Positions 1 through 64,000 of a stretch of 64,000 bases of DNA are shown here, piece after piece (the first letter of the stretch is position 1; the number at the start of each line of letters is the position of its first letter). The position numbers and the translations under genes are program-made. This DNA comes from Faecalibacterium sp. I3-3-33 (lineage in GTDB: Bacteria; Bacillota; Clostridia; Oscillospirales; Ruminococcaceae). The stretch spans positions 682,001-746,000 of the forward strand of contig NZ_CP094469.1 of NCBI RefSeq assembly GCF_023347295.1, given 5' to 3'. Under the pieces are notes generated by a model. The model was not told the DNA's origin. It did no database searches and saw nothing but the letters and a program-made list of their open reading frames with translations.

Positions 1-1
1 C

Positions 2-256
2 TGTGGCTGCGTGGTGCTGCAAAATGCCTGTGTCCAGAATGGTGCGTCCGTTGGCGACGGTGTTCTGCTGAATGCCGGAACAGAGGTCCACTGTGATGCG
101 ACGGTAGGGGACTACGCCCTTATCTACACCAACAGCGTAGTTCGCACAGGCGCAACGGTGGGGGACTTTGCCCGCATCGGCAGCAACTGCACCATCTGCA
201 ATCATGCAACCGTGCCGGATGGCGCAGATATTCCGGACTGCACCGCAGTACACTAA
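2..256 (+). CDS. Hexapeptide-repeat acyltransferase, C-terminal part (5' end outside window)
   Basis: The frame is open from the window edge and ends at the TAA before 257, so only the last ~84 residues are seen. They form a run of hexapeptide units of the type V-G-D-x-x-x/I-x-x-N, the left-handed beta-helix of LbetaH acyltransferases. NeuD-like sugar O/N-acetyltransferases of polysaccharide clusters end this way. The catalytic histidine region would lie further upstream. It is 11 bp before the capF-like gene on the same strand, which supports a role in modifying a nucleotide-sugar or glycan. Exact substrate is unknown. Confidence 0.6.
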   Translation, partial: CGCVVLQNACVQNGASVGDGVLLNAGTEVHCDATVGDYALIYTNSVVRTGATVGDFARIGSNCTICNHATVPDGADIPDCTAVH

Positions 257-267
257 GAGGTGAGAGA

Positions 268-1464
268 ATGAACATTCTAGTCACAGGTGCCAAGGGCATG
301 GTGGGAACCGCCCTGTGTAACAACCTGAAAAACATCCGAGATGGGAAAAATAAGACCCGCCCGGCATTGCATATTGAAGAAATCTACGAATATGATTTGG
401 ACTCTACCCCGGCGGAGCTGGACGAGTACTGCCAGAAGGCGGACTTTGTCTTCAATTTGGCTGGCGTGAATCGTCCGGAAAACCCGGAAGACTTCATGAA
501 GGGCAACTTTGGCTTTGCATCTGACCTACTGAACTGCCTGAAAAAGCATGGCAACAAGGCGCCCATCATGCTGTCCAGTTCCATTCAGGCCACCCTGGCT
601 GGTCGTTTCGGCAACAGCGAGTATGGTCGGAGCAAAAAGGCGGGCGAGGAGCTGTTCTTCCAGTATGCTCAGGAGACTGGGGCTAAGGTTGCCGTCTACC
701 GCTTTGTCAATCTGATGGGACACAGCCGCCCCAAGTACAACAGCGCCGTCAGTACCTTCTGCTGGGCGGTTGCCAATGACGAGCCCTTCACCGTCAATGA
801 CCGCAGCACTGAGTTGGAGCTGCTGTACATCGACGACTTGGTAGAAGGAATGTTCGACCTGCTGGAAGGCAAGGAGCAGCACTGTGAGTTTGATGGTGTA
901 GAGACTGTTCTGAAAGCAGACGGTCGCTACTGCTGTGTTCCCGTGACCCACAAGGTCACGCTGGGAGAAATTGTGGACTTGCTGCAAGAGTTCAAGGCGC
1001 AGCCCACGACGCTCATGATGCCGAAAATGCCGGACGGCTCTTTTGCCAAGAAGCTGTATTCTCTGTACCTGACCTATCTGCCCACGGACAAGTTTAAGTA
1101 TGCCCTGAAGATGAACGTGGACAACCGTGGCTCCTTCACTGAACTGGTGCATACTGCCGACTGTGGACAGGTGAGCATCAACATCTCGAAGCCCGGCATC
1201 ACGAAAGGACAGCACTGGCACAACTCCAAGTGGGAACTGTTCATTGTGGTGGCTGGGCACGGCTTGATTCAGGAACGGAACATCAACACCGGAGAAACGG
1301 TGGAGTTTGAGGTTTCTGGGGACAAGATCGAGGCCGTCCATATGATTCCGGGCTGGACCCACAACATCATCAACCTGTCGGAAACGGAAAATCTGGTAAC
1401 CGTGATGACTTGCAACGAGATCTTCAACCCGAACCACCCGGACACCTTCTTCGAGCCGGTGTAA
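268..1464 (+). CDS. capF: CapF/WbjC-type UDP-2-acetamido-2,6-dideoxy-hexulose reductase (SDR + cupin)
   Basis: A 398-residue two-domain protein. Residues 1-280 are an extended SDR with the Rossmann motif TGAKGMVG (6-13) and the catalytic pair YGRSK (Tyr119, Lys123). The C-terminal ~110 residues are a cupin with a QHWHN metal-type motif and an IPGWTHNI stretch. This domain order is that of CapF/WbjC, which reduces a 4-keto intermediate in UDP-N-acetyl-L-fucosamine synthesis. The ATG at 268 follows AGAGGTGAGAGA. The next gene is the matching 2-epimerase, and together they define the last two steps of that pathway. The first enzyme (CapE) is expected upstream of the window. Confidence 0.85.
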   Translation: MNILVTGAKGMVGTALCNNLKNIRDGKNKTRPALHIEEIYEYDLDSTPAELDEYCQKADFVFNLAGVNRPENPEDFMKGNFGFASDLLNCLKKHGNKAPIMLSSSIQATLAGRFGNSEYGRSKKAGEELFFQYAQETGAKVAVYRFVNLMGHSRPKYNSAVSTFCWAVANDEPFTVNDRSTELELLYIDDLVEGMFDLLEGKEQHCEFDGVETVLKADGRYCCVPVTHKVTLGEIVDLLQEFKAQPTTLMMPKMPDGSFAKKLYSLYLTYLPTDKFKYALKMNVDNRGSFTELVHTADCGQVSINISKPGITKGQHWHNSKWELFIVVAGHGLIQERNINTGETVEFEVSGDKIEAVHMIPGWTHNIINLSETENLVTVMTCNEIFNPNHPDTFFEPV

Positions 1465-1496
1465 GAGAGGATACTGGTTGTCGATAGGAGATTTTT

Positions 1497-2684
1497 ATGG
1501 AACACAATTTTACATGGAAAAACGACGGGCGCACCAAGGTCATGATTGGCTGCGGTACCCGTCCGGAAATCATCCGACTGGCTGCGGTTATCAAACGCTG
1601 CCGGGAATATTTTGACTGCTGCGTGGTCTATTACAATCAGAATTGGGACAGAAACCTTTCTACCGTTTTCTGGGAAGACTTTGAACTGAAGAACACCTTC
1701 GGGGAATTCGGACCCGACATTCTGGTGCCCGTGGTGGGCGAGAATCTGGGTGTGACCTGTGGTAACATTCTGGGGCACAGCTATGAGCTTTTGTCTGAGT
1801 TGCAACCGGAGGGCTATCTGGTGCTGGGCGATACCAACTCCTGCCTGTCCGCCATCAGCGCCAAGCGGCTGCACATCCCGCTGTTTCACATGGAGGCGGG
1901 CAACCGCTGCAAGGATGAGTGCCTGCCCGAGGAGACCAACCGCCGCATCGTGGATGTAATCTCCGACGTGAATCTGTGCTATTCCGAATTCGCCCGGAAG
2001 TATCTGGCGGATACAGGGCTGCCCAAGGAGCGCACCTACCAGACCGGCTCTCCCATGGCAGAAGTGCTGCACATGAATCTGGAGAAAATCCAGAAAAGCG
2101 ATGTGCTGGAGCGTCTGGGGCTGGAAAAGGACAAGTACATTCTGCTGTCTGCCCACCGTGAGGAGAACATCGACTCTGAAAAGAACTTCCTGAGTCTGTT
2201 CACTGCCATCAATGCGCTGGCAGAGAAGTATGATATGCCCATTCTCTACTCCTGCCATCCCCGCAGCAAGCACCGTCTGGAACAGAGCGGCTTCCAGCTT
2301 GACCCTCGAGTCCGGGTCAATGAGCCGCTGGGCTTCAACGACTACAACAAGCTGCAAATGAACGCTTTGGCAATCGTCTCCGACTCCGGCACCCTGCCCG
2401 AGGAGAGCAGCTTCTACCTCTCTATCGGTCATCCCATCGCCGCTGTATGCATCCGTACTAGCACGGAACGTCCCGAGGCGCTGGAGGCTGGTGACTTCAT
2501 CCTGGCTGGCATTACCACCCGGGAATTGCTCAACGCCACTGATATGGCGATCGAGATGAAGCAGAAGGGTGTTCTGGGCAAGCCCTGCCCCGATTATGTG
2601 GACGAGACCGTGTCCATGAAGGTGGTTCGTATTATTCAGGGCTATGTAAACGTGGTTAATAAGATGGTGTGGAGGAAGGGCTGA
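1497..2684 (+). CDS. capG: UDP-N-acetylglucosamine 2-epimerase family (CapG/WbjD-type)
   Basis: A 395-residue non-hydrolysing UDP-GlcNAc 2-epimerase-fold protein. Visible family motifs are CGTRPEIIRLA near residue 19, HMEAGNRC, EETNRR, SAHREENID near 220 and SDSGTLPEESS near 295. The length is typical. Next to CapF it most likely makes UDP-N-acetyl-L-fucosamine from its talosamine epimer, rather than UDP-ManNAc; this is inferred from the neighbour. The start follows a GATAGGAGAT ribosome site. It reads on toward the phosphohexomutase gene after a 142 bp gap. Confidence 0.85.
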   Translation: MEHNFTWKNDGRTKVMIGCGTRPEIIRLAAVIKRCREYFDCCVVYYNQNWDRNLSTVFWEDFELKNTFGEFGPDILVPVVGENLGVTCGNILGHSYELLSELQPEGYLVLGDTNSCLSAISAKRLHIPLFHMEAGNRCKDECLPEETNRRIVDVISDVNLCYSEFARKYLADTGLPKERTYQTGSPMAEVLHMNLEKIQKSDVLERLGLEKDKYILLSAHREENIDSEKNFLSLFTAINALAEKYDMPILYSCHPRSKHRLEQSGFQLDPRVRVNEPLGFNDYNKLQMNALAIVSDSGTLPEESSFYLSIGHPIAAVCIRTSTERPEALEAGDFILAGITTRELLNATDMAIEMKQKGVLGKPCPDYVDETVSMKVVRIIQGYVNVVNKMVWRKG

Positions 2685-2826
2685 TTCTCCGCAGAGCCAT
2701 GTGTTCCGCCACATGGCTCTGCTGCTCAAGTATGCTACCTCTCCGTGGTGAGCAGCAGGCAACGAGAGTTCCTCTCGGCTAAAGCATATATTCGTTAAAT
2801 CACTCTTTGGATGAGGAAAAACTATA

Positions 2827-4212
2827 ATGGGAAAGTATTTTGGGACCGATGGCTTCCGTGGCGAAGCCGGAATCACGCTGACCGCTGACCACGCCTATAA
2901 GGTTGGTCGTTTTCTGGGCTGGTACTACAACGCCCTGCGTGAGCGCAACGGCAACAACGAGGCTGCCCGCATCGTCATTGGCAAGGACACTCGCCGCAGC
3001 TCCTATATGTTCGAGTATAGCTTGGTTGCTGGTCTGACTGCTTCCGGCGCAGACGCCTATCTGCTGCACGTCACTACTACGCCCAGTGTGGCCTACATCG
3101 CCCGCGTGGACGACTTCGACTGTGGCATCATGATTTCTGCCAGCCATAATCCCTACTACGATAACGGCATCAAGCTGATCGACTGCTATGGCGAGAAAAT
3201 GCCCGAGGAGATCCTGTTGCTGGTAGAGGACTACATCGATGGCAAGCTCCACGTGTTCGACAAGGATTGGCCGGAACTGCCCTTTGCCCACCGTGAGCAT
3301 ATCGGCTGCACCGTGGACTATGTGGCAGGCCGTAACCGCTACATGGGCTATCTGATTAGCCTCGGAATCTACTCTTTTAAGGGCGTCAAGGTTGGTCTGG
3401 ACTGCGCCAACGGTGCAAGCTGGAATATCGCTAAGTCTGTTTTCGATGCTCTGGGCGCGGATACCTATGTCATCAATAACAAGCCGAATGGTCTGAACAT
3501 CAACAACAACGCTGGTTCTACCCACATTGAGGGTCTGCAGAAGTTCGTGGTAGAGAACGGACTGGACGTCGGCTTTGCCTTCGATGGAGATGCTGACCGT
3601 TGCCTGTGTGTGGACGAGAAGGGCAATGTGATCACCGGCGACCATATTCTGTACATCTACGGCTGCTACATGAAGGAGCGTGGCAAGCTGCTGACCAATA
3701 CCGTCGTTACCACGGTCATGTCCAACTTTGGTCTGTACAAGGCCTTTGATGAGAAGGGCATCGGCTACGCCAAGACCGCAGTGGGTGACAAGTACGTCTA
3801 TGAGTACATGGCAAAAAATGGCTGCCGTATCGGTGGCGAACAGAGTGGCCATATCATCTTCAGCAAGTACGCCAGCACCGGTGACGGCATCCTGACCAGC
3901 CTGAAGATGATGGAAGTCATGCTGGCAAAGAAGATGCCTATGAGTAAGCTAGCTGAGCCCCTGAAGATCTACCCGCAGGTGCTGGAGAACGTCCGTGTGA
4001 TCGACAAAAAGGCTGCGCAGAACGACCCGGCGGTGCAGGAGGCAGTCAAAGCCGTAGCCGCGGCACTGGGCGATACTGGCCGTATTCTGGTGCGCGAGTC
4101 CGGCACTGAGCCGCTTGTCCGCGTGATGGTGGAAGCCCCTGACCATGATACCTGCCAGAAGTACGTCTCTCAGGTCGTGGAGGTCATCAAGAACAAGGGC
4201 TACGCCGTTTGA
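2827..4212 (+). CDS. glmM: Phosphoglucosamine mutase / phosphohexomutase
   Basis: A 461-residue alpha-D-phosphohexomutase. The N-terminus has YFGTDGFRG (4-12). The phosphoserine loop is ISASHNPYYDNG, with the catalytic serine near 106. The Mg-binding loop is FDGDADR near 255, and the substrate-phosphate loop is RESGTEPLVRVM near 421. The GTDG(F/Y)RG form and length fit GlmM (glucosamine-6-P to glucosamine-1-P), but a dedicated phosphomanno/glucomutase of the polysaccharide cluster cannot be excluded. Precursor supply for UDP-GlcNAc would feed the CapF/CapG route upstream. Confidence 0.75.
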   Translation: MGKYFGTDGFRGEAGITLTADHAYKVGRFLGWYYNALRERNGNNEAARIVIGKDTRRSSYMFEYSLVAGLTASGADAYLLHVTTTPSVAYIARVDDFDCGIMISASHNPYYDNGIKLIDCYGEKMPEEILLLVEDYIDGKLHVFDKDWPELPFAHREHIGCTVDYVAGRNRYMGYLISLGIYSFKGVKVGLDCANGASWNIAKSVFDALGADTYVINNKPNGLNINNNAGSTHIEGLQKFVVENGLDVGFAFDGDADRCLCVDEKGNVITGDHILYIYGCYMKERGKLLTNTVVTTVMSNFGLYKAFDEKGIGYAKTAVGDKYVYEYMAKNGCRIGGEQSGHIIFSKYASTGDGILTSLKMMEVMLAKKMPMSKLAEPLKIYPQVLENVRVIDKKAAQNDPAVQEAVKAVAAALGDTGRILVRESGTEPLVRVMVEAPDHDTCQKYVSQVVEVIKNKGYAV

Positions 4213-4295
4213 ATACAGCCTTGATACAGCACAATACAGGTTGATGTATATTTCACCTGTGCCCTTGAAAACTTGGTTTTAAAGGGTTATATTTG

Positions 4296-4321
4296 AACCG
4301 TGGGACATTTCTCACGGTTTT
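4296..4321 (+). terminator. Hairpin after the polysaccharide genes
   Basis: AACCGTG (4296-4302) pairs with CACGGTT (4313-4319), followed by a short T-run. It lies in the 215 bp gap after the mutase gene, which also has GATACAG-type short repeats. Probable weak intrinsic terminator. Confidence 0.45.
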
Positions 4322-4427
4322 GCCGCTCGAAACTTTGCACACCTCTACGCGGTGGGCGGCAGGCGACACAGCGTGGGTGCTGCGGCTAAGATGCAGAGGC
4401 TTTTGGGGAATGCTAGTGAGGTTGAAT

Positions 4428-5093
4428 ATGGATACTTCGACAATTACTACAGTTGTTTCGCTAGGGTGGGATAGCCTGCTGAAGCTGATGGGGTCTATAG
4501 TACTTAGTCTTGGCGGTGGAGCAGCTGTTGCGCTTTTTATTTTTCACTTTATGGCTGATCGTTTGGCAGAGCGCCTAAAGGGAAAGTACCAACTCGAACT
4601 CGATAAGAAGATTGAAGGTTATAAGGCTAATCTTGACAATAAAAAGTATGTAACAAAGACAAAGTTTGATACTGAGTTCGATTTGTATAGAAAGCTGTCT
4701 AAGGTATATTTTGAGATGATAAAGTGCAGTAGCATTATGATCCCCCAGGGCTATGCTAAGATACCAGCTGATGAAGAAACACGGAAAAAGGTAGATGAGG
4801 AACACTACAATGCGGCTCGGAAAGCAGTTGTAATTGCACAGGATGAGTTAAACGGTAATGCTGCATTTATTCCGAAAACTTTTTTCGACAGGTATGAAGA
4901 GATTCGTAGGCTTTGCGTTATACAATTGGATGAATTTGAGGAACGCTGGAATGCAGGCACATTGGTGCCACAGCAGGAAAAAGAAAAAATTTCGAGGGAA
5001 GCATACAAAAGGACGGGTGAGATAAACGAAAAATTCAGGGATTTAAATGGTGAGCTTAGGAAGTACCTCGACGAATTAGATGTTATTGAATAA
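4428..5093 (+). CDS. Membrane-anchored coiled-coil protein of unknown function
   Basis: A longer open frame exists upstream, but the ATG at 4428 has GTGAGGTTG just before it and removes an unnatural N-terminus. It gives 221 residues. One hydrophobic helix (about residues 15-37, rich in Gly/Ala/Leu) is followed by a long charged helical region with Lys/Glu heptads (KYQLELDKKIEGYKANLD). The rest is cytosolic-looking and helix-rich. I do not recognise a named family. Base composition is clearly more AT-rich than the genes on either side, as expected for transferred DNA. No function is proposed. Confidence 0.6.
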   Translation: MDTSTITTVVSLGWDSLLKLMGSIVLSLGGGAAVALFIFHFMADRLAERLKGKYQLELDKKIEGYKANLDNKKYVTKTKFDTEFDLYRKLSKVYFEMIKCSSIMIPQGYAKIPADEETRKKVDEEHYNAARKAVVIAQDELNGNAAFIPKTFFDRYEEIRRLCVIQLDEFEERWNAGTLVPQQEKEKISREAYKRTGEINEKFRDLNGELRKYLDELDVIE

Positions 5094-5192
5094 GCACAAT
5101 AGCTGTGTGGACACTGATCTCCAGAAGTTCACACGGCATATTTTTGAGCACGATATATAGTTTATGACGGAAATAAAATGAGGTGAAATTTA

Positions 5193-5963
5193 GTGGATAA
5201 TACACGCGCGCGCAAGCCCGGTGGAGGGCGGAAGCCATCAAAGCCAGAGTACAGCGCATCCAAGAACCTGGCACAGCAGATGAAAGCAGCTGCTGACCTT
5301 TATACGGACGAAATGAGCCTGCAAGCCATCGCAGACGCCCTGTCCCTCAACCCTATCAAGGTTCGGAAGCTGCTCATCACAGCCGGAGTCTACGAGTCGG
5401 ATACCGCAAAACTCGTCTGGCAGACCTTTAACACCTTCAGAGAAACACAGGACTACTCCACTGCCGTTACCTCCACCATGTCTGCCTTACAATTGTCCTG
5501 TTCCTCTGTGACCTCTTATCTGCCGTATGAGAAATGCGTGTACTTCCCGGAGGACGCTGAAGCGGCGAATATCAGTGCCGGGGCAGAGCGGCAGCGACAC
5601 TACCGAGCTGTGGTTGCGCTGAGGAAGGATTCCTGCGAAGAGAACCTCTGGAAGTGTGTGGTGGCTTTTCGGGGATACAAGTTCAAGACGATGTCCGGCT
5701 TGCCCTTTACATATACGCTGAAGAAGGGCAGGGAAGATGAATTCACCAAGGAGCTGTGGATCGACCGCAGAGAGGGCAGCAAGAGCCTTGCTTGGAGTTC
5801 TGTGATGCTGGCGTATCACAATATCGGTAAAATTGGAGAGGTAGTGGACAGACCTAAGGTTCTGGGAGATATCCGGGGTGTGTCGTATATCTATGGGCTG
5901 TTCTACCGATTTGGTCTGATCGACGTGCCGGACAAGGCTAAGGAAAAGATGGCAAAGCAATAA
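5193..5963 (+). CDS. Helix-turn-helix protein, mobile-element type, unknown function
   Basis: 256 residues, starting at a GTG after GAGGTGAAATTTA. The N-terminus is basic and Pro/Gly-rich (KPGGGRKPSKPEYSASKN). A probable HTH follows at about residues 33-62 (LYTDEMSLQAIADALSLNPIKVRKLL), like the DNA-reading heads of resolvases or sigma-like proteins. The remaining ~190 residues have no motif that I can name. It stands in the accessory region between orphan genes. A role in DNA binding is an inference from the HTH only. Confidence 0.55.
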   Translation: MDNTRARKPGGGRKPSKPEYSASKNLAQQMKAAADLYTDEMSLQAIADALSLNPIKVRKLLITAGVYESDTAKLVWQTFNTFRETQDYSTAVTSTMSALQLSCSSVTSYLPYEKCVYFPEDAEAANISAGAERQRHYRAVVALRKDSCEENLWKCVVAFRGYKFKTMSGLPFTYTLKKGREDEFTKELWIDRREGSKSLAWSSVMLAYHNIGKIGEVVDRPKVLGDIRGVSYIYGLFYRFGLIDVPDKAKEKMAKQ

Positions 5964-5979
5964 GAAAACGAGACATATT

Positions 5980-6006
5980 TTGTTTTAAGATGGAATGTGA
6001 TATAAT
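5980..6006 (+). promoter_or_regulatory. Candidate promoter for the two-gene XRE unit
   Basis: TTGTTT (5980-5985), a 15 bp spacer and TATAAT (6001-6006). The spacer is short but the -10 is perfect. It lies 50 bp before the small gene at 6056. Confidence 0.45.
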
Positions 6007-6055
6007 AAAACTGGCGGTTTACCGTACTACATGAAAAGGGCAGGTGAATGTGCAA

Positions 6056-6469
6056 ATGTACATCATTTGTCAAGATTCAATCCTTTCATCAGCTATCGAG
6101 GCGATTACTGAGGCAGTAAGTCTATTGGAGCTGAAGCAAGAAAAGAACAGAATCAATAAGCGGATTCAGTCATTGCTTCATATTGCTGATGATCTGGCAC
6201 CGGATTCTGTGGAGTATCAGTGCGTTTATGAAAGAATTCTCGAATTGGAAAGGATGCGAGAACTGATCAGACGCATTAGAAAGGCTAAGTGTGCACAGAT
6301 TCATGCGCAATTGCATATGCTATGGGTTAATAGAGTCAAAAAGGTCAGTCGCGCGACTGCGGGTTTGACTACTGATCCAATGAGCATCGCTATGCCCATT
6401 CCTCCCACGTTTGAGGCTACCTTGAGTAGTTTTGGACGTGGGAGGGATTTGGATGCCCTCGCATGCTGA
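6056..6469 (+). CDS. Small helical protein of unknown function
   Basis: About 137 residues from ATG 6056; GTG codons at 6044 and 6050 are alternative starts around an AGGTGA site. Residues ~20-85 are predicted helical and very rich in Lys/Arg/Glu (LELKQEKNRINKRIQSLL and ELERMRELIRRIRKAK). The C-terminal part is Pro/Thr-rich. It overlaps the following XRE gene by 17 bp, so the two are probably translated together, an arrangement common in toxin-antitoxin or phage-control pairs. I do not recognise the family. Confidence 0.45.
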   Translation: MYIICQDSILSSAIEAITEAVSLLELKQEKNRINKRIQSLLHIADDLAPDSVEYQCVYERILELERMRELIRRIRKAKCAQIHAQLHMLWVNRVKKVSRATAGLTTDPMSIAMPIPPTFEATLSSFGRGRDLDALAC

Positions 6470-6923
6470 AAAAAATCAAACAGAGATCAAAAACTACTAT
6501 CGTATTATAGACCCGGAGGAAAGGCTGTCTGAGAATGAGAAGGCTGAAGAAGAACACAAGGTGTTAGAGAATATGCCTGCTTGCTTCCCGGCAGCACTAC
6601 GATATGTGATGACACGCTTCGGATTTACGCAAGAGGCTCTGGCCTTTGAATCAAAGGTGTCGGAGTCAACGATCGGTCGCTACAGAAATGGAAAGGTTGA
6701 AAGTTTTTCTGAGAAAAACGTGGTTGCACTATGCGTTGCTATGCACCTTCCTCCATGGCTTTCGTTTGCGCTCATAGCAAAAGCGGGTTTTAGCTTGGCT
6801 GCGACCAAAGAACAGTTAGCACATTCGATGATTCTAAATTGTATGTATATGAGGTCAATTGATGAGGTGAACGAGTACTTAAGGGAAAGAGGAACTGATT
6901 CACTGTCCCGAGAGACAGCATAG
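6453..6923 (+). CDS. XRE-family HTH protein (intact copy)
   Basis: ATG 6453 is preceded by GGAGGG at 6441-6446, so this start is preferred over TTG 6432; 156 residues. The HTH covers about residues 45-100 (FGFTQEALAFESKVSESTIGRY is its core, with the recognition helix at SESTIGRYRNG). A hydrophobic C-terminal segment follows (MHLPPWLSFALIAKAGF, then MILNCMYMRSIDEVNEYL). The same layout, including the HLPP and MIL..Y...I/E-V-N motifs, recurs in the frameshifted gene at 8008-8515, so the two are paralogues. Role as a transcriptional regulator is inferred. Confidence 0.65.
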   Translation: MPSHAEKNQTEIKNYYRIIDPEERLSENEKAEEEHKVLENMPACFPAALRYVMTRFGFTQEALAFESKVSESTIGRYRNGKVESFSEKNVVALCVAMHLPPWLSFALIAKAGFSLAATKEQLAHSMILNCMYMRSIDEVNEYLRERGTDSLSRETA

Positions 6924-7136
6924 GATTGCCGAGCATCTTGAGATTCTGAACCTAAAATGATGAGCCGTGTGTTCAACTCCCTGCCGGAGAAGGATACACG
7001 GCTCATTTGCACTGTTTGAGGATGAGGACAAGAAGAGCCAGATGCGAATCTGCACACTTGGCTCATCAAGAGACCGTGTGAGCCAGCTTAAAATTGAATT
7101 GCTGCCTGTTTGGTGCTGTTCGAATGCGTGGTAAGC

Positions 7137-7196
7137 CGAGGTAGACTTCAGGTGACCTTTTACAAGGTTGTCCGAGGTCTGCCTCGACTTTTTTTT
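7137..7196 (+). terminator. Long hairpin with T8 tail
   Basis: CGAGGTAGAC (7137-7146) pairs with GTCTGCCTCG (7177-7186) with one G-U, an inner stem GGTGACCTT/AAGG forms the top, and eight T follow. It would end any transcript coming from the XRE gene or from a short RNA in 6940-7196. Confidence 0.7.
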
Positions 7197-7905
7197 GATG
7201 AATTGCGTTGGAACCTGGGATGAAGAAATATCATGCTTATGGTCTTTCTTTTTGGGACGTCCATTGCTATTATGTAGATGAAAGCTGACAGAGTCTGAGA
7301 ATCCGTTTCCTTGAGGGAAAGGTGATACAGTGTCTAAAGGCTTTTTTTGTTTACACAATTTTACGCTCGTAGGAGAGGAAGAAGCAAATTTGTTCCTTTT
7401 AGAAGCAGGTACAAGTAAAGTTGCACAAAGGAAAAACTCCGGTTTTGGATTTCTGTCCAAACTTGTCGAAAAGATATTTACGCTGGATAATTTTGGTGCT
7501 ATGATCACCATGGGGTTTGAGCCAAAAGGAGGCTTTGACCCATCATCTTGATTCCATAGTGTAAATGCAATACAACATAATTGAACAGAAAGGATAACCG
7601 AAGATGCGAAATCGAGGACTCTGAATTGAAATAGCAATAGCAAAGTAGTCTGTATGTTTCAGCGAAGACGTGTGAGCTTGATAAAAACTGAAACAAATTT
7701 CTTGATTTAAGACATACAGACCCAAATACATAATTAGAAAAGCAATAGTAACGGGATTTTTTACAGGATTATAAAAACTCTAGGTAGATAACTCTAAAAT
7801 AACTGCTTTTGTGAATTATGTAAGGGGATAAGTATGCTCATTCGAGAATTGGACTGTTATTTCAATTCAATCTGACTTCGCAATAGGAATCTTTGTATAT
7901 ACAAA

Positions 7906-7972
7906 GACCGGAGAAGCTAGGATAGTGTACTTGTAACAAGTCACTGAGTCTTAGCATCTCCGGTCTTTTTTT
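7906..7972 (+). terminator. Strong intrinsic terminator
   Basis: GACCGGAGAAGCTAG (7906-7920) pairs with TTAGCATCTCCGGTC (7951-7965) with small mismatches. An apical ACTTG-TAA-CAAGT stem and a T7 run complete it. It lies 36 bp before the second XRE gene. Confidence 0.75.
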
Positions 7973-8007
7973 GTTTGCATTTGCAGTATGGAAGGGGGTG
8001 AACCGAG

Positions 8008-8515
8008 GTGGCATCCGATGTACATAAGAATACGGATACCAAGGTGGAAACCGTCAGTGCCAACTCGGTTTGCCGTCAGTTGCCGCAGAAAACTGCCGAA
8101 CAGGGGTTGGCAGCTGCAGTTGCGTTTGCGGAGGAGGTTCAATGGTCGTTGGCAATACGCAGAACGATTTCGGGGGTAGGGTTTGGAGAGGCCTTGAAGC
8201 TGCTGATGAACGACCGGGATTTGTCTGTGGAACAGATGGAGTCAGAGTCTGGGTTCTCTGTATCTACGGTAAAGCGGCTTCGTGCAGGACAGGATGCAAG
8301 TGTGGAGCAGATCGTTGCCATCTCGGTGGAGCTGCACCTTCCGCCACCTGTAAAGCGGCGATTTATTGAGGATGTGCGGAATCACGCTGGATTTCAACAA
8401 TCAAAAGAATACTGTCTATCAGATGATTCTGACGGAGTATTACAAAGAAGGCATCGAACAAGTCAATGACTGCCTTGAAGCATGTGGATGTGCGAAACTC
8501 AAAACTGCCTGTTAA
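8008..8515 (+). pseudogene. XRE-family HTH gene with C-terminal frameshift
   Basis: Starts at GTG 8008 after AGGGGGTGA. The first frame gives an HTH (LSVEQMESESGFSVSTVKRL, about residues 72-95) and a VELHLPPP stretch like the gene at 6453. After the GF at about codon 131 that frame runs into an unrelated 22-residue tail ending at 8469. Moving forward one base at about 8390 restores a tail (NNQKNTVYQMILTEYYKEG.. EQVNDCLEACG) that aligns with the C-terminus of the 6453 product and ends at TAA 8513-8515. A one-base indel, sequencing error or programmed shift are the options. Probably inactive or truncated. Confidence 0.6.
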
Positions 8516-8540
8516 TGCGGACACAACAGAATATACCTAT

Positions 8541-8582
8541 GAGGCGATTGGACCATAAAACGGTCTGGTCGCCTCTTTTTTT
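8541..8582 (+). terminator. Intrinsic terminator after the second XRE gene
   Basis: GAGGCGA (8541-8547) pairs with TCGCCTC (8569-8575), with GGACC/GGTCT inside, then T7. It lies 25 bp past the restored stop codon, which supports the restored frame as the original gene end. Confidence 0.75.
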
Positions 8583-8831
8583 GAAATTTTTTCTGAGGTA
8601 AGGGCTCAAGAAGTGAGCCCTAAACGGTAATAAAACGGCGCAGTAAGGCTGCATAAGAGCATCTGACATGACGGTATTTTTTATAAAAGTACGAAATAAC
8701 GATGCTTTGTGTACTGCTTTTTAGAGCTCATCTGATGAACTGGTGATTTGAGGTGTTCTCGGTTATCATGTAGTCAGTTCAAGGGACGCCCCCCCAAAAA
8801 GGCAAGTTCTAAGAACAAAAAATAATATCGT
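8583..8831 (+). other. Intergenic stretch with no identified feature
   Basis: About 250 bp between the terminator and the structured element. It contains a C-run (about 8790-8796) and the small palindrome GTTCTAAGAAC (8805-8815). No coding frame or repeat is convincing. Confidence 0.4.
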
Positions 8832-8956
8832 AAGGCCCGATTCTAGAGAGGGTTAAGGATACCATAACGGAGTTTTACCAGCCGGCAGGCACTGTCTGCT
8901 GCGGTAGAACGACCGGTCTATGGGTGTACCTCCCATCTCTGGAATCGGGCCTTTTT
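8832..8956 (+). ncRNA. Candidate rod-like structured RNA with terminator tail
   Basis: A 17 bp outer stem closes the element: 8833-8849 (AGGCCCGATTCTAGAGA) against 8936-8952 with a single G-U. Inside is a second hairpin, GTTTTACC..GGCAG paired with CTGC..GGTAGAAC (about 8872-8910), and a GGTGTACCTCC bulge on the 3' side. T5 follows the 3' arm, so the outer stem can act as a terminator. Size is about 125 nt. No match to a known class could be tested here; rod shape recalls 6S-type or mobile-element RNAs, but that is only a likeness. Confidence 0.45.
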
Positions 8957-9054
8957 GCGTTTTGCAGGCTGGTTCAGTGCACGGCGTGAACCCCTATCCA
9001 GTCTCCGTCATCGGTATCCTTCCCCTCCCTGAGTCCGGGGGAAAGGACACGAAA

Positions 9055-9153
9055 ATGACTGACGTGATGAACTGCGTGGACAAGCTGCTGGAGAAAAAGA
9101 TCACCGGCTACAAGCAGCGCATGGCTGTGAACCCCTGCGGTGTTTATCGTTAG
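9055..9153 (+). CDS. Possible 32-residue small protein
   Basis: ATG 9055 follows GGGGGAAAGGACACGAAA, a good ribosome site. The peptide is soluble and basic (MTDVMNCVDKLLEKKITGYK at its start). Its codon use looks like that of neighbouring genes, and it ends at TAG just before the palindrome at 9160. Short peptides of this type occur in integrative elements, but no family is recognised. Evidence is limited to start signals. Confidence 0.35.
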   Translation: MTDVMNCVDKLLEKKITGYKQRMAVNPCGVYR

Positions 9154-9159
9154 CCTTCC

Positions 9160-9193
9160 AAATTTTCGACTTTTCACGACTTATCGAAAATTT
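9160..9193 (+). promoter_or_regulatory. 10 bp inverted repeat before the sigma-like gene
   Basis: AAATTTTCGA (9160-9169) and TCGAAAATTT (9184-9193) are perfect inverted repeats separated by 14 bp, ending 11 bp before the ATG at 9205. It could be an operator or a translational hairpin hiding the GAGGT site; no T-run follows. Confidence 0.45.
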
Positions 9194-9204
9194 TGAGGTT
9201 ACAC

Positions 9205-9675
9205 ATGAGTTTCAATAATGGTAATGAACGTCGCAAGCTGAACGCAAAGCGGGAGCAACTCCGTGTGCAGTACCGCGAAGCCGGGATGAGCGAAGAGGCA
9301 ATTCAGGCGATGTATGAGTTTGATCTGGGCGTCCTGAACAGTGAACGCGCCTATGATGCCAACACGGTGGCAGTCTGTGATGGCGAAGATGACGTTGACG
9401 CAAGGAAAGCAGCTGATCTTAAGCAATATGAGGCTGCGATCACGGTAACGGATACCTACCGCGAAACCAAGAGCCGCTTTGCATGGATCGGCGAAATCGA
9501 GAATGAGCGGCCGCTGGCTGCTCTTGAAAGCTTATCGGAACTCGACCTCAAAATTCTTACGCTCTATGTCTATGCCGGGTACACCGAGTCCGAGATTGCA
9601 AGTGCCTTGGAATCCAAAAGAATTACGATTCATAAGCGAATCGAGCGAATGGCTATGTTTTTGAAGAACTTTTGA
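9205..9675 (+). CDS. Sigma-70 region 4-like protein of an integrative element
   Basis: ATG 9205 with GAGGT at 9195-9199 is chosen over TTG 9193; 156 residues. The first ~100 residues are charged and helical. The last ~45 (LKILTLYVYAGYTESEIASA then KRITIHKRIERM) form an HTH of the sigma-70 region 4 / LuxR kind. Proteins of this size with a C-terminal sigma-like HTH are common in conjugative and integrative elements of Clostridia, where they are thought to regulate element genes. A specific target is not visible. Confidence 0.6.
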   Translation: MSFNNGNERRKLNAKREQLRVQYREAGMSEEAIQAMYEFDLGVLNSERAYDANTVAVCDGEDDVDARKAADLKQYEAAITVTDTYRETKSRFAWIGEIENERPLAALESLSELDLKILTLYVYAGYTESEIASALESKRITIHKRIERMAMFLKNF

Positions 9676-10078
9676 ACTATTTTCTTTTCTGGGTAACAAT
9701 TTGCCCCTTCTCGATGGCTCGTAAGTGAAGGGACAATTTCCCAAGCGGCACCTGCCGCAGGGCAAAACGTCCGACCTCAGGGACCTTGAAAACTGAATAG
9801 TTCCGTCATCTGGTACTCCGATAATGATACTTCCGTAATTCGCGGCCCGGTCACAAAGCAGACGGGGTGGCTGAAATGCCAATGAAGCGGTACAAGTCCG
9901 CTGCCAGATGTTTATGCCCCACTCGCAGGGGGCCGAGGGCGAATATGCGAGACCTTTAATCATATTGATCCGGGAACTGCCGGGCACGTTTTTGCGCATT
10001 CGGCAGTTCCCGTTTTTTACGTATCCCAATTTAATCTTTACCCGAATATTCACTTTTGATACATAGGAGGACGCTTTT
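9676..10078 (+). other. Hairpin-rich non-coding interval ending in a terminator
   Basis: About 400 bp without a gene. Local stems include TTG.CCCTTC/GAAGGG.CAA (about 9697-9735) and GCGGCA/TGCCGC (about 9744-9760), followed by a CCTTGAAAACTGAATAG segment (9783-9800). The interval closes with the strong terminator at 9971-10018. It could encode a short structured RNA or a leader for the gene at 10079. Confidence 0.4.
9971..10018 (+). terminator. Strong intrinsic terminator
   Basis: CGGGAACTGCC (9971-9981) and GGCAGTTCCCG (10002-10012) are perfectly complementary and are followed by T6. The gene at 10079 starts 60 bp later, with its own AGGAGG site. Confidence 0.8.
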
Positions 10079-10306
10079 ATGGATGAGTTGAACCCCACGG
10101 TGCGCGAGCAGGAGATCTACGAGGAGATGGAGCTGACCCCTGAGATGGTCAAGTCCATCCGCACCCTCTGCAGCACCTGTCTGCGGCACTTTGTGGATGC
10201 AAAGGCTTTCAAAATCGCGCTTGTACCCAGCGCAGACCGGAGCATGGACACCTGCACCGTCTGCCAGATGCGGCGCGGTTACGATTATGTGGTCATGCAC
10301 CGCTGA
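10079..10306 (+). CDS. Small CxxC protein of integrative elements
   Basis: 75 residues from ATG 10079, with AGGAGGA upstream. An acidic N-terminus is followed by two Cys pairs, CSTC (about residue 32) and CTVC (about residue 60), in a zinc-ribbon-like layout, and the protein ends in RRGYDYVVMHR. It is flanked on both sides by terminators, so it is probably transcribed alone or by read-through. Metal binding is inferred from the Cys spacing. No function is assigned. Confidence 0.5.
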   Translation: MDELNPTVREQEIYEEMELTPEMVKSIRTLCSTCLRHFVDAKAFKIALVPSADRSMDTCTVCQMRRGYDYVVMHR

Positions 10307-10332
10307 CCCAACCATACCACCATACCGTGAAC

Positions 10333-10366
10333 AAAGCCCGCTGCGGAACATCCGGCAGCGGGCTTT
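10333..10366 (+). terminator. Intrinsic terminator
   Basis: AAAGCCCGCTGC (10333-10344) pairs perfectly with GCAGCGGGCTTT (10355-10366). It separates the small CxxC gene from the MazF-like gene; the T-run is short. Confidence 0.65.
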
Positions 10367-10392
10367 GTACATAACAACATGGAGGTGCAATT

Positions 10393-11067
10393 TTGCAGCA
10401 AAACTGGAAATTCCAACGTGGAGACATCTTCTTCACCCATTTTGGGGCGAGCACTGGCTCGGAACAGTGCGGTGACCGCCCGGCGGTCATTCTTCAGAAT
10501 GACGTGGGCAATTATCACTCGCCGACCCTGATCGTTGCGACCATGACAAGCAAGGCGGAAAAGAAAGTAAATCAGCCGACCCACTGCCTGTTGGAAAACG
10601 CAGGGTTGAATATGCCATCCGTTGTGCAGGCAGAGCAGATCTTCACCATCGACAAGAGCCGGGCGCTGAAGTATCTGGGGCATCTGACCCCGGAGGAAAT
10701 GCGCCGGGTGGATGATGCAGTTCGGATCAGCCTTGCGCTGAACCCTATGGGCAGCATCCAGCAGATAGAGCCTATCCGGCGCTCTACGGCGGTCTACGCG
10801 CCGCCTGAGGTGGTGAATGGCAAACCGCCTGTCTACCCCTATACGCCCATCCGGTCGTCCTTTGAGAACGCCGGTAGCATCGAGGAAATGATGCTGTACA
10901 CCGAGTTGCAATCCGCGGTTCATGCCATGATCCAGCGGCTGGAATACAGCTTCACCTTCAATCCCAGCCTGCTCACCATCCCGAAGCGTAAGCAGCAGGT
11001 GGCTGAGATCTTAGAGGAAGCCGAGAAGTACATTTGGAGAATCAAGGAGGAAATGCGATGCGCCTGA
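10393..11067 (+). CDS. PemK/MazF-family endoribonuclease-like protein with C-terminal extension
   Basis: Starts at TTG 10393 with GGAGGTG at 10381-10387; 224 residues. Residues 1-115 carry the MazF fold signature: FQRGDIFF, GSEQCGDRPAVILQND, SPTLIVATMTS, PTHC, SVVQAEQIFTIDK and a final L..EEM..VDDA. MazF-type toxins cut mRNA. The last ~105 residues are extra, with Pro/Tyr-rich and helical parts, and are not in plain MazF. No MazE-like antitoxin gene is adjacent: upstream is the CxxC protein, and downstream the DGQHT protein overlaps by 10 bp. It may be a toxin paired with a new partner, or a regulatory relative. Confidence 0.65.
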   Translation: MQQNWKFQRGDIFFTHFGASTGSEQCGDRPAVILQNDVGNYHSPTLIVATMTSKAEKKVNQPTHCLLENAGLNMPSVVQAEQIFTIDKSRALKYLGHLTPEEMRRVDDAVRISLALNPMGSIQQIEPIRRSTAVYAPPEVVNGKPPVYPYTPIRSSFENAGSIEEMMLYTELQSAVHAMIQRLEYSFTFNPSLLTIPKRKQQVAEILEEAEKYIWRIKEEMRCA

Positions 11068-11867
11068 ACGACAACACTACTTTCATTGGTATCAACCCGC
11101 CGTACCAGCTTTCGGTCATCCATAGCAGCAAGCTGATCTATCCCCGCGAGATCTACCAGCGGGGCGTGGAGCGCAAGCGGGTGGAGCTGATCGCCAGGGA
11201 CTTCAACGAGTACATCGTTAACGAGCCGAAGGTCAGCTTCCGCAACGGCAGGTACTATGTGATGGATGGGCAGCACACCATCGAGGGCTGCATCCTCCTT
11301 AACGGCGGCGAGGATCGCCCGATCCTCTGCAAGGTCTATACCGGTCTGACGATGGAGCAGGAAGCCCTGCTCTTTGCGGAGCAGAACGGTCACACCGCAC
11401 CTCTGTCGGCGGGCATCAAGCTGCGCGCCAAGGTAGTGGGCGGTGATGCGCCTTCCAAGGCGTTTGTTGCAGCCACCAACCGGGTGGGGCTGTCCCTCAA
11501 CTACGACAGCATGCAGCTGAGCGACTACCGTATCAGCTGCGTGGGCACGGCGCTGAAGCTGTACGACCAGCTGGGCGAAGAAATCTACTGCGAAGCCCTG
11601 CGGCACATCGTGGCAGCGTGGGAGGGCAGACCGGATTCCTTCCGGGCGGCTGTCCTGCGGGGCGTGATGTACTTTGTGCAGCTGTATCATGGACAGTACA
11701 GCGCGGAGCGGCTTGTCCGTGCGCTGAGCGGCGTCCATCCCATGGAACTCTACCGTATCAGCCGGGATAACCCTGCCAAGCTTCCGGGCTGGCGGCGGTA
11801 CGTTTACCCCATCTACACCACCTACAACGGCAAGTGCAGGAAGGATGCACTGCCGATGAAGTTCTAA
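11058..11867 (+). CDS. DGQHT-motif (ParB-like nuclease fold) protein
   Basis: ATG 11058, with GGAGG at 11046-11050, lies inside the last codons of the MazF-like gene. 269 residues. The segment YYVMDGQHTIEGC near residue 76 is the DGQHR-type signature seen in ParB/Srx-fold proteins and DNA-modification-linked families. It is followed by LFAEQNGHTAPLS. These motifs fit the DUF6551-like group of element-encoded proteins. The tight coupling to the MazF-like gene suggests joint action. A terminator follows at 11888. Confidence 0.6.
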   Translation: MRLNDNTTFIGINPPYQLSVIHSSKLIYPREIYQRGVERKRVELIARDFNEYIVNEPKVSFRNGRYYVMDGQHTIEGCILLNGGEDRPILCKVYTGLTMEQEALLFAEQNGHTAPLSAGIKLRAKVVGGDAPSKAFVAATNRVGLSLNYDSMQLSDYRISCVGTALKLYDQLGEEIYCEALRHIVAAWEGRPDSFRAAVLRGVMYFVQLYHGQYSAERLVRALSGVHPMELYRISRDNPAKLPGWRRYVYPIYTTYNGKCRKDALPMKF

Positions 11868-11887
11868 GCTCAAATATCTCCTTTGGC

Positions 11888-11925
11888 AAGGGCGATGGTA
11901 CCCGAAAAGGCCATCGCCCTTTACA
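11888..11925 (+). terminator. Intrinsic terminator
   Basis: AAGGGCGATGG (11888-11898) pairs with CCATCGCCCTT (11911-11921), then TTTA. It closes the MazF-like / DGQHT pair. Confidence 0.65.
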
Positions 11926-11980
11926 TATAGTATTTTCTTTTGAATGATTGACATATTGAACTGGAAAGGGGAGGACAGGA

Positions 11981-12226
11981 ATGAGCGAGATCGCAGCCTG
12001 CACTTTGATTCAGGAAGCGCCCGACCGCAAGACGGAGCGGTACATGATGATGTTCAAGGATTACCCGGATGTGGTGACGGTGGAACATCTTCAGAAGATG
12101 CTGGGGGTAGGACGGAAGATCGCCTACCTGCTGGTCAAGGAAAACAAGATCCGGTCTGTCCGTGTGGGGCGCAGTTACAAGATCCCGAAGATCTGCGTTG
12201 TAGAGTACCTGCTGGACAAGACTTGA
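11981..12226 (+). CDS. xis: Excisionase-family (MerR-like HTH) DNA-binding protein
   Basis: 81 residues after GGGGAGGACAGGA. The core VVTVEHLQKMLGVGRKIAYL is the HTH of excisionase/MerR-like proteins, followed by the wing VGRSYKIPK and a C-terminal VVEYLLD helix. Such proteins bend DNA at att sites and direct excision. Its position directly before the integrase remnant is the usual xis-int order. Confidence 0.7.
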   Translation: MSEIAACTLIQEAPDRKTERYMMMFKDYPDVVTVEHLQKMLGVGRKIAYLLVKENKIRSVRVGRSYKIPKICVVEYLLDKT

Positions 12227-12346
12227 CATTCAGGAGGGATGCAGCCCCCAAAATCCCTTGCGCCATCCTTGCAAAGCAGCCTTATTTATTTTAAACTAAG
12301 GTTGCCTGAGCAAAGAGCGTTTGGCTACAAGGAAAGGAGCGTTTCT

Positions 12347-12759
12347 ATGATAAATGTAGCTGGACATTTAAGAGAACAGAACGGTACATATCAGATGGTC
12401 CTGAGCTGGAAGGATGCAACCGGAAAGCGCAGAACCAAATCCATCAGCACAGGACTTCCTGTAAAAGGAAACAAAAAGCGGGCGGAATCTCTTCTGCGTC
12501 AGACACAAAAGGAGTTCAACCCGGAAACGATGCAGCAGGTCGGTGACCTGTCTGTGCCGGAATACCTGACCCGCTGGCTGCGGGAAAGCGTGATGAACCT
12601 TTCCCCGGATACTTACGGTCGATACGCCTACGATATGGGCAGGGTCATCATCCAGTATTTTTCAACGATTTTCTCATGGACTGGTTGAAAATGATGAAGC
12701 CCCGCGTGGCGGTCACGACCTATGCAAACTACGAGATCGTGCTCACACGCCGCAGATAA
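12347..12759 (+). pseudogene. int: Tyrosine integrase remnant, N-terminal domains only
   Basis: Starts at ATG 12347 with GGAAAGGAGC. The first 100 residues are an arm-type DNA-binding domain (LREQNGTYQMVLSWKD and GKRRTKSISTGLP) and a core-binding segment (VPEYLTRWLRESV, SPDTYGRYAYDM). At the T-run 12656-12660 the frame changes. The next frame gives FNDFLMDWLKMMKP then AVTTYANYEIVLTRR, again the start of an integrase core-binding domain, and stops at 12757 inside the repeat next to the tRNA. The catalytic domain is absent. Two related N-termini in series suggest a deletion between two integrase genes. Confidence 0.7.
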
Positions 12760-12819
12760 AAAAGAAAACTCCCCCAGACAAGCTGAGGGAGCTTCTTTTT
12801 TATGCCGGTGGTGGGGGTC
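12741..12819 (+). repeat. Direct repeat copy 1 (att-like, includes tRNA 3' end)
   Basis: 79 bp nearly identical to 12891-12970. It contains the end of the integrase remnant (GCTCACACGCCGCAGAT), a copy of the tRNA terminator hairpin, and 16 bases of the tRNA-Leu 3' end (12804-12819). A duplicated tRNA 3' end beside int is what an attachment site leaves. Confidence 0.7.
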
Positions 12820-12890
12820 TCCCGCGCACTGAGCGACAGCCCGCAGGGCTGATCGCTCGCCCTGCAAAGCAGGGCCGTGCTGTTCGACCC
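12820..12890 (+). other. 71 bp spacer between the direct repeats, two hairpins
   Basis: Contains GAGCGACAGCCC/GGGCTGATCGCTC and GCCCTGC/GCAGGGC stems. No gene. Origin unknown; perhaps what remains of an excised element. Confidence 0.4.
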
Positions 12891-12970
12891 GCTCACACGC
12901 CGCAGATAAAAAAAGAAAACTCCCCCAGACAAGCTGAGGGAGCTTCTTTTTTATGCCGGTGGTGGGGGTC
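12891..12970 (+). repeat. Direct repeat copy 2 (att-like, overlaps the intact tRNA)
   Basis: 80 bp, one A longer than copy 1. It ends within the true tRNA-Leu(CAA) gene at 12954-12970, so the intact tRNA side is the chromosomal half of the presumed att site. Confidence 0.7.
12918..12945 (-). terminator. Terminator of tRNA-Leu(CAA)
   Basis: Read on the minus strand: CTCCCTCAG-CTTG-TCTGGGGGAG followed by TTTTC and a T-run. A copy stands in the first direct repeat at about 12772-12799. Confidence 0.75.
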
Positions 12971-13037
12971 GAACCCACACGTGTTATTAGCACAAGGGAT
13001 TTTGAGTCCCCCTCGTCTGCCATTCCGACACACCGGC
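12954..13037 (-). tRNA. tRNA-Leu (anticodon CAA)
   Basis: On the minus strand the gene begins GCCGGTGTGTCGGAATGG and ends in CACCGGC plus discriminator A. The acceptor is a 7 bp GCCGGTG/CACCGGC. The anticodon loop CTCAAAA gives CAA, and a long variable arm (TGTGCTAATAACACG region) marks it as type II, as expected for tRNA-Leu. The T arm is GTGGG-TTCGACC-CCCAC. CCA is not encoded. It is the insertion target of the element to its left. Confidence 0.9.
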
Positions 13038-13060
13038 GCATCGTTTTTTGAACGACTTTT

Positions 13061-13089
13061 ATTATACCGGATTCTATGGGTAAAATCAA
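13061..13089 (-). promoter_or_regulatory. Promoter of tRNA-Leu(CAA)
   Basis: Minus strand: TTGATT (13089-13084), 17 bp, TATAAT (13066-13061), 24 bp before the tRNA 5' end. Confidence 0.8.
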
Positions 13090-13149
13090 GAGGAAGTTTT
13101 ACACCTTTTTCAAATCGTCCCGCCCGGCGCAAAATACTAACTCCGGTTC

Positions 13150-13178
13150 TTGCCCGGCGGCGCGGGCTGTGCTACACT
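13150..13178 (+). promoter_or_regulatory. Promoter for the SpoIID-like gene
   Basis: TTGCCC (13150-13155), 17 bp, TACACT (13173-13178). It lies about 50 bp upstream of the TTG start. Confidence 0.7.
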
Positions 13179-13226
13179 AAGGTCATATCAAAACGTAAAA
13201 TATGCCCACAAGGAGGGAACCGGACT

Positions 13227-14273
13227 TTGAAACATCTGCATTCTTTTGCTCGCCGCGCGGCGGCTTTTCTGCTGGCGGCGGTGCTGTGCGTCTGCATCCC
13301 GGCGGCAGCGGCTTCGGCTGCCACCACCATCGGCGGGGCCGATACTACCCTGATCCCCGCAGAGGACGAAAACTGTCTCAGCTGGCTGTTTGGCTCCAAG
13401 GATAAGATCACCATGCCGTACCTGAACATCAAGGGGCAGGGGCTCAAGCGCAACGTCACGCTGGATCTTGAGGACTGTCTGGTGGGCATCACCTATACCG
13501 AGCTTGGCTCCATTGGCAGCTACGTCAGCGCCAGCGCCGCGCAGCAGGCGTGGAAGGCGCAGGCGGTGGCGGTGCACTCCTATCTGGAATACCACAAGCA
13601 GTACGGCTCGTCTGCCAATGCGCTGATCTACACCCCGGTCAGCCAGATCCCGGCTTCTGCCCGCAATGCCATCCGCAAGGCGGTGCAGGCGGTCAAGGAT
13701 GAGGTGCTGGTGTACAATGGCAGCGTGTGCGACGCGGTATGGTCGGCCAGTGCGGGCTACAACACCCAGACCGGCGTGTACGGCACCTGCGCCAGTCTGG
13801 ACGCATGGGGCACGGATGTGCCCTATCTGCAAAGCGTGGAAAGCCCCTACGAGGAGCAGTACCACAACCTGCTGCGCCGGGTCATCGGCAAGGACTACAC
13901 CTATATAGAATACAACGACAGCCGCACCGGCGAGCCCTACCAGAGCGCCGACACCACCCACAAGGATCTGGGCGGCTTTGTGCAGTACAACACGTTGGTG
14001 TCCAACGGGCGCAGCTACCGGTACATCAACCAGTTCGTCTCCTCCCGCTACTGCTTCGATTTTGGTGCGGACGCAAACGGCACCCCCTGCATGACCTACT
14101 ACGGCTTTGGTCACGGCGTGGGCATGAGCCAGTGCGGCGCGGTGGGCTATGCCGCCGAGGAGGGCATGAACTACAAGCAGATCTTACAGCACTACTACAC
14201 TGGCGCAAAGATCCGTACCAGTACCACCCGCAGCGGCGGGCTGTTCGGCTGGCTGGCGGGGCTGTTCCGCTGA
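13227..14273 (+). CDS. SpoIID/LytB-domain secreted protein
   Basis: Begins at TTG 13227 after AGGAGGGA (13211-13218), which gives a signal peptide (basic start, Ala/Leu core, cleavage near AAASA-ATT); 348 residues. The SpoIID domain occupies about 85-335, with an AWKAQAVAVHSYLEY segment, a conserved WSASAGYNT, and GHGVGMSQCGAVGYA near 293-307. SpoIID is a lytic transglycosylase acting on denuded glycan strands in spore engulfment. Proteins with this domain also occur in non-sporulating Firmicutes, as wall enzymes or amidase enhancers. The two glycosyltransferases downstream support an envelope setting. Confidence 0.8.
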   Translation: MKHLHSFARRAAAFLLAAVLCVCIPAAAASAATTIGGADTTLIPAEDENCLSWLFGSKDKITMPYLNIKGQGLKRNVTLDLEDCLVGITYTELGSIGSYVSASAAQQAWKAQAVAVHSYLEYHKQYGSSANALIYTPVSQIPASARNAIRKAVQAVKDEVLVYNGSVCDAVWSASAGYNTQTGVYGTCASLDAWGTDVPYLQSVESPYEEQYHNLLRRVIGKDYTYIEYNDSRTGEPYQSADTTHKDLGGFVQYNTLVSNGRSYRYINQFVSSRYCFDFGADANGTPCMTYYGFGHGVGMSQCGAVGYAAEEGMNYKQILQHYYTGAKIRTSTTRSGGLFGWLAGLFR

Positions 14274-14401
14274 GAGGCTATTTGACTGAAATTTTGGAAA
14301 TACCTTCTCAAACGCCGCAGGATTTGGTATACTATATCCGTTTGTGAAAAATGAACGGGAAACATAACTGCGTGGAAAAACGCACGGATTGGAGTATCAG
14401 C

Positions 14402-16816
14402 ATGGAGTTGGATCAGGAAAAGCAGAATCAGGAGGCTGCCGAGCGCTGCCGTGCACTGGCACAGCGCATCGTGCGGGAGCTGGCTCCCCGCAGCGTACAG
14501 GTGCTGGAGGACAGCGGGCTGCTGGAAAAAGCTTTTTGTAAAATGAATACTGCAGTGGTGCAAAGCGCCCCGGAGCTGCTGGTGGTGGCAGACCCCCAGT
14601 GGGTCAGCCTGCCCGCCGTACAGGCGGAAAAAGTGCTGCTGGTGTGCGCAGAGTACGCCGGCATGGCAGACTGCGCAAAGCAGCTTGTAGCACAGGGCTT
14701 CTGCCGGGAGCTTGCGTGGAAGGATCACGGCAAGGAGCAGCCGACGGCACTTTTCTGCCGCATGGACGCCCCGGAGCTGCCGGAGCTGGAAAACGGCTAC
14801 GAGCAGCAGCTGGACATTCTGCGGGAGCGCACCCTGCTGGCCGAGCGCACCGCCGCCGAGCAGACCGCGCAGCTGGAGCGGCTGCGCAGCGACCTTTCCC
14901 TGAGCCGCAGCCATGAGCAGGCCTTGGAAAAGACCCTGAACAGCGTGGTCAACTCCACCTTCTGGAAGGCCAGCTGGCCGCTGCGGTATCTGGTAAGCAA
15001 GTGCCGCCAGCTGTGGCACACCTTCCCGCTGTTCGTCTTTTTTGCCACCCTGCGCCGGGTGGGCTTTGCGGGCGTAAAGGCACAGGCCAAGGCGAAGAAG
15101 GAGTACAAAAAGCTGTTCCCGGGCAAGACCATGCCCGCCGACCGCTTTGCGGACGTGGAACTGCTGGTGCGGCAGGCCGCAGACCAGCCCGCAGCACCCC
15201 TGATCAGCATCGTGGTGCCGCTGTACAACACCCCCCACGATTTTCTGGTGGAATTGCTGGACTCGGTGCAGAACCAGACCTACCGCAACTGGGAGCTGTG
15301 CATGGTGGATGCCGGTCAGGACGCGGACGTGGGTGCCCTCGTGCAGGAGCGCGCCAGCACGGACAGCCGCATCCGCTACCGGAAACTGGACAGCAACGAG
15401 GGCATTGCGGGCAACACCAATCAGGGCTTTGCCCTTGCCACGGGTGAATATATCGCCCTGCTGGACCATGACGACATCTTGCACCCCTGCGCACTGTGGT
15501 ATGTGGCGGAAGCCATCGCCAAGCAGGGCGCGGACTTTGTGTACACGGACGAAGTGACCTTTGAAGGGGACATCGACCATCTGACGGTCTACCACTTCAA
15601 ACCGGATTATATGCTGGATAACCTCCGCTCCAACAACTATATCTGCCACCTGAGCGTGTTCAGCGCGGCGCTGCTGGCAAAGGTGGGCGGCGACGAGCGG
15701 GCAGAGTTCAACGGCAGTCAGGATTACGACCTCTACCTGCGCCTGACCGAGCAGGCGGAAAAGATCGTGCACATCCCGCACCTGCTCTACTACTGGCGTT
15801 CCAGCCCGGCAAGCGTAGCCAGCAACATCTCTGCCAAGACCTACTGTCTGGAAGCGGCCATGAAGGCGCTGCGCGCCCACTACGACCGCATGGGCGTGCC
15901 GGTGGACGCGGTGACCATGGTGCCCAACACCCCGGGCTTCTACAAGACCGATTACACCATCACAAAGCCCGGGCGGGTCAGTGTGCTGATCCCCAGCTGC
16001 GACCATTCGGGTGACCTGCGGCTGTGTGTGGAGTCCATCTACCGCAAGACCACCTACCCGGATTTTGAGATCATCATCATCGAGAACAACAGCAAGGAGC
16101 CTGCCACTTTCCGCTGCTATGAGCAGCTGCAAAAGGAGCACCCGGACACCCTGCATGTGCTCACATGGCAGGGCACCGGCTTCAATTACAGCGCCCTGAA
16201 TAACTTCGGCGCACGGGCTGCCACCGGCGAGTATCTGCTGCTGCTCAACAACGATACCGAGGTCATCTCGCCCCGCTGGATGGAGGAGATGGTCATGTAC
16301 GCCCAGCAGGACCGTGTGGGCTGCGTGGGCGCAAAGCTGCTCTACCCGGACAACACCATCCAGCACGCGGGCATCGGCTTCGGCTTCCTGACGCTGGCGG
16401 CGCACATGCACAAGAACTTCCCCGTGGGACACCCCGGCTATATGGGACGGCTCTCCTACGCGCAGGACGTGTACGCAGTGACCGCCGCCTGCCTGATGGT
16501 GCGCAAGGACGTATACGAGCAGGTGGAAGGGCTGGACGAGAGCTTTGCCGTGGCCTTCAACGACGTGGACTTCTGCGTGCGCGTGCGGGAGGCGGGCTAC
16601 ACCAACGTGTTCACCCCCTTTGCCCAGCTGTACCACTACGAGAGCAAGAGCCGCGGGCTGGACGAAAGTCCCGCCAAGCGCAAGCGCTTTGCCTCTGAGG
16701 TGGAACGGTTCCAGAAGCGGTGGGCAAAGCAGCTGGCTGCGGGCGACCCCTGCATGAACCCCAACTTTGACCTGATGAAGGAGGACTTCAGCTTTGACAT
16801 CAAGCCGCTGGAGTGA
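14402..16816 (+). CDS. Two-domain family 2 glycosyltransferase
   Basis: ATG 14402 follows GGAG at 14391; 804 residues. The N-terminal ~250 residues are helical (coiled stretch ERTAAEQTAQLERLRSDLSL). GT2 domain 1 begins ISIVVPLYNTPHDF near 270, with LLDHDDI as its DxD-type motif. GT2 domain 2 begins VSVLIPSCDHSGD near 530, with LLLNNDTEV and a VAFNDVDFCVR segment near 717. Such bimodular transferases build rhamnan or other wall polysaccharides. It is cytosolic or peripheral to the membrane, and no membrane helix is evident. The neighbouring dTDP-rhamnose genes suggest rhamnose as donor (inference). Confidence 0.8.
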   Translation: MELDQEKQNQEAAERCRALAQRIVRELAPRSVQVLEDSGLLEKAFCKMNTAVVQSAPELLVVADPQWVSLPAVQAEKVLLVCAEYAGMADCAKQLVAQGFCRELAWKDHGKEQPTALFCRMDAPELPELENGYEQQLDILRERTLLAERTAAEQTAQLERLRSDLSLSRSHEQALEKTLNSVVNSTFWKASWPLRYLVSKCRQLWHTFPLFVFFATLRRVGFAGVKAQAKAKKEYKKLFPGKTMPADRFADVELLVRQAADQPAAPLISIVVPLYNTPHDFLVELLDSVQNQTYRNWELCMVDAGQDADVGALVQERASTDSRIRYRKLDSNEGIAGNTNQGFALATGEYIALLDHDDILHPCALWYVAEAIAKQGADFVYTDEVTFEGDIDHLTVYHFKPDYMLDNLRSNNYICHLSVFSAALLAKVGGDERAEFNGSQDYDLYLRLTEQAEKIVHIPHLLYYWRSSPASVASNISAKTYCLEAAMKALRAHYDRMGVPVDAVTMVPNTPGFYKTDYTITKPGRVSVLIPSCDHSGDLRLCVESIYRKTTYPDFEIIIIENNSKEPATFRCYEQLQKEHPDTLHVLTWQGTGFNYSALNNFGARAATGEYLLLLNNDTEVISPRWMEEMVMYAQQDRVGCVGAKLLYPDNTIQHAGIGFGFLTLAAHMHKNFPVGHPGYMGRLSYAQDVYAVTAACLMVRKDVYEQVEGLDESFAVAFNDVDFCVRVREAGYTNVFTPFAQLYHYESKSRGLDESPAKRKRFASEVERFQKRWAKQLAAGDPCMNPNFDLMKEDFSFDIKPLE

Positions 16817-16853
16817 GCCTTTGACCCAAACTGAAACGAAAGGGGAAACGCAG

Positions 16854-17645
16854 ATGGAGCTTTCGGCCTGTATCGTGGTGTATAACGGCGCGGAGGAAGC
16901 CATCAGAGCCGCCCAGACCGTGCTGGACTGCACCCGCCGCTACCCGCTCACCCTGTATCTGGTGGATAACGCCAGCCCGGACGGCAGCGGACAGCGGCTG
17001 ACCGCCGCCGCAAAGGACGGCACCCTGCGCACCGCCCCCGGGCAGACGGTGCAGGTACTCTGCCGGATGGAGAACGGCGGCTTCGGCACCGGGCACAACA
17101 CGGTGCTCTCGCTGCTGCACAGCCGGGTGCACTTTATCCTGAACCCGGATATCCAGCTGACCGCGGACACCCTGAGCGACCTTGCGGACTGGATGGCGGC
17201 GCACCCCGGCGTGGTGATGACCCGCCCGGGACTGACCTTCCCGGACGGCAAACCCCAGCAGCTGCCGCTGCGCCGGTGCAACGTGCGCGCCATGGCCTAC
17301 CGTCAGCTGCCCTGTCTGCGCTTTTGGGCAAAGTACAACGACCGCTACCTGATGGCAGACAAAGACCTGACAAAGCCCACCGAAATTGAGTTCTGCACCG
17401 GCAGCTTTTCGGCGGTGGACACCGCCGCCTTCAAGGCGGTAGGCGGCTTTGACGAGGGGTACTTCATGTATGTGGAGGACGCCGACCTGACCCAGAAGAT
17501 GCGCACCCGGGGCAAGGCGTATCTGGTGCCCCAGTACACCGCCATCCACGCGTGGCACCGCGCGGCGCACCGCAGCCTGAAGCCCTTTCTGTGGCAGCTG
17601 CGCAGCCTGCTGCGCTACTTTTCCAAGTGGGGCTTTGCGTGGTAA
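16854..17645 (+). CDS. Family 2 glycosyltransferase (rhamnosyltransferase-like)
   Basis: ATG 16854, with AGGGGAAA upstream; 263 residues. GT2 start LSACIVVYNGAEEA; DxD-equivalent region FILNPDIQL near 98; acceptor-side motif GGFDEGYFMYVEDADL near 199, which is typical of WbbL-like dTDP-rhamnosyltransferases. It lies 37 bp after the two-domain transferase, so the two are probably one operon, and it is followed by a terminator and then the rml genes. Confidence 0.8.
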   Translation: MELSACIVVYNGAEEAIRAAQTVLDCTRRYPLTLYLVDNASPDGSGQRLTAAAKDGTLRTAPGQTVQVLCRMENGGFGTGHNTVLSLLHSRVHFILNPDIQLTADTLSDLADWMAAHPGVVMTRPGLTFPDGKPQQLPLRRCNVRAMAYRQLPCLRFWAKYNDRYLMADKDLTKPTEIEFCTGSFSAVDTAAFKAVGGFDEGYFMYVEDADLTQKMRTRGKAYLVPQYTAIHAWHRAAHRSLKPFLWQLRSLLRYFSKWGFAW

Positions 17646-17677
17646 GCGGAGAAGAAAAAATAGTGTTTTTGATTCGT

Positions 17678-17713
17678 AGAAAGCGGTGTGCCGTCGGCAC
17701 GCCGCTTTCTGCC
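17678..17713 (+). terminator. Intrinsic terminator after the glycosyltransferase pair
   Basis: AGAAAGCGG (17678-17686) pairs with CCGCTTTCT (17702-17710), with GTGCC/GGCAC inside. Confidence 0.6.
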
Positions 17714-17724
17714 TTTTCCACCTC

Positions 17725-17753
17725 TTGCATTTTGCGTGCTTTCATAGTAAAAT
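17725..17753 (+). promoter_or_regulatory. Promoter of the rml operon
   Basis: TTGCAT (17725-17730), 17 bp, TAAAAT (17748-17753). The leader to rmlA is about 120 nt, and no structure in it stands out. Confidence 0.65.
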
Positions 17754-17879
17754 AAAGTGTACTGCCATCGTCTTTTGCAAAAATGCAGATGCGGCAGACC
17801 CAAAATTGTTTACAGCGGACGCAGCTCCGCTTTGAATTAAGCTGCACATCTTTTTATAAGAAAAAAGGAGTGCACAAGT

Positions 17880-18767
17880 ATGAAAGGCATTATTCTCGCC
17901 GGCGGTGCCGGCACACGGCTCTATCCTTTGACCATGGTCACCAGCAAACAGCTGCTGCCGGTCTACGACAAGCCCATGATCTACTATCCGCTGTCCACCC
18001 TTATGCTGGCGGGCATTCAGGATATCCTGATCATCTCTACCCCTACCGATACGCCCCGCTTTGAGGCGCTGCTGGGCGATGGCAGCCAGTACGGCATCCA
18101 TCTGCAGTATAAGGTGCAGCCCTCCCCGGATGGTCTGGCACAGGCCTTTATTCTGGGTGAGGAGTTCATTGGCGACGACTGCTGCGCCATGATCCTGGGC
18201 GATAACATTTTCTACGGCAATGGCTTCTCCAAGCTGCTCAAGAGCGCCGTGGCCAACGCAGAGAACAAGGGCCGCTGCACCGTGTTCGGCTACTATGTGC
18301 AGGACCCCGAGCGCTTTGGCATCGTGGAGTTCGACAAGGACGGCAAGGTGCTCAGCGTGGAGGAAAAGCCCCAGCATCCCAAGTCCAACTACGCCATCAC
18401 CGGTCTGTACTTCTACAACAAGGAAGTGGTGCAGATGGCAAAGCAGGTAAAGCCCTCTGCCCGCGGCGAGCTGGAGATCACCACCCTGAACGATATGTAC
18501 CTGAAGAAGGACGAGCTGGATGTGCAGCTGCTGGGCCGCGGCTTTGCATGGCTGGACACCGGCACGATGGAGAGCCTTGTGGAGGCTGCCGACTTTGTGC
18601 ACATGATCGAGAAGCGTCAGGGCATCAAGATCAGCGCACCGGAGGAGATCGCCTTCAAGTATGGCTGGATCGACCGCGACACCTTGCTGGAAAGCGCCGA
18701 GCGCTACGGCAAGAGCCCCTACGGCCAGCATCTGAAGAACGTGGCCGACGGCAAGCTGCGCTACTAA
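17880..18767 (+). CDS. rmlA: Glucose-1-phosphate thymidylyltransferase
   Basis: 295 residues, the usual RmlA length. The N-terminal nucleotidyl-transfer motif [11 protein letters not shown] (8-18) with [14 protein letters not shown]-type residues (here [14 protein letters not shown]) is diagnostic. Further motifs are ILGDNIFYG near 108, [13 protein letters not shown] near 160 and WLDTGT near 223. It makes dTDP-glucose from dTTP and glucose-1-phosphate, the first step of dTDP-L-rhamnose synthesis. It heads the operon rmlA-rmlD-(membrane protein)-rmlB; the start follows AAAAAAGGAG. Confidence 0.95.
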
Positions 18768-18789
18768 GCATAAGGAAAGGCACATTGGT

Positions 18790-19707
18790 ATGAAAATCAT
18801 TGTCACAGGCTGCAAGGGGCAGCTGGGCACAGAGCTGCTCAAACAGCTGCAGGAAGGCCGCAGTGAGCTGGGCCCCATCCCCGAAAAGCTGCTCAACGCT
18901 ACGGTGATCCCGGTGGATCTGCCGGAACTGGATATCTCCAACTACAAGATGGTGGATGAGTTCGTGCGGCGCAACCGCCCGGATATCATCATCAACTGCG
19001 CCGCCTACACCAACGTGGACGGGTGCGAGGTGCACCACGACGATGCCTTTAAGGCAAATGCCCTTGGCCCCCGCAATCTGGCGCAGGCTGCCGAAAAGAC
19101 CGGCGCACGGCTGGTGCACGTTTCCACCGACTATGTGTTCTCCGGCCGGGAGAACGGCGGCATCCCGCAGGATGAAGCCACCCTGCCCGGGCCCATCAGC
19201 GCCTACGGCTCCACCAAGCTCATGGGCGAAAAGTATGTGGAGCGGTTCTGCCACCGCCACTTCATCGTGCGCACCGCGTGGCTGTACAGCTACTACGGCA
19301 AAAACTTTGTCAAGACCATCGTGAACGCAGGCAAAAAGTTCGGCAAGCTGGAAGTGGTCAACGACCAGTGCGGCAACCCCACCAACGCTGCCGACCTCGC
19401 CCACGAAATTTTGCAGCTGTGCGTGACCCACGAGTACGGCCTGTACCACTGCACCGGCGAGGGCATCTGCTCCTGGTACGATTTTGCTGCCGAGATCATC
19501 CGCCTTTCCGGTGTGGATGCCACTGTTGCCCCCTGCACCAGCGAGGAGTACAAGGCAAAGCACCCGGACAGCGCCGACCGCCCCAAGTGGAGCGCACTGG
19601 ACAACCGGATGCTGCGCTGCACCGTGGGCAACGATGTCCGCGACTGGAAGGACGCTCTGGCCTGCTTCTTCGCCCACTGGGACGGCGAAAACGGCATGAA
19701 GGGCTGA
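18790..19707 (+). CDS. rmlD: dTDP-4-dehydrorhamnose reductase
   Basis: 305 residues. Rossmann motif TGCKGQLGTEL (6-16), INCAAYTNVDGCE near 74, HVSTDYVFSG near 110, and the catalytic pair in AYGSTKLMGE (Tyr and Lys near 139-143). This is the final NADPH-dependent step giving dTDP-L-rhamnose. It lies 22 bp after rmlA. The enzyme that feeds it, the 3,5-epimerase RmlC, is not encoded in this operon. Confidence 0.92.
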   Translation: MKIIVTGCKGQLGTELLKQLQEGRSELGPIPEKLLNATVIPVDLPELDISNYKMVDEFVRRNRPDIIINCAAYTNVDGCEVHHDDAFKANALGPRNLAQAAEKTGARLVHVSTDYVFSGRENGGIPQDEATLPGPISAYGSTKLMGEKYVERFCHRHFIVRTAWLYSYYGKNFVKTIVNAGKKFGKLEVVNDQCGNPTNAADLAHEILQLCVTHEYGLYHCTGEGICSWYDFAAEIIRLSGVDATVAPCTSEEYKAKHPDSADRPKWSALDNRMLRCTVGNDVRDWKDALACFFAHWDGENGMKG

Positions 19708-19749
19708 AAAAACTGAAAATCCCCCCTGCGGAAGAACTGAGGATGTATC

Positions 19750-20220
19750 ATGTTTGATGCGATTTTTAGCAGATCTGTCAAGATATTAAAGATCTTTGCA
19801 AAGGTGCAGTGTGTGCTGGCCTTTGTGCTTGCAGCCATGCTGTGCGGTTCGGTCCATGAAATGCTGAAGCCCTTCAGTCGGTTTTCAGCCATCGTGCTGG
19901 GGCTGGCGGTCGCTGTGGTGTTCTGGGTCTTGCAGATGTTCCTTGCATGGGCGCTGTACGCCTTTGCGGAACTGGTGGAGTACACAAAAGCCACCCACAA
20001 GGAGCTCAACGATATGAGCGAGGGTCTGGCGCGGTACACCCAAGCCACCTATGAGGAGCTTCACAGCATGAACCAAGGGCTGGAAGCATACACCAAAGCC
20101 ATGGGCAAGACCATGAACAGCATGAACAAGAACCTCTACCTTGTGGCAAAGCACTGCTGCGCCGAGGAGGAACGCGCCCGCGCCGCAGCCCGCCCGCAGT
20201 CCGGGGGAAACAACAAATAA
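19750..20220 (+). CDS. Membrane protein with three 18-residue repeats
   Basis: 156 residues. Two hydrophobic helices (about 17-36 and 46-72) are followed by a helical tail of three 18-residue units that begin YTKATHKELNDM, YTQATYEELHSM and YTKAMGKTMNSM. The tail would form an amphipathic or coiled-coil rod in the cytosol or outside. It sits 42 bp after rmlD and 20 bp before rmlB, where rmlC is found in many genomes. I do not recognise the family. A scaffold for the rhamnose enzymes is one possible role, but nothing in the sequence shows it. Confidence 0.6.
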   Translation: MFDAIFSRSVKILKIFAKVQCVLAFVLAAMLCGSVHEMLKPFSRFSAIVLGLAVAVVFWVLQMFLAWALYAFAELVEYTKATHKELNDMSEGLARYTQATYEELHSMNQGLEAYTKAMGKTMNSMNKNLYLVAKHCCAEEERARAAARPQSGGNNK

Positions 20221-20240
20221 ATAAAGAGGGATACTGACCT

Positions 20241-21305
20241 ATGAAAACCTATCTGATCACCGGCTGCGCCGGTTTTATCGGTTCCAACTTTGTGCACTAT
20301 ATGCTTAAAAAATACCCGGAGATCCTGCTGGTCAATCTGGATAAGCTGACCTACGCGGGCAATCTGGAAAACCTGAAGGACGTGGAGGGCGACCCCCGCC
20401 ATGTGTTCGTGCAGGGCGATATCTGCGATAAGAAACTGGTGGAGAGCCTGTTTGCAAAGTACGATTTCGACTACGTCATCAACTTTGCCGCCGAGAGCCA
20501 TGTGGACCGCTCCATCAAGAACCCCGAGATCTTTGTGCAGAGCAACGTGATGGGCACTGTCAACCTGCTGCAGCGCGCCAAGGAGGCATGGTACGACGCC
20601 GATGCCAAGACTTGGAAAGAGGGCAAGAAGTACCTGCAGGTCTCCACCGATGAGGTGTACGGCGCTCTGGGTGCAGACGGCTTCTTTATGGAGACCACGC
20701 CCCTGTGCCCCCACAGCCCCTACTCCTCCTCCAAGGCCAGCGCCGATATGTTCGTCATGGCCTTCCACGACACCTACGGTATGCCGGTGAACATTACCCG
20801 CTGCTCCAACAACTACGGCCCCTACCAGTTCCCGGAAAAGCTGATCCCCCTGATGATCAACAACGTCAAGCACCACAAGCAGCTGCCCGTCTACGGCGAC
20901 GGTATGCAGATCCGCGACTGGCTGTATGTGGAGGATCACTGCAAGGCCATTGATATGGTGGCAAACGGCGGCAAGGTCGGCGAGGTGTACAACGTGGGCG
21001 GCCACAACGAGCGCCCCAACATCTTCATCGTCAAGACCATCATCAACCAGCTGCACGACCGTCTGCAGGACGAGGGTATCAGCGAGGAGCTGATCAAGCA
21101 CGTCGCCGACCGTCTGGGTCACGACCGCCGCTACGGCATCGACCCCACCAAGATCAAGAATGATCTGGGCTGGTATCCCGAAACTCCCTTTGAGAAGGGC
21201 ATCGTGCTGACCATCGACTGGTACCTGAACCACGAGGAGTGGATGAACCACGTCACCAGCGGCGACTACCAGAACTACTATCAGGATATGTACAAGAATA
21301 AGTAA
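20241..21305 (+). CDS. rmlB: dTDP-glucose 4,6-dehydratase
   Basis: 354 residues, typical RmlB. Motifs: TGCAGFIGSNFV (7-18), INFAAESHVDRSI near 78, the STDEVYG motif near 135 and the SPYSSSKASADM catalytic Tyr/Lys segment near 160, then RCSNNYGPYQFPEKLIP. It converts dTDP-glucose to the 4-keto-6-deoxy sugar with bound NAD. It is the last gene of the rml operon and is followed by a strong terminator. Confidence 0.95.
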   Translation: MKTYLITGCAGFIGSNFVHYMLKKYPEILLVNLDKLTYAGNLENLKDVEGDPRHVFVQGDICDKKLVESLFAKYDFDYVINFAAESHVDRSIKNPEIFVQSNVMGTVNLLQRAKEAWYDADAKTWKEGKKYLQVSTDEVYGALGADGFFMETTPLCPHSPYSSSKASADMFVMAFHDTYGMPVNITRCSNNYGPYQFPEKLIPLMINNVKHHKQLPVYGDGMQIRDWLYVEDHCKAIDMVANGGKVGEVYNVGGHNERPNIFIVKTIINQLHDRLQDEGISEELIKHVADRLGHDRRYGIDPTKIKNDLGWYPETPFEKGIVLTIDWYLNHEEWMNHVTSGDYQNYYQDMYKNK

Positions 21306-21329
21306 CAGCCTGTAAATCAAGCAAAACCA

Positions 21330-21361
21330 AAAGCCGGACAGCCCGCAAGCTGTCCGGCTTT
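21330..21361 (+). terminator. Intrinsic terminator of the rml operon
   Basis: AAAGCCGGACAG (21330-21341) pairs perfectly with CTGTCCGGCTTT (21350-21361). A near-copy ends the ABC exporter operon at 31717. Confidence 0.8.
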
Positions 21362-21401
21362 GTTCTGTTCAAGGGGTGTTATTCTGTGCGGGGAAAGGGG
21401 G

Positions 21402-21923
21402 TCAGTAATACACGGCGCAGCTCCAGTACATCTGTCCGTCAATGGTCACAACGGCAATGCCGATGTGCTTGCAATCTTCACCCATGAACTTACCAGAGCC
21501 TTTCAATGCTGCCCACAACTCTGCCTTGCCCTCCGGGGTATTGGATGGAACCTTGGCATTCAGAATGTAGATCGACTCGTTATCCTCTCTAACCCAATCA
21601 TAGCCAAAATCCATATCTGAAGTCCAGCCCTTAGTCTTGCTGCCCCAATCATCAAGGGCTTTATCTGCTTCGCTCTCTGGCAGCATGGTCTTACCGGCGG
21701 TGCGGAAGTGATTTATCAAATCCTGCTCGGCATCAGAGAGCTGTTTTACTTCCACCAGCGGGTCAAGGCTAGAGTCAAGGCTTGCGCGGTAGCTGTTGAT
21801 CTCCTCCAGCAGCCGCTGCTTTGCCTGCTGCTCCGGCGTAAGCGGCGCAGCGCCGCAGGCGGTCAGCACCAGCAGCAGCGCACCGGTGAGCAGAAGGGCG
21901 GTCAGTCTTGCCAGTTTTTTCAT
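21402..21923 (-). CDS. Secreted lipoprotein, weak CAP-domain likeness
   Basis: The start at 21923 has GGAGG 8 bases upstream; a longer frame adds 16 residues without a signal. 173 residues. A lipoprotein signal peptide (MKKLARLTALLLTGALLLV, then LTAC with the lipobox cysteine) is followed by EEINSYRASLD and NHFRTAGKT segments and the closing GIAVVTIDGQMYWSCAVYY. That ending resembles the last strand of CAP/SCP-like domains, but the domain as a whole is not secure. Anchored on the outer face of the membrane. It has its own promoter. Confidence 0.6.
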   Translation of the reverse strand: MKKLARLTALLLTGALLLVLTACGAAPLTPEQQAKQRLLEEINSYRASLDSSLDPLVEVKQLSDAEQDLINHFRTAGKTMLPESEADKALDDWGSKTKGWTSDMDFGYDWVREDNESIYILNAKVPSNTPEGKAELWAALKGSGKFMGEDCKHIGIAVVTIDGQMYWSCAVYY

Positions 21924-21977
21924 AGGATCAGCCTCCATTCTTTGTTGTAGCGTGGTGTTGCTTTCTTCCATACCATA

Positions 21978-22007
21978 AGTATATCAGACGCCGCCCGCCC
22001 CCTGCAA
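21978..22007 (-). promoter_or_regulatory. Promoter of the lipoprotein gene
   Basis: Minus strand: TTGCAG (22007-22002), 18 bp, TATACT (21983-21978). Confidence 0.65.
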
Positions 22008-22056
22008 GCGCGATTCGATGCAAAATAACCCCCATTCACGCAGGGAGAGAGAAATA

Positions 22057-22098
22057 TTTCCCGCCTTTTTGGGCATCTTTACCCAAAATAGCGGGAAA
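22057..22098 (+). other. Palindrome TTTCCCGC...GCGGGAAA
   Basis: 8 bp outer stem (22057-22064 / 22091-22098) with an inner TTGGG/CCCAA stem. It stands just outside the left end of the MITE-like repeat. Function unknown. Confidence 0.4.
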
Positions 22099-22106
22099 CC
22101 GGGGAC

Positions 22107-22634
22107 GGGACGATTTAGAATGTGCTCCGCTGCGCTCTGCACATATTCAGCGGAATGATTATTTTTATTTTGCAATTCTGGAAAATCTGCGGATTTTCCA
22201 GAATTGCCTTTTCACGGGAGGGTTTGGAACGAACTCCCTCAGTCAAAACCTGACGGTTTTGCCAGCTCCCTCTGAGGGTGAGCCTTTGGCATGGCGGGAA
22301 AGTTTCCGGCTAAACCGCAAAGCTTGCGGGCGGGAACTTGCTCCCCCGGGGGGAGCTGTCGCGCAGCGACTGAGGGGCTTTTAATGGAGAAGCGAAAAAA
22401 GCGTTAAAGCGATAGCGCCGACTGGCGCAGCGCTAGCTTTTTTGTGCTTCGACTTCTTCTTTAGGATTGTCAAGGGCGTGTAGCCCTTGGCCCGTTGCGG
22501 GGTGGGTGGAGTCCAGAGGTAGGGAGGGGGGAGTCGGAACACCCCTCCCTGCCTCTGGCCCAGCGGAGCGTCCCTGCACGCTGACGGCAGGCAAAAACTT
22601 TCCCCGCGGAGCGGAAGCCATTTCAAATCGTCCC
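22107..22634. mobile_element. MITE-like repeat, copy A (composite, about 528 bp)
   Basis: The left end is GGGACGATTTAGAATG (22107) followed by the GC-rich stem, CAGCGGAAT and an AT block. A CTGGAAAATCTGC hairpin and TTTTCACGGGAG follow, closing the ~115 bp arm. The right end is GAAGCCATTTCAAATCGTCCC (to 22634). The middle (about 22220-22600) has a second common gut-Firmicute palindrome with CTCCCTCAGTC / GACTGAGG, and no gene. Its right end supplies the last codons and stop of the kinase gene on the minus strand. Confidence 0.65.
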
Positions 22635-23222
22635 GCCTTGGGTGGTGTCCACCACAAAATCCGCGCTTTCGGCTATGCCGTACTGCGCAAAGTACCCCTC
22701 CTCCAGCGGCACCCACCGGGCGGCAAAATCCGCGTAGCGTGCGCCCTCCCGTGCCTGTAAGCGCCGGGTCTGCTCGGCCTTGGTGCAGGTCACGAACACC
22801 CGCAGCGTCTCGTAGGGGCGCAGCAGCGGGTGGTGGCTGTAACTGCCCTCTAAAATGAGCAGCGGCTGCGCGGGCAGCTGTACCGGGGGCAGAAAAGCCC
22901 CCTCCCGGCAGCTGTACGCCTGGTAGGCCACCGCCTGCCCCGCGTAGGCAGGGCGCAGGGCTTCGTCCCGCAGACGGGTCAGGTCCATGTTGGCGCAGGG
23001 GGTGTGTGCCCAGTCCGGGCTGCGCCGGGCGGGCGGCAGGTAGAAATCATCCGTGCGCAGCAGGGTGCAGCCGGGAAACTGCGCTGACAGCCCGTTGGCA
23101 AGGGTGGTCTTGCCGCTGCCGCAGCGGCCGTCCAGTGCCAGCACCAGCGGGCGGGTGGGCTTTTGCGCCAGCGCGGCGCTCAGCAGCGCAGACAGGGTGT
23201 GCGCGGTGATGGGTGTGGGCAT
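22623..23222 (-). CDS. Uridine kinase-like P-loop NTPase
   Basis: The start at 23222 has AAGGAGG upstream; the longer frame lacks support. 199 residues. Walker A LDGRCGSGKTTLANGL near residue 26, LLRTDDFYLP near 52, a LEGSYSHHP segment near 126, and a basic RRLQAREGARY lid. This is the layout of uridine kinase/phosphoribulokinase-like small kinases. The natural substrate is uncertain. The final residues GGTI and stop come from the MITE-like repeat, so the original C-terminus may have been replaced. Confidence 0.7.
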   Translation of the reverse strand: MPTPITAHTLSALLSAALAQKPTRPLVLALDGRCGSGKTTLANGLSAQFPGCTLLRTDDFYLPPARRSPDWAHTPCANMDLTRLRDEALRPAYAGQAVAYQAYSCREGAFLPPVQLPAQPLLILEGSYSHHPLLRPYETLRVFVTCTKAEQTRRLQAREGARYADFAARWVPLEEGYFAQYGIAESADFVVDTTQGGTI

Positions 23223-23350
23223 GGGTTTGGCCTCCTTGGCAGGGTGCGCCCCAAGGGGCAGACCCGAGAATGCCCCAATTATACCACAGCCGCCGCCGGA
23301 AGGGTAGCGCGGGTGCGGTTTGCCATAAATAACTTTTTTACTGGAAAGGC

Positions 23351-23380
23351 TTGACACGCCCCGCTGCGGTGTGGTACACT
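23351..23380 (+). promoter_or_regulatory. Promoter upstream of DUF3793 gene
   Basis: TTGACA (23351-23356), 18 bp, TACACT (23375-23380). The GTTAG-N6-CTAAC box begins 7 bases after the -10, over the likely start of transcription. Confidence 0.75.
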
Positions 23381-23386
23381 ACTGGC

Positions 23387-23402
23387 GTTAGGAACAACTA
23401 AC
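23387..23402 (+). promoter_or_regulatory. DtxR-type operator box
   Basis: GTTAGGAACAACTAAC, a perfect GTTAG-N6-CTAAC palindrome just after the promoter. A 9/10 match, GTTAGCTACGTCTTAC, follows at 23464-23479. Placement fits repression of the gene at 23541 when iron is present (inference). Confidence 0.65.
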
Positions 23403-23419
23403 CATATAGAACCCCACCG

Positions 23420-23454
23420 GCAGTGCCCGCAGCCCGGGCGTGCTGCTTTTTTTT
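23420..23454 (+). terminator. Terminator-like hairpin in the DUF3793 leader
   Basis: GCAGTGCCCG (23420-23429) pairs imperfectly with CGGGCGTGCTGC (23435-23446), followed by T8, between promoter and gene. Possibly an attenuator. Confidence 0.5.
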
Positions 23455-23540
23455 GAAGTGCTGGTTAGCTACGTCTTACTTATAACAGCCCGGCACCCAG
23501 GGCATACTGACCCCGACACCGCCGCCAAAGGAGAACCGCC

Positions 23541-24128
23541 ATGGAGCGTGATTTTGAGACCGTAATGATCGAACAATGTGCCCCGGTACTGGCGGGGCTG
23601 AAACCTGCGGGGCTGTTCCGCTACGAAACGCGCGACCGTGCCGACCTTGCCCGGCGGGTGGCGGGCTGGAATGCCCAGCTGAACCCCAAGGGCCTGCAGG
23701 TGCGGGTGCTGCGGGGGTGCATCGCCACCCGGCAGTATCTGGTGTACGTCTACCGCGCCGCCAAGCTGCAAACGGTGCTGGCAGATGCCGCTGTGCGCGG
23801 CTTTTTAGCCCGGGAGGGCTACCGTCTGCCGGAGGATGCCGCGGACTGCAACGCGCTGATCGACCAGCTCAGCCTGCGTCTGTGCTGCGCGGCGGAGGCA
23901 GCGGATTTTCCGCATGAGATCGGGGTATTTCTGGGCTATCCGCTGGAGGATGTGGTGGGCTTTATCCGCCACCGGGGCAAGTGCTTTACCTGCTGCGGAT
24001 GCTGGAAGTCCTACGGTGACCCCGCCGCCGCCCAACAGCACTTTGACCAGCTGGCCAAGTGCACGGCGGTGTACCTGCGGCTGTTCCACAGCGGCACGCC
24101 CATTTTAAAACTGGCGGTGGCCGCCTGA
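23541..24128 (+). CDS. DUF3793 family protein
   Basis: 195 residues. Family features: an N-terminal PVLAGLKPAGLFRY segment, an RVLRGC..TRQYLVYVYRAAKL middle, and the C-terminal HEIGVFLGYPLEDVVGFI followed by CFTCCGCWKSYGD, a Cys-rich putative metal site. DUF3793 genes commonly accompany feoAB and flavodoxin genes in Clostridia, and here the gene lies under a DtxR-type box 1.1 kb before feoA. A role in iron handling or haem/iron sensing is likely but unproven. Confidence 0.75.
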   Translation: MERDFETVMIEQCAPVLAGLKPAGLFRYETRDRADLARRVAGWNAQLNPKGLQVRVLRGCIATRQYLVYVYRAAKLQTVLADAAVRGFLAREGYRLPEDAADCNALIDQLSLRLCCAAEAADFPHEIGVFLGYPLEDVVGFIRHRGKCFTCCGCWKSYGDPAAAQQHFDQLAKCTAVYLRLFHSGTPILKLAVAA

Positions 24129-24217
24129 AAAATTGATATTCTCTTTTCAAATACTCTCTTTTATCCTGGCAACTCTCCTATGCTTCCGACACAGGAGAGA
24201 GCAATCCTCCTTTTTAC

Positions 24218-24267
24218 ACACGACCGCCCGGTGCAGCTTTGACCCCTGCGCCGGGCGGTCGTGTTTC
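24218..24267 (+). terminator. Strong terminator after the DUF3793 gene
   Basis: ACACGACCGCCCGG (24218-24231) pairs perfectly with CCGGGCGGTCGTGT (24251-24264), then TTTC. Confidence 0.75.
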
Positions 24268-24311
24268 TCCGTCACCCTGCCCTATAAAACCGCAAAACAC
24301 CCCTTAAAAAT

Positions 24312-24497
24312 GTAAACATTGACTAACTTTACTTCAAAAAATAGAGTTAGTCATTGATGATTTTGATAAAAATGCAGGTCAGTTCCGGCATAAAATTTGT
24401 TTGTTTATATAAACTAACTATGAGATATGAAAAAACTATTGACAAGTCGGGGTTAGCAGCAGTAAACTATCTACGCTGATAGTTACGGCTGACTAAC
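24312..24497 (+). promoter_or_regulatory. feo control region: promoter with a cluster of DtxR-type boxes
   Basis: The promoter is TTGACA (24439-24444), 18 bp, TAAACT (24463-24468). Boxes related to GTTAG-N6-CTAAC: 24312-24327 (8/10), 24403-24418 (8/10), 24452-24467 overlapping the -10 (8/10) and 24482-24497 (9/10). A direct inverted pair GACTAACT (24321-24328) / AGTTAGTC (24345-24352) is also present. The AT-rich stretch holds no gene. Confidence 0.65.
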
Positions 24498-24540
24498 CAC
24501 CGCAGCATCACATATTTTTCAAGGGAAGGGGAGCACAGCG

Positions 24541-24756
24541 ATGATGCCTTTGACAATGACAAAAGCAGGCGAGACTGTCACCATCCGCAGGATCAGCGGC
24601 AAGGACGAGGTGCGGCTGCATCTGGCCGAGCTGGGGTTCGTGGTTGGCAGCGAGGTGACCGTGGTCAACGAGATCGCGGGCAACCTGATCGTGCAGGTCA
24701 AGCAGAGCCGTCTGGCACTGGATAAGACCATGGCAAGCCGCATCATGGTGTCCTGA
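24541..24756 (+). CDS. feoA: FeoA family protein (first copy)
   Basis: 71 residues, starting at ATG 24541 after AGGGAAGGGGAG. An SH3-like FeoA domain with KAGETVTIRRISG at the start, the conserved LAELGFVVGSEVTVVNE turn, and NLIVQVKQSRLALDKTMASRI at the end. FeoA is a small cytosolic partner that is needed for full FeoB ferrous-iron uptake. This is the first gene of feoA-feoA-feoB-(Cys-rich protein). Confidence 0.88.
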   Translation: MMPLTMTKAGETVTIRRISGKDEVRLHLAELGFVVGSEVTVVNEIAGNLIVQVKQSRLALDKTMASRIMVS

Positions 24757-24807
24757 GCAGCGCCTTCCCGGTGCTGCATGAAATACTGCAAGGGAGGAAC
24801 GAGTACG

Positions 24808-25029
24808 ATGAAAACACTGAAAGACGTAAAGGTGGGCGAGACCGCCACCGTGGCACGCCTGCACGGCGAAGGCCCGGTGAAGCGCCGCATCATGGATATG
24901 GGCATCACCAAGGGGGTGCAGATCTATGTGCGCAAGGTGGCACCGCTGGGCGACCCCATGGAGCTGACCGTGCGCAACTACGAGCTGAGCGTGCGCAAGG
25001 CCGACGCTGAGATGATCGAAGTGGTCTGA
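24808..25029 (+). CDS. feoA2: FeoA family protein (second copy)
   Basis: 73 residues from ATG 24808, with GGGAGGAAC upstream; an upstream in-frame ATG at 24778 adds ten residues outside the domain. Motifs: DVKVGETATVARLHGEG, RIMDMGITKGVQIYVRKVAP, and GDPMELTVRNYELSVRKADA. It differs from the first copy and keeps the PLGDP form seen in FeoA proteins next to FeoB. Two FeoA genes before one FeoB is a frequent clostridial arrangement. Confidence 0.88.
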   Translation: MKTLKDVKVGETATVARLHGEGPVKRRIMDMGITKGVQIYVRKVAPLGDPMELTVRNYELSVRKADAEMIEVV

Positions 25030-25058
25030 TACGACCAAAGGGAGGAAAGGTATCCGCA

Positions 25059-27245
25059 ATGAGCATTAAAATTGCACTGGCCGGCAACCCGAACTGCGGC
25101 AAAACGACCCTGTTCAACAACCTGACCGGCTCCAACCAGTATGTGGGCAACTGGCCCGGCGTTACTGTGGAAAAAAAGGAAGGCAAACTCAAGGGCGATA
25201 AGGACGTGATCATTCAGGATCTGCCCGGCATCTACTCGCTGTCCCCCTACACGCTGGAGGAAGTTGTCTCCCGTACTTACCTTGTGAAGGAGAAGCCCGA
25301 CGCCATCCTGAACATCATCGACGGCACCAACATCGAGCGCAACCTCTACCTGACCACCCAGCTGATCGAGCTGGGCATCCCGGTGGTCATGGCTGTGAAC
25401 ATGATCGATCTGGTGCGCAAGAACGGCGATAAGATCGACCTGAAGAAGCTGAGCGCAGAGCTGGGCTGTCAGGCAGTGGAGATCAGCGCACTGAAGGGCG
25501 AGGGCACCGAGGCTGCCGCCAAGGCTGCGGTAGCCGCTGCCAAGGCCGGCAAGACCGGCGAGCTGCCCCATGTGTTCACCGGCAGCGTGGAGCACGCCAT
25601 TGCCCACATCGAGGAGAGCATTCAGGGCAAGGTGGATGACCGCTTCCTGCGCTGGTACGCCGTCAAGCTGTTCGAGCGGGACGAGAAGGTGCAGGATGAG
25701 CTGAAGCTGGACAAGACCCTGATGGATCACATCGACGAGCACATTCAGGACTGCGAAAAAGAGATGGACGATGACGCCGAGAGCATCATCACCAACCAGC
25801 GCTACGCCTACATCAACACCGTGGTGGGCAAGGCTGTCAAGAAGAAGGCCCGCGTGGAGCACCTGACCGTTTCCGATAAGATCGACCGTATCGTTACCAA
25901 CCGTGTGCTGGCACTGCCCATCTTCGCACTGGTCATGATCCTGATGTATTCGTTGTCCATGGGCACCTCCATTGCAGACGGCGGCTGGTCTATCGGCACC
26001 TTTGCAACTGACTGGACCAATGATGTGCTGTTCGGCGAGATCGTGCCCAATGCACTGGGCGGCTTTTTGGAGAGCATCGGCGTGGCAGGCTGGCTGTACG
26101 GCCTGATCATGGACGGCATCGTCGCCGGTGTCGGCGCAGTGCTGGGCTTTGTGCCCCAGATGCTGGTGCTGTTCTTCCTGCTGTCCATCCTCGAGGATGT
26201 GGGCTATATGTCCCGCGTGGCCTTTATCATGGACCGTATCTTCCGCAAGTTCGGCCTTTCCGGTAAGAGCTTTATCCCGGTGCTGGTGGGCACCGGCTGC
26301 GGCGTGCCGGGCGTCATGGCTTCCCGTACCATCGAGAACGAGCGTGACCGCCGCATGACCATCATGACCACCTGCTTCATCCCCTGCGGCGCTAAGATGC
26401 CTATTATCGGCCTGATTGCAGGTGCCATGTTCGGCGGCTCTCCGCTGGTTGCTGTTTCCGCTTACTTCATCGGCATGGCTGCCATCATCTGCTCCGGCAT
26501 CATCCTGAAAAAGACCAAGATCTTTGCCGGTGACCCCGCTCCCTTCGTCATGGAGCTGCCTGCTTACCATGTGCCTGCCTGGGGCAACGTGTTCCGTGCT
26601 ACCTGGGAGCGCGGCTGGTCCTTCATCAAGCGTGCCGGTTCCGTCATTCTGCTTGCGACCGTCGTGCTGTGGTTCCTGCAGGGCTTTGGCTTCGAGAACG
26701 GTGCATTCGGCATGGTCGAAGATCAGGACAACTCTGTTCTGGCTGCCATCGCCACCAAGATCGCATGGATCTTTGCACCTCTGGGCTTCGGCAACTGGCG
26801 TGCAACCGTCGCTTCCGTGTCCGGCCTGATCGCCAAGGAGAACGTCGTTGGTACCTTCGGCGTCCTGTATCACTTCGGCGGCGAGCTGTCTGAGAACGGC
26901 GACGAGATCTGGGCCGCTGTGGCACAGGATTACACCGCACTGTCTGCTTACGCCTTCATGATCTTCAACCTGCTGTGCGCTCCCTGCTTCGCCGCAATGG
27001 GTGCCATCAAGCGCGAGATGAACAACGGCAAGTGGACCGCCATTGCCATTGGTTATATGTGCGCTCTGGCTTACTGCGCATCGCTGGTGGTGTATCAGCT
27101 GGGCGGCCTTGTCACCGGCGAGGTGCACTTCGGCCTGTTCACCGTGGTGGCTGTTGTGGTGCTGGCAGCGTTTATCTACCTGATGGTGCGCCCCAATAAG
27201 TATGCGGGTAACAACGAAGTCAAGATCGACGTGACCAAGATCTGA
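25059..27245 (+). CDS. feoB: Ferrous iron transporter B
   Basis: 728 residues, typical length. The G domain occupies 1-~170: G1 GNPNCGKTTLFN (8-19), G3 DLPGIYSL near 53, G4 NMIDL near 119. A helical spacer follows, then the membrane part from ~280, with Gate motifs GTGCGVPGVMASRTI near 412 and PCGAKMPI near 446. It transports Fe(II) across the cytoplasmic membrane with GTPase control. AGGGAGGAAAGG precedes the start. It is linked to both feoA genes and to the Cys-rich partner downstream. Confidence 0.95.
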   Translation: MSIKIALAGNPNCGKTTLFNNLTGSNQYVGNWPGVTVEKKEGKLKGDKDVIIQDLPGIYSLSPYTLEEVVSRTYLVKEKPDAILNIIDGTNIERNLYLTTQLIELGIPVVMAVNMIDLVRKNGDKIDLKKLSAELGCQAVEISALKGEGTEAAAKAAVAAAKAGKTGELPHVFTGSVEHAIAHIEESIQGKVDDRFLRWYAVKLFERDEKVQDELKLDKTLMDHIDEHIQDCEKEMDDDAESIITNQRYAYINTVVGKAVKKKARVEHLTVSDKIDRIVTNRVLALPIFALVMILMYSLSMGTSIADGGWSIGTFATDWTNDVLFGEIVPNALGGFLESIGVAGWLYGLIMDGIVAGVGAVLGFVPQMLVLFFLLSILEDVGYMSRVAFIMDRIFRKFGLSGKSFIPVLVGTGCGVPGVMASRTIENERDRRMTIMTTCFIPCGAKMPIIGLIAGAMFGGSPLVAVSAYFIGMAAIICSGIILKKTKIFAGDPAPFVMELPAYHVPAWGNVFRATWERGWSFIKRAGSVILLATVVLWFLQGFGFENGAFGMVEDQDNSVLAAIATKIAWIFAPLGFGNWRATVASVSGLIAKENVVGTFGVLYHFGGELSENGDEIWAAVAQDYTALSAYAFMIFNLLCAPCFAAMGAIKREMNNGKWTAIAIGYMCALAYCASLVVYQLGGLVTGEVHFGLFTVVAVVVLAAFIYLMVRPNKYAGNNEVKIDVTKI

Positions 27246-27281
27246 TCAAACTGCATGACATTGTGAAAGGGTGTGTTTTGT

Positions 27282-27464
27282 ATGATGGAATTCCTCGCTG
27301 CAAATTTTAATCTGCCCACCATCATTGTGGCAGTCATCGTGTTTGGCGGTGTGGGCTGGATCACATGGCACTCCCACAAGCATGGCGGCGGCTGCAGTGG
27401 GTGCAGCGGCTGCGGCGAAGGCGGCTGCAATGGCAGCTGCAGCGGCTGCAGCGGCTGTCACTGA
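27282..27464 (+). CDS. FeoB-associated Cys-rich membrane protein
   Basis: 60 residues from ATG 27282 (a second ATG follows directly). One N-terminal membrane helix (about 9-28) is followed by a His/Gly/Cys tail with nine cysteines in CSGC-type units. This is the FeoB-associated small Cys-rich membrane protein family found after feoB in Firmicutes. The cysteines may hold iron near the FeoB pore on the cytosolic side (inference). Confidence 0.82.
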   Translation: MMEFLAANFNLPTIIVAVIVFGGVGWITWHSHKHGGGCSGCSGCGEGGCNGSCSGCSGCH

Positions 27465-27482
27465 GCATTGAAATGAACCGCA

Positions 27483-27521
27483 AGGAGCGCGGGCTGAAAC
27501 TCTCGGCTCGCGCTCCTTTTT
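27483..27521 (+). terminator. Intrinsic terminator of the feo operon
   Basis: AGGAGCGCG (27483-27491) pairs with CGCGCTCCT (27509-27517), with an extra inner stem, then T5. Confidence 0.75.
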
Positions 27522-27533
27522 AGTTAAAACAAA

Positions 27534-27549
27534 GTTAGCTTATGATAAC
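27534..27549 (+). promoter_or_regulatory. DtxR-type box upstream of the regulator gene
   Basis: GTTAGCTTATGATAAC, 9/10 to GTTAG-N6-CTAAC, 40 bp before the dtxR start. Suggests autoregulation or read-through control. Confidence 0.55.
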
Positions 27550-27589
27550 ACCGGGCAGGCCCCGGCGCGTAAAAAGGAGAGTGACCGGT

Positions 27590-27991
27590 ATGCAGCTGAC
27601 CGCAGCGCATCTGCGCTATCTGCTGGCCATCTACGAGGTAAGCCGCACCCATCTGGACATCAGCTCCCGCAGCATTGCGGAAAAGCTGGGGGTGACAAAA
27701 CCCTCGGTGGTGCGCATTCTGAACCTGCTCATGGAGCAGGGCATGATCGTAAAGGAATACTACGGTAAAATTTACCTGACCGACCGCGGCATCTGGGTGG
27801 CAAAGCGGGTGCAGCAGGAGCTGGACGCCATTCTGGCGCACTTCCCGCCGGTGAGCGGGGAGCTGACAAGCGAGGAGCAGTGGAGCGCCGCCCTTGCCAT
27901 GACCAGCGCTTTGCCCCAGCGCCTTTTTACCGCCGACTATGAGCGGATGGTGGAGGGGGAAGAGACTTGCGCCGCAGGCGGGACGATTTGA
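27590..27991 (+). CDS. DtxR/MntR-family metal-dependent regulator (short)
   Basis: ATG 27590 after AAGGAGA; 133 residues. The winged HTH is at about 1-70: LRYLLAIYEVS, RSIAEKLGVTKPSVVRILNLL and YGKIYLTDRG are the family's helices and wing. The C-terminal helices are short, and the canonical ligands (early Asp/Glu pair, later C..E..H cluster) are not evident, so metal sensing may differ. The last residues GGTI and the stop are made by the MITE-like repeat that starts at 27980. It is the likely reader of the GTTAG-N6-CTAAC boxes around feo. Confidence 0.75.
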   Translation: MQLTAAHLRYLLAIYEVSRTHLDISSRSIAEKLGVTKPSVVRILNLLMEQGMIVKEYYGKIYLTDRGIWVAKRVQQELDAILAHFPPVSGELTSEEQWSAALAMTSALPQRLFTADYERMVEGEETCAAGGTI

Positions 27992-28262
27992 AATGGCTTC
28001 CGCTGCGCTCTAGCCATAATCAGCGGAAGAATTATTTATAATTTCGCGTTTGTCGCGCTCTGCGGAGCGCTCCAAACGCTATTTTCACAGAAGGGGCTGT
28101 AATGGTTAAATGGCGGTTTGAATTGCAAATGCAGTTGACCGTTACGCCCCCTCCCGTGAAAAGGGGATTCAGAAAAGCCCGCAGGCTTTTCTGAATCCCG
28201 AATAAAAATCTAATTCCGCTAATTATGCGCAGAGCAACGCGGAGCGCATTCTAAATCGTCCC
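27980..28262. mobile_element. MITE-like repeat, copy B (most complete, 283 bp)
   Basis: The left end GGGACGATTTGAAATG (27980) and the right end CGCATTCTAAATCGTCCC (to 28262) are inverted copies, each followed inward by a GC-rich stem, CAGCGGAA/TTCCGCT and an AT block. Inside are two long hairpins, GCGTTTG..CAAACGC (left) and GGGATTCAGAAAAGC../GCTTTTCTGAATCCC (28163-28199), and CCCGTGAAAA flanks. No coding frame. It overlaps the dtxR stop and ends about 43 bp before the ABC transporter gene. Confidence 0.75.
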
Positions 28263-28304
28263 ACTGCCCGGCGGGGCAGACAAGACCGAAAAGGAGAAAC
28301 ACCC

Positions 28305-30035
28305 ATGATAAACAAAAAACTGCTGTCCTTCGACCGGGCGGCGCTGCGGTATGTGGGAGCAAACGTGGCGTTCCAGTGGCTGGGGCTGGTGTGTAATATC
28401 ATCTTTGTCCGGGCGGTCGCCCGGCTGGTGGGCGCGGCCTTTGCGGGCAGCCTGACCGCTGCCGCGCTGCGGCAGAATATCCTGCTCTGCCTTGGCACGG
28501 TGCCGCTGCGCTTTGCCTTTACCATGCTGGCTTCCGGCATGAGCGATCAGGCCTCGCGGGACGTCAAGCGCACCCTGCGCAGCAAGATTTACGAAAAACT
28601 TACCCGCCTTGGCCCCGTCTATACCGAAACGGTGGCCACCAGCGAGGTGGTCATGCTGGCCAGCGAGGGCGTGGAGCAGATCGACACCTACTTTGCAAAA
28701 TATCTGCCGCAGCTGTTTTACAGTCTGCTGGCACCCGTCACCCTGTTTGCGCTGCTGGTGGGGGTGCACGCGCGGTCGGCGGTCATTCTGCTGTGCTGCG
28801 TGCCGCTGATCCCCATGTCCATCGTGGCGGTGCAGAAGTTTGCCAAAAAGCTGCTGGCAAGCTACTGGAGCGAGTACACCACGCTGGGCGACAGCTTTCT
28901 GGAGAACATTCAGGGGCTGACCACCCTGAAAATTTATCAGGCCGACGGCTGGAAGCATGAGCAGATGAACGCCGAAGCTGAGCGCTTCCGCAAGATCACC
29001 ATGCGGGTGCTGACCATGCAGCTGAACTCGGTGACCCTGATGGACCTGATGGCCTACGGCGGCGCGGGGCTGGGCATCATCAGCGCCGTGGCGGCCTTTG
29101 CGGCTGGGCAGCTGGAACTGACCGCCACGTTGACCATTCTGCTGCTGGCAGCAGACTTTTTCCTGCCGCTGCGGCTGCTGGGCAGCTACTTCCACATTGC
29201 CATGAACGGTGCGGCTTCGGCGGAGAAGATCTTCCGGCTGCTGGCAGCCGAGGAGCCGCAGGACGGTGCGCAGAACGCCCCGGCGGACACCACGCTGGCG
29301 CTGGAAGATGTGACCTTTGGCTACGAGGCAGACCGCACCGTGCTGAAAGACGTCTCCTTTACCGTGCCGCAGGGCAGCTTTGTCTCGCTGGTGGGCGCTT
29401 CCGGCAGCGGCAAAAGCACCATTGCCGCCCTGCTGGCGGGGCGGCGCACCGGGTATACCGGCCGGGTGACCATGGGCGGCGTGCCGGTGCAGCAGCTGCA
29501 GCGGGCTGCGCGGCAGCGCACCCTGACCGTTGTGCCCCATGATTCCACCATTTTTAAGGGCACGGTGGAAAGCAACCTGCGCATGGCAAAACCGCAGGCC
29601 ACCGAGAGCGAGCTCTGGGCGGTGCTGGAAGAGGTGAACCTTGCGGATTTCTGCCGCAGCCAGAACGGCTTACAGACCGCCGTACACGAGGGCGGCAGCA
29701 ACCTTTCCGGCGGGCAGCGGCAGCGCCTTGCCATGGCGCGTGCTCTGCTGCACGATACCCCCATCTACCTTTTCGATGAGGCTACCTCCAACGTGGACGC
29801 CGAGAGCGAAAACGACATCATGGCAGCCATCCGGGGTCTGGCGGGGAAAAAGACGGTGATCTTGATCTCCCACCGGCTGGCGAATGTGGTGGACAGCGAC
29901 TGTATCTATGTGCTGGAAAACGGCAGCATTGCCGAGCAGGGCACCCACGCGCAGCTGCTGGCGCACGGGGGCGCTTACTGCCGCCTGTACACCGCCCAGA
30001 AGCAGCTGGAAACCCTTGCAAAGGAGGATGCCTGA
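28305..30035 (+). CDS. ABC exporter half-transporter 1 (CydD-like)
   Basis: 576 residues: a membrane domain of six helices (about 20-310), then an ATPase with Walker A GASGSGKST near 365, signature LSGGQRQRLAMARAL near 466, Walker B IYLFDEATS near 488 and the H-loop SHR. Insertion of short loops and the partner gene make a CydDC/heterodimeric exporter arrangement likely. Substrate is unknown. It starts after AAGGAGAAACACCC and overlaps the next gene by one base (TGATG), so equal synthesis is expected. Confidence 0.8.
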   Translation: MINKKLLSFDRAALRYVGANVAFQWLGLVCNIIFVRAVARLVGAAFAGSLTAAALRQNILLCLGTVPLRFAFTMLASGMSDQASRDVKRTLRSKIYEKLTRLGPVYTETVATSEVVMLASEGVEQIDTYFAKYLPQLFYSLLAPVTLFALLVGVHARSAVILLCCVPLIPMSIVAVQKFAKKLLASYWSEYTTLGDSFLENIQGLTTLKIYQADGWKHEQMNAEAERFRKITMRVLTMQLNSVTLMDLMAYGGAGLGIISAVAAFAAGQLELTATLTILLLAADFFLPLRLLGSYFHIAMNGAASAEKIFRLLAAEEPQDGAQNAPADTTLALEDVTFGYEADRTVLKDVSFTVPQGSFVSLVGASGSGKSTIAALLAGRRTGYTGRVTMGGVPVQQLQRAARQRTLTVVPHDSTIFKGTVESNLRMAKPQATESELWAVLEEVNLADFCRSQNGLQTAVHEGGSNLSGGQRQRLAMARALLHDTPIYLFDEATSNVDAESENDIMAAIRGLAGKKTVILISHRLANVVDSDCIYVLENGSIAEQGTHAQLLAHGGAYCRLYTAQKQLETLAKEDA

Positions 30036-31708
30036 TGCATAAAACAACGAACCACCGCACCCCTGCCGCCATTGTGGCGCGGCTGATCGTGCTGGTAAAG
30101 CCCATGCTGCCCATCATGCTGGCAGCCATCGTTATGGGCGTGGCGGGGCATTTCTGCGCCACCTTCATCACCATTTTCGGCGGCTTTGCCATCCTGACCG
30201 CTGCCGGGCTGCAAAGCCCGCTGCCCACCGTGGGCACGGCCTTCGGGTGCATTCTGGTGTTTGCTTTGCTGCGCGGCGTGCTGCGCTATGCGGAGCAGGC
30301 GTCCAACCACTATATCGCCTTCCGGCTGTTGGCGCTTATCCGGGATAAGGTGTTCGGCGCGCTGCGCCGCCTGACCCCCGCAAAGCTGGAAGGCCGCGAC
30401 CGGGGCGATCTGATCTCCCTGATTACCGCCGACATCGAGGCGCTGGAGGTGTTCTACGCCCACACCATCTCGCCGGTGTGCATCGCCGTGCTCTGGGCGG
30501 CAGGGATGACCGCCTTTACGGCGCACTGGCACATCCTGCCCGCGCTGGCGCTGCTGGCGGGTTATCTGCTGGTGGGAGTGGCGCTGCCGGTGTGGAGCGC
30601 AAAGCGCGGGCAGAGCGTTGCCAGGGAGTACCGGCAGGCGCTGGCAGATACCAACAGCGATGTGCTGGAAAGCCTGCGCGGCCTGCGGGACACCTTGCAG
30701 TATCAGGATACCGCCGCCCGGGCGGCAGGCATCACCGCCCACAGCGAGGTGCTGGGCGCAAAGCAGACGGCGCTGAAGTACCGTGAGGGGCTTATTGTTG
30801 CCGTGACCAACACCCTGATCTTATTCACCACACTGGCGGTGCTGGGCGTGAGCCTGTGGCTGTACCAGCGCGGCGCACTGGCAGCGCAGGGAGTGCTGGT
30901 GTGCACCCTGACCGCGCTCAGCTCCTTCGGGCCGGTGGTGGCGCTGGCGAACCTTGGCGCAGGGCTGACGCAGGTATTTGCCAGCGCAGACCGTGTGCTG
31001 GCGCTGCTGGACGAAGTGCCTGTGACCCCCGAGGTGACCGACGGCGAAAACACCCCCTTTGCGGGTGCCGAGGTGCGCAGCGTCAGCTTTGGCTACGCGG
31101 GGGAGCAGGTGCTGCGGGAGATCAGCCTGACCATCCCGGAAAAAAAGATCGTGGGCATCACCGGGCGCTCCGGCAGCGGCAAAAGCACCCTGCTGCGGCT
31201 GCTAATGCGCTTCTGGGACGTGCAGACCGGCAGCATCCGGTTTGGGGATGCGGACATCCGGCGGGTGAACACCGCCGCCCTGCGCGCGCAGGAAAGTCTT
31301 GTGACGCAGGAGACCGAACTGTTTGCGGATACCATCGGCAACAACATCCGCATTGCAAAGCGCGATGCTACGCAGGCAGAGGTGGAAGCCGCCTGCAAAA
31401 AGGCTGCGCTGGATGACTTTATCCGCAGCCTGCCCAAGGGCTACGACACCCCCGTGGGCGAGCTGGGCAGCACCCTTTCCGGCGGCGAGCGGCAGCGCAT
31501 CGGCGTGGCGCGGGCATTTTTGCACGATGCGCCTTTCCTGCTGCTGGACGAGCCCACCTCCAACCTTGACAGCCTGAACGAGGGCATCATCCTGCGTGCC
31601 GTCCGCGCCGCGTGCAAAGACCGCACGGTGCTGCTGGTATCTCACCGCAAGTCCACCATGGCTGCGGCGGATGTCAGCTTCTCGGTAGAGAGCGGAAGGG
31701 TAAGCTGA
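30035..31708 (+). CDS. ABC exporter half-transporter 2 (CydC-like)
   Basis: 557 residues, same design as its partner: a membrane domain at about 18-300, Walker A GRSGSGKST near 377, signature LSGGERQRIGVARAF near 481, Walker B FLLLDEPTSNLDS near 504 and an SHR H-loop. The AGGAGG for this start lies within the end of the first gene. A heterodimeric exporter is likely. Thiol (CydDC-type) or peptide/drug substrates are possible; nothing visible decides. A terminator follows. Confidence 0.8.
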   Translation: MHKTTNHRTPAAIVARLIVLVKPMLPIMLAAIVMGVAGHFCATFITIFGGFAILTAAGLQSPLPTVGTAFGCILVFALLRGVLRYAEQASNHYIAFRLLALIRDKVFGALRRLTPAKLEGRDRGDLISLITADIEALEVFYAHTISPVCIAVLWAAGMTAFTAHWHILPALALLAGYLLVGVALPVWSAKRGQSVAREYRQALADTNSDVLESLRGLRDTLQYQDTAARAAGITAHSEVLGAKQTALKYREGLIVAVTNTLILFTTLAVLGVSLWLYQRGALAAQGVLVCTLTALSSFGPVVALANLGAGLTQVFASADRVLALLDEVPVTPEVTDGENTPFAGAEVRSVSFGYAGEQVLREISLTIPEKKIVGITGRSGSGKSTLLRLLMRFWDVQTGSIRFGDADIRRVNTAALRAQESLVTQETELFADTIGNNIRIAKRDATQAEVEAACKKAALDDFIRSLPKGYDTPVGELGSTLSGGERQRIGVARAFLHDAPFLLLDEPTSNLDSLNEGIILRAVRAACKDRTVLLVSHRKSTMAAADVSFSVESGRVS

Positions 31709-31716
31709 ACACAAAT

Positions 31717-31753
31717 AAAAAGCCGGACAGCCCGCAGGCTGCCCGGCTTTTTT
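31717..31753 (+). terminator. Intrinsic terminator between convergent genes
   Basis: AAAGCCGGACAG pairs with CTGCCCGGCTTT around a CCCGCAGG loop, with A and T runs on both sides, so it can serve the ABC operon (+) and the GDSL gene (-). Confidence 0.75.
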
Positions 31754-31760
31754 GGTGCGC

Positions 31761-32837
31761 TTACTTGACCGCCCGCAGGATGCGCTTGGCGATGTACTTA
31801 TGCCCGCTCACGGTGGGGTGGGCATCGGTGGCGGTCAGGGTAAAGGGGATGGGCACATAGGTCACGTTCTCGTTCTGGGCGGCAAGGCTCTTGCCAAGGG
31901 CGTTCAGCCGCCGGAACAGCTGTGTCCACTCCGGCAGCAGGGGCACGGGGTTGGTGTAGCCTACCAGTATGATCTGCGCGTCCGGGTTCAGCGCCCGCAG
32001 CTGGGACACCACCTGCGGCATGTGTACGGCGGCGTCCTGATACGCCTGTTCGCAGATGGCGTCGGTGCCGCCGCCCAGCAGCAGCTGGGTGGTGGCTTTG
32101 CGTTCTTCGCGGGTCAGCCGCAGGCGGGAAAGGTCGCTGTTCAGCCGCTGCAGGTTCTCAAAGCTGGGCTCGCGCAGCACACCGCTGACGATGGTGGCTA
32201 CCAGCTGCTCGCTCTTCCAGTTGGTGGCGTTGCCCAGCGCCACAAGGGCGGGCACCAGCGCATCGTTGGAGCCGATCTGCACGCTGATGATATCCGCACG
32301 CCGGATATAGTCCAGCATCTGGGGGTAGACGTAGTAGGTGCCCGCCAGCTGGTTCATCTGGGGCATTGCGCCGGTGTGCAGCATATCCACAAGGTCGCCG
32401 GTGGTCAGCCCGGGCAGACCAAGGTTGATGGCGTGCTGACGGTCCAGCCCAAGGCCTTTGCCCACCAGCGAAACATAGCACTGCTCCGGGTAACCCTCGA
32501 AGTTTGCGGCCACGTCCATGCCGATGGCGGCTTCGGTGTACTTGAAATCCGGCAGACCTACGCCGGAAACGATGCTGTCCCCCAGCGCCACATAGGTGCG
32601 CTGTGGGTCGGCGGCAGTGGCTTCCCCGGCGGGCTGGGCGGCTTCCTCAGCGGGCGCTTCTCCGTCCGGGGCGGGCTGGGCGGCCTGCTCAGCGGGGGCT
32701 TCCTCAGCGGGCTGCACCTGCGCGGCGGGGGCAGCCTCCGGCGGCAGGGCATCGGGCTGTTGTGCAAAGGCGGGCACAGCCAGCAGCACCAGCGCAGCGG
32801 CGCTGCACAGCCATGCGGCAAAACGGGGATGATCCAT
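31761..32837 (-). CDS. Secreted SGNH/GDSL hydrolase
   Basis: 358 residues. A signal peptide (about 1-25, cleavage near AFA-QQ) is followed by a 50-residue Pro/Ala/Glu-rich linker and the SGNH domain: block I ALGDSIVSG near 84, block III IGSNDALVP near 193, block V TATDAHPTVSGHKYIA near 333. The Ser-Asp-His triad is present. These enzymes remove acyl or acetyl groups from lipids, glycans or peptidoglycan at the cell surface. It lies just downstream of the acyl-CoA synthetase gene (32 bp), possibly co-transcribed. Confidence 0.82.
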   Translation of the reverse strand: MDHPRFAAWLCSAAALVLLAVPAFAQQPDALPPEAAPAAQVQPAEEAPAEQAAQPAPDGEAPAEEAAQPAGEATAADPQRTYVALGDSIVSGVGLPDFKYTEAAIGMDVAANFEGYPEQCYVSLVGKGLGLDRQHAINLGLPGLTTGDLVDMLHTGAMPQMNQLAGTYYVYPQMLDYIRRADIISVQIGSNDALVPALVALGNATNWKSEQLVATIVSGVLREPSFENLQRLNSDLSRLRLTREERKATTQLLLGGGTDAICEQAYQDAAVHMPQVVSQLRALNPDAQIILVGYTNPVPLLPEWTQLFRRLNALGKSLAAQNENVTYVPIPFTLTATDAHPTVSGHKYIAKRILRAVK

Positions 32838-32869
32838 GGATGGTTCCTTCTTTCTTAAAGGCAGCGGGT

Positions 32870-34597
32870 TTACCCCACCTCTTCCTCCAGCTTACGGTAG
32901 TCGGCCTTTCCGGCGGGGGTCATGGGCATTTCGGGGATGATCTTATAGGCCGAGGCGGCGGGCTGCACATACTCCGGCAGCTCCTCGCGGCACAGCTGGC
33001 GCAGCTCCCGCAGGATCTGGCGCTTTTTGCCAGCGGCGGCAGGGTCCAGCACCACAAAGACGAAGGGCAGACGTCCCTGCGTGTGGTCGGTATCGGCGTA
33101 GCCCACCACGCAGCACTGGTGCACGGCGGGGTGGCGGCTGATGACGTTTTCGATCATGGAGGGAAACACCTTGAAGCCGTCGTGCCGGATGATGATGCGC
33201 TTGATGCGGGCGTCCAGATACACAAAGCCGTCCTCGTCCATATAGCCGATATCGCCGGTGTGCGCCCACAGCTGGCCGTCGGCGTGGCGGCGCAGCAGGT
33301 AGGCGGTCTCCTCGGGCTTGTTGTAGTAGCCCTTCATGGCGGTGGGGGTGCAGATGCAGATCTCGCCGCGCTGACCGATGGGCAGCTCGGTCTCGGTGCC
33401 GGGCTCGAAGATGGAGACCACCGTGTTGACCATGGGGATGCCCACGCTGCCGGGCTTTGTCACGTTACCGGCGGCAATGGTGGCTGCCGAGGACACCTCG
33501 GTCATGCCGTAGCCCTTTGCCAGCGGGTACTCCACCCCGTGGGCTTTGAGGAACTGGTTCACCGTCTGCTCTGCGCCCAGCGAGAGGGAGTCGCCGCCGG
33601 CGGCGTAGTTGCGGATGAAGGAAAGGTCTTTGTTTTTCAGCAGCGGGTCGGCAGCCAGCTGCTGGTAGTGGGTGGGCACGCCGAACATGTGCGCGGGTTT
33701 GTGCTTCCACACCAGCGCGCCCAGCTTATCCGGGTCCAGATTGGGGATGATGATGACATGCAGCCCCATGACCAGCGGCATGTGGATGCCGCAGCTGTAA
33801 CCGTAGGCGATGAAGGGCGGCATCACGTTCAGCATCTTCTGTCCGCGATGGAACAGACGGCTCTGGGCGGCAAACTCCTGCGCAAGGGCGTTGAAGCAGT
33901 AGTCGGTCAGCATAACGCCCTTGGGCGAGCCGGTGGTGCCGCCGGTGTGCACCACCACGCAGGCGTGCTGGGGGTCGTAGGGCACGGCGGCGGGGCTGTG
34001 CCCCTTGCCTGCGGCGATAAAGTCCTTCCAGCGCAGCACGTTGGAGGCGTAGCGGTTTTTATCCGGGTTGGTCAGCTTGTAGCCCACGGCTTTGGCCAGC
34101 GGCAGGCTGTCGGCGGGGCTGAGCACCACCACCCGCTCCACGCTGGTGCGCTTTGCGGCCTGATGGCAGCGGGGGTACACCACGTTCAGGCAGATCAGCA
34201 GGCGGGACTCCACCTCCTCGATGTACTCCCGGATGCCCTCGGCGCTGTACCGGGGGTCTACCAGATTCAGGGTAGCGCCCAGCAGGTCGGCGGCGTAGAA
34301 GGTGTAGACCACCTCCGGGGTCATCACGCTGACCACCGTGATGATATCGCCCTTTTTCACCCCCAGCGCCTGCAAGGCGGCGGCGGTCTTTTTTACCTGC
34401 ACGATCAGGTCGGCATAGCTGAACCTGCGGCCGTAGTATTCCAGCGCGGTGTCGCCCAGATGCCGCTCGTTGCTGCGGCAGATCAGCTCAAAGGCCGAGC
34501 ACTCCGGCACGGTCTGGTGGATGTACTTTTCATCATAATACTTCAGCCAAGGCTTTGCCTTGGAGGCATAGACAGGCTCCTTGGTGTTTTCGGTCAT
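32870..34597 (-). CDS. Class I adenylate-forming enzyme (acyl-CoA synthetase/ligase)
   Basis: The start at 34597 begins the conserved part; the 105 codons before it lie over a repeat and a terminator. 575 residues. AMP-binding motifs: A3 VVVHTGGTTGSPKGVML near 218, A5 KGYGMTEVSS near 360, A7 WAHTGDIGYMDEDGF near 448, A8 RIKRIIIRHDGFKVFPS near 470, and the C-terminal lysine in TPAGKADYRKL. It activates a carboxylic acid as AMP ester, then usually CoA thioester. The chain length or aromatic preference cannot be read from the sequence. Confidence 0.82.
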   Translation of the reverse strand: MTENTKEPVYASKAKPWLKYYDEKYIHQTVPECSAFELICRSNERHLGDTALEYYGRRFSYADLIVQVKKTAAALQALGVKKGDIITVVSVMTPEVVYTFYAADLLGATLNLVDPRYSAEGIREYIEEVESRLLICLNVVYPRCHQAAKRTSVERVVVLSPADSLPLAKAVGYKLTNPDKNRYASNVLRWKDFIAAGKGHSPAAVPYDPQHACVVVHTGGTTGSPKGVMLTDYCFNALAQEFAAQSRLFHRGQKMLNVMPPFIAYGYSCGIHMPLVMGLHVIIIPNLDPDKLGALVWKHKPAHMFGVPTHYQQLAADPLLKNKDLSFIRNYAAGGDSLSLGAEQTVNQFLKAHGVEYPLAKGYGMTEVSSAATIAAGNVTKPGSVGIPMVNTVVSIFEPGTETELPIGQRGEICICTPTAMKGYYNKPEETAYLLRRHADGQLWAHTGDIGYMDEDGFVYLDARIKRIIIRHDGFKVFPSMIENVISRHPAVHQCCVVGYADTDHTQGRLPFVFVVLDPAAAGKKRQILRELRQLCREELPEYVQPAASAYKIIPEMPMTPAGKADYRKLEEEVG

Positions 34598-34666
34598 AGG
34601 ATCAAAACCTTTCTTCTTTTCTCTTCTTTCAATCTTCCCGTCCGGCGCAGTATTTGCGGCGGTCAT

Positions 34667-34719
34667 AAAAAAGGCAGCTTGCCATGGTGGAAAGCTGCCG
34701 GGATGCTGGAGAGGGCAAG
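34667..34719 (-). promoter_or_regulatory. Leader terminator with possible antiterminator
   Basis: On the minus strand GGCAGCTT (34699-34692) pairs with AAGCTGCC (34680-34673), followed by T6, between promoter and gene. Upstream CTTGCC (34719-34714) can instead pair with GGCAAG (34683-34678), which breaks that hairpin. This is an attenuation-type layout. Confidence 0.5.
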
Positions 34720-34733
34720 ACCTCTTATTCCGT

Positions 34734-34762
34734 ATTGTAGTAGAACCGCAGGGGAAAGTCAA
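34734..34762 (-). promoter_or_regulatory. Promoter of the acyl-CoA synthetase gene
   Basis: Minus strand: TTGACT (34762-34757), 17 bp, TACAAT (34739-34734). The leader is ~130 nt and includes a terminator. Confidence 0.8.
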
Positions 34763-34791
34763 TAAACAAACCGTGCAACCGTAAAAAAGGG

Positions 34792-34948
34792 AAAGGGGCT
34801 GTTGCAAAATAAAAATGCGATAGCAACTTGCACAAAGAAATAGTGCAAAAACAGAAACCCGGAACCCTTTTTGAGCCGTTTTGACCCTGAAAAGGTTCCG
34901 GGTTTTGTGCATGATTTTTTCAGAGAGCTATTTTGCAACAGCCCCTTT
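34792..34948. mobile_element. 157 bp hairpin MITE with IS6-like ends
   Basis: Perfect 20 bp terminal inverted repeats AAAGGGGCTGTTGCAAAATA (34792-34811 and 34929-34948). A long inner stem TGCAAAA..ACCCGGAACC / GGTTCCGGGTTTTGTGCA allows the whole unit to fold as a single hairpin. No coding frame. CTGTTGCAAA is the core of IS6/IS26-type ends, so an IS of that type might mobilise it (inference). Confidence 0.7.
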
Positions 34949-34955
34949 TGACTAC

Positions 34956-35390
34956 TTATTCATTTTTGGACTGGTTTTGCTTCGCTTCTTCATATGTATG
35001 GTACATCATAAGCCTTGCGTCCGGGTCTGCACCACCCGCAATATCGGCTTCTGTCGGGCCAAGCGTCAGTTTACTCTCATCTATATCAACCAAACGCATG
35101 ATATGTGTTTCCCCGTAGAAATCTGTAAGTTTGAGCTGGTCTTCATTTACAATTGCCCAATGACCTGTACCGTAATCGCCATACATCGTATAGGTTCCGT
35201 CGTCATAGACGGAAAGAGCCGGCTCAGTGAAAAAACTGTACCAATCACCCGCAAGCAATTCCTCTTTGGTTTTTGTTTTCGGCTGACTCTTTTTGCCGCA
35301 GCCAGTCATACCAATCACCGCCGAAACCAGCAAGGTACTGCCGATACCTTTAAAAAAACTCCGGCGGCTGACATTTCGTTCGTCCATCAT
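34956..35390 (-). CDS. Small twin-arginine-like lipoprotein
   Basis: 144 residues. N-terminus RRSFFKGIGS, hydrophobic core, lipobox GMTGC near 31. The mature part has a LLAGDWYSFF..LSVYDDGTYTMYGDYGTGHW segment, a lipocalin-like beta pattern often seen in small secreted proteins of gut Firmicutes. It begins 9 bp after the stop of the next lipoprotein gene and has a poor ribosome site, so translational coupling is likely. GC content is lower than that of its neighbours. Function unknown. Confidence 0.6.
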   Translation of the reverse strand: MMDERNVSRRSFFKGIGSTLLVSAVIGMTGCGKKSQPKTKTKEELLAGDWYSFFTEPALSVYDDGTYTMYGDYGTGHWAIVNEDQLKLTDFYGETHIMRLVDIDESKLTLGPTEADIAGGADPDARLMMYHTYEEAKQNQSKNE

Positions 35391-35399
35391 TTTATAACG

Positions 35400-35996
35400 T
35401 TACGACCACAGCTTTGCGTCCGCCATGATGAGCGCACCATCATTGCCATCCGGACCCTCGCCGATGGAATTTCCTGTATGGACATACACTTCCAATTTGA
35501 TATATTCTGCGTCCGCAATATTTGCTTCAAAGTCGATTACCGAAGATTTTTTCTTCACGAACTCCGAAGTTGCTACAAGCTTATCATCTGCATACACTTT
35601 AATATAAGCGTTTCCGTCCTTATTCATCAGCTTGTGCGGTGCCAGCTTCATGGTCAGCTTCTTATATTTTTTGGATACACGATACTCTGCAAAACCGTAC
35701 CCATATCCATTGGTATAACTCTTCAAGAAATCCCACTCGGATCCGTTCGAAAATGCACAAACAATATAGTTGACCGCTTTGGAGTAGCTGTTTCCGGAGA
35801 CATCCTCCGGTTCTACGCCGTTGTTCCATTCCAAATGTCCGGTGAACGCATCCAGCGATGCCAATGAAACCGAGCCATCGCCTTTATTCTGTTCCGGCCC
35901 AGGCACCGGGCCACAACCCGTCAAAGCACCCGCTGCGCCCACAAGAGCCGCCGCACCCATAACCTGCAAAAACTTTCTGCGCTCCATTTTTTTCAT
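35400..35996 (-). CDS. Twin-arginine-like lipoprotein with NPCBM-like domain
   Basis: 198 residues, AAGGAGG before the start. MERRKFLQVMGAAALVG, then LTGCG, is a twin-arginine-like lipoprotein signal. The mature part (YKKLTMKLAPHKLMNKDG, YIKVYADDKLVATS, AEYIKLEVYV) has the strand order of NPCBM carbohydrate-binding modules, ending in GALIMADAKLWS. A surface sugar-binding function is plausible. First gene of a two-gene unit under a strong promoter at 36069-36096. Confidence 0.65.
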   Translation of the reverse strand: MKKMERRKFLQVMGAAALVGAAGALTGCGPVPGPEQNKGDGSVSLASLDAFTGHLEWNNGVEPEDVSGNSYSKAVNYIVCAFSNGSEWDFLKSYTNGYGYGFAEYRVSKKYKKLTMKLAPHKLMNKDGNAYIKVYADDKLVATSEFVKKKSSVIDFEANIADAEYIKLEVYVHTGNSIGEGPDGNDGALIMADAKLWS

Positions 35997-36068
35997 CGTA
36001 CTGCCTCCTTGTTATTAATTATGTCCCCCAAACGTTCCCATGCATTTTTTTGCATAGTATACACTTGT

Positions 36069-36096
36069 ATTATAGAGCAATACCGCTGATTGTCAA
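36069..36096 (-). promoter_or_regulatory. Strong promoter for the two lipoprotein genes
   Basis: Minus strand: perfect TTGACA (36096-36091), 16 bp, perfect TATAAT (36074-36069). Confidence 0.85.
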
Positions 36097-36129
36097 GGTA
36101 GTTGTCGGAAAATTCTAGCAATTCAACTT

Positions 36130-36189
36130 TATAATGCAACAGCAACTATTTATGCGCAAAGCAACGCGGCGCGCATTTCAAATCGTCCC
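36130..36189. mobile_element. MITE-like repeat, partial copy C (one end)
   Basis: Only the right-hand arm is present: ATTTATGCGCAAAGCAACGCGG, close to copy B (AATTATGCGCAGAGCAACGCGG) at 28220-28241, then GCGCATTTCAAATCGTCCC ending at 36189. It overlaps the oppF stop codon. The left boundary is uncertain. Confidence 0.6.
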
Positions 36190-37110
36190 GCTTCCGGCGA
36201 GCCACTGCTGTGCCTCGGCGTCATTGCACAGCACCCAGTGCCGGGGACGCAGCTGGCGCCACGCGGGGGGCGCTGCGGTGTAATCGTGCATGGCGGGGTC
36301 GTAGACCAGCAATTGCTTTTCCCGCTCCCGGCGCGGGTCCGGCATGGGAATAGCAGAAAGCAGGCTGCGGGTGTAGGGGTGCAGCGGGTGGGTGACCAGC
36401 TCCTCGGCGTCCGCCAGCTCTACGATATGCCCCTTGCGGATGACGGCAATGCGGTCGGAAATATAACGCATCACCGAAAGGTCGTGGGCGATGAACAGGT
36501 AGGTGATGCCGCGCTGCTTTTGCAGCTGACGCAGCAGGTTGAGCACCTGCGCCCGGATGGACATATCCAGCGCGCTGATGGGCTCGTCTGCCACGATGAA
36601 CTCCGGCTCTACGATGAGCGCCCGGGCAATGCCGATGCGCTGCCGCTGCCCGCCGGAAAATTCGTGGGGAAAGCGGCTGGCAAACTCCGGCAGCAGACCT
36701 ACGTCCAACAGCGCCTGCCGCACCTTCTCCTCCCGCTGCGCGGCGGTAAGCTCCGGGCGCACGTTCTGCAACCCCTCGCCTACGATGTAGCTCACCTTGG
36801 CGCGCTCGTTCAGGGAGGATTGCGGGTCCTGAAAGATCATCTGGATTTCCCGGGTGAGCTGCCTGTCCAGCGCGCGGGAGATTTTGCCGTTGATGCGCTG
36901 ACCCTTGTATAAAATCTCGCCGCCGGTGGTGGGCAAAATGCGCAGAATGGCGCGGCCGATGGTGGTTTTGCCGCTGCCGCTTTCGCCCACAAGACCGAAG
37001 GTCTCGCCCTTATAGATGGTAAAGCTGGCGTTCTGCACCGCAGGGTACGCTTTGCGCCCGCTGCCGTAGGTCACCTGTAAATTTTTTACTTCCAGTAACG
37101 GCTCTGCCAT
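36178..37110 (-). CDS. oppF: Oligopeptide ABC transporter ATP-binding protein OppF
   Basis: 310 residues. Walker A GESGSGKTTIGRAI near 39, Q-loop MIFQDPQSSLNERAKV, signature FSGGQRQRIGIARAL near 146, Walker B FIVADEPISALD near 170, H-loop IAHDLSVMRYISDR. The C-terminal oligopeptide-transporter extension (DPRREREKQLLVYDPAMHDY) is shortened and ends in SGTI from the MITE-like repeat. It pairs with OppD to energise peptide uptake. Confidence 0.9.
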   Translation of the reverse strand: MAEPLLEVKNLQVTYGSGRKAYPAVQNASFTIYKGETFGLVGESGSGKTTIGRAILRILPTTGGEILYKGQRINGKISRALDRQLTREIQMIFQDPQSSLNERAKVSYIVGEGLQNVRPELTAAQREEKVRQALLDVGLLPEFASRFPHEFSGGQRQRIGIARALIVEPEFIVADEPISALDMSIRAQVLNLLRQLQKQRGITYLFIAHDLSVMRYISDRIAVIRKGHIVELADAEELVTHPLHPYTRSLLSAIPMPDPRREREKQLLVYDPAMHDYTAAPPAWRQLRPRHWVLCNDAEAQQWLAGSGTI

Positions 37111-37111
37111 A

Positions 37112-38161
37112 TCACAGCCCCTCCTTTTGCAGCTTTTTCACCGCAGCAGGCGGCTCGATGCGGGGCGCGCGGGGGTCCAGCAGCCATGTGCGCGCTTTGT
37201 GGGTGGGCGACACCGCAAAGTAGGGCGGGCGCTTGACAAAGTCGATCTTCAGCGCCTGCGGGTTGCGGGGCGCAAAGGCGTCGCCGTGGATCTCCGCAAA
37301 CAGGTTGGGCGGCGTGCCCGGGATGCTGAACAGATCCTCGCCCTTCACGCCCATCTGGGGCATACTGGACAGCAGCGCCCATGTGTAGGGGTGGCGGGGG
37401 TCGTAGTAAATTTCGTCCGCTGTGCCGATCTCCACGATATCGCCCGCGTACATCACCGCTACCCGGTCGGCAAGGTTTGCCACCACGCCAAGGTCGTGGG
37501 TGATCAGCACGATGGTCAGGTGGTATTTCTCCCGCATCTGCCGCAGCAGCTGCAAAATCTGCGCCTGAATGGTCACATCCAGCGCGGTGGTGGGCTCATC
37601 GCAGAGCAGGATTTTCGGATTGCACGCCAGCGCAATGGCAATGACCACCCGCTGCCGCATCCCGCCGGAGAACTCGTGGGGGTACTGCTTGTACCGCAGC
37701 GCGGGGTCCGGGATGCCCACGTCCCGCAGGTATTCCAGCGTCTTTTCCCGCGCAGCAGCGCCCTTTAAGCCCTGATGCAGGGTGACCGCCTCGGTGATCT
37801 GCTCGCCGATGGTCTTGAGCGGGTTCAGGCTGGTCATGGGGTCCTGCATCACCATGGCAATCTCTCGCCCGCGGACGGTAAGCCACTCTTTTTCGGTTTT
37901 CAGTGCCGCAAGGTGCAGCGGGGCGCAGCCGGGGGTGGGGTAGTAGTCGATGCTGCCGCCGGTGATGCTGCCGTTCGCGTCCAAAAGGCCCATAAAGCTT
38001 TTGGTGAACACGCTCTTGCCGGAGCCGCTTTCGCCCACAAGAGCCAGCACCTCGCCCCGGTAAAGGTCGAGGTCGATCTCCCGGATGGCGTGCAGGGTGC
38101 GCCCGCGCAGATCGAACCGGATCTGCAAGCCGCGCACCGAGAGGATGGGGTCTTGGGTCAT
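37112..38161 (-). CDS. oppD: Oligopeptide ABC transporter ATP-binding protein OppD
   Basis: 349 residues. Walker A GESGSGKSVFTKSF near 40, Q-loop MVMQDPMTSLNPLKTI, signature FSGGMRQRVVIAIAL near 163, Walker B ILLCDEPTTALD, and the C-terminal HPYTWALLSSMP with SIPGTPPNLFAEIHGDAFAPRNP, the iron-sulphur/oligopeptide extension of OppD/DppD (here Cys ligands are reduced). The gap to oppF is a single base. Operon order on the minus strand is oppA-oppB-oppC-oppD-oppF. Confidence 0.92.
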   Translation of the reverse strand: MTQDPILSVRGLQIRFDLRGRTLHAIREIDLDLYRGEVLALVGESGSGKSVFTKSFMGLLDANGSITGGSIDYYPTPGCAPLHLAALKTEKEWLTVRGREIAMVMQDPMTSLNPLKTIGEQITEAVTLHQGLKGAAAREKTLEYLRDVGIPDPALRYKQYPHEFSGGMRQRVVIAIALACNPKILLCDEPTTALDVTIQAQILQLLRQMREKYHLTIVLITHDLGVVANLADRVAVMYAGDIVEIGTADEIYYDPRHPYTWALLSSMPQMGVKGEDLFSIPGTPPNLFAEIHGDAFAPRNPQALKIDFVKRPPYFAVSPTHKARTWLLDPRAPRIEPPAAVKKLQKEGL

Positions 38162-38173
38162 GGGGTATCCTCC

Positions 38174-39196
38174 TTATTGCAGATGGTTCTTGGGGTCGGC
38201 AGCGTCCGAGAAGGCGTTGCCGATCAGGTAAAAGGCGATGGTGACAAAGCTTAAAATCAGGGTGGGGTAGAGCAGCTGATACCGCAGCCCCGCCTGCATC
38301 ATCACCTTGCGGCCATCGTTCACCAGATTGCCCAGCGAGGGGGTCTCCACCGAGAGCCCAAGGCCGATATAGGTGATGAACACCTCGTTGCCGATGGCTT
38401 CCGGGATGGTCAGCGCCATGCGCAGCATGATGACCGAAACCAGATACGGCAGCAGGTTGCGCAGCACGATACGCAGCGTGGGCGTGCCGATGCAGCGGGA
38501 GGCGATGTTATAGTCCCGGTCGCGGATAATTAAAATCTGGTTGCGGATGAACCGCGCCATCTCGATCCAGCCCTTGATGGACATGCCAAGGATCATCGTC
38601 CAGATGCTGGGGGTAGCCACATAGGAGATGAGGATGAGCACAATGGCGGTGGGGATGTTATCGAAGATGTTGTACAGCTCGGTGAACACAAAGTCCAGCC
38701 CGCGCACATAGCCCCACAGCACACCGGCGGTAATGCCTACGACAGCCTCGATGACCGCCACGAAAAAGGCGATGGTCAGGCTGGTGCGCGCGCCCGCCCA
38801 GATGCGCGCCCACAGGTCCTGTCCGATGGAGTTGGAGCCCCAGAGAAAGCCCTGCTGCCCCGGGGCAATGTTGCGGTACTGGATGCCGGTGGCGGGGTCT
38901 ACGGCGCAGAGGTTGGGGTCTGCCTGCCCGGGCAGCAGCGGCTGCACAAAGGCGAACACCACCACCGCCGCCAGCGCTGCCAGCAGCGCCACGGCAAGCT
39001 TGTTTTTAAAAAAGGCACGGAAGGTGCTGCCCCAGTAGCTGTAACTGGTGCTGGCAGTGGCTTCGGCTTGCTGCTGGCTGAACCCGGCGGGGGTGAACAG
39101 CTCCTCCTCCGGCAGGTCTGCCCACGCGGCAGGGCCGTCCTTTTGCAGGGTGTTCAGCTGCGTTTCCAGCCGACGGGAACACGCGCGTTTGAACAT
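38174..39196 (-). CDS. oppC: Oligopeptide ABC transporter permease OppC
   Basis: 340 residues. The N-terminal 80 residues are cytosolic and unusual for their length (Trp/Glu-rich DGPAAWADLPEEELF), then helix 1 (LAVALLAALAAVVVFAFV). The permease core has the EAA-type loop around ASRCIGTPTLRIVLRNLLP and the end IGLGLSVETPSLGNLVNDGR. It forms the membrane channel with OppB. It overlaps the oppB stop by one base (TGATG). Confidence 0.9.
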   Translation of the reverse strand: MFKRACSRRLETQLNTLQKDGPAAWADLPEEELFTPAGFSQQQAEATASTSYSYWGSTFRAFFKNKLAVALLAALAAVVVFAFVQPLLPGQADPNLCAVDPATGIQYRNIAPGQQGFLWGSNSIGQDLWARIWAGARTSLTIAFFVAVIEAVVGITAGVLWGYVRGLDFVFTELYNIFDNIPTAIVLILISYVATPSIWTMILGMSIKGWIEMARFIRNQILIIRDRDYNIASRCIGTPTLRIVLRNLLPYLVSVIMLRMALTIPEAIGNEVFITYIGLGLSVETPSLGNLVNDGRKVMMQAGLRYQLLYPTLILSFVTIAFYLIGNAFSDAADPKNHLQ

Positions 39197-40137
39197 CAGC
39201 GGCCACCTTCCTTCCTGCCAAAATTGATGCGGGGGTCAATGAGCACCATCAGGATATCGCCCAGTATCAGACCCACGATGCCCACACAGGCGTACAGCAG
39301 CACGATGCCCTGCACCATGGTGTTGTCGTGGCGCTGCACACAGGTGACCAGCAGCCCGCCCATGCCGGGGATGCTGTACAGGCTCTCGATGTAGATGGAA
39401 CCCACCACGGTATTGAGAAACGCCGAGGGGATATACTGCACCAGCGGCACCATGGCGTTGCGGAACACATGATGCAGCGCGATATCCCGCCCGCACACGC
39501 CCTTGGCGCGGGCAAGACGGACGTAGTCCTTGTTGCTTTCGTCCACCATGTAGCGGCGCAGCCACATGGCGTAAAAGGCAAGGTTTGCAAGGCTCATGCT
39601 GCACACCGGCAGCACCCAGTACCGCCAGTTTGCGGCGTTGAAGAGCAGCCCCACGCCCACCGCCGCCGTGCCGTACATCTGGATGTACAAAAAGTACACC
39701 GCAGCGGGCACAGCCTGAATGAGCACGATCAGCGCCGTACCCAGCTTATCCGGCCAGCGGCCCTTGTACTGACCCATCACAAGCCCCAGCGGGATGCCCA
39801 GCACAAGGCTGAGCAGCATGGCCAGCACGCCCATCTGGATGGAGATGGGCAGCTTCTGCGCTAAAATTTGGGTGACCGGGGCGTTTACCTTATAGATATG
39901 GCTCACGCCAAGGTCGCCGTGCAAAGCGTTTTTCCAAAAGCGCCCCACCTGCACGGGCAGAGGGTCCAAAAGACCCATGGCTTGCAGCCCGGCCTGAATT
40001 TGCGCCTCGGACATTTTTTCGTAGTTTGCAAAGTAGCCTTCCACCGGCATGAGCCGCAGCAGGCAGAACACCAGCGTCACGATGATAAACAGCGTCAGCA
40101 CCGAGCGCCCGATGCGCTTTGCAAGATATTGCACCAT
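39196..40137 (-). CDS. oppB: Oligopeptide ABC transporter permease OppB
   Basis: The start at 40137 (AGAGGTG upstream) begins MVQYLAKRIGRSVLTL, the normal OppB/DppB N-terminus; 313 residues. Helices and the LLPVEGYFANY-type N-terminal loop, GIPLGLVMGQ, the EAA loop YVRLARAKGVCGRDIALHHV and the end VGLILGDILMVLIDPRINF match the family. Separated from oppA by about 260 bp containing a hairpin and short tandem repeats. Confidence 0.9.
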   Translation of the reverse strand: MVQYLAKRIGRSVLTLFIIVTLVFCLLRLMPVEGYFANYEKMSEAQIQAGLQAMGLLDPLPVQVGRFWKNALHGDLGVSHIYKVNAPVTQILAQKLPISIQMGVLAMLLSLVLGIPLGLVMGQYKGRWPDKLGTALIVLIQAVPAAVYFLYIQMYGTAAVGVGLLFNAANWRYWVLPVCSMSLANLAFYAMWLRRYMVDESNKDYVRLARAKGVCGRDIALHHVFRNAMVPLVQYIPSAFLNTVVGSIYIESLYSIPGMGGLLVTCVQRHDNTMVQGIVLLYACVGIVGLILGDILMVLIDPRINFGRKEGGR

Positions 40138-40256
40138 GGTGTGCACCTCTCTTTTTACTTGAAATACCGATAGATATAGCATACCGCAAATTGCCCTTTT
40201 TGGGAAGTGCTTTGTGGGTTTTTGCGGGAAAATGGGGAGTTCCCTCCCGTGAAAAT

Positions 40257-40292
40257 GGGATAGCGGAGCGCCCGCAGGCGCTCCGCTATCCC
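40257..40292. repeat. Hairpin module of the MITE family (copy D)
   Basis: CCCGTGAAAATGGG leads into GGGATAGCGGAGCGC / GCGCTCCGCTATCCC around a CCGCAG loop, then CGAAATTATAAA. The hairpin module matches the inner parts of copies B and E, but GACGATTT ends are missing. In the oppA-oppB gap (40138-40396), which has no gene. Confidence 0.6.
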
Positions 40293-40340
40293 GAAATTAT
40301 AAAGCATTGCCGCGCAAGCGGCACATCATTTTGCGCCAAA

Positions 40341-40380
40341 CCTCATTGCGTCAGCACCTCATTGCGTCAGCACCTCATTG
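40341..40380. repeat. 2.5 tandem copies of a 16 bp unit
   Basis: CCTCATTGCGTCAGCA at 40341 and 40357, and a half copy at 40373. Close to the oppA stop. No protein or array meaning is seen. Confidence 0.7.
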
Positions 40381-40396
40381 CCGCAGGCACTGCGGC

Positions 40397-42424
40397 TTAC
40401 CGTGCATCCCGGTTGGCGTTATACTCGTCCATGGAAACGTAGTGGTCGAGGATATGGATGCCCTTCAGGCGGTTGGAGGAGAAGCCGGTGGGGGCGTACT
40501 GCCCCTCCCACAGGTTCAGACGGGTGGCGATGTAGGGCGGCACCGGCAGGCTGAGCGGGATGACCAGTGCATTCTCGATGAGGTACGCTTCGGCATCGGC
40601 AAAGGCGGCGTACCGGGCGTCAAGGTCGGCGGTGATGCCCTTGGCTTTTTCCACCATGTCCATGTAGGTCATGACATAGTCGGCGGTCTCGCCGGTGATG
40701 ATGCCGTCCTCTACGCCGGTGCGCAGAAAGGCGTAGCAGGTGCCCCGGTCGCCCGCCTCCTGATAGAAGGGGTACACCTCGGTCTCGGGGTCGGAGTAGT
40801 CGGCGCCCCAGTAGTAGGACATGAACTCATACGCACCCGCGCGGCGCACTGCGTTCAAAAAGTTATCCGACGGCCCCTGCGTGATAATAATATCCACAAA
40901 GTCGAAACCGTCGTTCAAAACGCCCTCTACCTGCTGCTTGAACACCTGACACTGCTTGTCCCAGTCCACCACGGCGGGATTGTAGGGGTACTGCACCTTA
41001 ATGGGGAAGGTAGCCCCCGCAGCGGTCAGTTCCTGCACGGCGGCGTCGCGGTACTGCTTGGCGGTGGCTTCGTTGAAGTGGTCGGTCACCTTGGCAAGCG
41101 CGCCGCATTCCGTATAGTCCACGCCCTTGCTGTCCGCGCAGAAGGAGGGCGGGGTGATGGTGTGCAGCTTGTAGTTTTCGTACCCTTCCGGTGCGGTGAC
41201 CGCCAGCGTAACGGCGGGGTTGATGGCGTAGAGGAAGGCTTTGCGGAAGTTGGTGCTGTTCACCGCCTTGGCCCAGTTGTCCGGCTGGTACTGGGCGTCC
41301 ACACCGGTGGTGTTCCAGTTGGAGAACTGGTGGGCGTAGGGCAGGAAGTTGAAGAAGTAGAAGTAGCTCTTGCCGGTCTCCGGGCGCTCCATGGATACCA
41401 TATCCTTGGTGGTATCGTCTGCCAGCCAGCTGTCCAGAATGTCCGAGCTGATGGTGGCTTGGTCGATCTCGCCGCGCCGCACCATCTCCGGGCCGCTGAT
41501 AAGCGCCTCCTGATTGTAGATGTAGCGGATGGTGTCGATGTACACGTTGTCCTTATCGTAGTTTTCGGGGTTTTTCTTCATCACCCAGCTTTCCAGCGGG
41601 GTGTACTCCGCCAGATAGAACGCGCCGCAGTTGCAGGCGGTCTCGGCGCTGGTGCAGAACTGGTCGCCCAGCTCTGCCAGCATGGGGCCGTAGGCAGGCT
41701 CATAGGGAGCGTAGTTCAAAAGGCTCAAAAAGCCCGGGAAGTCGTAGTTCAAGGTATAGGTCAGGGTGTGCTCGTCCACGGCACAAACGCCCACAGAGGA
41801 GAAATCCACAGCAGGGCAGGTGGTGGTGCTGCCGTCGGCGGCGGTCAGGGTCACGGTGCCTGCGGCGTCGATGGTGTAGGTGGTGCCGTCCTCGGCCACG
41901 GTGCCGTTGTTGGCGTTGTTGCGCCAGACGCAGTAGTTGTAGTAGTCCTCAGCCCCGGCCACATAGGGGGTGACAAGGCTGGCGGTGCCGGAGGCATAGT
42001 CCGGGTCCAGCAGATAAGCCAGCGCGTCCACAAAATCCTGCGCGGTCACGGGGCCAAGCACCGCGCCGGTATAGTCCACCCAGTTCTCGTCCCGCAGGTG
42101 GAAGGTCCATGTCAGGGTGTCGGCGTCCCATTCCCAGCTGGTGGCAAGGCCTTCGCGGATCTTGCCGCGGCTGTCGTACTCCACCAGCGTGTCCACGCAG
42201 TGGGTGCCGTGGTACAGGTCCGGGTCGGCAGAGCAGATGAGATAGTTCAGGGTGGCGGGCTGGCGGGCGTACAGCACGGTGTAGGTGGCGCTGCCGTCAC
42301 CGGTGGCAGTGCCGCCCGCAGAGGAACCGCCGCAGCTGCTCAGCAGCCCGGCAGCAGCGGTGGAAAGGGCTGCCGCACCGCCTGCCTTCAAGAACTGACG
42401 ACGGGAAAAAGCATGATGCATCAT
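40397..42424 (-). CDS. oppA: Peptide ABC transporter substrate-binding lipoprotein OppA
   Basis: The start at 42424 has AAAGAGG upstream; 675 residues. N-terminus FSRRQFLKAGGAAALSTAA, lipobox LLSSC near 28, twin-arginine-like. The mature protein is a large family 5 solute-binding protein: TATWEW-like LATSWEWDADTLTWTFHLRD near 117, FVDALAYLLDP, and the C-terminal YYWGADYSDPETEVYPF. It captures oligopeptides outside and hands them to OppBCDF. First gene of the operon; an attenuator-like leader precedes it. Confidence 0.9.
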   Translation of the reverse strand: MMHHAFSRRQFLKAGGAAALSTAAAGLLSSCGGSSAGGTATGDGSATYTVLYARQPATLNYLICSADPDLYHGTHCVDTLVEYDSRGKIREGLATSWEWDADTLTWTFHLRDENWVDYTGAVLGPVTAQDFVDALAYLLDPDYASGTASLVTPYVAGAEDYYNYCVWRNNANNGTVAEDGTTYTIDAAGTVTLTAADGSTTTCPAVDFSSVGVCAVDEHTLTYTLNYDFPGFLSLLNYAPYEPAYGPMLAELGDQFCTSAETACNCGAFYLAEYTPLESWVMKKNPENYDKDNVYIDTIRYIYNQEALISGPEMVRRGEIDQATISSDILDSWLADDTTKDMVSMERPETGKSYFYFFNFLPYAHQFSNWNTTGVDAQYQPDNWAKAVNSTNFRKAFLYAINPAVTLAVTAPEGYENYKLHTITPPSFCADSKGVDYTECGALAKVTDHFNEATAKQYRDAAVQELTAAGATFPIKVQYPYNPAVVDWDKQCQVFKQQVEGVLNDGFDFVDIIITQGPSDNFLNAVRRAGAYEFMSYYWGADYSDPETEVYPFYQEAGDRGTCYAFLRTGVEDGIITGETADYVMTYMDMVEKAKGITADLDARYAAFADAEAYLIENALVIPLSLPVPPYIATRLNLWEGQYAPTGFSSNRLKGIHILDHYVSMDEYNANRDAR

Positions 42425-42446
42425 AAAAACCTCTTTCGCTCTTTGT

Positions 42447-42513
42447 AAAAAAAGAGGCAACGGAACCACATCCGTTACCTCTTTTGAACAGTCTGTCGGC
42501 TATTACTGGTAAC
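42447..42513 (-). promoter_or_regulatory. oppA leader terminator with competing stem
   Basis: Minus strand: AAGAGGTAACGGA / TCCGTTGCCTCTT hairpin (42485-42447) followed by T7, before the oppA ribosome site. GTTACC (42513-42508) nearer the transcript start is complementary to GGTAAC (42479-42474) of the terminator's 5' arm, so the two pairings exclude each other. Attenuator or small riboswitch candidate. Confidence 0.55.
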
Positions 42514-42522
42514 TTTAAGCCC

Positions 42523-42551
42523 AGTATAGCATTGTTTGGTTGCAACGTCAA
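42523..42551 (-). promoter_or_regulatory. Promoter of the opp operon
   Basis: Minus strand: TTGACG (42551-42546), 17 bp, TATACT (42528-42523). Confidence 0.8.
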
Positions 42552-42599
42552 ATAGTTTCCACCGGACTGCCGGTCTGCGCCCTCATCCGGCTGCTCCCG

Positions 42600-42760
42600 T
42601 TGGTCGCAGCCACCTTCCCCCGACCGGGGGAAGGCTTTTGCACGCCCGGAAGGTTTTTCATTGCGCCTAATGCTTTAGCAACGAGCCTAACGGCTTGGCT
42701 CTCCCTTTGGGAGAGCTGGCGCGGGAGCGCCTGAGAGGGCGCAACTCGTCAGCCCTGCCC
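42600..42760. repeat. Intergenic palindromic repeats
   Basis: CCTTCCCCCGACCGGGGGAAGG (about 42612) and GGCTCTCCCTTTGGGAGAGC (42702-42721), followed by CGGGAGCGCCTGAGAGGG. These resemble dispersed intergenic repeats of gut Clostridia. The 340 bp gap has no gene. Confidence 0.55.
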
Positions 42761-42764
42761 CTTA

Positions 42765-44075
42765 TTATTCGGAGCGCGGCTCTCCGAGAGCGGGCGCAGC
42801 CACGTTGGCAGGGGTTGCGCTCTGCCCGGCGGGGACGGCAGCGGGCAGGGCAGTGGCGGCGGTCTCCGCAGTCTTTACGGCAGCTTCGGCGGCAGTTTCT
42901 GCCGTAGCTTCGGCAGCATTTTCAGCCGCTGCTGCGGCCTCCTCGGCGGCCTTGGCGGCGCGCTCGGCCTTCAGCTGCTCGGCGCGCTGACGCGCCTCCT
43001 CCTGCCGCTTCTGGGTGCGCGCCTTGATGCGGCACACCGAGCACAGGCCCTCGGCGCTGTCCGGGGCAATGGGCTTGCCGCACTGCTTGCACAGGGTCTT
43101 GGTGCACTTGTGCAGCACCACGGGGCCAAGGGTGGTCAGCTGGTACAGCTTCATACCGTCAAAGCCCTTGTTGGAGCACACGTTCATGCACACGCCGCAC
43201 TCACTGCACTTCCACGGGGTAAGCACCATGCGGGTCTGGCCGTTGGGCATCTCCTCAAACTTCAAAGCGTTGGCGCGGCAGGCTTTTTCGCACCGGCCGC
43301 AGCCAAAGCATTTGTCGGTGAACTTGGGCATATAGTAGCCGTACTGCAGGGGCGTTTCCATAGCGGCTTTCAGCTGCTTTGTGCGCTGGTGCAGCAGCAG
43401 ACGGAAGTCCACCCCGCTGTCCTCCTCGCTGCGCAGACCGGGCAGCATCTGCAGCAGCTTTTTGGTGCCGCTCTTGGAGCCGTGGCTCACCTGTTCCAGC
43501 ATCTCGCGGCGGGTCAGCTCCTGCACATGGTAGGGGTACTCCTTTTCCTCGTATGCCAGCGAGAACCGCGCTTCGAACATCGGCTGACCGAAAAAGTCCA
43601 CAAGTCTTGTCAACTCCTTGCGCAGCTGCTCGGCGCACAAGTCGTTCTCGCACCCGCCGCAGGGGGTCAGGTCCAGCACGATCTTTTTGTTCAGCGCCAG
43701 ATACGCCAGCGCCTCCCACGAGAGCGCACAGATACAGCTGCGCACCACGGTGTTTTTGCGGGTGGACTTTTCACAGCCGATCCAGATGGTATCACTGTCG
43801 GTGTCGGCAGCGGCAGTATCCCGCTGCACCTGCTCCGGCGAGGGCGCAATGCAGCCGCTGCGGCAGGCAGAAACGCACAGTCCGCAGTCGGTGCAGGGAT
43901 CCCAGTCCTTGACGAGGTTCGGGCGGGTAAAAATCTCCTCGCCATAGGGGCAGATGTCCTTGCAGGTGGTGCAGGGCTTGCGGTGGGGGTGCAGGTTCCA
44001 GCACTGGCGGCGGTTGATCTCGGGATGGGTGGTCTTCATCAGGGCATCCATTGCAGTTCTGGTAAAAAAGCCCAT
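42765..44075 (-). CDS. Multi-cluster ferredoxin-like protein with Ala-rich tail
   Basis: The start at 44075 has AGGAGT upstream; 436 residues. Cys motifs: C35TTC38..C42 and C61TDCGLCVSAC71 (two N-terminal clusters), CGGCENDLC near 138, CFGCGRCEKAC near 258 and CSECGVCMNVC near 290 (two more clusters), then CKQC and CSVC pairs like a zinc ribbon. The last ~70 residues are Ala/Glu/Thr repeats of low complexity. It probably binds several 4Fe-4S clusters and moves electrons. The partner enzyme is not visible. It starts 4 bp after the trigger-factor-like gene ends. Confidence 0.7.
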   Translation of the reverse strand: MGFFTRTAMDALMKTTHPEINRRQCWNLHPHRKPCTTCKDICPYGEEIFTRPNLVKDWDPCTDCGLCVSACRSGCIAPSPEQVQRDTAAADTDSDTIWIGCEKSTRKNTVVRSCICALSWEALAYLALNKKIVLDLTPCGGCENDLCAEQLRKELTRLVDFFGQPMFEARFSLAYEEKEYPYHVQELTRREMLEQVSHGSKSGTKKLLQMLPGLRSEEDSGVDFRLLLHQRTKQLKAAMETPLQYGYYMPKFTDKCFGCGRCEKACRANALKFEEMPNGQTRMVLTPWKCSECGVCMNVCSNKGFDGMKLYQLTTLGPVVLHKCTKTLCKQCGKPIAPDSAEGLCSVCRIKARTQKRQEEARQRAEQLKAERAAKAAEEAAAAAENAAEATAETAAEAAVKTAETAATALPAAVPAGQSATPANVAAPALGEPRSE

Positions 44076-44079
44076 GGTC

Positions 44080-45054
44080 TTACTCCTTTTCCACAACAGA
44101 GGTAAGGGCAGCGTGGTCGAGCAGGAAACGCTGCACCTTCTGGTTGGTCACGGCGGCGGCGATGGCGTCCCGGCTCAGCACCTTGCGGATCTCCTCCTCC
44201 GGGGTGTCGTGCAGCTTGGAAAGGCGGGCGATCTCGGCGTCCACCTCCTGCTGGGTCACGGTGATCTGTTCGGCTTCGGCAATGGCGCGCACCGCCAGCA
44301 TTGCCCGCAGTTGGCGCTCGGCCTCTTTGCGGTAGCCCTCCCGCACCTGCTCCGGGGTCAGCCCGGCGCTCTTGCAGTACAGCTCCATGGTCATCTGGCT
44401 CTTGCGCAGCCGCTGGCGCAGCTGGTTCATCTGGTACTCGGCGTTCTGCGCCAGCAGCTCGGCGGGCAGCGCCACGGTCAGGTTCGCGCCTGCCATATCC
44501 AGCAGCGCCGCCCCGGCAATGCGGTCGGCGTTGGCCTCGTGGGAGGCGCGCTTTTTCTCCCGCAGGCTCTCCCGCAGGGCTTCCAAGTCCGCAAAGCCCA
44601 GCGTCTTGGCAAAGGCATCGTCCACCGGGGGCACCTGTTTACGCTCCACCGTGTGCAGACAAATTTCAAACTGCGCCGTTTTGCCGGAAAGCTCCGGCAC
44701 CCGGAAGTCGGCAGGGTAGGTGAAGTCGAACCGGAAAGTCTCACCTGCGCAGTGGCCGTACACCGCTTCTTCTGCGGCGGGCATCAGCTGCCCGGTGCCC
44801 AGCACCACGGTCACCTGTTCCATCCGGCTGTCCGGGATGGAAGCCCCCTCCAGAAAGCCCTCGAAATCCAGCGTGACCCGCATCCCGCGGGCAGCGGGGT
44901 CGCCGGTGGGCACAAAGGGCGCATGGACCCGCGCCATGTTGGCGATATCCGCTTCCACGGCCTTTTCCGATACCGGGCGCACCCGGCGGGTGAAAGCAAG
45001 CCCCTTGTACTGCCCTAAAGCGGCAGCGGGCATGGTGTTTGCAGTCTGTTCCAT
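44080..45054 (-). CDS. Trigger-factor-like PPIase/chaperone lacking the ribosome-binding domain
   Basis: 324 residues after AAGGAGTG. Residues ~45-135 are an FKBP-type PPIase (VTLDFEGFLEGASIPDS, VVLGTGQLMPAAEEAVYG, FRFDFTYPADF), and ~140-320 are the helical trigger-factor C-domain (LLAQNAEYQMNQLRQRL, YRKEAERQLRAMLAVRAIAE, VDAEIARLS). A full trigger factor has about 110 more N-terminal residues with the ribosome-docking signature, which is absent here. It could be a dedicated folding or assembly factor for the ferredoxin gene next to it, an inference from 4 bp spacing. Confidence 0.75.
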   Translation of the reverse strand: MEQTANTMPAAALGQYKGLAFTRRVRPVSEKAVEADIANMARVHAPFVPTGDPAARGMRVTLDFEGFLEGASIPDSRMEQVTVVLGTGQLMPAAEEAVYGHCAGETFRFDFTYPADFRVPELSGKTAQFEICLHTVERKQVPPVDDAFAKTLGFADLEALRESLREKKRASHEANADRIAGAALLDMAGANLTVALPAELLAQNAEYQMNQLRQRLRKSQMTMELYCKSAGLTPEQVREGYRKEAERQLRAMLAVRAIAEAEQITVTQQEVDAEIARLSKLHDTPEEEIRKVLSRDAIAAAVTNQKVQRFLLDHAALTSVVEKE

Positions 45055-45084
45055 AGTCGAACACTCCTTTTTATAAAAGCGGCG

Positions 45085-47004
45085 TTACAGCCCACGGGCG
45101 GCCAGCCAGCTTTCTGCAATTTCGGAGAACATCTCCGGGTACTGGGCATCTTCTTCCGTAAAGGCGCTCAGGTAGTACTCCACCTCGGCGCGGGTGGGGG
45201 CTGCGGTGCGCCGCCATATCGTAAAGGTGGTGCCGTTGCCCATATCAAAGGTGGCTTCCAGCGCAAAGGATTCCTCCCGCACCGCAAGGAAACGGTCGTT
45301 CCACCTGTGGGAAAGCTCGCCGTTGCCCACAAAGGTCTGGGGGAAGGGGTCGGCGGTAAGGACGTACTTCGCCTCAAAGAACTGCATGGGAAAGTTGTGG
45401 GTACCCGGCACCGAGAAGCCGAAGGCCAGCTTATCGTTAATGGGCGTTTCGGGCAGAAGGCAGTTCTTGAAGTGATCCGGGCAATACAGCATATCGTGGG
45501 GGATCATGTAGCTGAGCTCGCCCTCGGCGCAGTGGGTGTCGATCCAGTTGGCAATGGCCTTGATCTGCGGCAGATCCTTGCGGTCGTAGATCAGCTTGTC
45601 CAACCGGACGAACTCTCTGGTGGCTTCCAGCGGGAAGTGATCCACCAGAAAGCCCGGCATCGCCACAACGGTCAGCGGAGAGCAGCGCACCGAGACGGCA
45701 AACACCAGTGTGAACACCCAGTAGAAAAGCTTGAGCTCCCGGTGCTTCTGGATGCCCTCGGCCAGCGCCGCCGCGCCGGTGAGGAAGAGCAGCAGCCACC
45801 CCGGCAAAAATAGCAGCATCTGGTGAGAGCCGGAGTTCTGCACCCGGATAAACAGCAAAAGGCTAATCAGCAGCTCTGCGCCCGCAAGGCAGGGCAGGGC
45901 GGGCAGGCGGCGCTTTGCCGCAAACCACAGCCCAAGCCCGATGAGGATAAAGTTCAGCAGCCCGATGCGCAAAGCCTGTGCGGCCAGCTCCAGCGTAAGG
46001 CCGCCGAAGTTGTAGTAAGCATAGCGCCCGGCGTAATCGTAGCTGAGGATCTTGCGCACCATCGGCCACAGCAGAATGAGCATAGCCACCATGCTCATCA
46101 GCCCGAACAGCACCAGATTGCGCACCTGTACGAGCGCCTGCGTTTTCTGCCCGGCGCGGGCAATACGCACACTGCTTACCAGCACCAGCAACGCGTAGGC
46201 AAAGTAGTAGCCCACCACAAGGTATAAGTACCACCGGCGGGAAAGGATGATGGCTGCCGTGGCAGCAAACAGCAGGCAAAAGCGCACCGGCTGTAAGCTC
46301 TCGAACCGGAAGTCCAGCGTGAGCAGCAGGATGCTGAAGCCGAAGATCAGGCCGAACCAGTCCGGCTGCCCCAGCATGGCGCTCATGCGCAAAAAGGGAA
46401 AGGTGATGCACCACGAAAAGCCCATGAGGAAGTACCAGAAGCGGTTTTTCACCTGCAGCATCTGCCCCACCTTGATGGTAAGCCCCGCCAGCAGCACCAG
46501 CAGCATGGGCAGGATGCTGAACACCTGACAGAACGCAAAGCTGTCGCCAGTGCGGTCGCTCAGGCAGAAGGGAAAATCCAGAAACAGGGTGATGAAGTTG
46601 GTATAGTCCTCGGCAAAAGAGCCGAAGATGTACTGAAAGCCCGCCGCCGGGCCTTGCAGAAAGGCGGCTTCGGCGCTGTACTGCTTGTTGATATAGTTGA
46701 AATAATCCCAGATGTAAACAAAGCTGCGGCGGTCAAGCGCCCAGAAAAAGTAGAGCAGCGCCGCCGCCCACAGGCCAACGAGCACCGCCTTGTGGAACAG
46801 GTCGAACTTTACCCCCGCTACCCGCAGCACCAGCAGCACACAGGCAAACAGCGCTAAGTTGCACCACAGGCTCACCAGCGGAAAGAAGAAAACGCTGCCG
46901 GGCGCAGCCTGCGCAAAAACGGCCAGCAGCACCGCCGCAGCGGCCAATGCCAGCACGCACTTTGCCGTGTTTGAGGTGCGCAGCCTTGTTATGGTATCGG
47001 TCAT
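45085..47004 (-). CDS. Polytopic membrane protein, glycosyltransferase-like topology
   Basis: 639 residues from 47004 (GGAGGG upstream; an in-frame ATG at 47034 is possible). About 11-12 hydrophobic helices fill residues 15-440, and a soluble ~180-residue C-terminal domain follows (YMIPHDMLYCPDHFKN, FAVREESFALEATF). This shape recalls GT-C glycosyltransferases or DUF6056-like proteins, but no catalytic Asp motif could be fixed. First gene of a three-gene operon with the trigger-factor-like and ferredoxin genes (gaps 30 and 4 bp). Confidence 0.6.
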   Translation of the reverse strand: MTDTITRLRTSNTAKCVLALAAAAVLLAVFAQAAPGSVFFFPLVSLWCNLALFACVLLVLRVAGVKFDLFHKAVLVGLWAAALLYFFWALDRRSFVYIWDYFNYINKQYSAEAAFLQGPAAGFQYIFGSFAEDYTNFITLFLDFPFCLSDRTGDSFAFCQVFSILPMLLVLLAGLTIKVGQMLQVKNRFWYFLMGFSWCITFPFLRMSAMLGQPDWFGLIFGFSILLLTLDFRFESLQPVRFCLLFAATAAIILSRRWYLYLVVGYYFAYALLVLVSSVRIARAGQKTQALVQVRNLVLFGLMSMVAMLILLWPMVRKILSYDYAGRYAYYNFGGLTLELAAQALRIGLLNFILIGLGLWFAAKRRLPALPCLAGAELLISLLLFIRVQNSGSHQMLLFLPGWLLLFLTGAAALAEGIQKHRELKLFYWVFTLVFAVSVRCSPLTVVAMPGFLVDHFPLEATREFVRLDKLIYDRKDLPQIKAIANWIDTHCAEGELSYMIPHDMLYCPDHFKNCLLPETPINDKLAFGFSVPGTHNFPMQFFEAKYVLTADPFPQTFVGNGELSHRWNDRFLAVREESFALEATFDMGNGTTFTIWRRTAAPTRAEVEYYLSAFTEEDAQYPEMFSEIAESWLAARGL

Positions 47005-47041
47005 GGGGAATGAGCCCTCCTTGCAAAGTTTCACACCTTAC

Positions 47042-47070
47042 AGTATAACAACTCCCCGGGGCACTGTCCA
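47042..47070 (-). promoter_or_regulatory. Promoter of the membrane protein-chaperone-ferredoxin operon
   Basis: Minus strand: TGGACA (47070-47065), 17 bp, TATACT (47047-47042), about 38 bp before the start codon. Confidence 0.7.
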
Positions 47071-47094
47071 GCACCCCGAAGGCGAAAAATGCAG

Positions 47095-47131
47095 AATGTC
47101 CCGCCGTTTTCAAAGCAGACGGGACATTTTT
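47095..47131 (-). terminator. Terminator of glgB
   Basis: AATGTCCCG (47095-47103) pairs with CGGGACATT (47120-47128). On the minus strand, TTCTG and then T-rich sequence follow the hairpin. Confidence 0.65.
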
Positions 47132-47140
47132 GTGTAAATA

Positions 47141-49096
47141 TTACTTATCGGAAACTTCCGCAACGGCCTTTACGGCCTTTGCCGCCTTGCGCTTTTGCGC
47201 CAGCGCCTTGTTGGCACTCAGGCGAGCGGCGTCCGGGTTCGGAGCTTCCGGGGCAAGCCGCAGTAGGTAGCTGCCCATGGCGGGCAGGTCCAGCGTCAGG
47301 GTATAGTCCCGGCCGAACACGCCGCCGTCGGTGGTGTGGAAGTTCTGCTTGCGGTGCGCCTTGTGCACGCCGCCCCAGACCCCGGCCTCGGTGTCCAGCA
47401 CCAGCTCTGCGCTGCAGGGGAACTTGAGGTACAGGGGGAACTTTTTGTGGGCATGGTCCTGCGTGTTCATCACGCAGAGCAGGTTCTGCCCGCGCCCCTT
47501 GCGCAGCCATGCGTACACGCCCTCGGCGCAGCTTTCGCTGGCCACCCACTCAAAGCAGTCCGGGTTGTACTCGCCATCGTAGAGGGCGGGCTCGGAGGCG
47601 TAGGTGCGGCAGAGGTTTGCAAAGTACTTCTGGAAGGCATCGTGGAAGGGGTATTCCAGCAAATTCCAGTCCAGCTCCCGCTTTTCGTCCCACTCCCGGA
47701 AATGTGCCAGCTCGTTGCCCATAAAGTTCAGCTTTTTGCCGGGATGGGTGTACATATAAAAATACAGGGTGCGCAGCTGGGCGCATTTTTCCGCATAGCT
47801 GCCCCACAGCTTGTCAATGATGGTCTTTTTGCCGTGCACCACTTCATCGTGGCTCAGCGCCAGCAGATACAGCTCGTTGTAGAAGTAGTGCATACTGAAC
47901 AGCAGCTTGCCGTAGCAGCCCGGGCGCTCGCCGAAGGGGGTGGCAAAGTAGTCCAGCGTGTCGTGCATCCAGCCCATGTCCCACTTGTAGTCAAAGCCCA
48001 CGCCCTCGTAGCGGGTGGGGGCGGTCACCTTGAGGAAGTTGGTGGAATCCTCCGCCATGTAGATGCCGGTGGGCCAGCGCTCGTTCAGGCCGTGGTTCAG
48101 GCTGCGCAAAAAGTTCACAGCGCCCTGATTCACGCCGCGGTTGGGGTCGCCCTGCCAGTACAGCGCCCGGGAGATGGCGTCCATGCGGATGCCGTCGCAG
48201 TGGTACACGTCCATCCACAGCCCGGCGGCGCTGCTCAGAAAGCTGCACACCTCCCGGCGGTAGTAGTTGAAGTTGCAGGTGCCCCACTCGCTCTGTCCCA
48301 CGTCGCTGTCGTACTCGTACAGGTAGGTGCCGTCAAACTTTGCCAGCGCGTCGGCGTTGGCGGCAAAGTGCACCGGCACAAAGTCCATGATGACGCCGAT
48401 GCCCATGCGGTGGCAGGCGTTGACAAAGCCCGCGAACTGGGCGGGGGTGCCGTAGCGGCTGGTCACCGAGAAGTAGCCGGTGGTCTGGTAGCCCCAGCTG
48501 CCGTCAAAGGGGTGCTCGGCCAGCGGCAGCAGCTCCACATGGGTAAAGTGGTGCTCCAGCAGCCACGGGATCAGCTCCCGCGCCAGCTCCTCGTAGTTGT
48601 ACCACCCGTCCGAGCCGTCCGGCCGGGTTGCGCCGGGCTTATGCTTCCAGCTGCCGGCGTGCAGCTCGTAGATGTTCAGCGGGCGGTTGCGGCATTTGTC
48701 CCGCCGCTCCATCCACGCGGTGTCGTCAAAGGTGAAATCCAGCTTTGTCAGTTTGCTGGCGGTGCCGGGGCGCAGCTCAGTGGCAAAGGCGTAGGGGTCG
48801 CTGCGCATCACGGCGCTGCCGTCCGCGCCATGCACGCGGTATTTGTACAGGTCGCCCTCCGCAAGGCCGGGGATAAAAGCGCTCCACACGCCGGTATCGG
48901 CTTTTTCCATGGGCACGCCGCGCTCCCAGCCGTCAAAGCCGCCGCATACCTCCACGGCGGTGGCACCGGGTGCCCACACGGCAAAACGCCAGCCCTCGGC
49001 GCCGTTTGGGTCGGTGCAGGGGTGCGCACCCAGAATGCGGTAGGCATCGAAGCAGTCGCCACTGAAAAACGTGCGGGGGATCACAGGGTAATTCAT
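47141..49096 (-). CDS. glgB: 1,4-alpha-glucan branching enzyme
   Basis: 651 residues. The N-terminal CBM48 segment (YRILGAHPC.., [20 protein letters not shown]) precedes a GH13 barrel with the nucleophile in [12 protein letters not shown] near 301, the acid in YMAEDSTNF near 346 and [12 protein letters not shown] near 416. The C-domain follows. It forms alpha-1,6 branches in glycogen from alpha-1,4 chains. The C-terminus adds a Lys/Ala-rich tail of ~25 residues. It is divergent from the GH13 gene at 49334. No other glg gene is in the window. Confidence 0.93.
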
Positions 49097-49333
49097 GCAA
49101 AGATCTCCTTACTTCTCTATGTTGACCGGCGGTGTGCGCCGGTTGGTACAAGGCTATTTGGGCAAACTATCCAAGAAAAACGTCTTTTTACCGGCATGAT
49201 GGCCGATAATCTTAGCGAATCTTGACAAAAATCGGCAAAAATACACATATTTGCCAGAGGGTGTGGTATACTGTTGCTACCGCCTTGCAAGCGGTGCAAC
49301 TTTTTTAAAGCAATAGAATGGGAGCGAACGATC
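49097..49333. promoter_or_regulatory. Divergent control region of glgB and the GH13 gene
   Basis: 237 bp. For the plus strand, TTGACA (about 49223) with an AT-rich -10 about 17 bp later, and a second GGTATACT -10-like site near 49266. A small GC stem CCGGCG/CGCCGG lies near 49123-49141. No clear glgB promoter was fixed. Confidence 0.45.
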
Positions 49334-50689
49334 ATGGCTTGGTATGACGAAGCAGTATTTTATCACATCTATCCGCTGGGGCTGTGCGGCTGTGCGCACG
49401 AAAACGACGGCCAGCCCACCCCGGGCGCTTTTGCAAAGCTGGAAGCATGGGCAGCCCACGCGGCAAAGCTGGGCTGTACGGCCATCTACATCGGCCCGCT
49501 GTTCGAGAGCGGCTCCCACGGTTATGATACCATCGACTACCGTCTGGTGGACCGCCGCCTTGGCACCAACGAAGAGTTCAAGGCCTTTGTGGCGGCCTGC
49601 CACGCCCGCGGACAGCGGGTCATCGTGGACGGCGTGTTCAACCATGTGGGCCGCGATTTCTTCGCCTTTCAGGATCTGAAGTCGAACCGCGAGAACGCCC
49701 GCTATAAGGACTGGTTCTGCGATGTGAACTTCTGGGGCAACAACGAGTATAACGACGGCTTCAGCTACGGCAACTGGGGCGGCTACAACCTGCTGGTCAA
49801 GCTGAACCAGCGCAACCCGGAGGTGCAGCAGTACCATTATGATACCGTCCGCTTTTGGGTGGAGCAGTTCGACATCGACGGCATCCGTCTGGACGCAGCC
49901 GATGTGCTGGATTTCGACTTCATGCGGGGGCTGCGCCGTCTGGCAAACGAGGTAAAGCCGGAGTTCTGGCTGATGGGCGAGGTCATCCACGGGGATTACA
50001 GCCGCTGGGCAAACCCGGAAATGCTGCACTCCGTCACCAACTACGAGCTGCACAAGGGCCTGTGGAGCGGCCACAACGACCACAACTATTTTGAAATTGC
50101 CCACACCATGCGCCGGCTGCAGGGGCTGTGCCACGACACCCGGCTGTATCTCTTCTCGGATAACCACGATGTGGAGCGCCTGCCCAACAAGCTGCGCAAC
50201 AAAGAGCACATCCGGCACATCGCCATTCTGGTGTACAGCCTGTGGGGCATTCCGTCCATCTACTACGGCTCGGAGTTCGGCATCGAGGGCAAAAAGGAGT
50301 GGGGCAGCGACTGGCCGCTGCGCCCCTGTCTGGAGCTTAGCGACTACGCCGATGCAGAACGCACAAATCCTGTTACCAGTGTATACAAAGCGCTGGGGAA
50401 ATGCAAGGCTGAATTGCCGGAAATGACCTACGGCGAGGTAAAAGAATTGCAGCTTACTACCCAGTGCTACGCCTTTGCCCGGGTGCTGGACGGCAAGGCG
50501 GTGGTAGCGGTGCTGAACAACGGCGATACTCCCGCACAGCTGGAGTTCCAGCTGCCGGTGGAGGCTGCCAAGGTCACCGACCTGCTGGCGGACACCGTAG
50601 GAGCACAGGAGGTGCTGGTCTCCACCGAGTGGAACCGCATGAAGGTGCAGCTGCCCTCCAATTACGCCACCCTGCTGAGATTGGAATAA
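49334..50689 (+). CDS. GH13 alpha-amylase-family glycosidase
   Basis: ATG 49334 gives 451 residues; upstream codons lack support. GH13 regions: region I DGVFNHVGRD near 99, region II DGIRLDAADVLD near 186 (nucleophile Asp), region III MGEVIHGDY near 215 (acid Glu), region IV FSDNHDVERL near 278. No signal peptide, so cytosolic. Its small size and YDEAVFYHIYPLG start fit neopullulanase/maltodextrin-type hydrolases or related transglycosidases that use maltodextrin or glycogen fragments. Divergent from glgB. Confidence 0.85.
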   Translation: MAWYDEAVFYHIYPLGLCGCAHENDGQPTPGAFAKLEAWAAHAAKLGCTAIYIGPLFESGSHGYDTIDYRLVDRRLGTNEEFKAFVAACHARGQRVIVDGVFNHVGRDFFAFQDLKSNRENARYKDWFCDVNFWGNNEYNDGFSYGNWGGYNLLVKLNQRNPEVQQYHYDTVRFWVEQFDIDGIRLDAADVLDFDFMRGLRRLANEVKPEFWLMGEVIHGDYSRWANPEMLHSVTNYELHKGLWSGHNDHNYFEIAHTMRRLQGLCHDTRLYLFSDNHDVERLPNKLRNKEHIRHIAILVYSLWGIPSIYYGSEFGIEGKKEWGSDWPLRPCLELSDYADAERTNPVTSVYKALGKCKAELPEMTYGEVKELQLTTQCYAFARVLDGKAVVAVLNNGDTPAQLEFQLPVEAAKVTDLLADTVGAQEVLVSTEWNRMKVQLPSNYATLLRLE

Positions 50690-50691
50690 CC

Positions 50692-50720
50692 TTGCACATT
50701 TTGCCGCGTTTTGCTACAAT
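50692..50720 (+). promoter_or_regulatory. Promoter of niaR
   Basis: TTGCAC (50692-50697), 17 bp, TACAAT (50715-50720), 43 bp before the start codon. Confidence 0.75.
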
Positions 50721-50763
50721 AAGGAGAGAAAAGTCGTTTTACGGAAAGGAAGCCTGACCCCCT

Positions 50764-51282
50764 ATGAATGCAGCACAGCGCAGAGAACGCATCCTGACCC
50801 GGCTGAACAGCGCCGGTGCCCCTTTAAGCGCCAGCACGCTGGCGGCAGAGCTGGGGGTGTCGCGGCAGATCGTGGTAGGGGATGTGGCGTTGCTGCGCGC
50901 CGGTGGGGCGCAGATCGATGCAACCCCCCGGGGCTACCAGCTGCACCCGGCGGAGAAGGGCTATACCGGCATTCTGGCCTGTGTGCACCGCACGCAGGAG
51001 GAGATGCGCCGGGAGCTGTACACCGTGGTAGATCAGGGCGGCACGGTGGTGGATGTGGCGGTGGAAAACAGCCTGTACGGCGAGATCCGCGCCACCCTGA
51101 ACCTGTGCAACCGGTACGATGTGGACAACTTTATCCGTCAGGCAGCCGATGCGCCCGAGAGCCTTTTGAGCCGCATGACCGGCGGCGTGCACCTGCACAC
51201 TTTGCGCTGCCCGGACAAGGACACCTTTGCCCGCATCCGCGATGCTTTGGAGCAGCAGGGGCTTTTGTACCGCAAGGAGTGA
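50764..51282 (+). CDS. niaR: NiaR-type transcriptional repressor (HTH + 3H domain)
   Basis: 172 residues. The winged HTH is at about 5-60 (LSASTLAAELGVSRQIVVGDVALLR). The 3H domain from ~75 has ACVHRTQEEMRRELY with its first histidine and the closing GGVHLHTLRCPD with the other two, the metal/ligand site of the family. NiaR (YrxA) represses NAD-synthesis and niacin-uptake genes when niacin is present. The target genes are not in this window. Confidence 0.85.
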   Translation: MNAAQRRERILTRLNSAGAPLSASTLAAELGVSRQIVVGDVALLRAGGAQIDATPRGYQLHPAEKGYTGILACVHRTQEEMRRELYTVVDQGGTVVDVAVENSLYGEIRATLNLCNRYDVDNFIRQAADAPESLLSRMTGGVHLHTLRCPDKDTFARIRDALEQQGLLYRKE

Positions 51283-51378
51283 CCCTGCGGCGCTTGTACC
51301 CAGTATAAAAAGGCTTGCGGGGCTTGTCTATCCGCAAAACCGGAAAAATGTTGGAAAATCAACAAAAATGCAAAAGGG

Positions 51379-51930
51379 GTGGGTTTTCTGGATATCCGCA
51401 TTGAAAAGACTGAGCGCGCCATCAAAGAAGCCTTTATGGAGCTGCGCACCGAAAAGCCGGTGGAGAAGATCCGCGTCAAGGAGCTGTGCGACCGCGCCTG
51501 CATCAATAAATCCACATTTTACGCCCATTATCAGGATATCTATGCGCTGGCCAACGCCATGGAGGACGAGATGGTGCAGGCGGTGGTGGAAAGTCTGCCC
51601 CGCCTGACCGCCAGCGATGTGAGCGAGCGCACCGAGTGGCTGACGCGGGAGATGTTCCGCGCCTTCACCGCGCATCAGAAAGAGATCACCGTGCTCTTCT
51701 CCGGCTCCCGGCAGGGGCTGTTCATCAACCGGGTGGAGCAGGCCATGTGTCAGTGCATCGCCCAGACCGACCCCACCTTTGAGGCAGACGTAGTGCGCAA
51801 GGTGGTGCTGTCCTTCTGCGTGCAGGGGTGCTACTACACCTTTACCAGCTACTGCGGCCAGATGGACGAAAAGCGCCTTGTGACGCTGCTGGCCTCCATC
51901 GCCCGCGCCGCGCAGCGGATACGGATGTAA
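51379..51930 (+). CDS. TetR-family transcriptional regulator
   Basis: About 183 residues. The HTH is at about 8-55 (RIEKTERAIKEAFMELR, then RVKELCDRACINKSTFYAHY), as in TetR/AcrR members. The C-terminal ligand domain is helical and has FCVQGCYYTFTSYCGQM near 155. The start is unclear: GTG 51379 lies inside the AAAAGGGG site, and a CTG at 51388 would have better spacing. No neighbour gives its target away; the next gene is 240 bp on with its own promoter. Confidence 0.75.
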   Translation: MGFLDIRIEKTERAIKEAFMELRTEKPVEKIRVKELCDRACINKSTFYAHYQDIYALANAMEDEMVQAVVESLPRLTASDVSERTEWLTREMFRAFTAHQKEITVLFSGSRQGLFINRVEQAMCQCIAQTDPTFEADVVRKVVLSFCVQGCYYTFTSYCGQMDEKRLVTLLASIARAAQRIRM

Positions 51931-51953
51931 CGGGAAAAAATAGTTTTATTTTC

Positions 51954-51994
51954 GGGGTACAGGAAAGCCTGCGGGTTTTCCTGTACCCCTTTTT
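51954..51994. repeat. Hairpin module of the MITE family, terminator-like
   Basis: GGGGTACAGGA (51954-51964) pairs with TCCTGTACCCC (51979-51989), followed by TTTTTCACGGTTGGG. Read in reverse it is CCGTGAAAA-hairpin-CCGCAGG loop, the same module as inside copies A, B and E. It also serves as a terminator for the TetR gene. Confidence 0.6.
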
Positions 51995-52085
51995 CACGGT
52001 TGGGAATATGCTTTTGACAAATCTGCCAAAAAAACAGACCCAAATTCGTCATCTATACTTTTTTACCAGATTCTTCAAGAAATAG

Positions 52086-52115
52086 TTTACACTATGACGG
52101 AAACGGTGGTATTAT
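52086..52115 (+). promoter_or_regulatory. Promoter of the solute-binding / c-di-GMP pair
   Basis: TTTACA (52086-52091), 18 bp, TATTAT (52110-52115), about 55 bp before the ATG at 52171. Confidence 0.65.
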
Positions 52116-52170
52116 ATAAAATAGTATAGTATGGGGTAGAGTGCGCCTGTATACGCTGGGAGGGTATGGG

Positions 52171-53586
52171 ATGAAGAACAAGATCTCGCGCCGCAGCTTT
52201 CTGGCAGCGGCAGCGGTCTCGGCAGCGGCACTGGCGGTGTCCGGCTGCGATGCGAAAACGAGCAAAAAAGAAGTGACCGACATCACGGTGTGGAACTACT
52301 ACAACGGTGACCAGCTGGAAAGCTTCAACCGCCTTGTGAGCACCTTCAACGAGACCATCGGCAAGGCAAAGGGCATCCGGGTGACGGGCTCCAGTCAGGG
52401 CACGGTGAACGATCTGGAAGCCAACGTGATGGACGCAGCACAGGGCAAGGTGGGCTCTGCGGAGATGCCCACCATTTTTGCCGCCTACGCAGATACCGCG
52501 TACAAGCTGGACCAGATGGGCATGGTGGTGGACCTGAAGGACTACCTGACCGAGGACGAACAGGCCGCCTTTGTGCCCGGCTATATCACCGAAGGCGATT
52601 TTGACGGCAGCGGCAGCATAAAAATTTTTCCGGTGGCAAAATCCACCGAGCTGATGTTCTTTAACGATACCGACTGGCAGCGGTTTGCAAAGGACACTTT
52701 TGTGCGTTACGGTGCCCTTTCCACCATGGAGGGCGTGACAGCGGTGGCCGAGCAGTACTACAACTGGTCCGGCGGCAAGGCGCTGTTTGGCCGGGACGCG
52801 ATGGCAAACTATATGATTGTGGGCGCAAAGCAGCTGGGCTGCGAAATTTTTGAAGTGCACAACGGCAAAATGACCCTGCACTTCGACCATGATGTGGTGC
52901 GCAAGCTGTGGGATAACTACTATGTGCCCTTCGTCAAGGGGTATTTTGCTGCGAATGGCCGCTTCCGCAGCGATGACGTGAAAACCGGCGCACTGCTGGG
53001 CTGTGTAGGTTCCTGTGCCAGCGCCACCTTCTTCCCGAAGCAGGTGATGCCCGGGGATAACCAGATCCACGATATCGAGATGAAGGTGCTGCCTGTGCCC
53101 CGGTTTGCCGGGAGCGAAAAGGTGGCGGTGCAGCAGGGTGCCGGCATGGTGGTCACCACCGGCACCGAGGACGAGATCAACGGCGCAGTCACCTTTTTAA
53201 AGTGGTTCACCGAGCCGCAGAATAACATCGCTTTCGCGGTGGAGTCGGGCTATCTGCCGGTGACCACCGCCGCCAACGACATGGACGCCATCCGCGCAAG
53301 CGGACTGGAACTGACCGACACCATGGAGCAGGTCCTTTCCGGCGCGGTGGAAACAGTGCGCAAAAACGAGCTGTACACCCCTATGGCCTTTGCGGGCGGC
53401 AACGCAGCCCGCAAGGTGCTGGATTACAGCATGAGCGATCAGGCCAGTGCTGACCGGGACACGGTGCTGGAACGCATTGCCGCAGGCCAGAGCGCGGAAG
53501 CAGCCATGGCAGAGTTTTTGACCGACGACTATTTTGAGGCGTGGTATCAGGCCACCCTTGCACAGTTACAGCAGTACGAGGGCTGA
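52171..53586 (+). CDS. Solute-binding lipoprotein (family 1 type) without permease
   Basis: ATG 52171 with GGGAGGG upstream; 471 residues. N-terminus ISRRSFLAAAAVSAAAL, lipobox AVSGC near 28. The mature part is an extracellular solute-binding protein of the sugar-binding type (DITVWNYYNGDQLESFNRLV, VAKSTELMFFNDTDW, VQQGAGMVVTTGTEDE, AVTFLKWFTEPQNN). No transporter gene is near. The next gene, 32 bp on, is a Cache-like GGDEF/EAL protein, so this binder may serve as a ligand sensor for it rather than for uptake (inference). Confidence 0.78.
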   Translation: MKNKISRRSFLAAAAVSAAALAVSGCDAKTSKKEVTDITVWNYYNGDQLESFNRLVSTFNETIGKAKGIRVTGSSQGTVNDLEANVMDAAQGKVGSAEMPTIFAAYADTAYKLDQMGMVVDLKDYLTEDEQAAFVPGYITEGDFDGSGSIKIFPVAKSTELMFFNDTDWQRFAKDTFVRYGALSTMEGVTAVAEQYYNWSGGKALFGRDAMANYMIVGAKQLGCEIFEVHNGKMTLHFDHDVVRKLWDNYYVPFVKGYFAANGRFRSDDVKTGALLGCVGSCASATFFPKQVMPGDNQIHDIEMKVLPVPRFAGSEKVAVQQGAGMVVTTGTEDEINGAVTFLKWFTEPQNNIAFAVESGYLPVTTAANDMDAIRASGLELTDTMEQVLSGAVETVRKNELYTPMAFAGGNAARKVLDYSMSDQASADRDTVLERIAAGQSAEAAMAEFLTDDYFEAWYQATLAQLQQYEG

Positions 53587-53618
53587 ACGCCGGAAAAAGA
53601 CGGAAAGGAGGCAGGGCG

Positions 53619-56600
53619 ATGTTTGACGCATGGAAAGAGCGCCAGCGGCAGCGCTTGAAAAACAGACCGGAAAGAACCGTGTTCTACAATATTTTTGCTA
53701 CCTTGATGCTGGTGCTGGCGGTGGAGCTGCTGATGGCGGTCGCCAGCATCCTTGCAGTCAACGTGACCGGACAGCTGGACGAAAACGCCAAGGATCTGCT
53801 TACCATGCGGGTGCGCAACCGCGCCAGCTATGTGCAGGAGATCCTGCGGAACGCGGAGGATCTTGGGCAGCTGAGCGAGCAGATCACCACCACCACCCAG
53901 CAGCTGCTGGAAAATGGCGATATCTCGCTGGATACGCTGGATAACAGCAGCGAGCAGAGCGATGCTTTGCTGGTTGCCCTTGCCCCGCAGCTTCTGGACA
54001 CCCTGCGCACAAAGCAGGTGACCGGCATCTTTATCATGCTGAACACCCACGATCTGGACACCTGCGAGGTGGGCAAAAAAATGCCCGGCATCTACCTGCG
54101 GGATCTGGACCCGGACGCCCGCCCTTCGGAGCGCAACAGCGACCTTTTGCTGGAACGCGCCAGCGCCACAGTGGTAAAAGAGCTGGCCATCGGCACGGAT
54201 AAGGGCTGGCAGCCCGCTTTCCCCTATCAGGGCAATACCAAGGGCGGCATCCTGCGCACGGTGTTTCAGACCGCGTATAAGAGCGGTGCCAGCCTTTCGG
54301 CGGAAAGCTATGGCCGCTGGACCACCGACTCCTACTGTCTGGCAGGGGACGACCGGCACGCCATTGCCTACTCGATGCCGCTGATTTTGCCGGACGGCAC
54401 GGTGTACGGCGTGGTGGGCGTGGAGCTGCTTACCGAGTATCTGAAAACCAAGCTGCCCTTCACCGAGCTGGACGAGGACAAGGCAGGCACCTATTTTATC
54501 GTGACCACTACCGATGATGCGCTGACGGACGACGTGCTCTCCCTGCGCAAGACCGTGACCTCCGGTGAGGATCTGGTAACGGCAGATGCACCGCTGGGCG
54601 TTTTGAACTGCCGCAGCAACGGCAGCGACGGCAACTGGGTGGAGCTGAACGATAAGCGCTATTATATGGTGCTGGAGCCGCTGCAGGTGTATAACCGCAA
54701 CGCGCCCTTTGCCGCCGAAAAGTGGTTTCTGGCCGGTACCATGGAACAATCGGTGCTGCTGGCTTTTTCCGACCGGGTGCGCAAGGTGCTGCTGGCTACC
54801 ATACTGGTCACACTGGTGCTGAGCGTTTTGGGCAGCCTGCTGGTCTCGGCGCGGCTGGCCAGACCCATCAACCGTTTGTACCGCGAGGTGATAGACGCGC
54901 AGGAGAAAAAGACCTTCCCCCGCCTGTCCCGCACTGCCATCCGGGAGGTGGACCGCTTTGCCGAGACCATTACCGAGCTGAACAGGGAACTGGTGACCAA
55001 CTCCACCAAGTTTTTGCGCATCATGGATATGGCCAGTGTGGAGATCGGCGGCTACGAGCTGCGCACCGACACCGGCAGCGTGTTCGTGACCGATAATTTC
55101 TTCTCCCTGCTGGGCAAGCCCGAGATGCAGGGCAAGCCGCTGAGCGTGCGCCGCTTTGAGGAGGTGCTCAAGGGCATCCGGGAAAAGAATCCCTGTGGCC
55201 GCACCGCCGAGGGCGACGAGCTTTTGACTATCCGGCAGCCGGACGGCGTGCGGTACATCATGCTGCGCAGCACCATCGAGGGGCACGCCAAGATCGGCCT
55301 TGCCGAGGACGTGACCGCCGCTGTGCTGGAACGGAAGCGCATCGAGCACGAGCGCGATTACGATATCCTGACCGGGCTGTACAACCGGCAGGCCTTCAAC
55401 CGGGTGTGCACCGAGCTGTTCGCCGCGCCGGAGCGCATGGGCGTAGCGGCGCTGATGATGATGGACCTGGATAACCTCAAGCACATCAACGATACCTACG
55501 GCCACGACTGGGGCGACCAGTACATCCGCCGCACCGGCCAGTGCCTGCGGGACAATACCCCTGCCGGGACGGTCTGCGCCCGCCTTTCCGGCGACGAGTT
55601 CCTTGTGCTGTTCCACGGCTACCGCAGCCGGGACGCAGTGCGGGAAAAGATCGACCGCCTGACCAATGCCATGCAGCAGAGCGTGGCGCTGCTGCCCAGC
55701 GGCAACGCTTTGCACATCAGCCTTTCCGGCGGCATCGCGTGGTACCCGGACGATGGGCAGGACTGGGAGACCCTGAAAAAATACGCCGACTTTGCCATGT
55801 ATCAGGTCAAGCACGCGGATAAAGGCCGGGTGGAGGAGTTCGACATCGGGGTGTACAACCGCGAAGCCTACGCCGAGCGCACCCGCAGGGAGTTCCGGCA
55901 GCTGCTCAGCAATGCGCAGGTGTTCTACTGCTTCCAGCCCATCTTCTCGGCGCGCAGCGGCAGGGTAGTCGCCTACGAGGCGCTGATGCGCTCCGACCTG
56001 CCCACCCTGCGCTCCCCGGCCACCATCATGAAGCTGGCGCGGGAGCAGGGGGCACTGTACGAGATCGAGCGCATCACCTTTACTAAGGCGCTGGAGACCT
56101 TTGAAAGCCTGTGCCGGGCAGGCAGTGTGTCCGGGGATGCCATGCTCTTTGTCAACTCCATCGCCAGCACCTGCCTGTCGCATGAGGACGGCAAATATAT
56201 AGACAACCATTGGCACGAGTTGTGCCACCGTATGGTCGTCGAGATCACCGAAGAGGAAGCCATCGACTACGAAGCACTGGAGAGAAAGCGCAATGCACCG
56301 GGCTTTTCCGGGATGTTTGCACTGGACGATTACGGCAGCGGCTATTCCAACGAGAACACGCTATTGCAGCTTGCACCCCGGTTCGTCAAGGTGGATATTA
56401 CCATCATCCGTGGCATCGACACCTCGCCGGACAAGCAGCAGATTCTGCGCAATGTGGTGGCCTACGCCCACCCCCGCAGCATGAAGATCGTTGCCGAGGG
56501 CGTGGAGACTGCCGCCGAGCTGCGTACGGTCATCGAGCTGGGCGCAGACCTTTTGCAGGGCTATTTTCTGGCACGCCCGGCCATTGTGCCGGGGGCAATT

Positions 56601-56654
56601 GCGCCGGAAGCAGCGGCGCTCATCGGGGAATTACAGCGCCGGAAAAAAGACTGA
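53619..56654 (+). CDS. Membrane sensor with GGDEF and EAL domains (c-di-GMP turnover)
   Basis: ATG 53619 with AAGGAGG; 1011 residues. Helix 1 (about 23-49), an outside sensor domain (about 50-380, Cache-like), helix 2 (about 385-405), a HAMP-like linker, a PAS-like part (about 460-570), then GGDEF (about 575-735) with the variant RLSGDEFLVLF near 657 and EAL (about 750-1000) with YEALMRSD near 785. EAL catalytic residues appear kept (FVNSIAS, EITEEEA, LDDYGSGYS, VKVDI, EGVETAAE, LLQGYFLARP). Likely an active phosphodiesterase; cyclase activity is possible with SGDEF. Pairs with the upstream binder. Confidence 0.85.
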   Translation: MFDAWKERQRQRLKNRPERTVFYNIFATLMLVLAVELLMAVASILAVNVTGQLDENAKDLLTMRVRNRASYVQEILRNAEDLGQLSEQITTTTQQLLENGDISLDTLDNSSEQSDALLVALAPQLLDTLRTKQVTGIFIMLNTHDLDTCEVGKKMPGIYLRDLDPDARPSERNSDLLLERASATVVKELAIGTDKGWQPAFPYQGNTKGGILRTVFQTAYKSGASLSAESYGRWTTDSYCLAGDDRHAIAYSMPLILPDGTVYGVVGVELLTEYLKTKLPFTELDEDKAGTYFIVTTTDDALTDDVLSLRKTVTSGEDLVTADAPLGVLNCRSNGSDGNWVELNDKRYYMVLEPLQVYNRNAPFAAEKWFLAGTMEQSVLLAFSDRVRKVLLATILVTLVLSVLGSLLVSARLARPINRLYREVIDAQEKKTFPRLSRTAIREVDRFAETITELNRELVTNSTKFLRIMDMASVEIGGYELRTDTGSVFVTDNFFSLLGKPEMQGKPLSVRRFEEVLKGIREKNPCGRTAEGDELLTIRQPDGVRYIMLRSTIEGHAKIGLAEDVTAAVLERKRIEHERDYDILTGLYNRQAFNRVCTELFAAPERMGVAALMMMDLDNLKHINDTYGHDWGDQYIRRTGQCLRDNTPAGTVCARLSGDEFLVLFHGYRSRDAVREKIDRLTNAMQQSVALLPSGNALHISLSGGIAWYPDDGQDWETLKKYADFAMYQVKHADKGRVEEFDIGVYNREAYAERTRREFRQLLSNAQVFYCFQPIFSARSGRVVAYEALMRSDLPTLRSPATIMKLAREQGALYEIERITFTKALETFESLCRAGSVSGDAMLFVNSIASTCLSHEDGKYIDNHWHELCHRMVVEITEEEAIDYEALERKRNAPGFSGMFALDDYGSGYSNENTLLQLAPRFVKVDITIIRGIDTSPDKQQILRNVVAYAHPRSMKIVAEGVETAAELRTVIELGADLLQGYFLARPAIVPGAIAPEAAALIGELQRRKKD

Positions 56655-56662
56655 AATATATG

Positions 56663-56696
56663 CCCTCCCGGGCGCTGCGGCGCTGGGAGGGTTTTT
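56663..56696 (+). terminator. Intrinsic terminator
   Basis: CCCTCCC (56663-56669) pairs with GGGAGGG (56685-56691) with GGCGCT/GGCGCT-type inner pairing, then T5. It sits 8 bp past the GGDEF/EAL gene's stop. Confidence 0.75.
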
Positions 56697-56715
56697 GCAA
56701 CGGAGGTAAAAAGGT

Positions 56716-57654
56716 ATGGTACAGGTAGACCTGATCACCGGCTTTCTGGGTGCAGGCAAGACCACTTTTCTGCGCCGGTATGTGCGGTATCTGGTACAGC
56801 AGGGGCATAAGGTGTGCATTCTGGAAAACGACTTTGGCGCGGTGAACGTGGACGCCATGCTGGTGCAGGAGGTGCTGGGCCCCGGCTGCGATGTGGAGAC
56901 CATCAGCGGCGGCTGCGACTGCGACACCCACCAGCGCCGGATGCGCACCAAACTCATCGCCATGGCCATGCGCGGCTTTGACCGTGTGGTGGTGGAGCCC
57001 AGCGGCATTTTTGACGTGGACGAGTTTTTCGATATCCTGCGGGACGACCCGCTGGACCGGTGGTATCAGCTGGGCAGCGTGATTGCCATTGTGGACGCCC
57101 TGCTGCCGGAAACACTTTCGCCGCAGGCAGAGTACCTGCTGGCGTCCGAGACCATGAACGCGGGCTGTGTGCTGCTGAGCCGCGCCCAGCTGGCAGCGCC
57201 CGCTCAGTGCGCCGCCGCCGCTGCCCACTTGGAGCGTGCACTGGAAACCGCAAAATCTTCCCGCCGCTTTGCACCGGGGGAGATCCTTGCCAAGGACTGG
57301 GATGCCCTGACCGATGCCGACCTTGCTGCCCTTGCCGCCTGCGGCTACCGGCAGGCCAGCTGCGAAAAGCTGCATTTTGATGAGCACGCAGCCTTTACCT
57401 CCCTTTGCTTTCTGGAACTGCACCTCACCCCACAGCAGCTGCAAGCCGCCGCACAGAGGCTGTTCGCAGCGCCCGAGTGCGGGCAGGTGCTGCGGGTCAA
57501 GGGCTTTGCGCCCGCCCCGGCAGGCGGCTGGCTGGAGCTGAACGCCACCGCCGCCGGCTGCACCCTTGCGCCCATCCCGCAGGGGCAGGAGGTAGTCATT
57601 GTCATCGGCGAGGGGCTGGATAAAGCCGCCATTGAAGCAAACCTGAAGGGGTGA
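56716..57654 (+). CDS. CobW/COG0523-family GTPase (metal chaperone type)
   Basis: 312 residues after GGAGGTAAAAAGG. P-loop LITGFLGAGKTTFLRRY (6-22), ILENDFGAVNVD switch segment near 35, the SGGCDCDTH stretch near 64 in place of the usual CxCC metal-binding motif, and VVVEPSGIFDVDEF near 91. The C-terminal CobW_C region is short. COG0523 proteins deliver zinc, cobalt or other metals to enzymes. The two oxidoreductases downstream may be clients, but that rests on position only. Confidence 0.8.
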   Translation: MVQVDLITGFLGAGKTTFLRRYVRYLVQQGHKVCILENDFGAVNVDAMLVQEVLGPGCDVETISGGCDCDTHQRRMRTKLIAMAMRGFDRVVVEPSGIFDVDEFFDILRDDPLDRWYQLGSVIAIVDALLPETLSPQAEYLLASETMNAGCVLLSRAQLAAPAQCAAAAAHLERALETAKSSRRFAPGEILAKDWDALTDADLAALAACGYRQASCEKLHFDEHAAFTSLCFLELHLTPQQLQAAAQRLFAAPECGQVLRVKGFAPAPAGGWLELNATAAGCTLAPIPQGQEVVIVIGEGLDKAAIEANLKG

Positions 57655-57708
57655 AAGGCAGTTTTCCCCCAGAACAAAACACCTTGTGGAAAAACAGGAG
57701 GGAACACC

Positions 57709-58833
57709 ATGCAGGAAGTACGCGCAGCCGTTATTGGCACCGGGGTCATGGGGCGCAAGTATGCCCAGATGATCGCAGAAGGAAAGGCGGGCGCATTGCG
57801 CCTGACCGCCGTGGTCTGCCGCAGCGCCGGGGCGCAGCAGTGGGCAAAAGACACCCTGCCGGATACGGTACGGGTGTGCCCCAGCGCCGACCAGCTGTAC
57901 GATTATGCAGAAGAGTTTGACGCCGTGCTGGTGGTCACCCCGCACAAGACCCACCCGGCGCTGGTGATGCAGGCCTTTGCCCACGGCAAGCATGTCCTGT
58001 GCGACAAGCCCAGCGCAAACGCGCTGGCACCGGCGCTGGAAATGAACCGCGCCGCCGAGGAAAGCGGCCTTGTTTTTGCCATGATGTTCCATCAGCGCCG
58101 CTACAAAAAGTATATGCGGCTCAAAAAATTACTGGATGATGGGGCATTGGGCGAGATCAAGCGGGTGCAGCTGGAAAACAGCCGTTATTTCCGCACATGG
58201 ATGTACCACCGCTCCGGCAGCTGGCGTTCCAGCTGGGCAGGGGAGGGCGGCGGTGCGCTGCTCAATCAGGGCCAGCACATTCTGGACATCTGGCAGTGGC
58301 TGTTCGGGATGCCGACCAGCATTTATGCCGTGATCCCCTACGGCAAGTATAACGATTTCATGGTGGACGACGAAGCCACCCTGCTGATGGAGTACCCGCA
58401 GCAGCGCACGGCAACCTTTATCCTCTCCACCGGCGAGGGCAGCTACACCGAGCGGTTGGAGATCGTGGGTACCAAGGGCACCGCCCTGCTGGAAGAGGAC
58501 ACCCTCACCCTGCGCACCTACACGCCGGACACCGAGACCTACCGCCGCACCGCCGATTGCACCGAGCGCCAGCAGCTTACCGTGACCACCACCACCGAGC
58601 AGTTCGCGCCGCAGGCAGAGCCTTACCCGGAGATGCTGGCAAACTTTGCGGATGCCATCCTGTACGGCACGCCCCTGACCGCCCCCGGCGTGGAGGGCGT
58701 GCGGGCGCTGGAGTTGACCGACGCGGCTTACCTGTCCGCATGGCTGGGGGAGAAGATCACCCTGCCGCTGGACGCAGACCGCTTTGAACAGGAACTGCAA
58801 AAACATATTCAGGAGGAACAGGCAAATGGCTAA
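57709..58833 (+). CDS. Gfo/Idh/MocA-family oxidoreductase 1
   Basis: 374 residues, AGGAGGGAACACC upstream. Rossmann start AAVIGTGVMGRKYAQMI, nucleotide-side VVTPHKTHPALVMQAFAHGKHVLCDKP with the family EKP-like (here DKP) lysine near 105, and GEIKRVQLENSRYFRTWMYH with an EGGGALLNQGQHILDIWQWL segment near 182-202 carrying the conserved H. Such enzymes oxidise or epimerise sugars and inositols with NAD(P). Substrate is unknown. It overlaps the next gene by 8 bp. Confidence 0.85.
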   Translation: MQEVRAAVIGTGVMGRKYAQMIAEGKAGALRLTAVVCRSAGAQQWAKDTLPDTVRVCPSADQLYDYAEEFDAVLVVTPHKTHPALVMQAFAHGKHVLCDKPSANALAPALEMNRAAEESGLVFAMMFHQRRYKKYMRLKKLLDDGALGEIKRVQLENSRYFRTWMYHRSGSWRSSWAGEGGGALLNQGQHILDIWQWLFGMPTSIYAVIPYGKYNDFMVDDEATLLMEYPQQRTATFILSTGEGSYTERLEIVGTKGTALLEEDTLTLRTYTPDTETYRRTADCTERQQLTVTTTTEQFAPQAEPYPEMLANFADAILYGTPLTAPGVEGVRALELTDAAYLSAWLGEKITLPLDADRFEQELQKHIQEEQANG

Positions 58834-59854
58834 GCTGCGGTTTATCGTGGTAGGTTCCGGTTGGCGGTCGCTGTTTTACTGGCGTATCGCGCAGGCACTG
58901 CCGGAACGGTTCGAGCTGTGCGCCATGCTTTGCCGCACCGAGGAAAAGGCCGAAAAAATGCACCGGGAGTACGGCGTGCCGGTAAGCACCTCGGTGGAGC
59001 AGTGCACTGTCCTGCACCCAGACCTTGTGGTGGTGGCGGTGAATAAAGCGTCCATCGCCGCCGTCAGCACCGAATGGCTCGCCCGGGGCTTTGCCGTGCT
59101 GAGCGAGACCCCGGCGGCACTGGAAGAGGACGCGCTGCGCGCCCTTTGGCAGCTGCACCGGCAGGGCGCAAAGCTGCAGGTTGCAGAACAGTACTGGCTG
59201 TACCCCACGCTGGCAAAACGGCTGGCGGCGGTGCGCAGCGGCGCACTGGGCACGCCGCAGTTTGCCCGGCTGTCGGTGGCGCACGGCTACCACGCGGTCA
59301 GTCTGGCGCGGCAGTTTTTGAATGCCGGGCAGCAGCCGGTGCGGGTGACCGGACGCAGCTGGACGGAAAAGATCATCGAAACGGATTCCCGCTGGGGTGC
59401 GGTGCATAACGGCGCTCTGGTGGAAAAGACCTTGCAGCAGCACACGCTGGAATTTGCGGGCGGCGGCACGGCGTTTCTGGATTTTAACGGCGTGCAGTAC
59501 CACTCCTATCTGCGCAGCACCCACACCAGTGTGCAGGGGGAGCGGGGCGAAGTGTTCGACGACACCCTGCGCTGTCTGGATGCCGCCGGGGAGCCTGTGT
59601 GCCGTCTGTTGACCCCGCTGCCCGACCCGCTGGCAGCTGCCGCCGCGCAGGCAGGGCTGAACGAGGACGAGACCGCCATCGCCTGTTTTCTGGACAGGAT
59701 GCAGGGCTATCTTGCGGGCGGGGCAGAGGTGTATCCGCTGGCAGACGCCTTGCAGGACGCCTACCTTGCCCTGCTGATGGAGCGCGCCCTTGCCGCCCCC
59801 GGCCAGCCGGTGGAAAGCACCCCGCAGCCGTGGAACACGGCTGACGGCTTCTGA
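58826..59854 (+). CDS. Gfo/Idh/MocA-family oxidoreductase 2
   Basis: ATG 58826, with AGGAGGAACAGG inside the end of the previous gene; 342 residues. Rossmann motif FIVVGSGWRSLFYWRIA, TEEKAEKMHREYGV, VVAVNKASIAAVSTEWLARG and a SETPAALEED segment where EKP would stand, so the catalytic lysine is not obvious. The C-domain is sugar-oxidoreductase-like but divergent (SVAHGYHAVSLARQFL). Coupling to the first oxidoreductase suggests a heteromer or sequential steps. A MITE copy begins 11 bp past the stop. Confidence 0.75.
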   Translation: MAKLRFIVVGSGWRSLFYWRIAQALPERFELCAMLCRTEEKAEKMHREYGVPVSTSVEQCTVLHPDLVVVAVNKASIAAVSTEWLARGFAVLSETPAALEEDALRALWQLHRQGAKLQVAEQYWLYPTLAKRLAAVRSGALGTPQFARLSVAHGYHAVSLARQFLNAGQQPVRVTGRSWTEKIIETDSRWGAVHNGALVEKTLQQHTLEFAGGGTAFLDFNGVQYHSYLRSTHTSVQGERGEVFDDTLRCLDAAGEPVCRLLTPLPDPLAAAAAQAGLNEDETAIACFLDRMQGYLAGGAEVYPLADALQDAYLALLMERALAAPGQPVESTPQPWNTADGF

Positions 59855-59864
59855 GATAGCCGCA

Positions 59865-60245
59865 GGACGATTTTGAATGCCCTCCGCGCCTTACGGGTTG
59901 CGGCACCCAGCATCCGCATCGTGCCTTAGACGGCACTTGCGTCTTGCTGGCCGCTGCCCCAACAACTCCTCCCTGTTTCCGCCACTGGCGGCGGTCGTCG
60001 TCGTTGCTGGGCATTTTTAGCGGAAAGATTATTTCTAATTTTGGGACAGCGGAGCGTCTGCGGACGCTCCGGTGTTCCGTTTTCACAGAAAGGGATGTTG
60101 CGGGGAACTGGCTGTTTGCCGTCAGGGCTCCAACCGTGAAAAAAGGGCTTCAGAAACGCCCGCAGGCGTTTCTGAAGCCCAGTTATAAAAATGAAATTCC
60201 GCTGATCATGGCCAGAGCGAAAGCGGCGGCCATTCAAATCGTTAT
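59865..60245. mobile_element. MITE-like repeat, copy E (about 381 bp)
   Basis: The left end is AGGACGATTTTGAATG, the right end CATTCAAATCGTTA; inward there are TTAGCGGAAAGATTATTTCTAATTT (left half, at about 60017) and ATGAAATTCCGCTGATCATGGCC (right). Two hairpins: GCGGAGCGTC/GACGCTCC (about 60049) and GGGCTTCAGAAACGC/GCGTTTCTGAAGCCC (about 60146-60181). An extra ~90 bp sits in the left arm. It fills the 412 bp gap between convergent genes; no gene inside. Confidence 0.65.
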
Positions 60246-60266
60246 ACCCCCGAAAGGGGCACAGGA

Positions 60267-61289
60267 TCACATCAGGTCGATCAGTGCTTCCACCTCGTCC
60301 ATGCGGGTGGCCCAGCTGGTGGCGATACGCACCACGGTGTGGGTGTCGTCGAACTTCTCCCAGAAGCCGAACTTTGCCTTGCCTTCCAGCGCAGCCAGCT
60401 GGGCATTTTCCAGCACAAGGAAGATCTGATTCGTGGGAGAATCCATGAAGAAACGGTAGCCCTTTTCCGCAAAACCGGCCTTCAGGCGGTTGGCGGTGGC
60501 AATGGCGTTTTTGCTGATGGAGAAGTACAGGTCATCGGTGAACAGCACGTCGAACTGGATGCCCAGCAGCCGTCCCTTTGCCAGCAGTGCACCCTGCTGC
60601 TTGACCATGGTCATAAAGTGCGCCGGTGCGCCGTGGGGGAACACCACAGCCTCGCCGCACAGCGCACCCACCTTGGTGCCGCCGATGTAGAACACATCGG
60701 TCAGCCGGGCAAGGTCGGCCAGTGTCACGTCCGTGCCCTCGGCAGCCAGACCGTAGCCCAGCCGTGCACCGTCTAAGAACAGCGGCATCTTGTACTCCTG
60801 ACACACAGCGTGCAGGGCTTCCAGCTCCGCCTTGGTGTACAGGGTGCCGTATTCGGTGGGGTGGGAGATGTACACCATGCCGGGGAACACCATGTGGTCG
60901 TGGTTGTCGTCGGCGTAGAAGGTGGCCACCAGCGCCCGCAGCTCGGCGGCGTCCATCTTGCCGTTGTGCTGCGGCAGGGTGATGACCTTGTGGCCGGTGT
61001 ACTCGATGGCACCGGCTTCGTGCCCGGCCACATGGCCGGTGGCAGCAGCCACCACGCCCTGCCACCGCTGCAGCATGGACGCAATGACGATGGCGTTGCT
61101 CTGGGTACCGCCGGAGATGAACTGCACATCGGCCTCCGGGCAGGCGCAGGCGGCGCGGATCTTCTCCCGGGCGCTGGCACAGTAGGGGTCGGTGCCGTAG
61201 CCGGAGACCTTTTCAAAGTTGGTCTCGGTCAGCTTTTGCAGAATGGCGGGGTGTGCACCCTCGCAGTAGTCGTTTTCAAAATACAGCAT
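60267..61289 (-). CDS. ltaE: Low-specificity L-threonine aldolase (PLP enzyme)
   Basis: The start at 61289 (GAGGAG upstream) is chosen; the longer frame crosses the promoter. 340 residues. Fold-type I PLP enzyme: N-terminal NDYCEGAHP, QFISGGTQSNAIV near 63, HVAGHEAGAIEYTGHKV near 90, LFLDGARLGYGL near 168 and the Schiff-base lysine in FYIGGTKVGALCGEAVV near 199. It cleaves threonine and allo-threonine to glycine and acetaldehyde. Beta-eliminating relatives share the fold. Confidence 0.88.
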   Translation of the reverse strand: MLYFENDYCEGAHPAILQKLTETNFEKVSGYGTDPYCASAREKIRAACACPEADVQFISGGTQSNAIVIASMLQRWQGVVAAATGHVAGHEAGAIEYTGHKVITLPQHNGKMDAAELRALVATFYADDNHDHMVFPGMVYISHPTEYGTLYTKAELEALHAVCQEYKMPLFLDGARLGYGLAAEGTDVTLADLARLTDVFYIGGTKVGALCGEAVVFPHGAPAHFMTMVKQQGALLAKGRLLGIQFDVLFTDDLYFSISKNAIATANRLKAGFAEKGYRFFMDSPTNQIFLVLENAQLAALEGKAKFGFWEKFDDTHTVVRIATSWATRMDEVEALIDLM

Positions 61290-61332
61290 GGCAAAACGCT
61301 CCTCTATATAATTGTAAGAAAACAGTACCTCT

Positions 61333-61361
61333 ATTCTACATCGCCGTGTAAACCCTGTCAA
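61333..61361 (-). promoter_or_regulatory. Promoter of the threonine aldolase gene
   Basis: Minus strand: TTGACA (61361-61356), 17 bp, TAGAAT (61338-61333). Confidence 0.85.
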
Positions 61362-61514
61362 ACCCAAAACGGCGCACGGCACACACAATGCGTTGCAGAG
61401 CGTCTGCGAATACCGCAAAAACGCCTGCGCAGCGCACAGCGCAGCCGCACGGCTTGCAAAAAATGCGAAAGTATGATCCTTTCCAAAAAGATGAAAAGTT
61501 TTTCAAAAAAGTGC

Positions 61515-61542
61515 TTGACAATTTTGCCGCATCTGGTATAAT
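61515..61542 (+). promoter_or_regulatory. Promoter of tRNA-Leu(CAG)
   Basis: TTGACA (61515-61520), 16 bp, TATAAT (61537-61542), about 45 bp before the tRNA. Confidence 0.85.
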
Positions 61543-61586
61543 AACTATCGTTCCGAGCGTCACGGCTCACGAACACAACAGAATAT

Positions 61587-61673
61587 GCGGATATGGCGGA
61601 ATTGGCAGACGCGTTAGATTCAGGTTCTAATCGGGGCAACTCGGTGGAGGTTCAAGTCCTCTTATCCGCACCA
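61587..61673 (+). tRNA. tRNA-Leu (anticodon CAG), CCA encoded
   Basis: Acceptor GCGGATA / TATCCGC (61587-61593 / 61663-61669), discriminator A, then CCA at 61671-61673. D-arm GGCGGAATTGGCAGACGC, anticodon loop TTCAGGT between TTAGA and TCTAA gives CAG. The long variable arm (CGGGGCAACTCG) is type II as expected for leucine, and the T arm is GAGG-TTCAAGT-CCTC. A terminator follows. Confidence 0.93.
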
Positions 61674-61680
61674 AACAATG

Positions 61681-61724
61681 AAAATCCGAACCTTTTCTCG
61701 ATAGGAGAAGGGTTCGGATTTTTT
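61681..61724 (+). terminator. Terminator of tRNA-Leu(CAG)
   Basis: AAAATCCGAACC pairs with GGTTCGGATTTT around a TTTTCTCGATAGGAGAAG loop with an inner TTCTC/GAGAA stem, then T6. Confidence 0.85.
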
Positions 61725-61888
61725 GTTTTCTTCGGAAAGCAGAATGCCGCGGTTGCGCAGCAATGAAAGCCCCAGTGGGGCTTTTAAGCGGCAGAGCGGT
61801 CTTGCGCAAGCAAGATGGAGGGGCCTTGCCCCGACAAGCTCCGGCTCCTTCCTGACGGCTGTGTGTCCGAAAACTTATAGTCATCCTC

Positions 61889-62107
61889 ATGGACACCGGC
61901 TGCGTGGAGCTGCTGCTCCGGGATGGGAGAATGATCTCCATTGACTGCACCGGTGTCGAGGATGCACTGGACGTGACCATGGCGCAGAGGTCAGAACTGG
62001 ATTATCTCATCTACAATGACCCGCTTGGCTATGCCGATTTGATTCTGAATGGCAATCCGAAGGAATATCTGAGGAATGTGGCTGGAAGTCATGGGTTAGA
62101 AAATTAA
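61889..62107 (+). CDS. DUF6061-like small protein, 5' end possibly lost
   Basis: 72 residues from ATG 61889. MDTGCVELLLRDGRMISID, then AQRSELDYLIYNDPLGYADL and LNGNPKEYLRN, match the small DUF6061-type proteins that I associate with Faecalibacterium. Those usually have about ten residues before the MDTG; here the codons before ATG (RKLIVIL) could be their trace, but a TGA lies just upstream and there is no good ribosome site. It may be a remnant or use a weak start. Function unknown. Confidence 0.5.
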   Translation: MDTGCVELLLRDGRMISIDCTGVEDALDVTMAQRSELDYLIYNDPLGYADLILNGNPKEYLRNVAGSHGLEN

Positions 62108-62121
62108 AGGCAAAACAAAAA

Positions 62122-62152
62122 CAGGGTGCGCCCCTGAATAGGACGCACCCTG
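62122..62152 (+). terminator. Intrinsic terminator after the DUF6061-like gene
   Basis: CAGGGTGCG (62122-62130) pairs with CGCACCCTG (62144-62152). Confidence 0.65.
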
Positions 62153-62183
62153 AAAAATCCACAGACGATAACGATATGTACAG

Positions 62184-62216
62184 CAGGGAGTTCCCCAGCG
62201 GGAACTTCCTGTTTTT
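62184..62216 (+). terminator. Second hairpin with T5
   Basis: CAGGGAGTTCCC (62184-62195) pairs with GGGAACTTCCTG (62200-62211) with one mismatch, then T5. Confidence 0.6.
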
Positions 62217-62265
62217 CTTTTCCTGCAAGATGAGCCTGCTCCGCCTGCCATAGGCAAGCTGCTAT

Positions 62266-62307
62266 AAAACGGCAAGGTCTCCCGCAATCAAGAAACCTTG
62301 CCGTTTT
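62266..62307 (-). terminator. Terminator of the Tp47-like gene
   Basis: AAAACGGCAAGGT (about 62266-62278) pairs with ACCTTGCCGTTTT (62295-62307) on the 3' side of the minus-strand gene. Confidence 0.7.
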
Positions 62308-62346
62308 GTGCTATATGTTGGCTGAATCAGGCGGCTTTCTGCAAAC

Positions 62347-63183
62347 TTACAGCGCCACGCTGACCGGCAGAACATACACACCGTCGGCGGTGTAGAAGGT
62401 GATCTGAGTAACAGTCTTGCCGATGATGGATGCAAAATAAGGGTCATCGGCATTGAAGCCCAGCTTGGTACCATGCCAGATGTTGGTCACATGATGCAGG
62501 CCGTACTCACTGCCATCGGCGGTGGTCAGCACTACGCCGTAGACCTTGTTGGCCTTGTAGTCCAGATCAAAACCGGAGATCTTCATTTCGTAGGTGGTGT
62601 GGTGACCGTTGGTATTCAGCTCCACAGTGGTGCCCTCTACGGTGGTCTCAGTGGCATGGACCTTGCCAAACTCCCACTTGCCGCTCAGCAGGTTATACCA
62701 TGCGGTGATATAGTAGGCAGGGGTCTCGCTGAGCTTGTAGTAAGCGTAGCTCTCGTTCTCAAACAAGGCATCTGCGCCGGTGTAGGTGGTGGTGGATTCC
62801 TTGCCCTTCAGGGTAACGGTAATGTCGTAGCTGTCGGCATCGGTAACCTGTTTTGCGTTCTTGAGCGCCCACGGGGTCAGCACCTTGACCGGGAAGGAAA
62901 CGCCGGTGATGTCGGTGCCATCTGCGTTGACGTGGTAGGAACCGGCGGCAAGCTTGCCCGCACGGGTCTTGTTCTTGGTGGCGCTGGTCACAGCGTCGAT
63001 CTCAGATGCGTTGTCCACACCGGCAGCCTTGTAGAAGTCGGCGTAGGGAATGTTCATCTGAACATAGCTGGAGGTCAGGCAGTTCTCCTGCTCCACATCT
63101 TCCGCAGCGAAGGCCGGAACCGCCACGGCACATACCAGCATAGCGGCCGCAAGTGCACCTGCAAATACTTTTTTCAATCTCAT
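62347..63183 (-). CDS. Secreted Tp47 (penicillin-binding domain C)-like protein
   Basis: 278 residues. Signal peptide 1-27 (MRLKKVFAGALAAAMLVC, cleavage near AFA-AE). SSYVQMNIPYADFYKA, IDAVTSATKNKTRAGKLAAG, SYHVNADGTDITGVSFPVKV form the repeating pattern that I associate with Tp47 domain C proteins in Firmicutes. The C-terminal half (FDADDPYFASIIGKTVTQI-type end) is of beta type. Export and a binding role at the surface are likely, its ligand is unknown. Two DtxR-type boxes precede it, so it may belong to the iron regulon, perhaps as a haem or metal binder (inference). Confidence 0.6.
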   Translation of the reverse strand: MRLKKVFAGALAAAMLVCAVAVPAFAAEDVEQENCLTSSYVQMNIPYADFYKAAGVDNASEIDAVTSATKNKTRAGKLAAGSYHVNADGTDITGVSFPVKVLTPWALKNAKQVTDADSYDITVTLKGKESTTTYTGADALFENESYAYYKLSETPAYYITAWYNLLSGKWEFGKVHATETTVEGTTVELNTNGHHTTYEMKISGFDLDYKANKVYGVVLTTADGSEYGLHHVTNIWHGTKLGFNADDPYFASIIGKTVTQITFYTADGVYVLPVSVAL

Positions 63184-63220
63184 CGTAACACACCTCTATC
63201 TTTATTTCTAAAAACATCTA

Positions 63221-63296
63221 GTTAGCCTGTCCTAACAATGCGCGCAAAGAAAAAACTGCGGGAGAAGTATCCCTCAGATAGTTAGGTTGGGCTAAT
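63221..63296 (-). promoter_or_regulatory. Two DtxR-type boxes upstream of the Tp47-like gene
   Basis: GTTAGCCTGTCCTAAC (63221-63236), a perfect GTTAG-N6-CTAAC palindrome, and GTTAGGTTGGGCTAAT (63281-63296), 9/10 and close to the classical DtxR/IdeR operator TTAGGTTAGGCTAA. They flank the likely promoter region of the minus-strand gene. Confidence 0.7.
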
Positions 63297-63533
63297 TGAC
63301 AAAACTAAAATAGCACGCCCACAGGGCATTGTCAAGCAGAAACCGACAAGTTTACAGAGGTGAATTTTTTGATGTGGGATACGATCTGCATTTTTTATGC
63401 CGCAGAGAAAGCTCCAATAACGAAATCTTTTTCAAAATCTCCGAAAATGCCTAAAATCCTTGACAGAGGCAACAGCAGGGCGTATTATTTTGGCAGAAGG
63501 ACCGCTGAGAAGCGGCTTTTTACAAGACTGAAA

Positions 63534-63549
63534 GTTAGCTATATCTAAC
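63534..63549 (+). promoter_or_regulatory. DtxR-type box upstream of the methyltransferase
   Basis: GTTAGCTATATCTAAC, perfect GTTAG-N6-CTAAC, about 100 bp before the methyltransferase start. Confidence 0.65.
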
Positions 63550-63552
63550 TTA

Positions 63553-63618
63553 CGCACGAGGAATTGCTGGCCTGTCACCCGGAGCAGTGGGCGCAGCTGG
63601 TAAAAAGCATTGCATTGT
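63553..63618 (+). pseudogene. Possible gene 3' fragment
   Basis: An open frame after a TAA at 63546 encodes LTHEELLACHPEQWAQLVKS plus IAL and stops at 63616-63618, 29 bp before the methyltransferase start. It looks like the C-terminus of a soluble protein without its gene body. Could be chance; low certainty. Confidence 0.25.
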
Positions 63619-63646
63619 GAACGATAAACAGAAAGAAGGTAGGGTT

Positions 63647-64000
63647 ATGTCCTTTTTTGAAAACACCCGAAAGCCCGTAGGACTTGGCGGGAAGATCATG
63701 GTTGTCATGATGAACTTTGGACACAGCGCAATGGCAGAATGGGGGCTGCGCTTTTTACAGCTTGCCCCGAATGCCATGGTGCTGGACTGCGGCTGCGGCG
63801 GTGGAGCGAACATTAAGACACTGTTGAAACTGTGTCCCAAAGGCAAGGTGCAGGGCATCGACTACTCAGCCGTCAGCGTGGAAAAAACGCGAAAAGTCAA
63901 TGCCAGAGCCATTGCGGCAGGACGGTGTACCGTGCAGCAGGCAAGTGTGGCAGAGCTGCCGTTTGAAGCGGAGCAGTTTGATGTGGCGACCGCCTTTGAA
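63647..64000 (+). CDS. Class I SAM-dependent methyltransferase, N-terminal part
   Basis: ATG 63647 after AGAAGGTAGGG; 118 residues are seen before the window ends in frame. The SAM motif I is VLDCGCGGGANIKTLL near 45-60, motif II GIDYSAVSVEKTR near 71-83, then QQASVAELPFEAEQFDVATAF, the post-motif acidic region. The start MNFGHSAMAEWGLRFL is typical of small UbiE-like methyltransferases. Its acceptor is unknown. The box at 63534 suggests iron control. Confidence 0.85.
   Translation, partial: MSFFENTRKPVGLGGKIMVVMMNFGHSAMAEWGLRFLQLAPNAMVLDCGCGGGANIKTLLKLCPKGKVQGIDYSAVSVEKTRKVNARAIAAGRCTVQQASVAELPFEAEQFDVATAFE

What the first reader, a model, noticed from the sequence alone, without database searches (positions are those of the whole stretch)
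27980..28262. MITE-like family that writes the stop codon and a shared Gly-Thr-Ile tail on unrelated genes
Copies A (22107-22634), B (27980-28262), C (to 36189) and E (59865-60245) share inverted ends starting GGGACGATTT, then a GC stem, CAGCGGAA and AT blocks, with CCGCAG-loop hairpins inside. Three copies begin exactly in the last codons of a gene: the kinase (stop 22623), the DtxR-type regulator (stop 27991) and oppF (stop 36178). In each, G-ACG-ATT-TGA gives the end (S/G)-G-T-I-stop. A preference for gene 3' ends, with the element providing a stop in the entry frame, looks like a tuned insertion habit and means that homologues should differ in their C-termini. No transposase is in the window.
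Basis: partly seen in the sequence, partly recalled or inferred. Interest (0 to 1): 0.75.

Follow-up and report, generated by a model that had tools for sequence, protein, structure and literature searches.

The report
Palindromic terminator repeat capping Faecalibacterium genes
A gut bacterium carries well over a hundred arms of a folded DNA repeat that sits mostly at the downstream ends of genes, appears to bring its own transcription stop signals and occasionally rewrites the last few amino acids of a protein; such repeats are known in other bacteria, but this family and its folding pattern seem new.

Summary
The repeat and the three shared C-termini are real. A model of the repeat arm finds 135 arms in this Faecalibacterium genome. 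In the genus 9 of 31 genomes match: 8 with 68-133 arms, one weakly. Arms favour gene ends: 89 of 135 face a gene 3' end, and arm-bearing intergenic regions are convergent in 50 of 115 cases against 25 of 234 others. Writing the stop codon is not the general habit: 10 of 89 genes end inside the arm, in all three frames, and only four proteins found end in arm-encoded Thr-Ile, three of them in this window. Homologues without the arm mostly differ in their C-termini, as predicted. What is conserved is shape: an end hairpin that covaries (98.8% paired), and an inner hairpin with 78 different sequences, mostly a C(TGCG)G loop and a T-run, which looks like an intrinsic terminator. No target duplication or mobilising enzyme was found in this genome, but not all enzyme families were searched. 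Closest known: pneumococcal BOX and SPRITE, Coxiella QMITE.

The parts
22107..22155 (+). Copy A, left arm (49 nt)
22172..22207 (+). Copy A, inner hairpin, 16-bp perfect stem with TGCG loop followed by CTTTTCACGGG: terminator-like
22600..22634 (-). Copy A, right arm, truncated; supplies Thr-Ile-stop to the kinase (22623)
22623..23222 (-). P-loop kinase-like gene ending QGGTI-stop; Pfam AAA_18, AAA_33 and Zeta_toxin only, each below its cut-off
27542..27991 (+). MarR/DtxR-type regulator ending AGGTI-stop in the arm; in L060 it ends EEEKHP-stop overlapping the next start codon (ATGA)
27980..28028 (+). Copy B, left arm
28046..28079 (+). Copy B, left inner hairpin with internal mismatches, TGCG loop, followed by TATTTTCAC
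28164..28199 (-). Copy B, right inner hairpin; reads towards the element centre on the minus strand, followed by CTTTTCACGGG
28214..28262 (-). Copy B, right arm
36149..36189 (-). Copy C, lone truncated arm; supplies Thr-Ile-stop to oppF
36178..37110 (-). Oligopeptide ABC transporter ATPase (oppF-like) ending GSGTI-stop
59864..60025 (+). Copy E, left arm with a nested insertion of about 110 nt in its hairpin loop
60043..60078 (+). Copy E, left inner hairpin (88% complementary)
60145..60180 (-). Copy E, right inner hairpin (perfect 16 bp)
60197..60245 (-). Copy E, right arm; E lies between convergent genes and writes no stop

Best explanation
This is a non-autonomous, formerly mobile palindromic repeat family, found in a subset of Faecalibacterium species, that acts as a portable two-way 3'-end cap. 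Each half consists of (i) an arm GYRRR-ACGATTT with a covarying hairpin, probably what the mobilising enzyme or the cell reads as a folded single strand (inferred), (ii) an AT-rich spacer and (iii) an intrinsic-terminator-like hairpin that reads inward from the arm. Two halves back to back would stop transcription from both sides. Copies sit at or just after stop codons, or a short and rather constant distance behind the T-run of an existing terminator, because insertion there does little harm and possibly because a hairpin with a T-run, or the end of a transcript, is a favoured target (inferred). Where a copy lies a few bases early, its first bases become the last codons and stop of the gene. 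Shown: family, anatomy, positions, C-terminal changes, limited distribution. Inferred: termination activity, past transposition, recognition of the hairpin.
For: 135 arms in the genome; 8 of 31 genus genomes with 68-133 arms, one with a single weak match, 22 with none; in a 197-genome family sample, searched with stricter filters, two matches, both in this genus. Helix 1 of the arm is 98.8% paired in 72 arms, three pairs doubly changed; its 3' side was not used to pick the arms. Inner hairpin centred mostly 77-80 nt from the arm start in 117 of 135 arms, 78 distinct sequences, 96.8% paired against 60.1% shuffled (hairpins were picked for loop type and at least 8 of 14 pairs, which inflates the first figure). 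With no loop required, 105 of 135 arms have a stem of 9 bp or more; loop C(TGCG)G in 90, TTTT behind it in 88 inward against 5 outward. Convergent 50 of 115 against 25 of 234, p 1e-11; divergent 7 of 115 against 48 of 234, p 3e-4. 23 of 30 arms with a stop codon 31-110 nt upstream lie behind a hairpin plus T-run; in 18 of these 23 the gap from T-run to arm is 5-12 nt, in 12 it is 7-8. GYRRR precedes 44 of 135 arms against 2.1% of intergenic positions, at a similar rate in the four context classes. Copy B is absent in L060 (flanks 95-98% identical) and in L058, L059 and L061, so it was most simply gained in this lineage.
Against: No target-site duplication: exact direct repeats of 0-4 bp in 18 of 19 inverted pairs, 6 bp in one. 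No enzyme found: nothing transposase-like between outward arms in 14 spans (by eye, as far as fetched), no Y1 transposase or reverse transcriptase in this genome; other transposase families were not searched. No clean empty site: 25 of 38 sites in L060's genome lack the arm by pattern (one of them, 413807, shows one by eye), and the 14 sites printed mostly hold another hairpin, repeat or half arm. In tandem context single arms are not oriented with transcription: 20 with, 30 against. Two of five covariation measures do not beat shuffles (pairs with a double change 224/500, pair types 167/500). No null was run for the T-run spacing; 123 of 301 gene ends without an arm also have a terminator-like site within 110 nt (stem >= 8 there, >= 7 for arms). 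Gene positions come from my own gene caller. Position at gene ends may be only what selection left.
Confidence: 0.6

Rival explanations
1. Passive selection alone: copies inserted at random, those in genes, promoters and operons were lost, and survivors lie at gene 3' ends. There is no target preference and no host function.
For: [quoted passage not shown] The 5'-facing arms lie far from starts (median 107 nt) and the 3'-facing ones close to stops (median 17 nt).
Against: Tolerance alone does not predict a gap of 7-8 nt behind the T-run in 12 of 23 cases or GYRRR before a third of arms in every class, though no null was run for the gap and GYRRR may simply be the true element end.
Confidence: 0.4
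2. A host 3'-UTR structure rather than a mobile element: a terminator format (arm plus terminator) of some species, spread by gene conversion among gene ends.
For: Orthologous arms at one site change type en bloc between strains (2385054, 2378468); intergenic 3' regions are swapped wholesale, terminators included; at 844276 the inner hairpin exists in L060's genome without the arm.
Against: No match in 22 of 31 genus genomes; 46 of 135 arms face gene starts; B lies between two genes that overlap by ATGA in L060, which is disruption rather than upkeep.
Confidence: 0.22
3. A classical MITE of a DDE insertion sequence, moved in trans through the GGGACGATTT inverted ends.
For: Terminal inverted repeats, about 280 bp, no coding gene, high copy number.
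Against: No target duplication in 18 of 19 pairs; bases outside ACGATTT vary (GGG 32, AAA 21 of 135); DDE ends need no covarying hairpin (recalled).
Confidence: 0.25
4. A REP/BIME-like element mobilised by a RAYT (Y1 transposase), or a structure inserted by group IIC intron machinery, which favours terminators.
For: Hairpin ends, no target duplication, position behind terminators. Y1_Tnp is found in 6 of 8 carrier genomes against 5 of the other 23, p 0.012 (the match in G208 is a short fragment and several of the 23 are incomplete). The group IIC preference is recalled, not looked up.
Against: This genome, richest in arms, has no Y1_Tnp and no RVT_1 match; RVT_1 is in 5 of 8 carriers and 8 of 23 others, p 0.23. 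Only one of six Y1 loci examined holds an arm.
Confidence: 0.15

Closest known systems
BOX elements of Streptococcus pneumoniae (PMC3049150, sections 6 and 9 and passages seen)
   Same: Interspersed folded repeats, excess between convergent genes; in 36 coding sequences the BOX repeat encodes the stop codon at the extreme 3' end
   Different: BOX is modular A-B-C; not described in what I read as a pair of inverted terminators with covarying stems; different genus. The authors saw no strong evidence of truncation by BOX
SPRITE of S. pneumoniae (PMC3049150, passages and section 6)
   Same: Terminator-like repeat close to gene 3' ends, most strongly enriched between convergent genes
   Different: An 18-bp duplex with a long U-rich tract; no inverted outer arms described
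QMITE1/QMITE2 of Coxiella burnetii (PMC5896051, passages)
   Same: Palindromic MITEs overlapping gene 3' ends by 1-50 bp; one copy is presumed to give EnhC 33 extra residues in one strain
   Different: Other sequence and host
GTAG- and CGTC-tagged REPs (PMC3733652, abstract and passages)
   Same: Hairpin repeats, often as dimers; CGTC REPs also seem to lack a dedicated transposase
   Different: 20-40 bp; here about 280 bp, and the GACG/CGTC tag is kept only where the base before ACG is G (75 of 135)

Membership tests
MITE | Terminal inverted repeats, short, non-coding, many copies | tested here: met
MITE | Target-site duplication | tested here: not met
   19 inverted pairs, direct repeat of 0-4 bp in 18 and 6 bp in one; old copies could have lost it
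MITE | Partner IS with the same ends | tested here: inconclusive
   Genes between outward arms 0.7-6 kb apart look like housekeeping genes (by eye, fetched parts only); DDE families not searched genome-wide
REP/BIME with RAYT | Short (20-40 bp) palindrome with GTAG or CGTC tag | tested here: not met
   Element about 280 bp; ACG nearly constant but the neighbouring base varies
REP/BIME with RAYT | RAYT gene in the genome | tested here: not met
   PF01797: 0 matches in this genome; but 6 of 8 carrier genomes have one
Intrinsic terminator | Stable hairpin followed by a T-run | tested here: met
   105 of 135 arms with a stem of 9 bp or more, TTTT at its end in 88 of 105
Intrinsic terminator | Stops RNA polymerase | not testable with these tools
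   needs an assay
Rfam families | Match at or above gathering score | tested here: not met
   No match on any copy in the window at gathering; copy B gives only sub-threshold hits with the lax setting

The most novel reading that the evidence does not exclude
A mobile family defined by shape rather than sequence. End hairpin and inner terminator keep pairing while their letters change freely, with few G-T intermediates (3.2-3.9% of pairs against 8-10% in other terminator-like sites of the fetched stretches), as if each palindrome were rewritten in one step from its own opposite strand. It is placed at a near-constant distance behind transcription terminators, or at stop codons, by an unknown hairpin-directed mechanism that leaves no target duplication.
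Probability: 0.2. Interest if true: 0.8.

Novelty: new variant of a known kind. Interest (0 to 1): 0.5.

Why it matters
Faecalibacterium is a common human gut commensal (recalled), and at the sites compared the 3' ends of its genes turn over much faster than the genes. A repeat that carries terminator-like hairpins in both directions into operons could uncouple genes and edit protein tails; in the window a regulator and an ABC exporter gene that overlap by ATGA in L060 are now 313 bp apart. The family also gives a natural set of 78 terminator-like hairpins around one loop type, useful for testing what makes a terminator work and how palindromes evolve in concert.

Tried and rejected
Pseudoknot: the conserved TCCGC/GCGGA complementarity interleaves with helix 1, but shows little covariation and only 74% of its cells pair, although arms were picked for these very letters; not claimed. 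Known ncRNA: no Rfam family fits the window's copies. Group II reverse transcriptase: absent from this genome and no clear link with carriers. RAYT: absent from this genome, but commoner in carriers (6 of 8 against 5 of 23); on rechecking I therefore raised that rival from 0.10 to 0.15 and lowered the best explanation from 0.62 to 0.60. Plasmid spread: no match in 72,556 plasmid records. Phage spread: 11 unannotated faecal 'Bacteriophage sp.' records and 2 viral contigs hold matches; these may be chromosomal fragments and were not pursued. Stop-codon rewriting as a general habit: of 9 gene ends with an arm at the stop here and none in L060's genome, one is shifted (B) and 5 of the other 8 differ in stop-codon type, against 7 of 46 unshifted genes without an arm, p 0.0095; the grouping was made after seeing the data, numbers are small and TAA/TGA changes are common. 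Literature: the listings of searches showed no description of this family in Faecalibacterium in the held open-access library; subscription papers are not held.

Full report
What was checked. The genome is a single contig of 2,994,777 bases; Rfam hits to the F. prausnitzii HDV-like ribozyme and 83-97% protein identity to four named Faecalibacterium loci place it in Faecalibacterium.

Census. A covariance model built from 72 arms (72 of 78 found by pattern, the six with a nested insertion left out) finds 135 arms at E <= 0.05, the weakest at 0.01; 150 of 2,215 first-look candidates were scored. All 135 were fetched with surroundings and compared with genes called by my own codon-usage script, which is not curated annotation. 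89 arms face a gene 3' end (median 17 nt from stop to arm) and 46 a gene start (median 107 nt). Of the 89, 10 have the end of the stop inside the arm, 18 within 6 nt before it, 29 at 7-30 nt, 30 at 31-110 nt and 2 further away. Nineteen inverted pairs closer than 800 bp were recognised; the other 97 arms are single, though a degenerate partner may have been missed. Arm-bearing intergenic regions: 58 tandem, 50 convergent, 7 divergent; others over 20 bp in the same stretches: 161, 25, 48.

The stop-writing claim. Thr-Ile-stop endings written by the arm were found in four genes: three in the window (A right arm, which is outside the 135, B and C) and one at 2843257; the six nested arms give none. 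The other cases with the stop in the arm use other positions. Read in the three frames, the arm meets a stop within 12 nt in 49, 41 and 13 of 135 arms, so it is not built to close one frame.

C-termini. For the regulator, 23 of 30 fetched loci gave a hit, 18 genomes in all (L240 was read out of frame); only the window's genome ends in GTI. The kinase case is older: L060 and L058 carry an arm remnant and the TI ending, L059 and L061 neither. In oppF, L060 lacks the arm and the neighbouring 4.4 kb but has GGGACGA, giving SGTN.

Anatomy. The arm reads GYRRR-ACGATTT-NN-AATGNNC-TCCGC..GCTCTG-NNCATNN-TCAGCGGAA. Its helix ATGNNC/GNNCAT is paired in 98.8% of cells, with CG, GC and UA exchanged at three pairs. 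For both helices together 85.6% of cells pair against 77.5% in shuffles and 31-43% in slid versions; the covariation score is 0.200 against 0.064, but the number of doubly changed pairs and of pair types does not beat the shuffles. An AT-rich block follows, then a hairpin centred mostly 77-80 nt from the arm start: 117 of 135 arms, 78 distinct sequences, 96.8% paired against 60.1% shuffled; these were picked for three loop types and at least 8 of 14 pairs. Without a loop requirement 105 of 135 arms gave a stem of at least 9 bp; the loop with its closing pair is C(TGCG)G in 90 of these and the complementary CCGCAG in one; a TTTT lies at the stem end in 88 inward and 5 outward. It therefore looks like an intrinsic terminator for transcripts coming from outside; that cUNCGg loops are stable in RNA is recalled knowledge. 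G-T pairs make up 3.2-3.9% of the stem pairs in 98 distinct family hairpins, in 199 other terminator-like sites of these stretches 8-10%; the control set may hold false sites.

Position. Among 30 arms with the stop codon 31-110 nt upstream, 23 follow a hairpin with a T-run; the gap from T-run to arm is 5-14 nt in 21 of 23 (7-8 nt in 12) and 26-27 in two. No null was run for this gap. GYRRR stands before 44 of 135 arms (9 of 28, 10 of 29, 10 of 32 and 15 of 46 in four context classes) against 2.1% of intergenic positions, so it is either the true element end or the target.

Turnover. At 38 sites compared with the genome of L060, 13 share the arm by pattern and 25 do not; one of the 25 (413807) shows an arm by eye and one (2396793) an ACGATTT remnant (a further chosen site, 193361, gave no match). 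In the 14 sites printed L060's genome mostly has other terminator-like hairpins, other repeats or half an arm, so no clean empty site was obtained. Three L060 sites without the arm keep CGTCCC at the junction (778275, 2282018, C), which could be remnant or pre-existing target. Copy B is most simply a gain in this lineage: L058-L061 have the two genes overlapping or abutting, while the window adds about 330 bp, some 46 bp of it outside the arms. G210 and G223, 97.5% and 96.5% identical over the part of the regulator compared, have a third arrangement.

Spread. Arms occur in 9 of 31 genus genomes (one weakly) and not in F. hattorii L059. No enzyme was identified in this genome; a Y1 transposase is commoner in the carriers (6 of 8) than in the other genomes (5 of 23), p 0.012, which keeps a RAYT-like origin open.

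Judgement. The kind is known: BOX repeats encode the stop codon of 36 pneumococcal genes and SPRITE repeats are terminator-like (PMC3049150); QMITEs overlap Coxiella gene ends (PMC5896051). New here, as far as the held library shows, are the family, its two-hairpin architecture with free stems and fixed loop, and the spacing behind terminators.

Noticed in passing
window 2721-2789 and 4322-4398: Two HDV-like ribozymes of the F. prausnitzii type (Rfam RF02682, 68 bits each) about 1.6 kb apart on the same strand.
   Followed up: no
window 9821-9885: pemK RNA motif (RF02913, 72.7 bits).
   Followed up: no
window 59864-60025; also G000 10659, 213559, 2364683, 2602624, 2843669: In six arms a second repeat of about 110 nt (GGGTTGCGGCACCCAGCATCCGC...) sits in the loop of the arm hairpin, as if the loop were its target; matched at about ten places in L060's genome.
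   Followed up: partly
window 22200-22600 and several L060 sites: Another intergenic repeat (of the type CCCTCTCAGTC..GCCAGCTCCCCC) occurs inside copy A and in place of the arm at several sites of L060's genome.
   Followed up: no
own-genome flanks of arms: Many terminators in front of arms share a GCNGCACAG..CTGTGCNGC-like stem, and between strains whole terminators at one gene end are replaced by different sequences of the same shape.
   Followed up: partly
G000 whole genome: Arms are unevenly spread: 59 in 0-0.85 Mb (69 per Mb), 26 in 0.85-2.16 Mb (20 per Mb), 50 in 2.16-2.99 Mb (60 per Mb).
   Followed up: no
L224 11001-11314, L225 12372-12656: Paired arms in two IMG/VR viral contigs, possibly prophage or chromosomal fragments of Faecalibacterium.
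   Followed up: no
genus genomes: Y1 transposase genes are commoner in the genomes that carry the arm (6 of 8) than in the others (5 of 23), p 0.012.
   Followed up: partly
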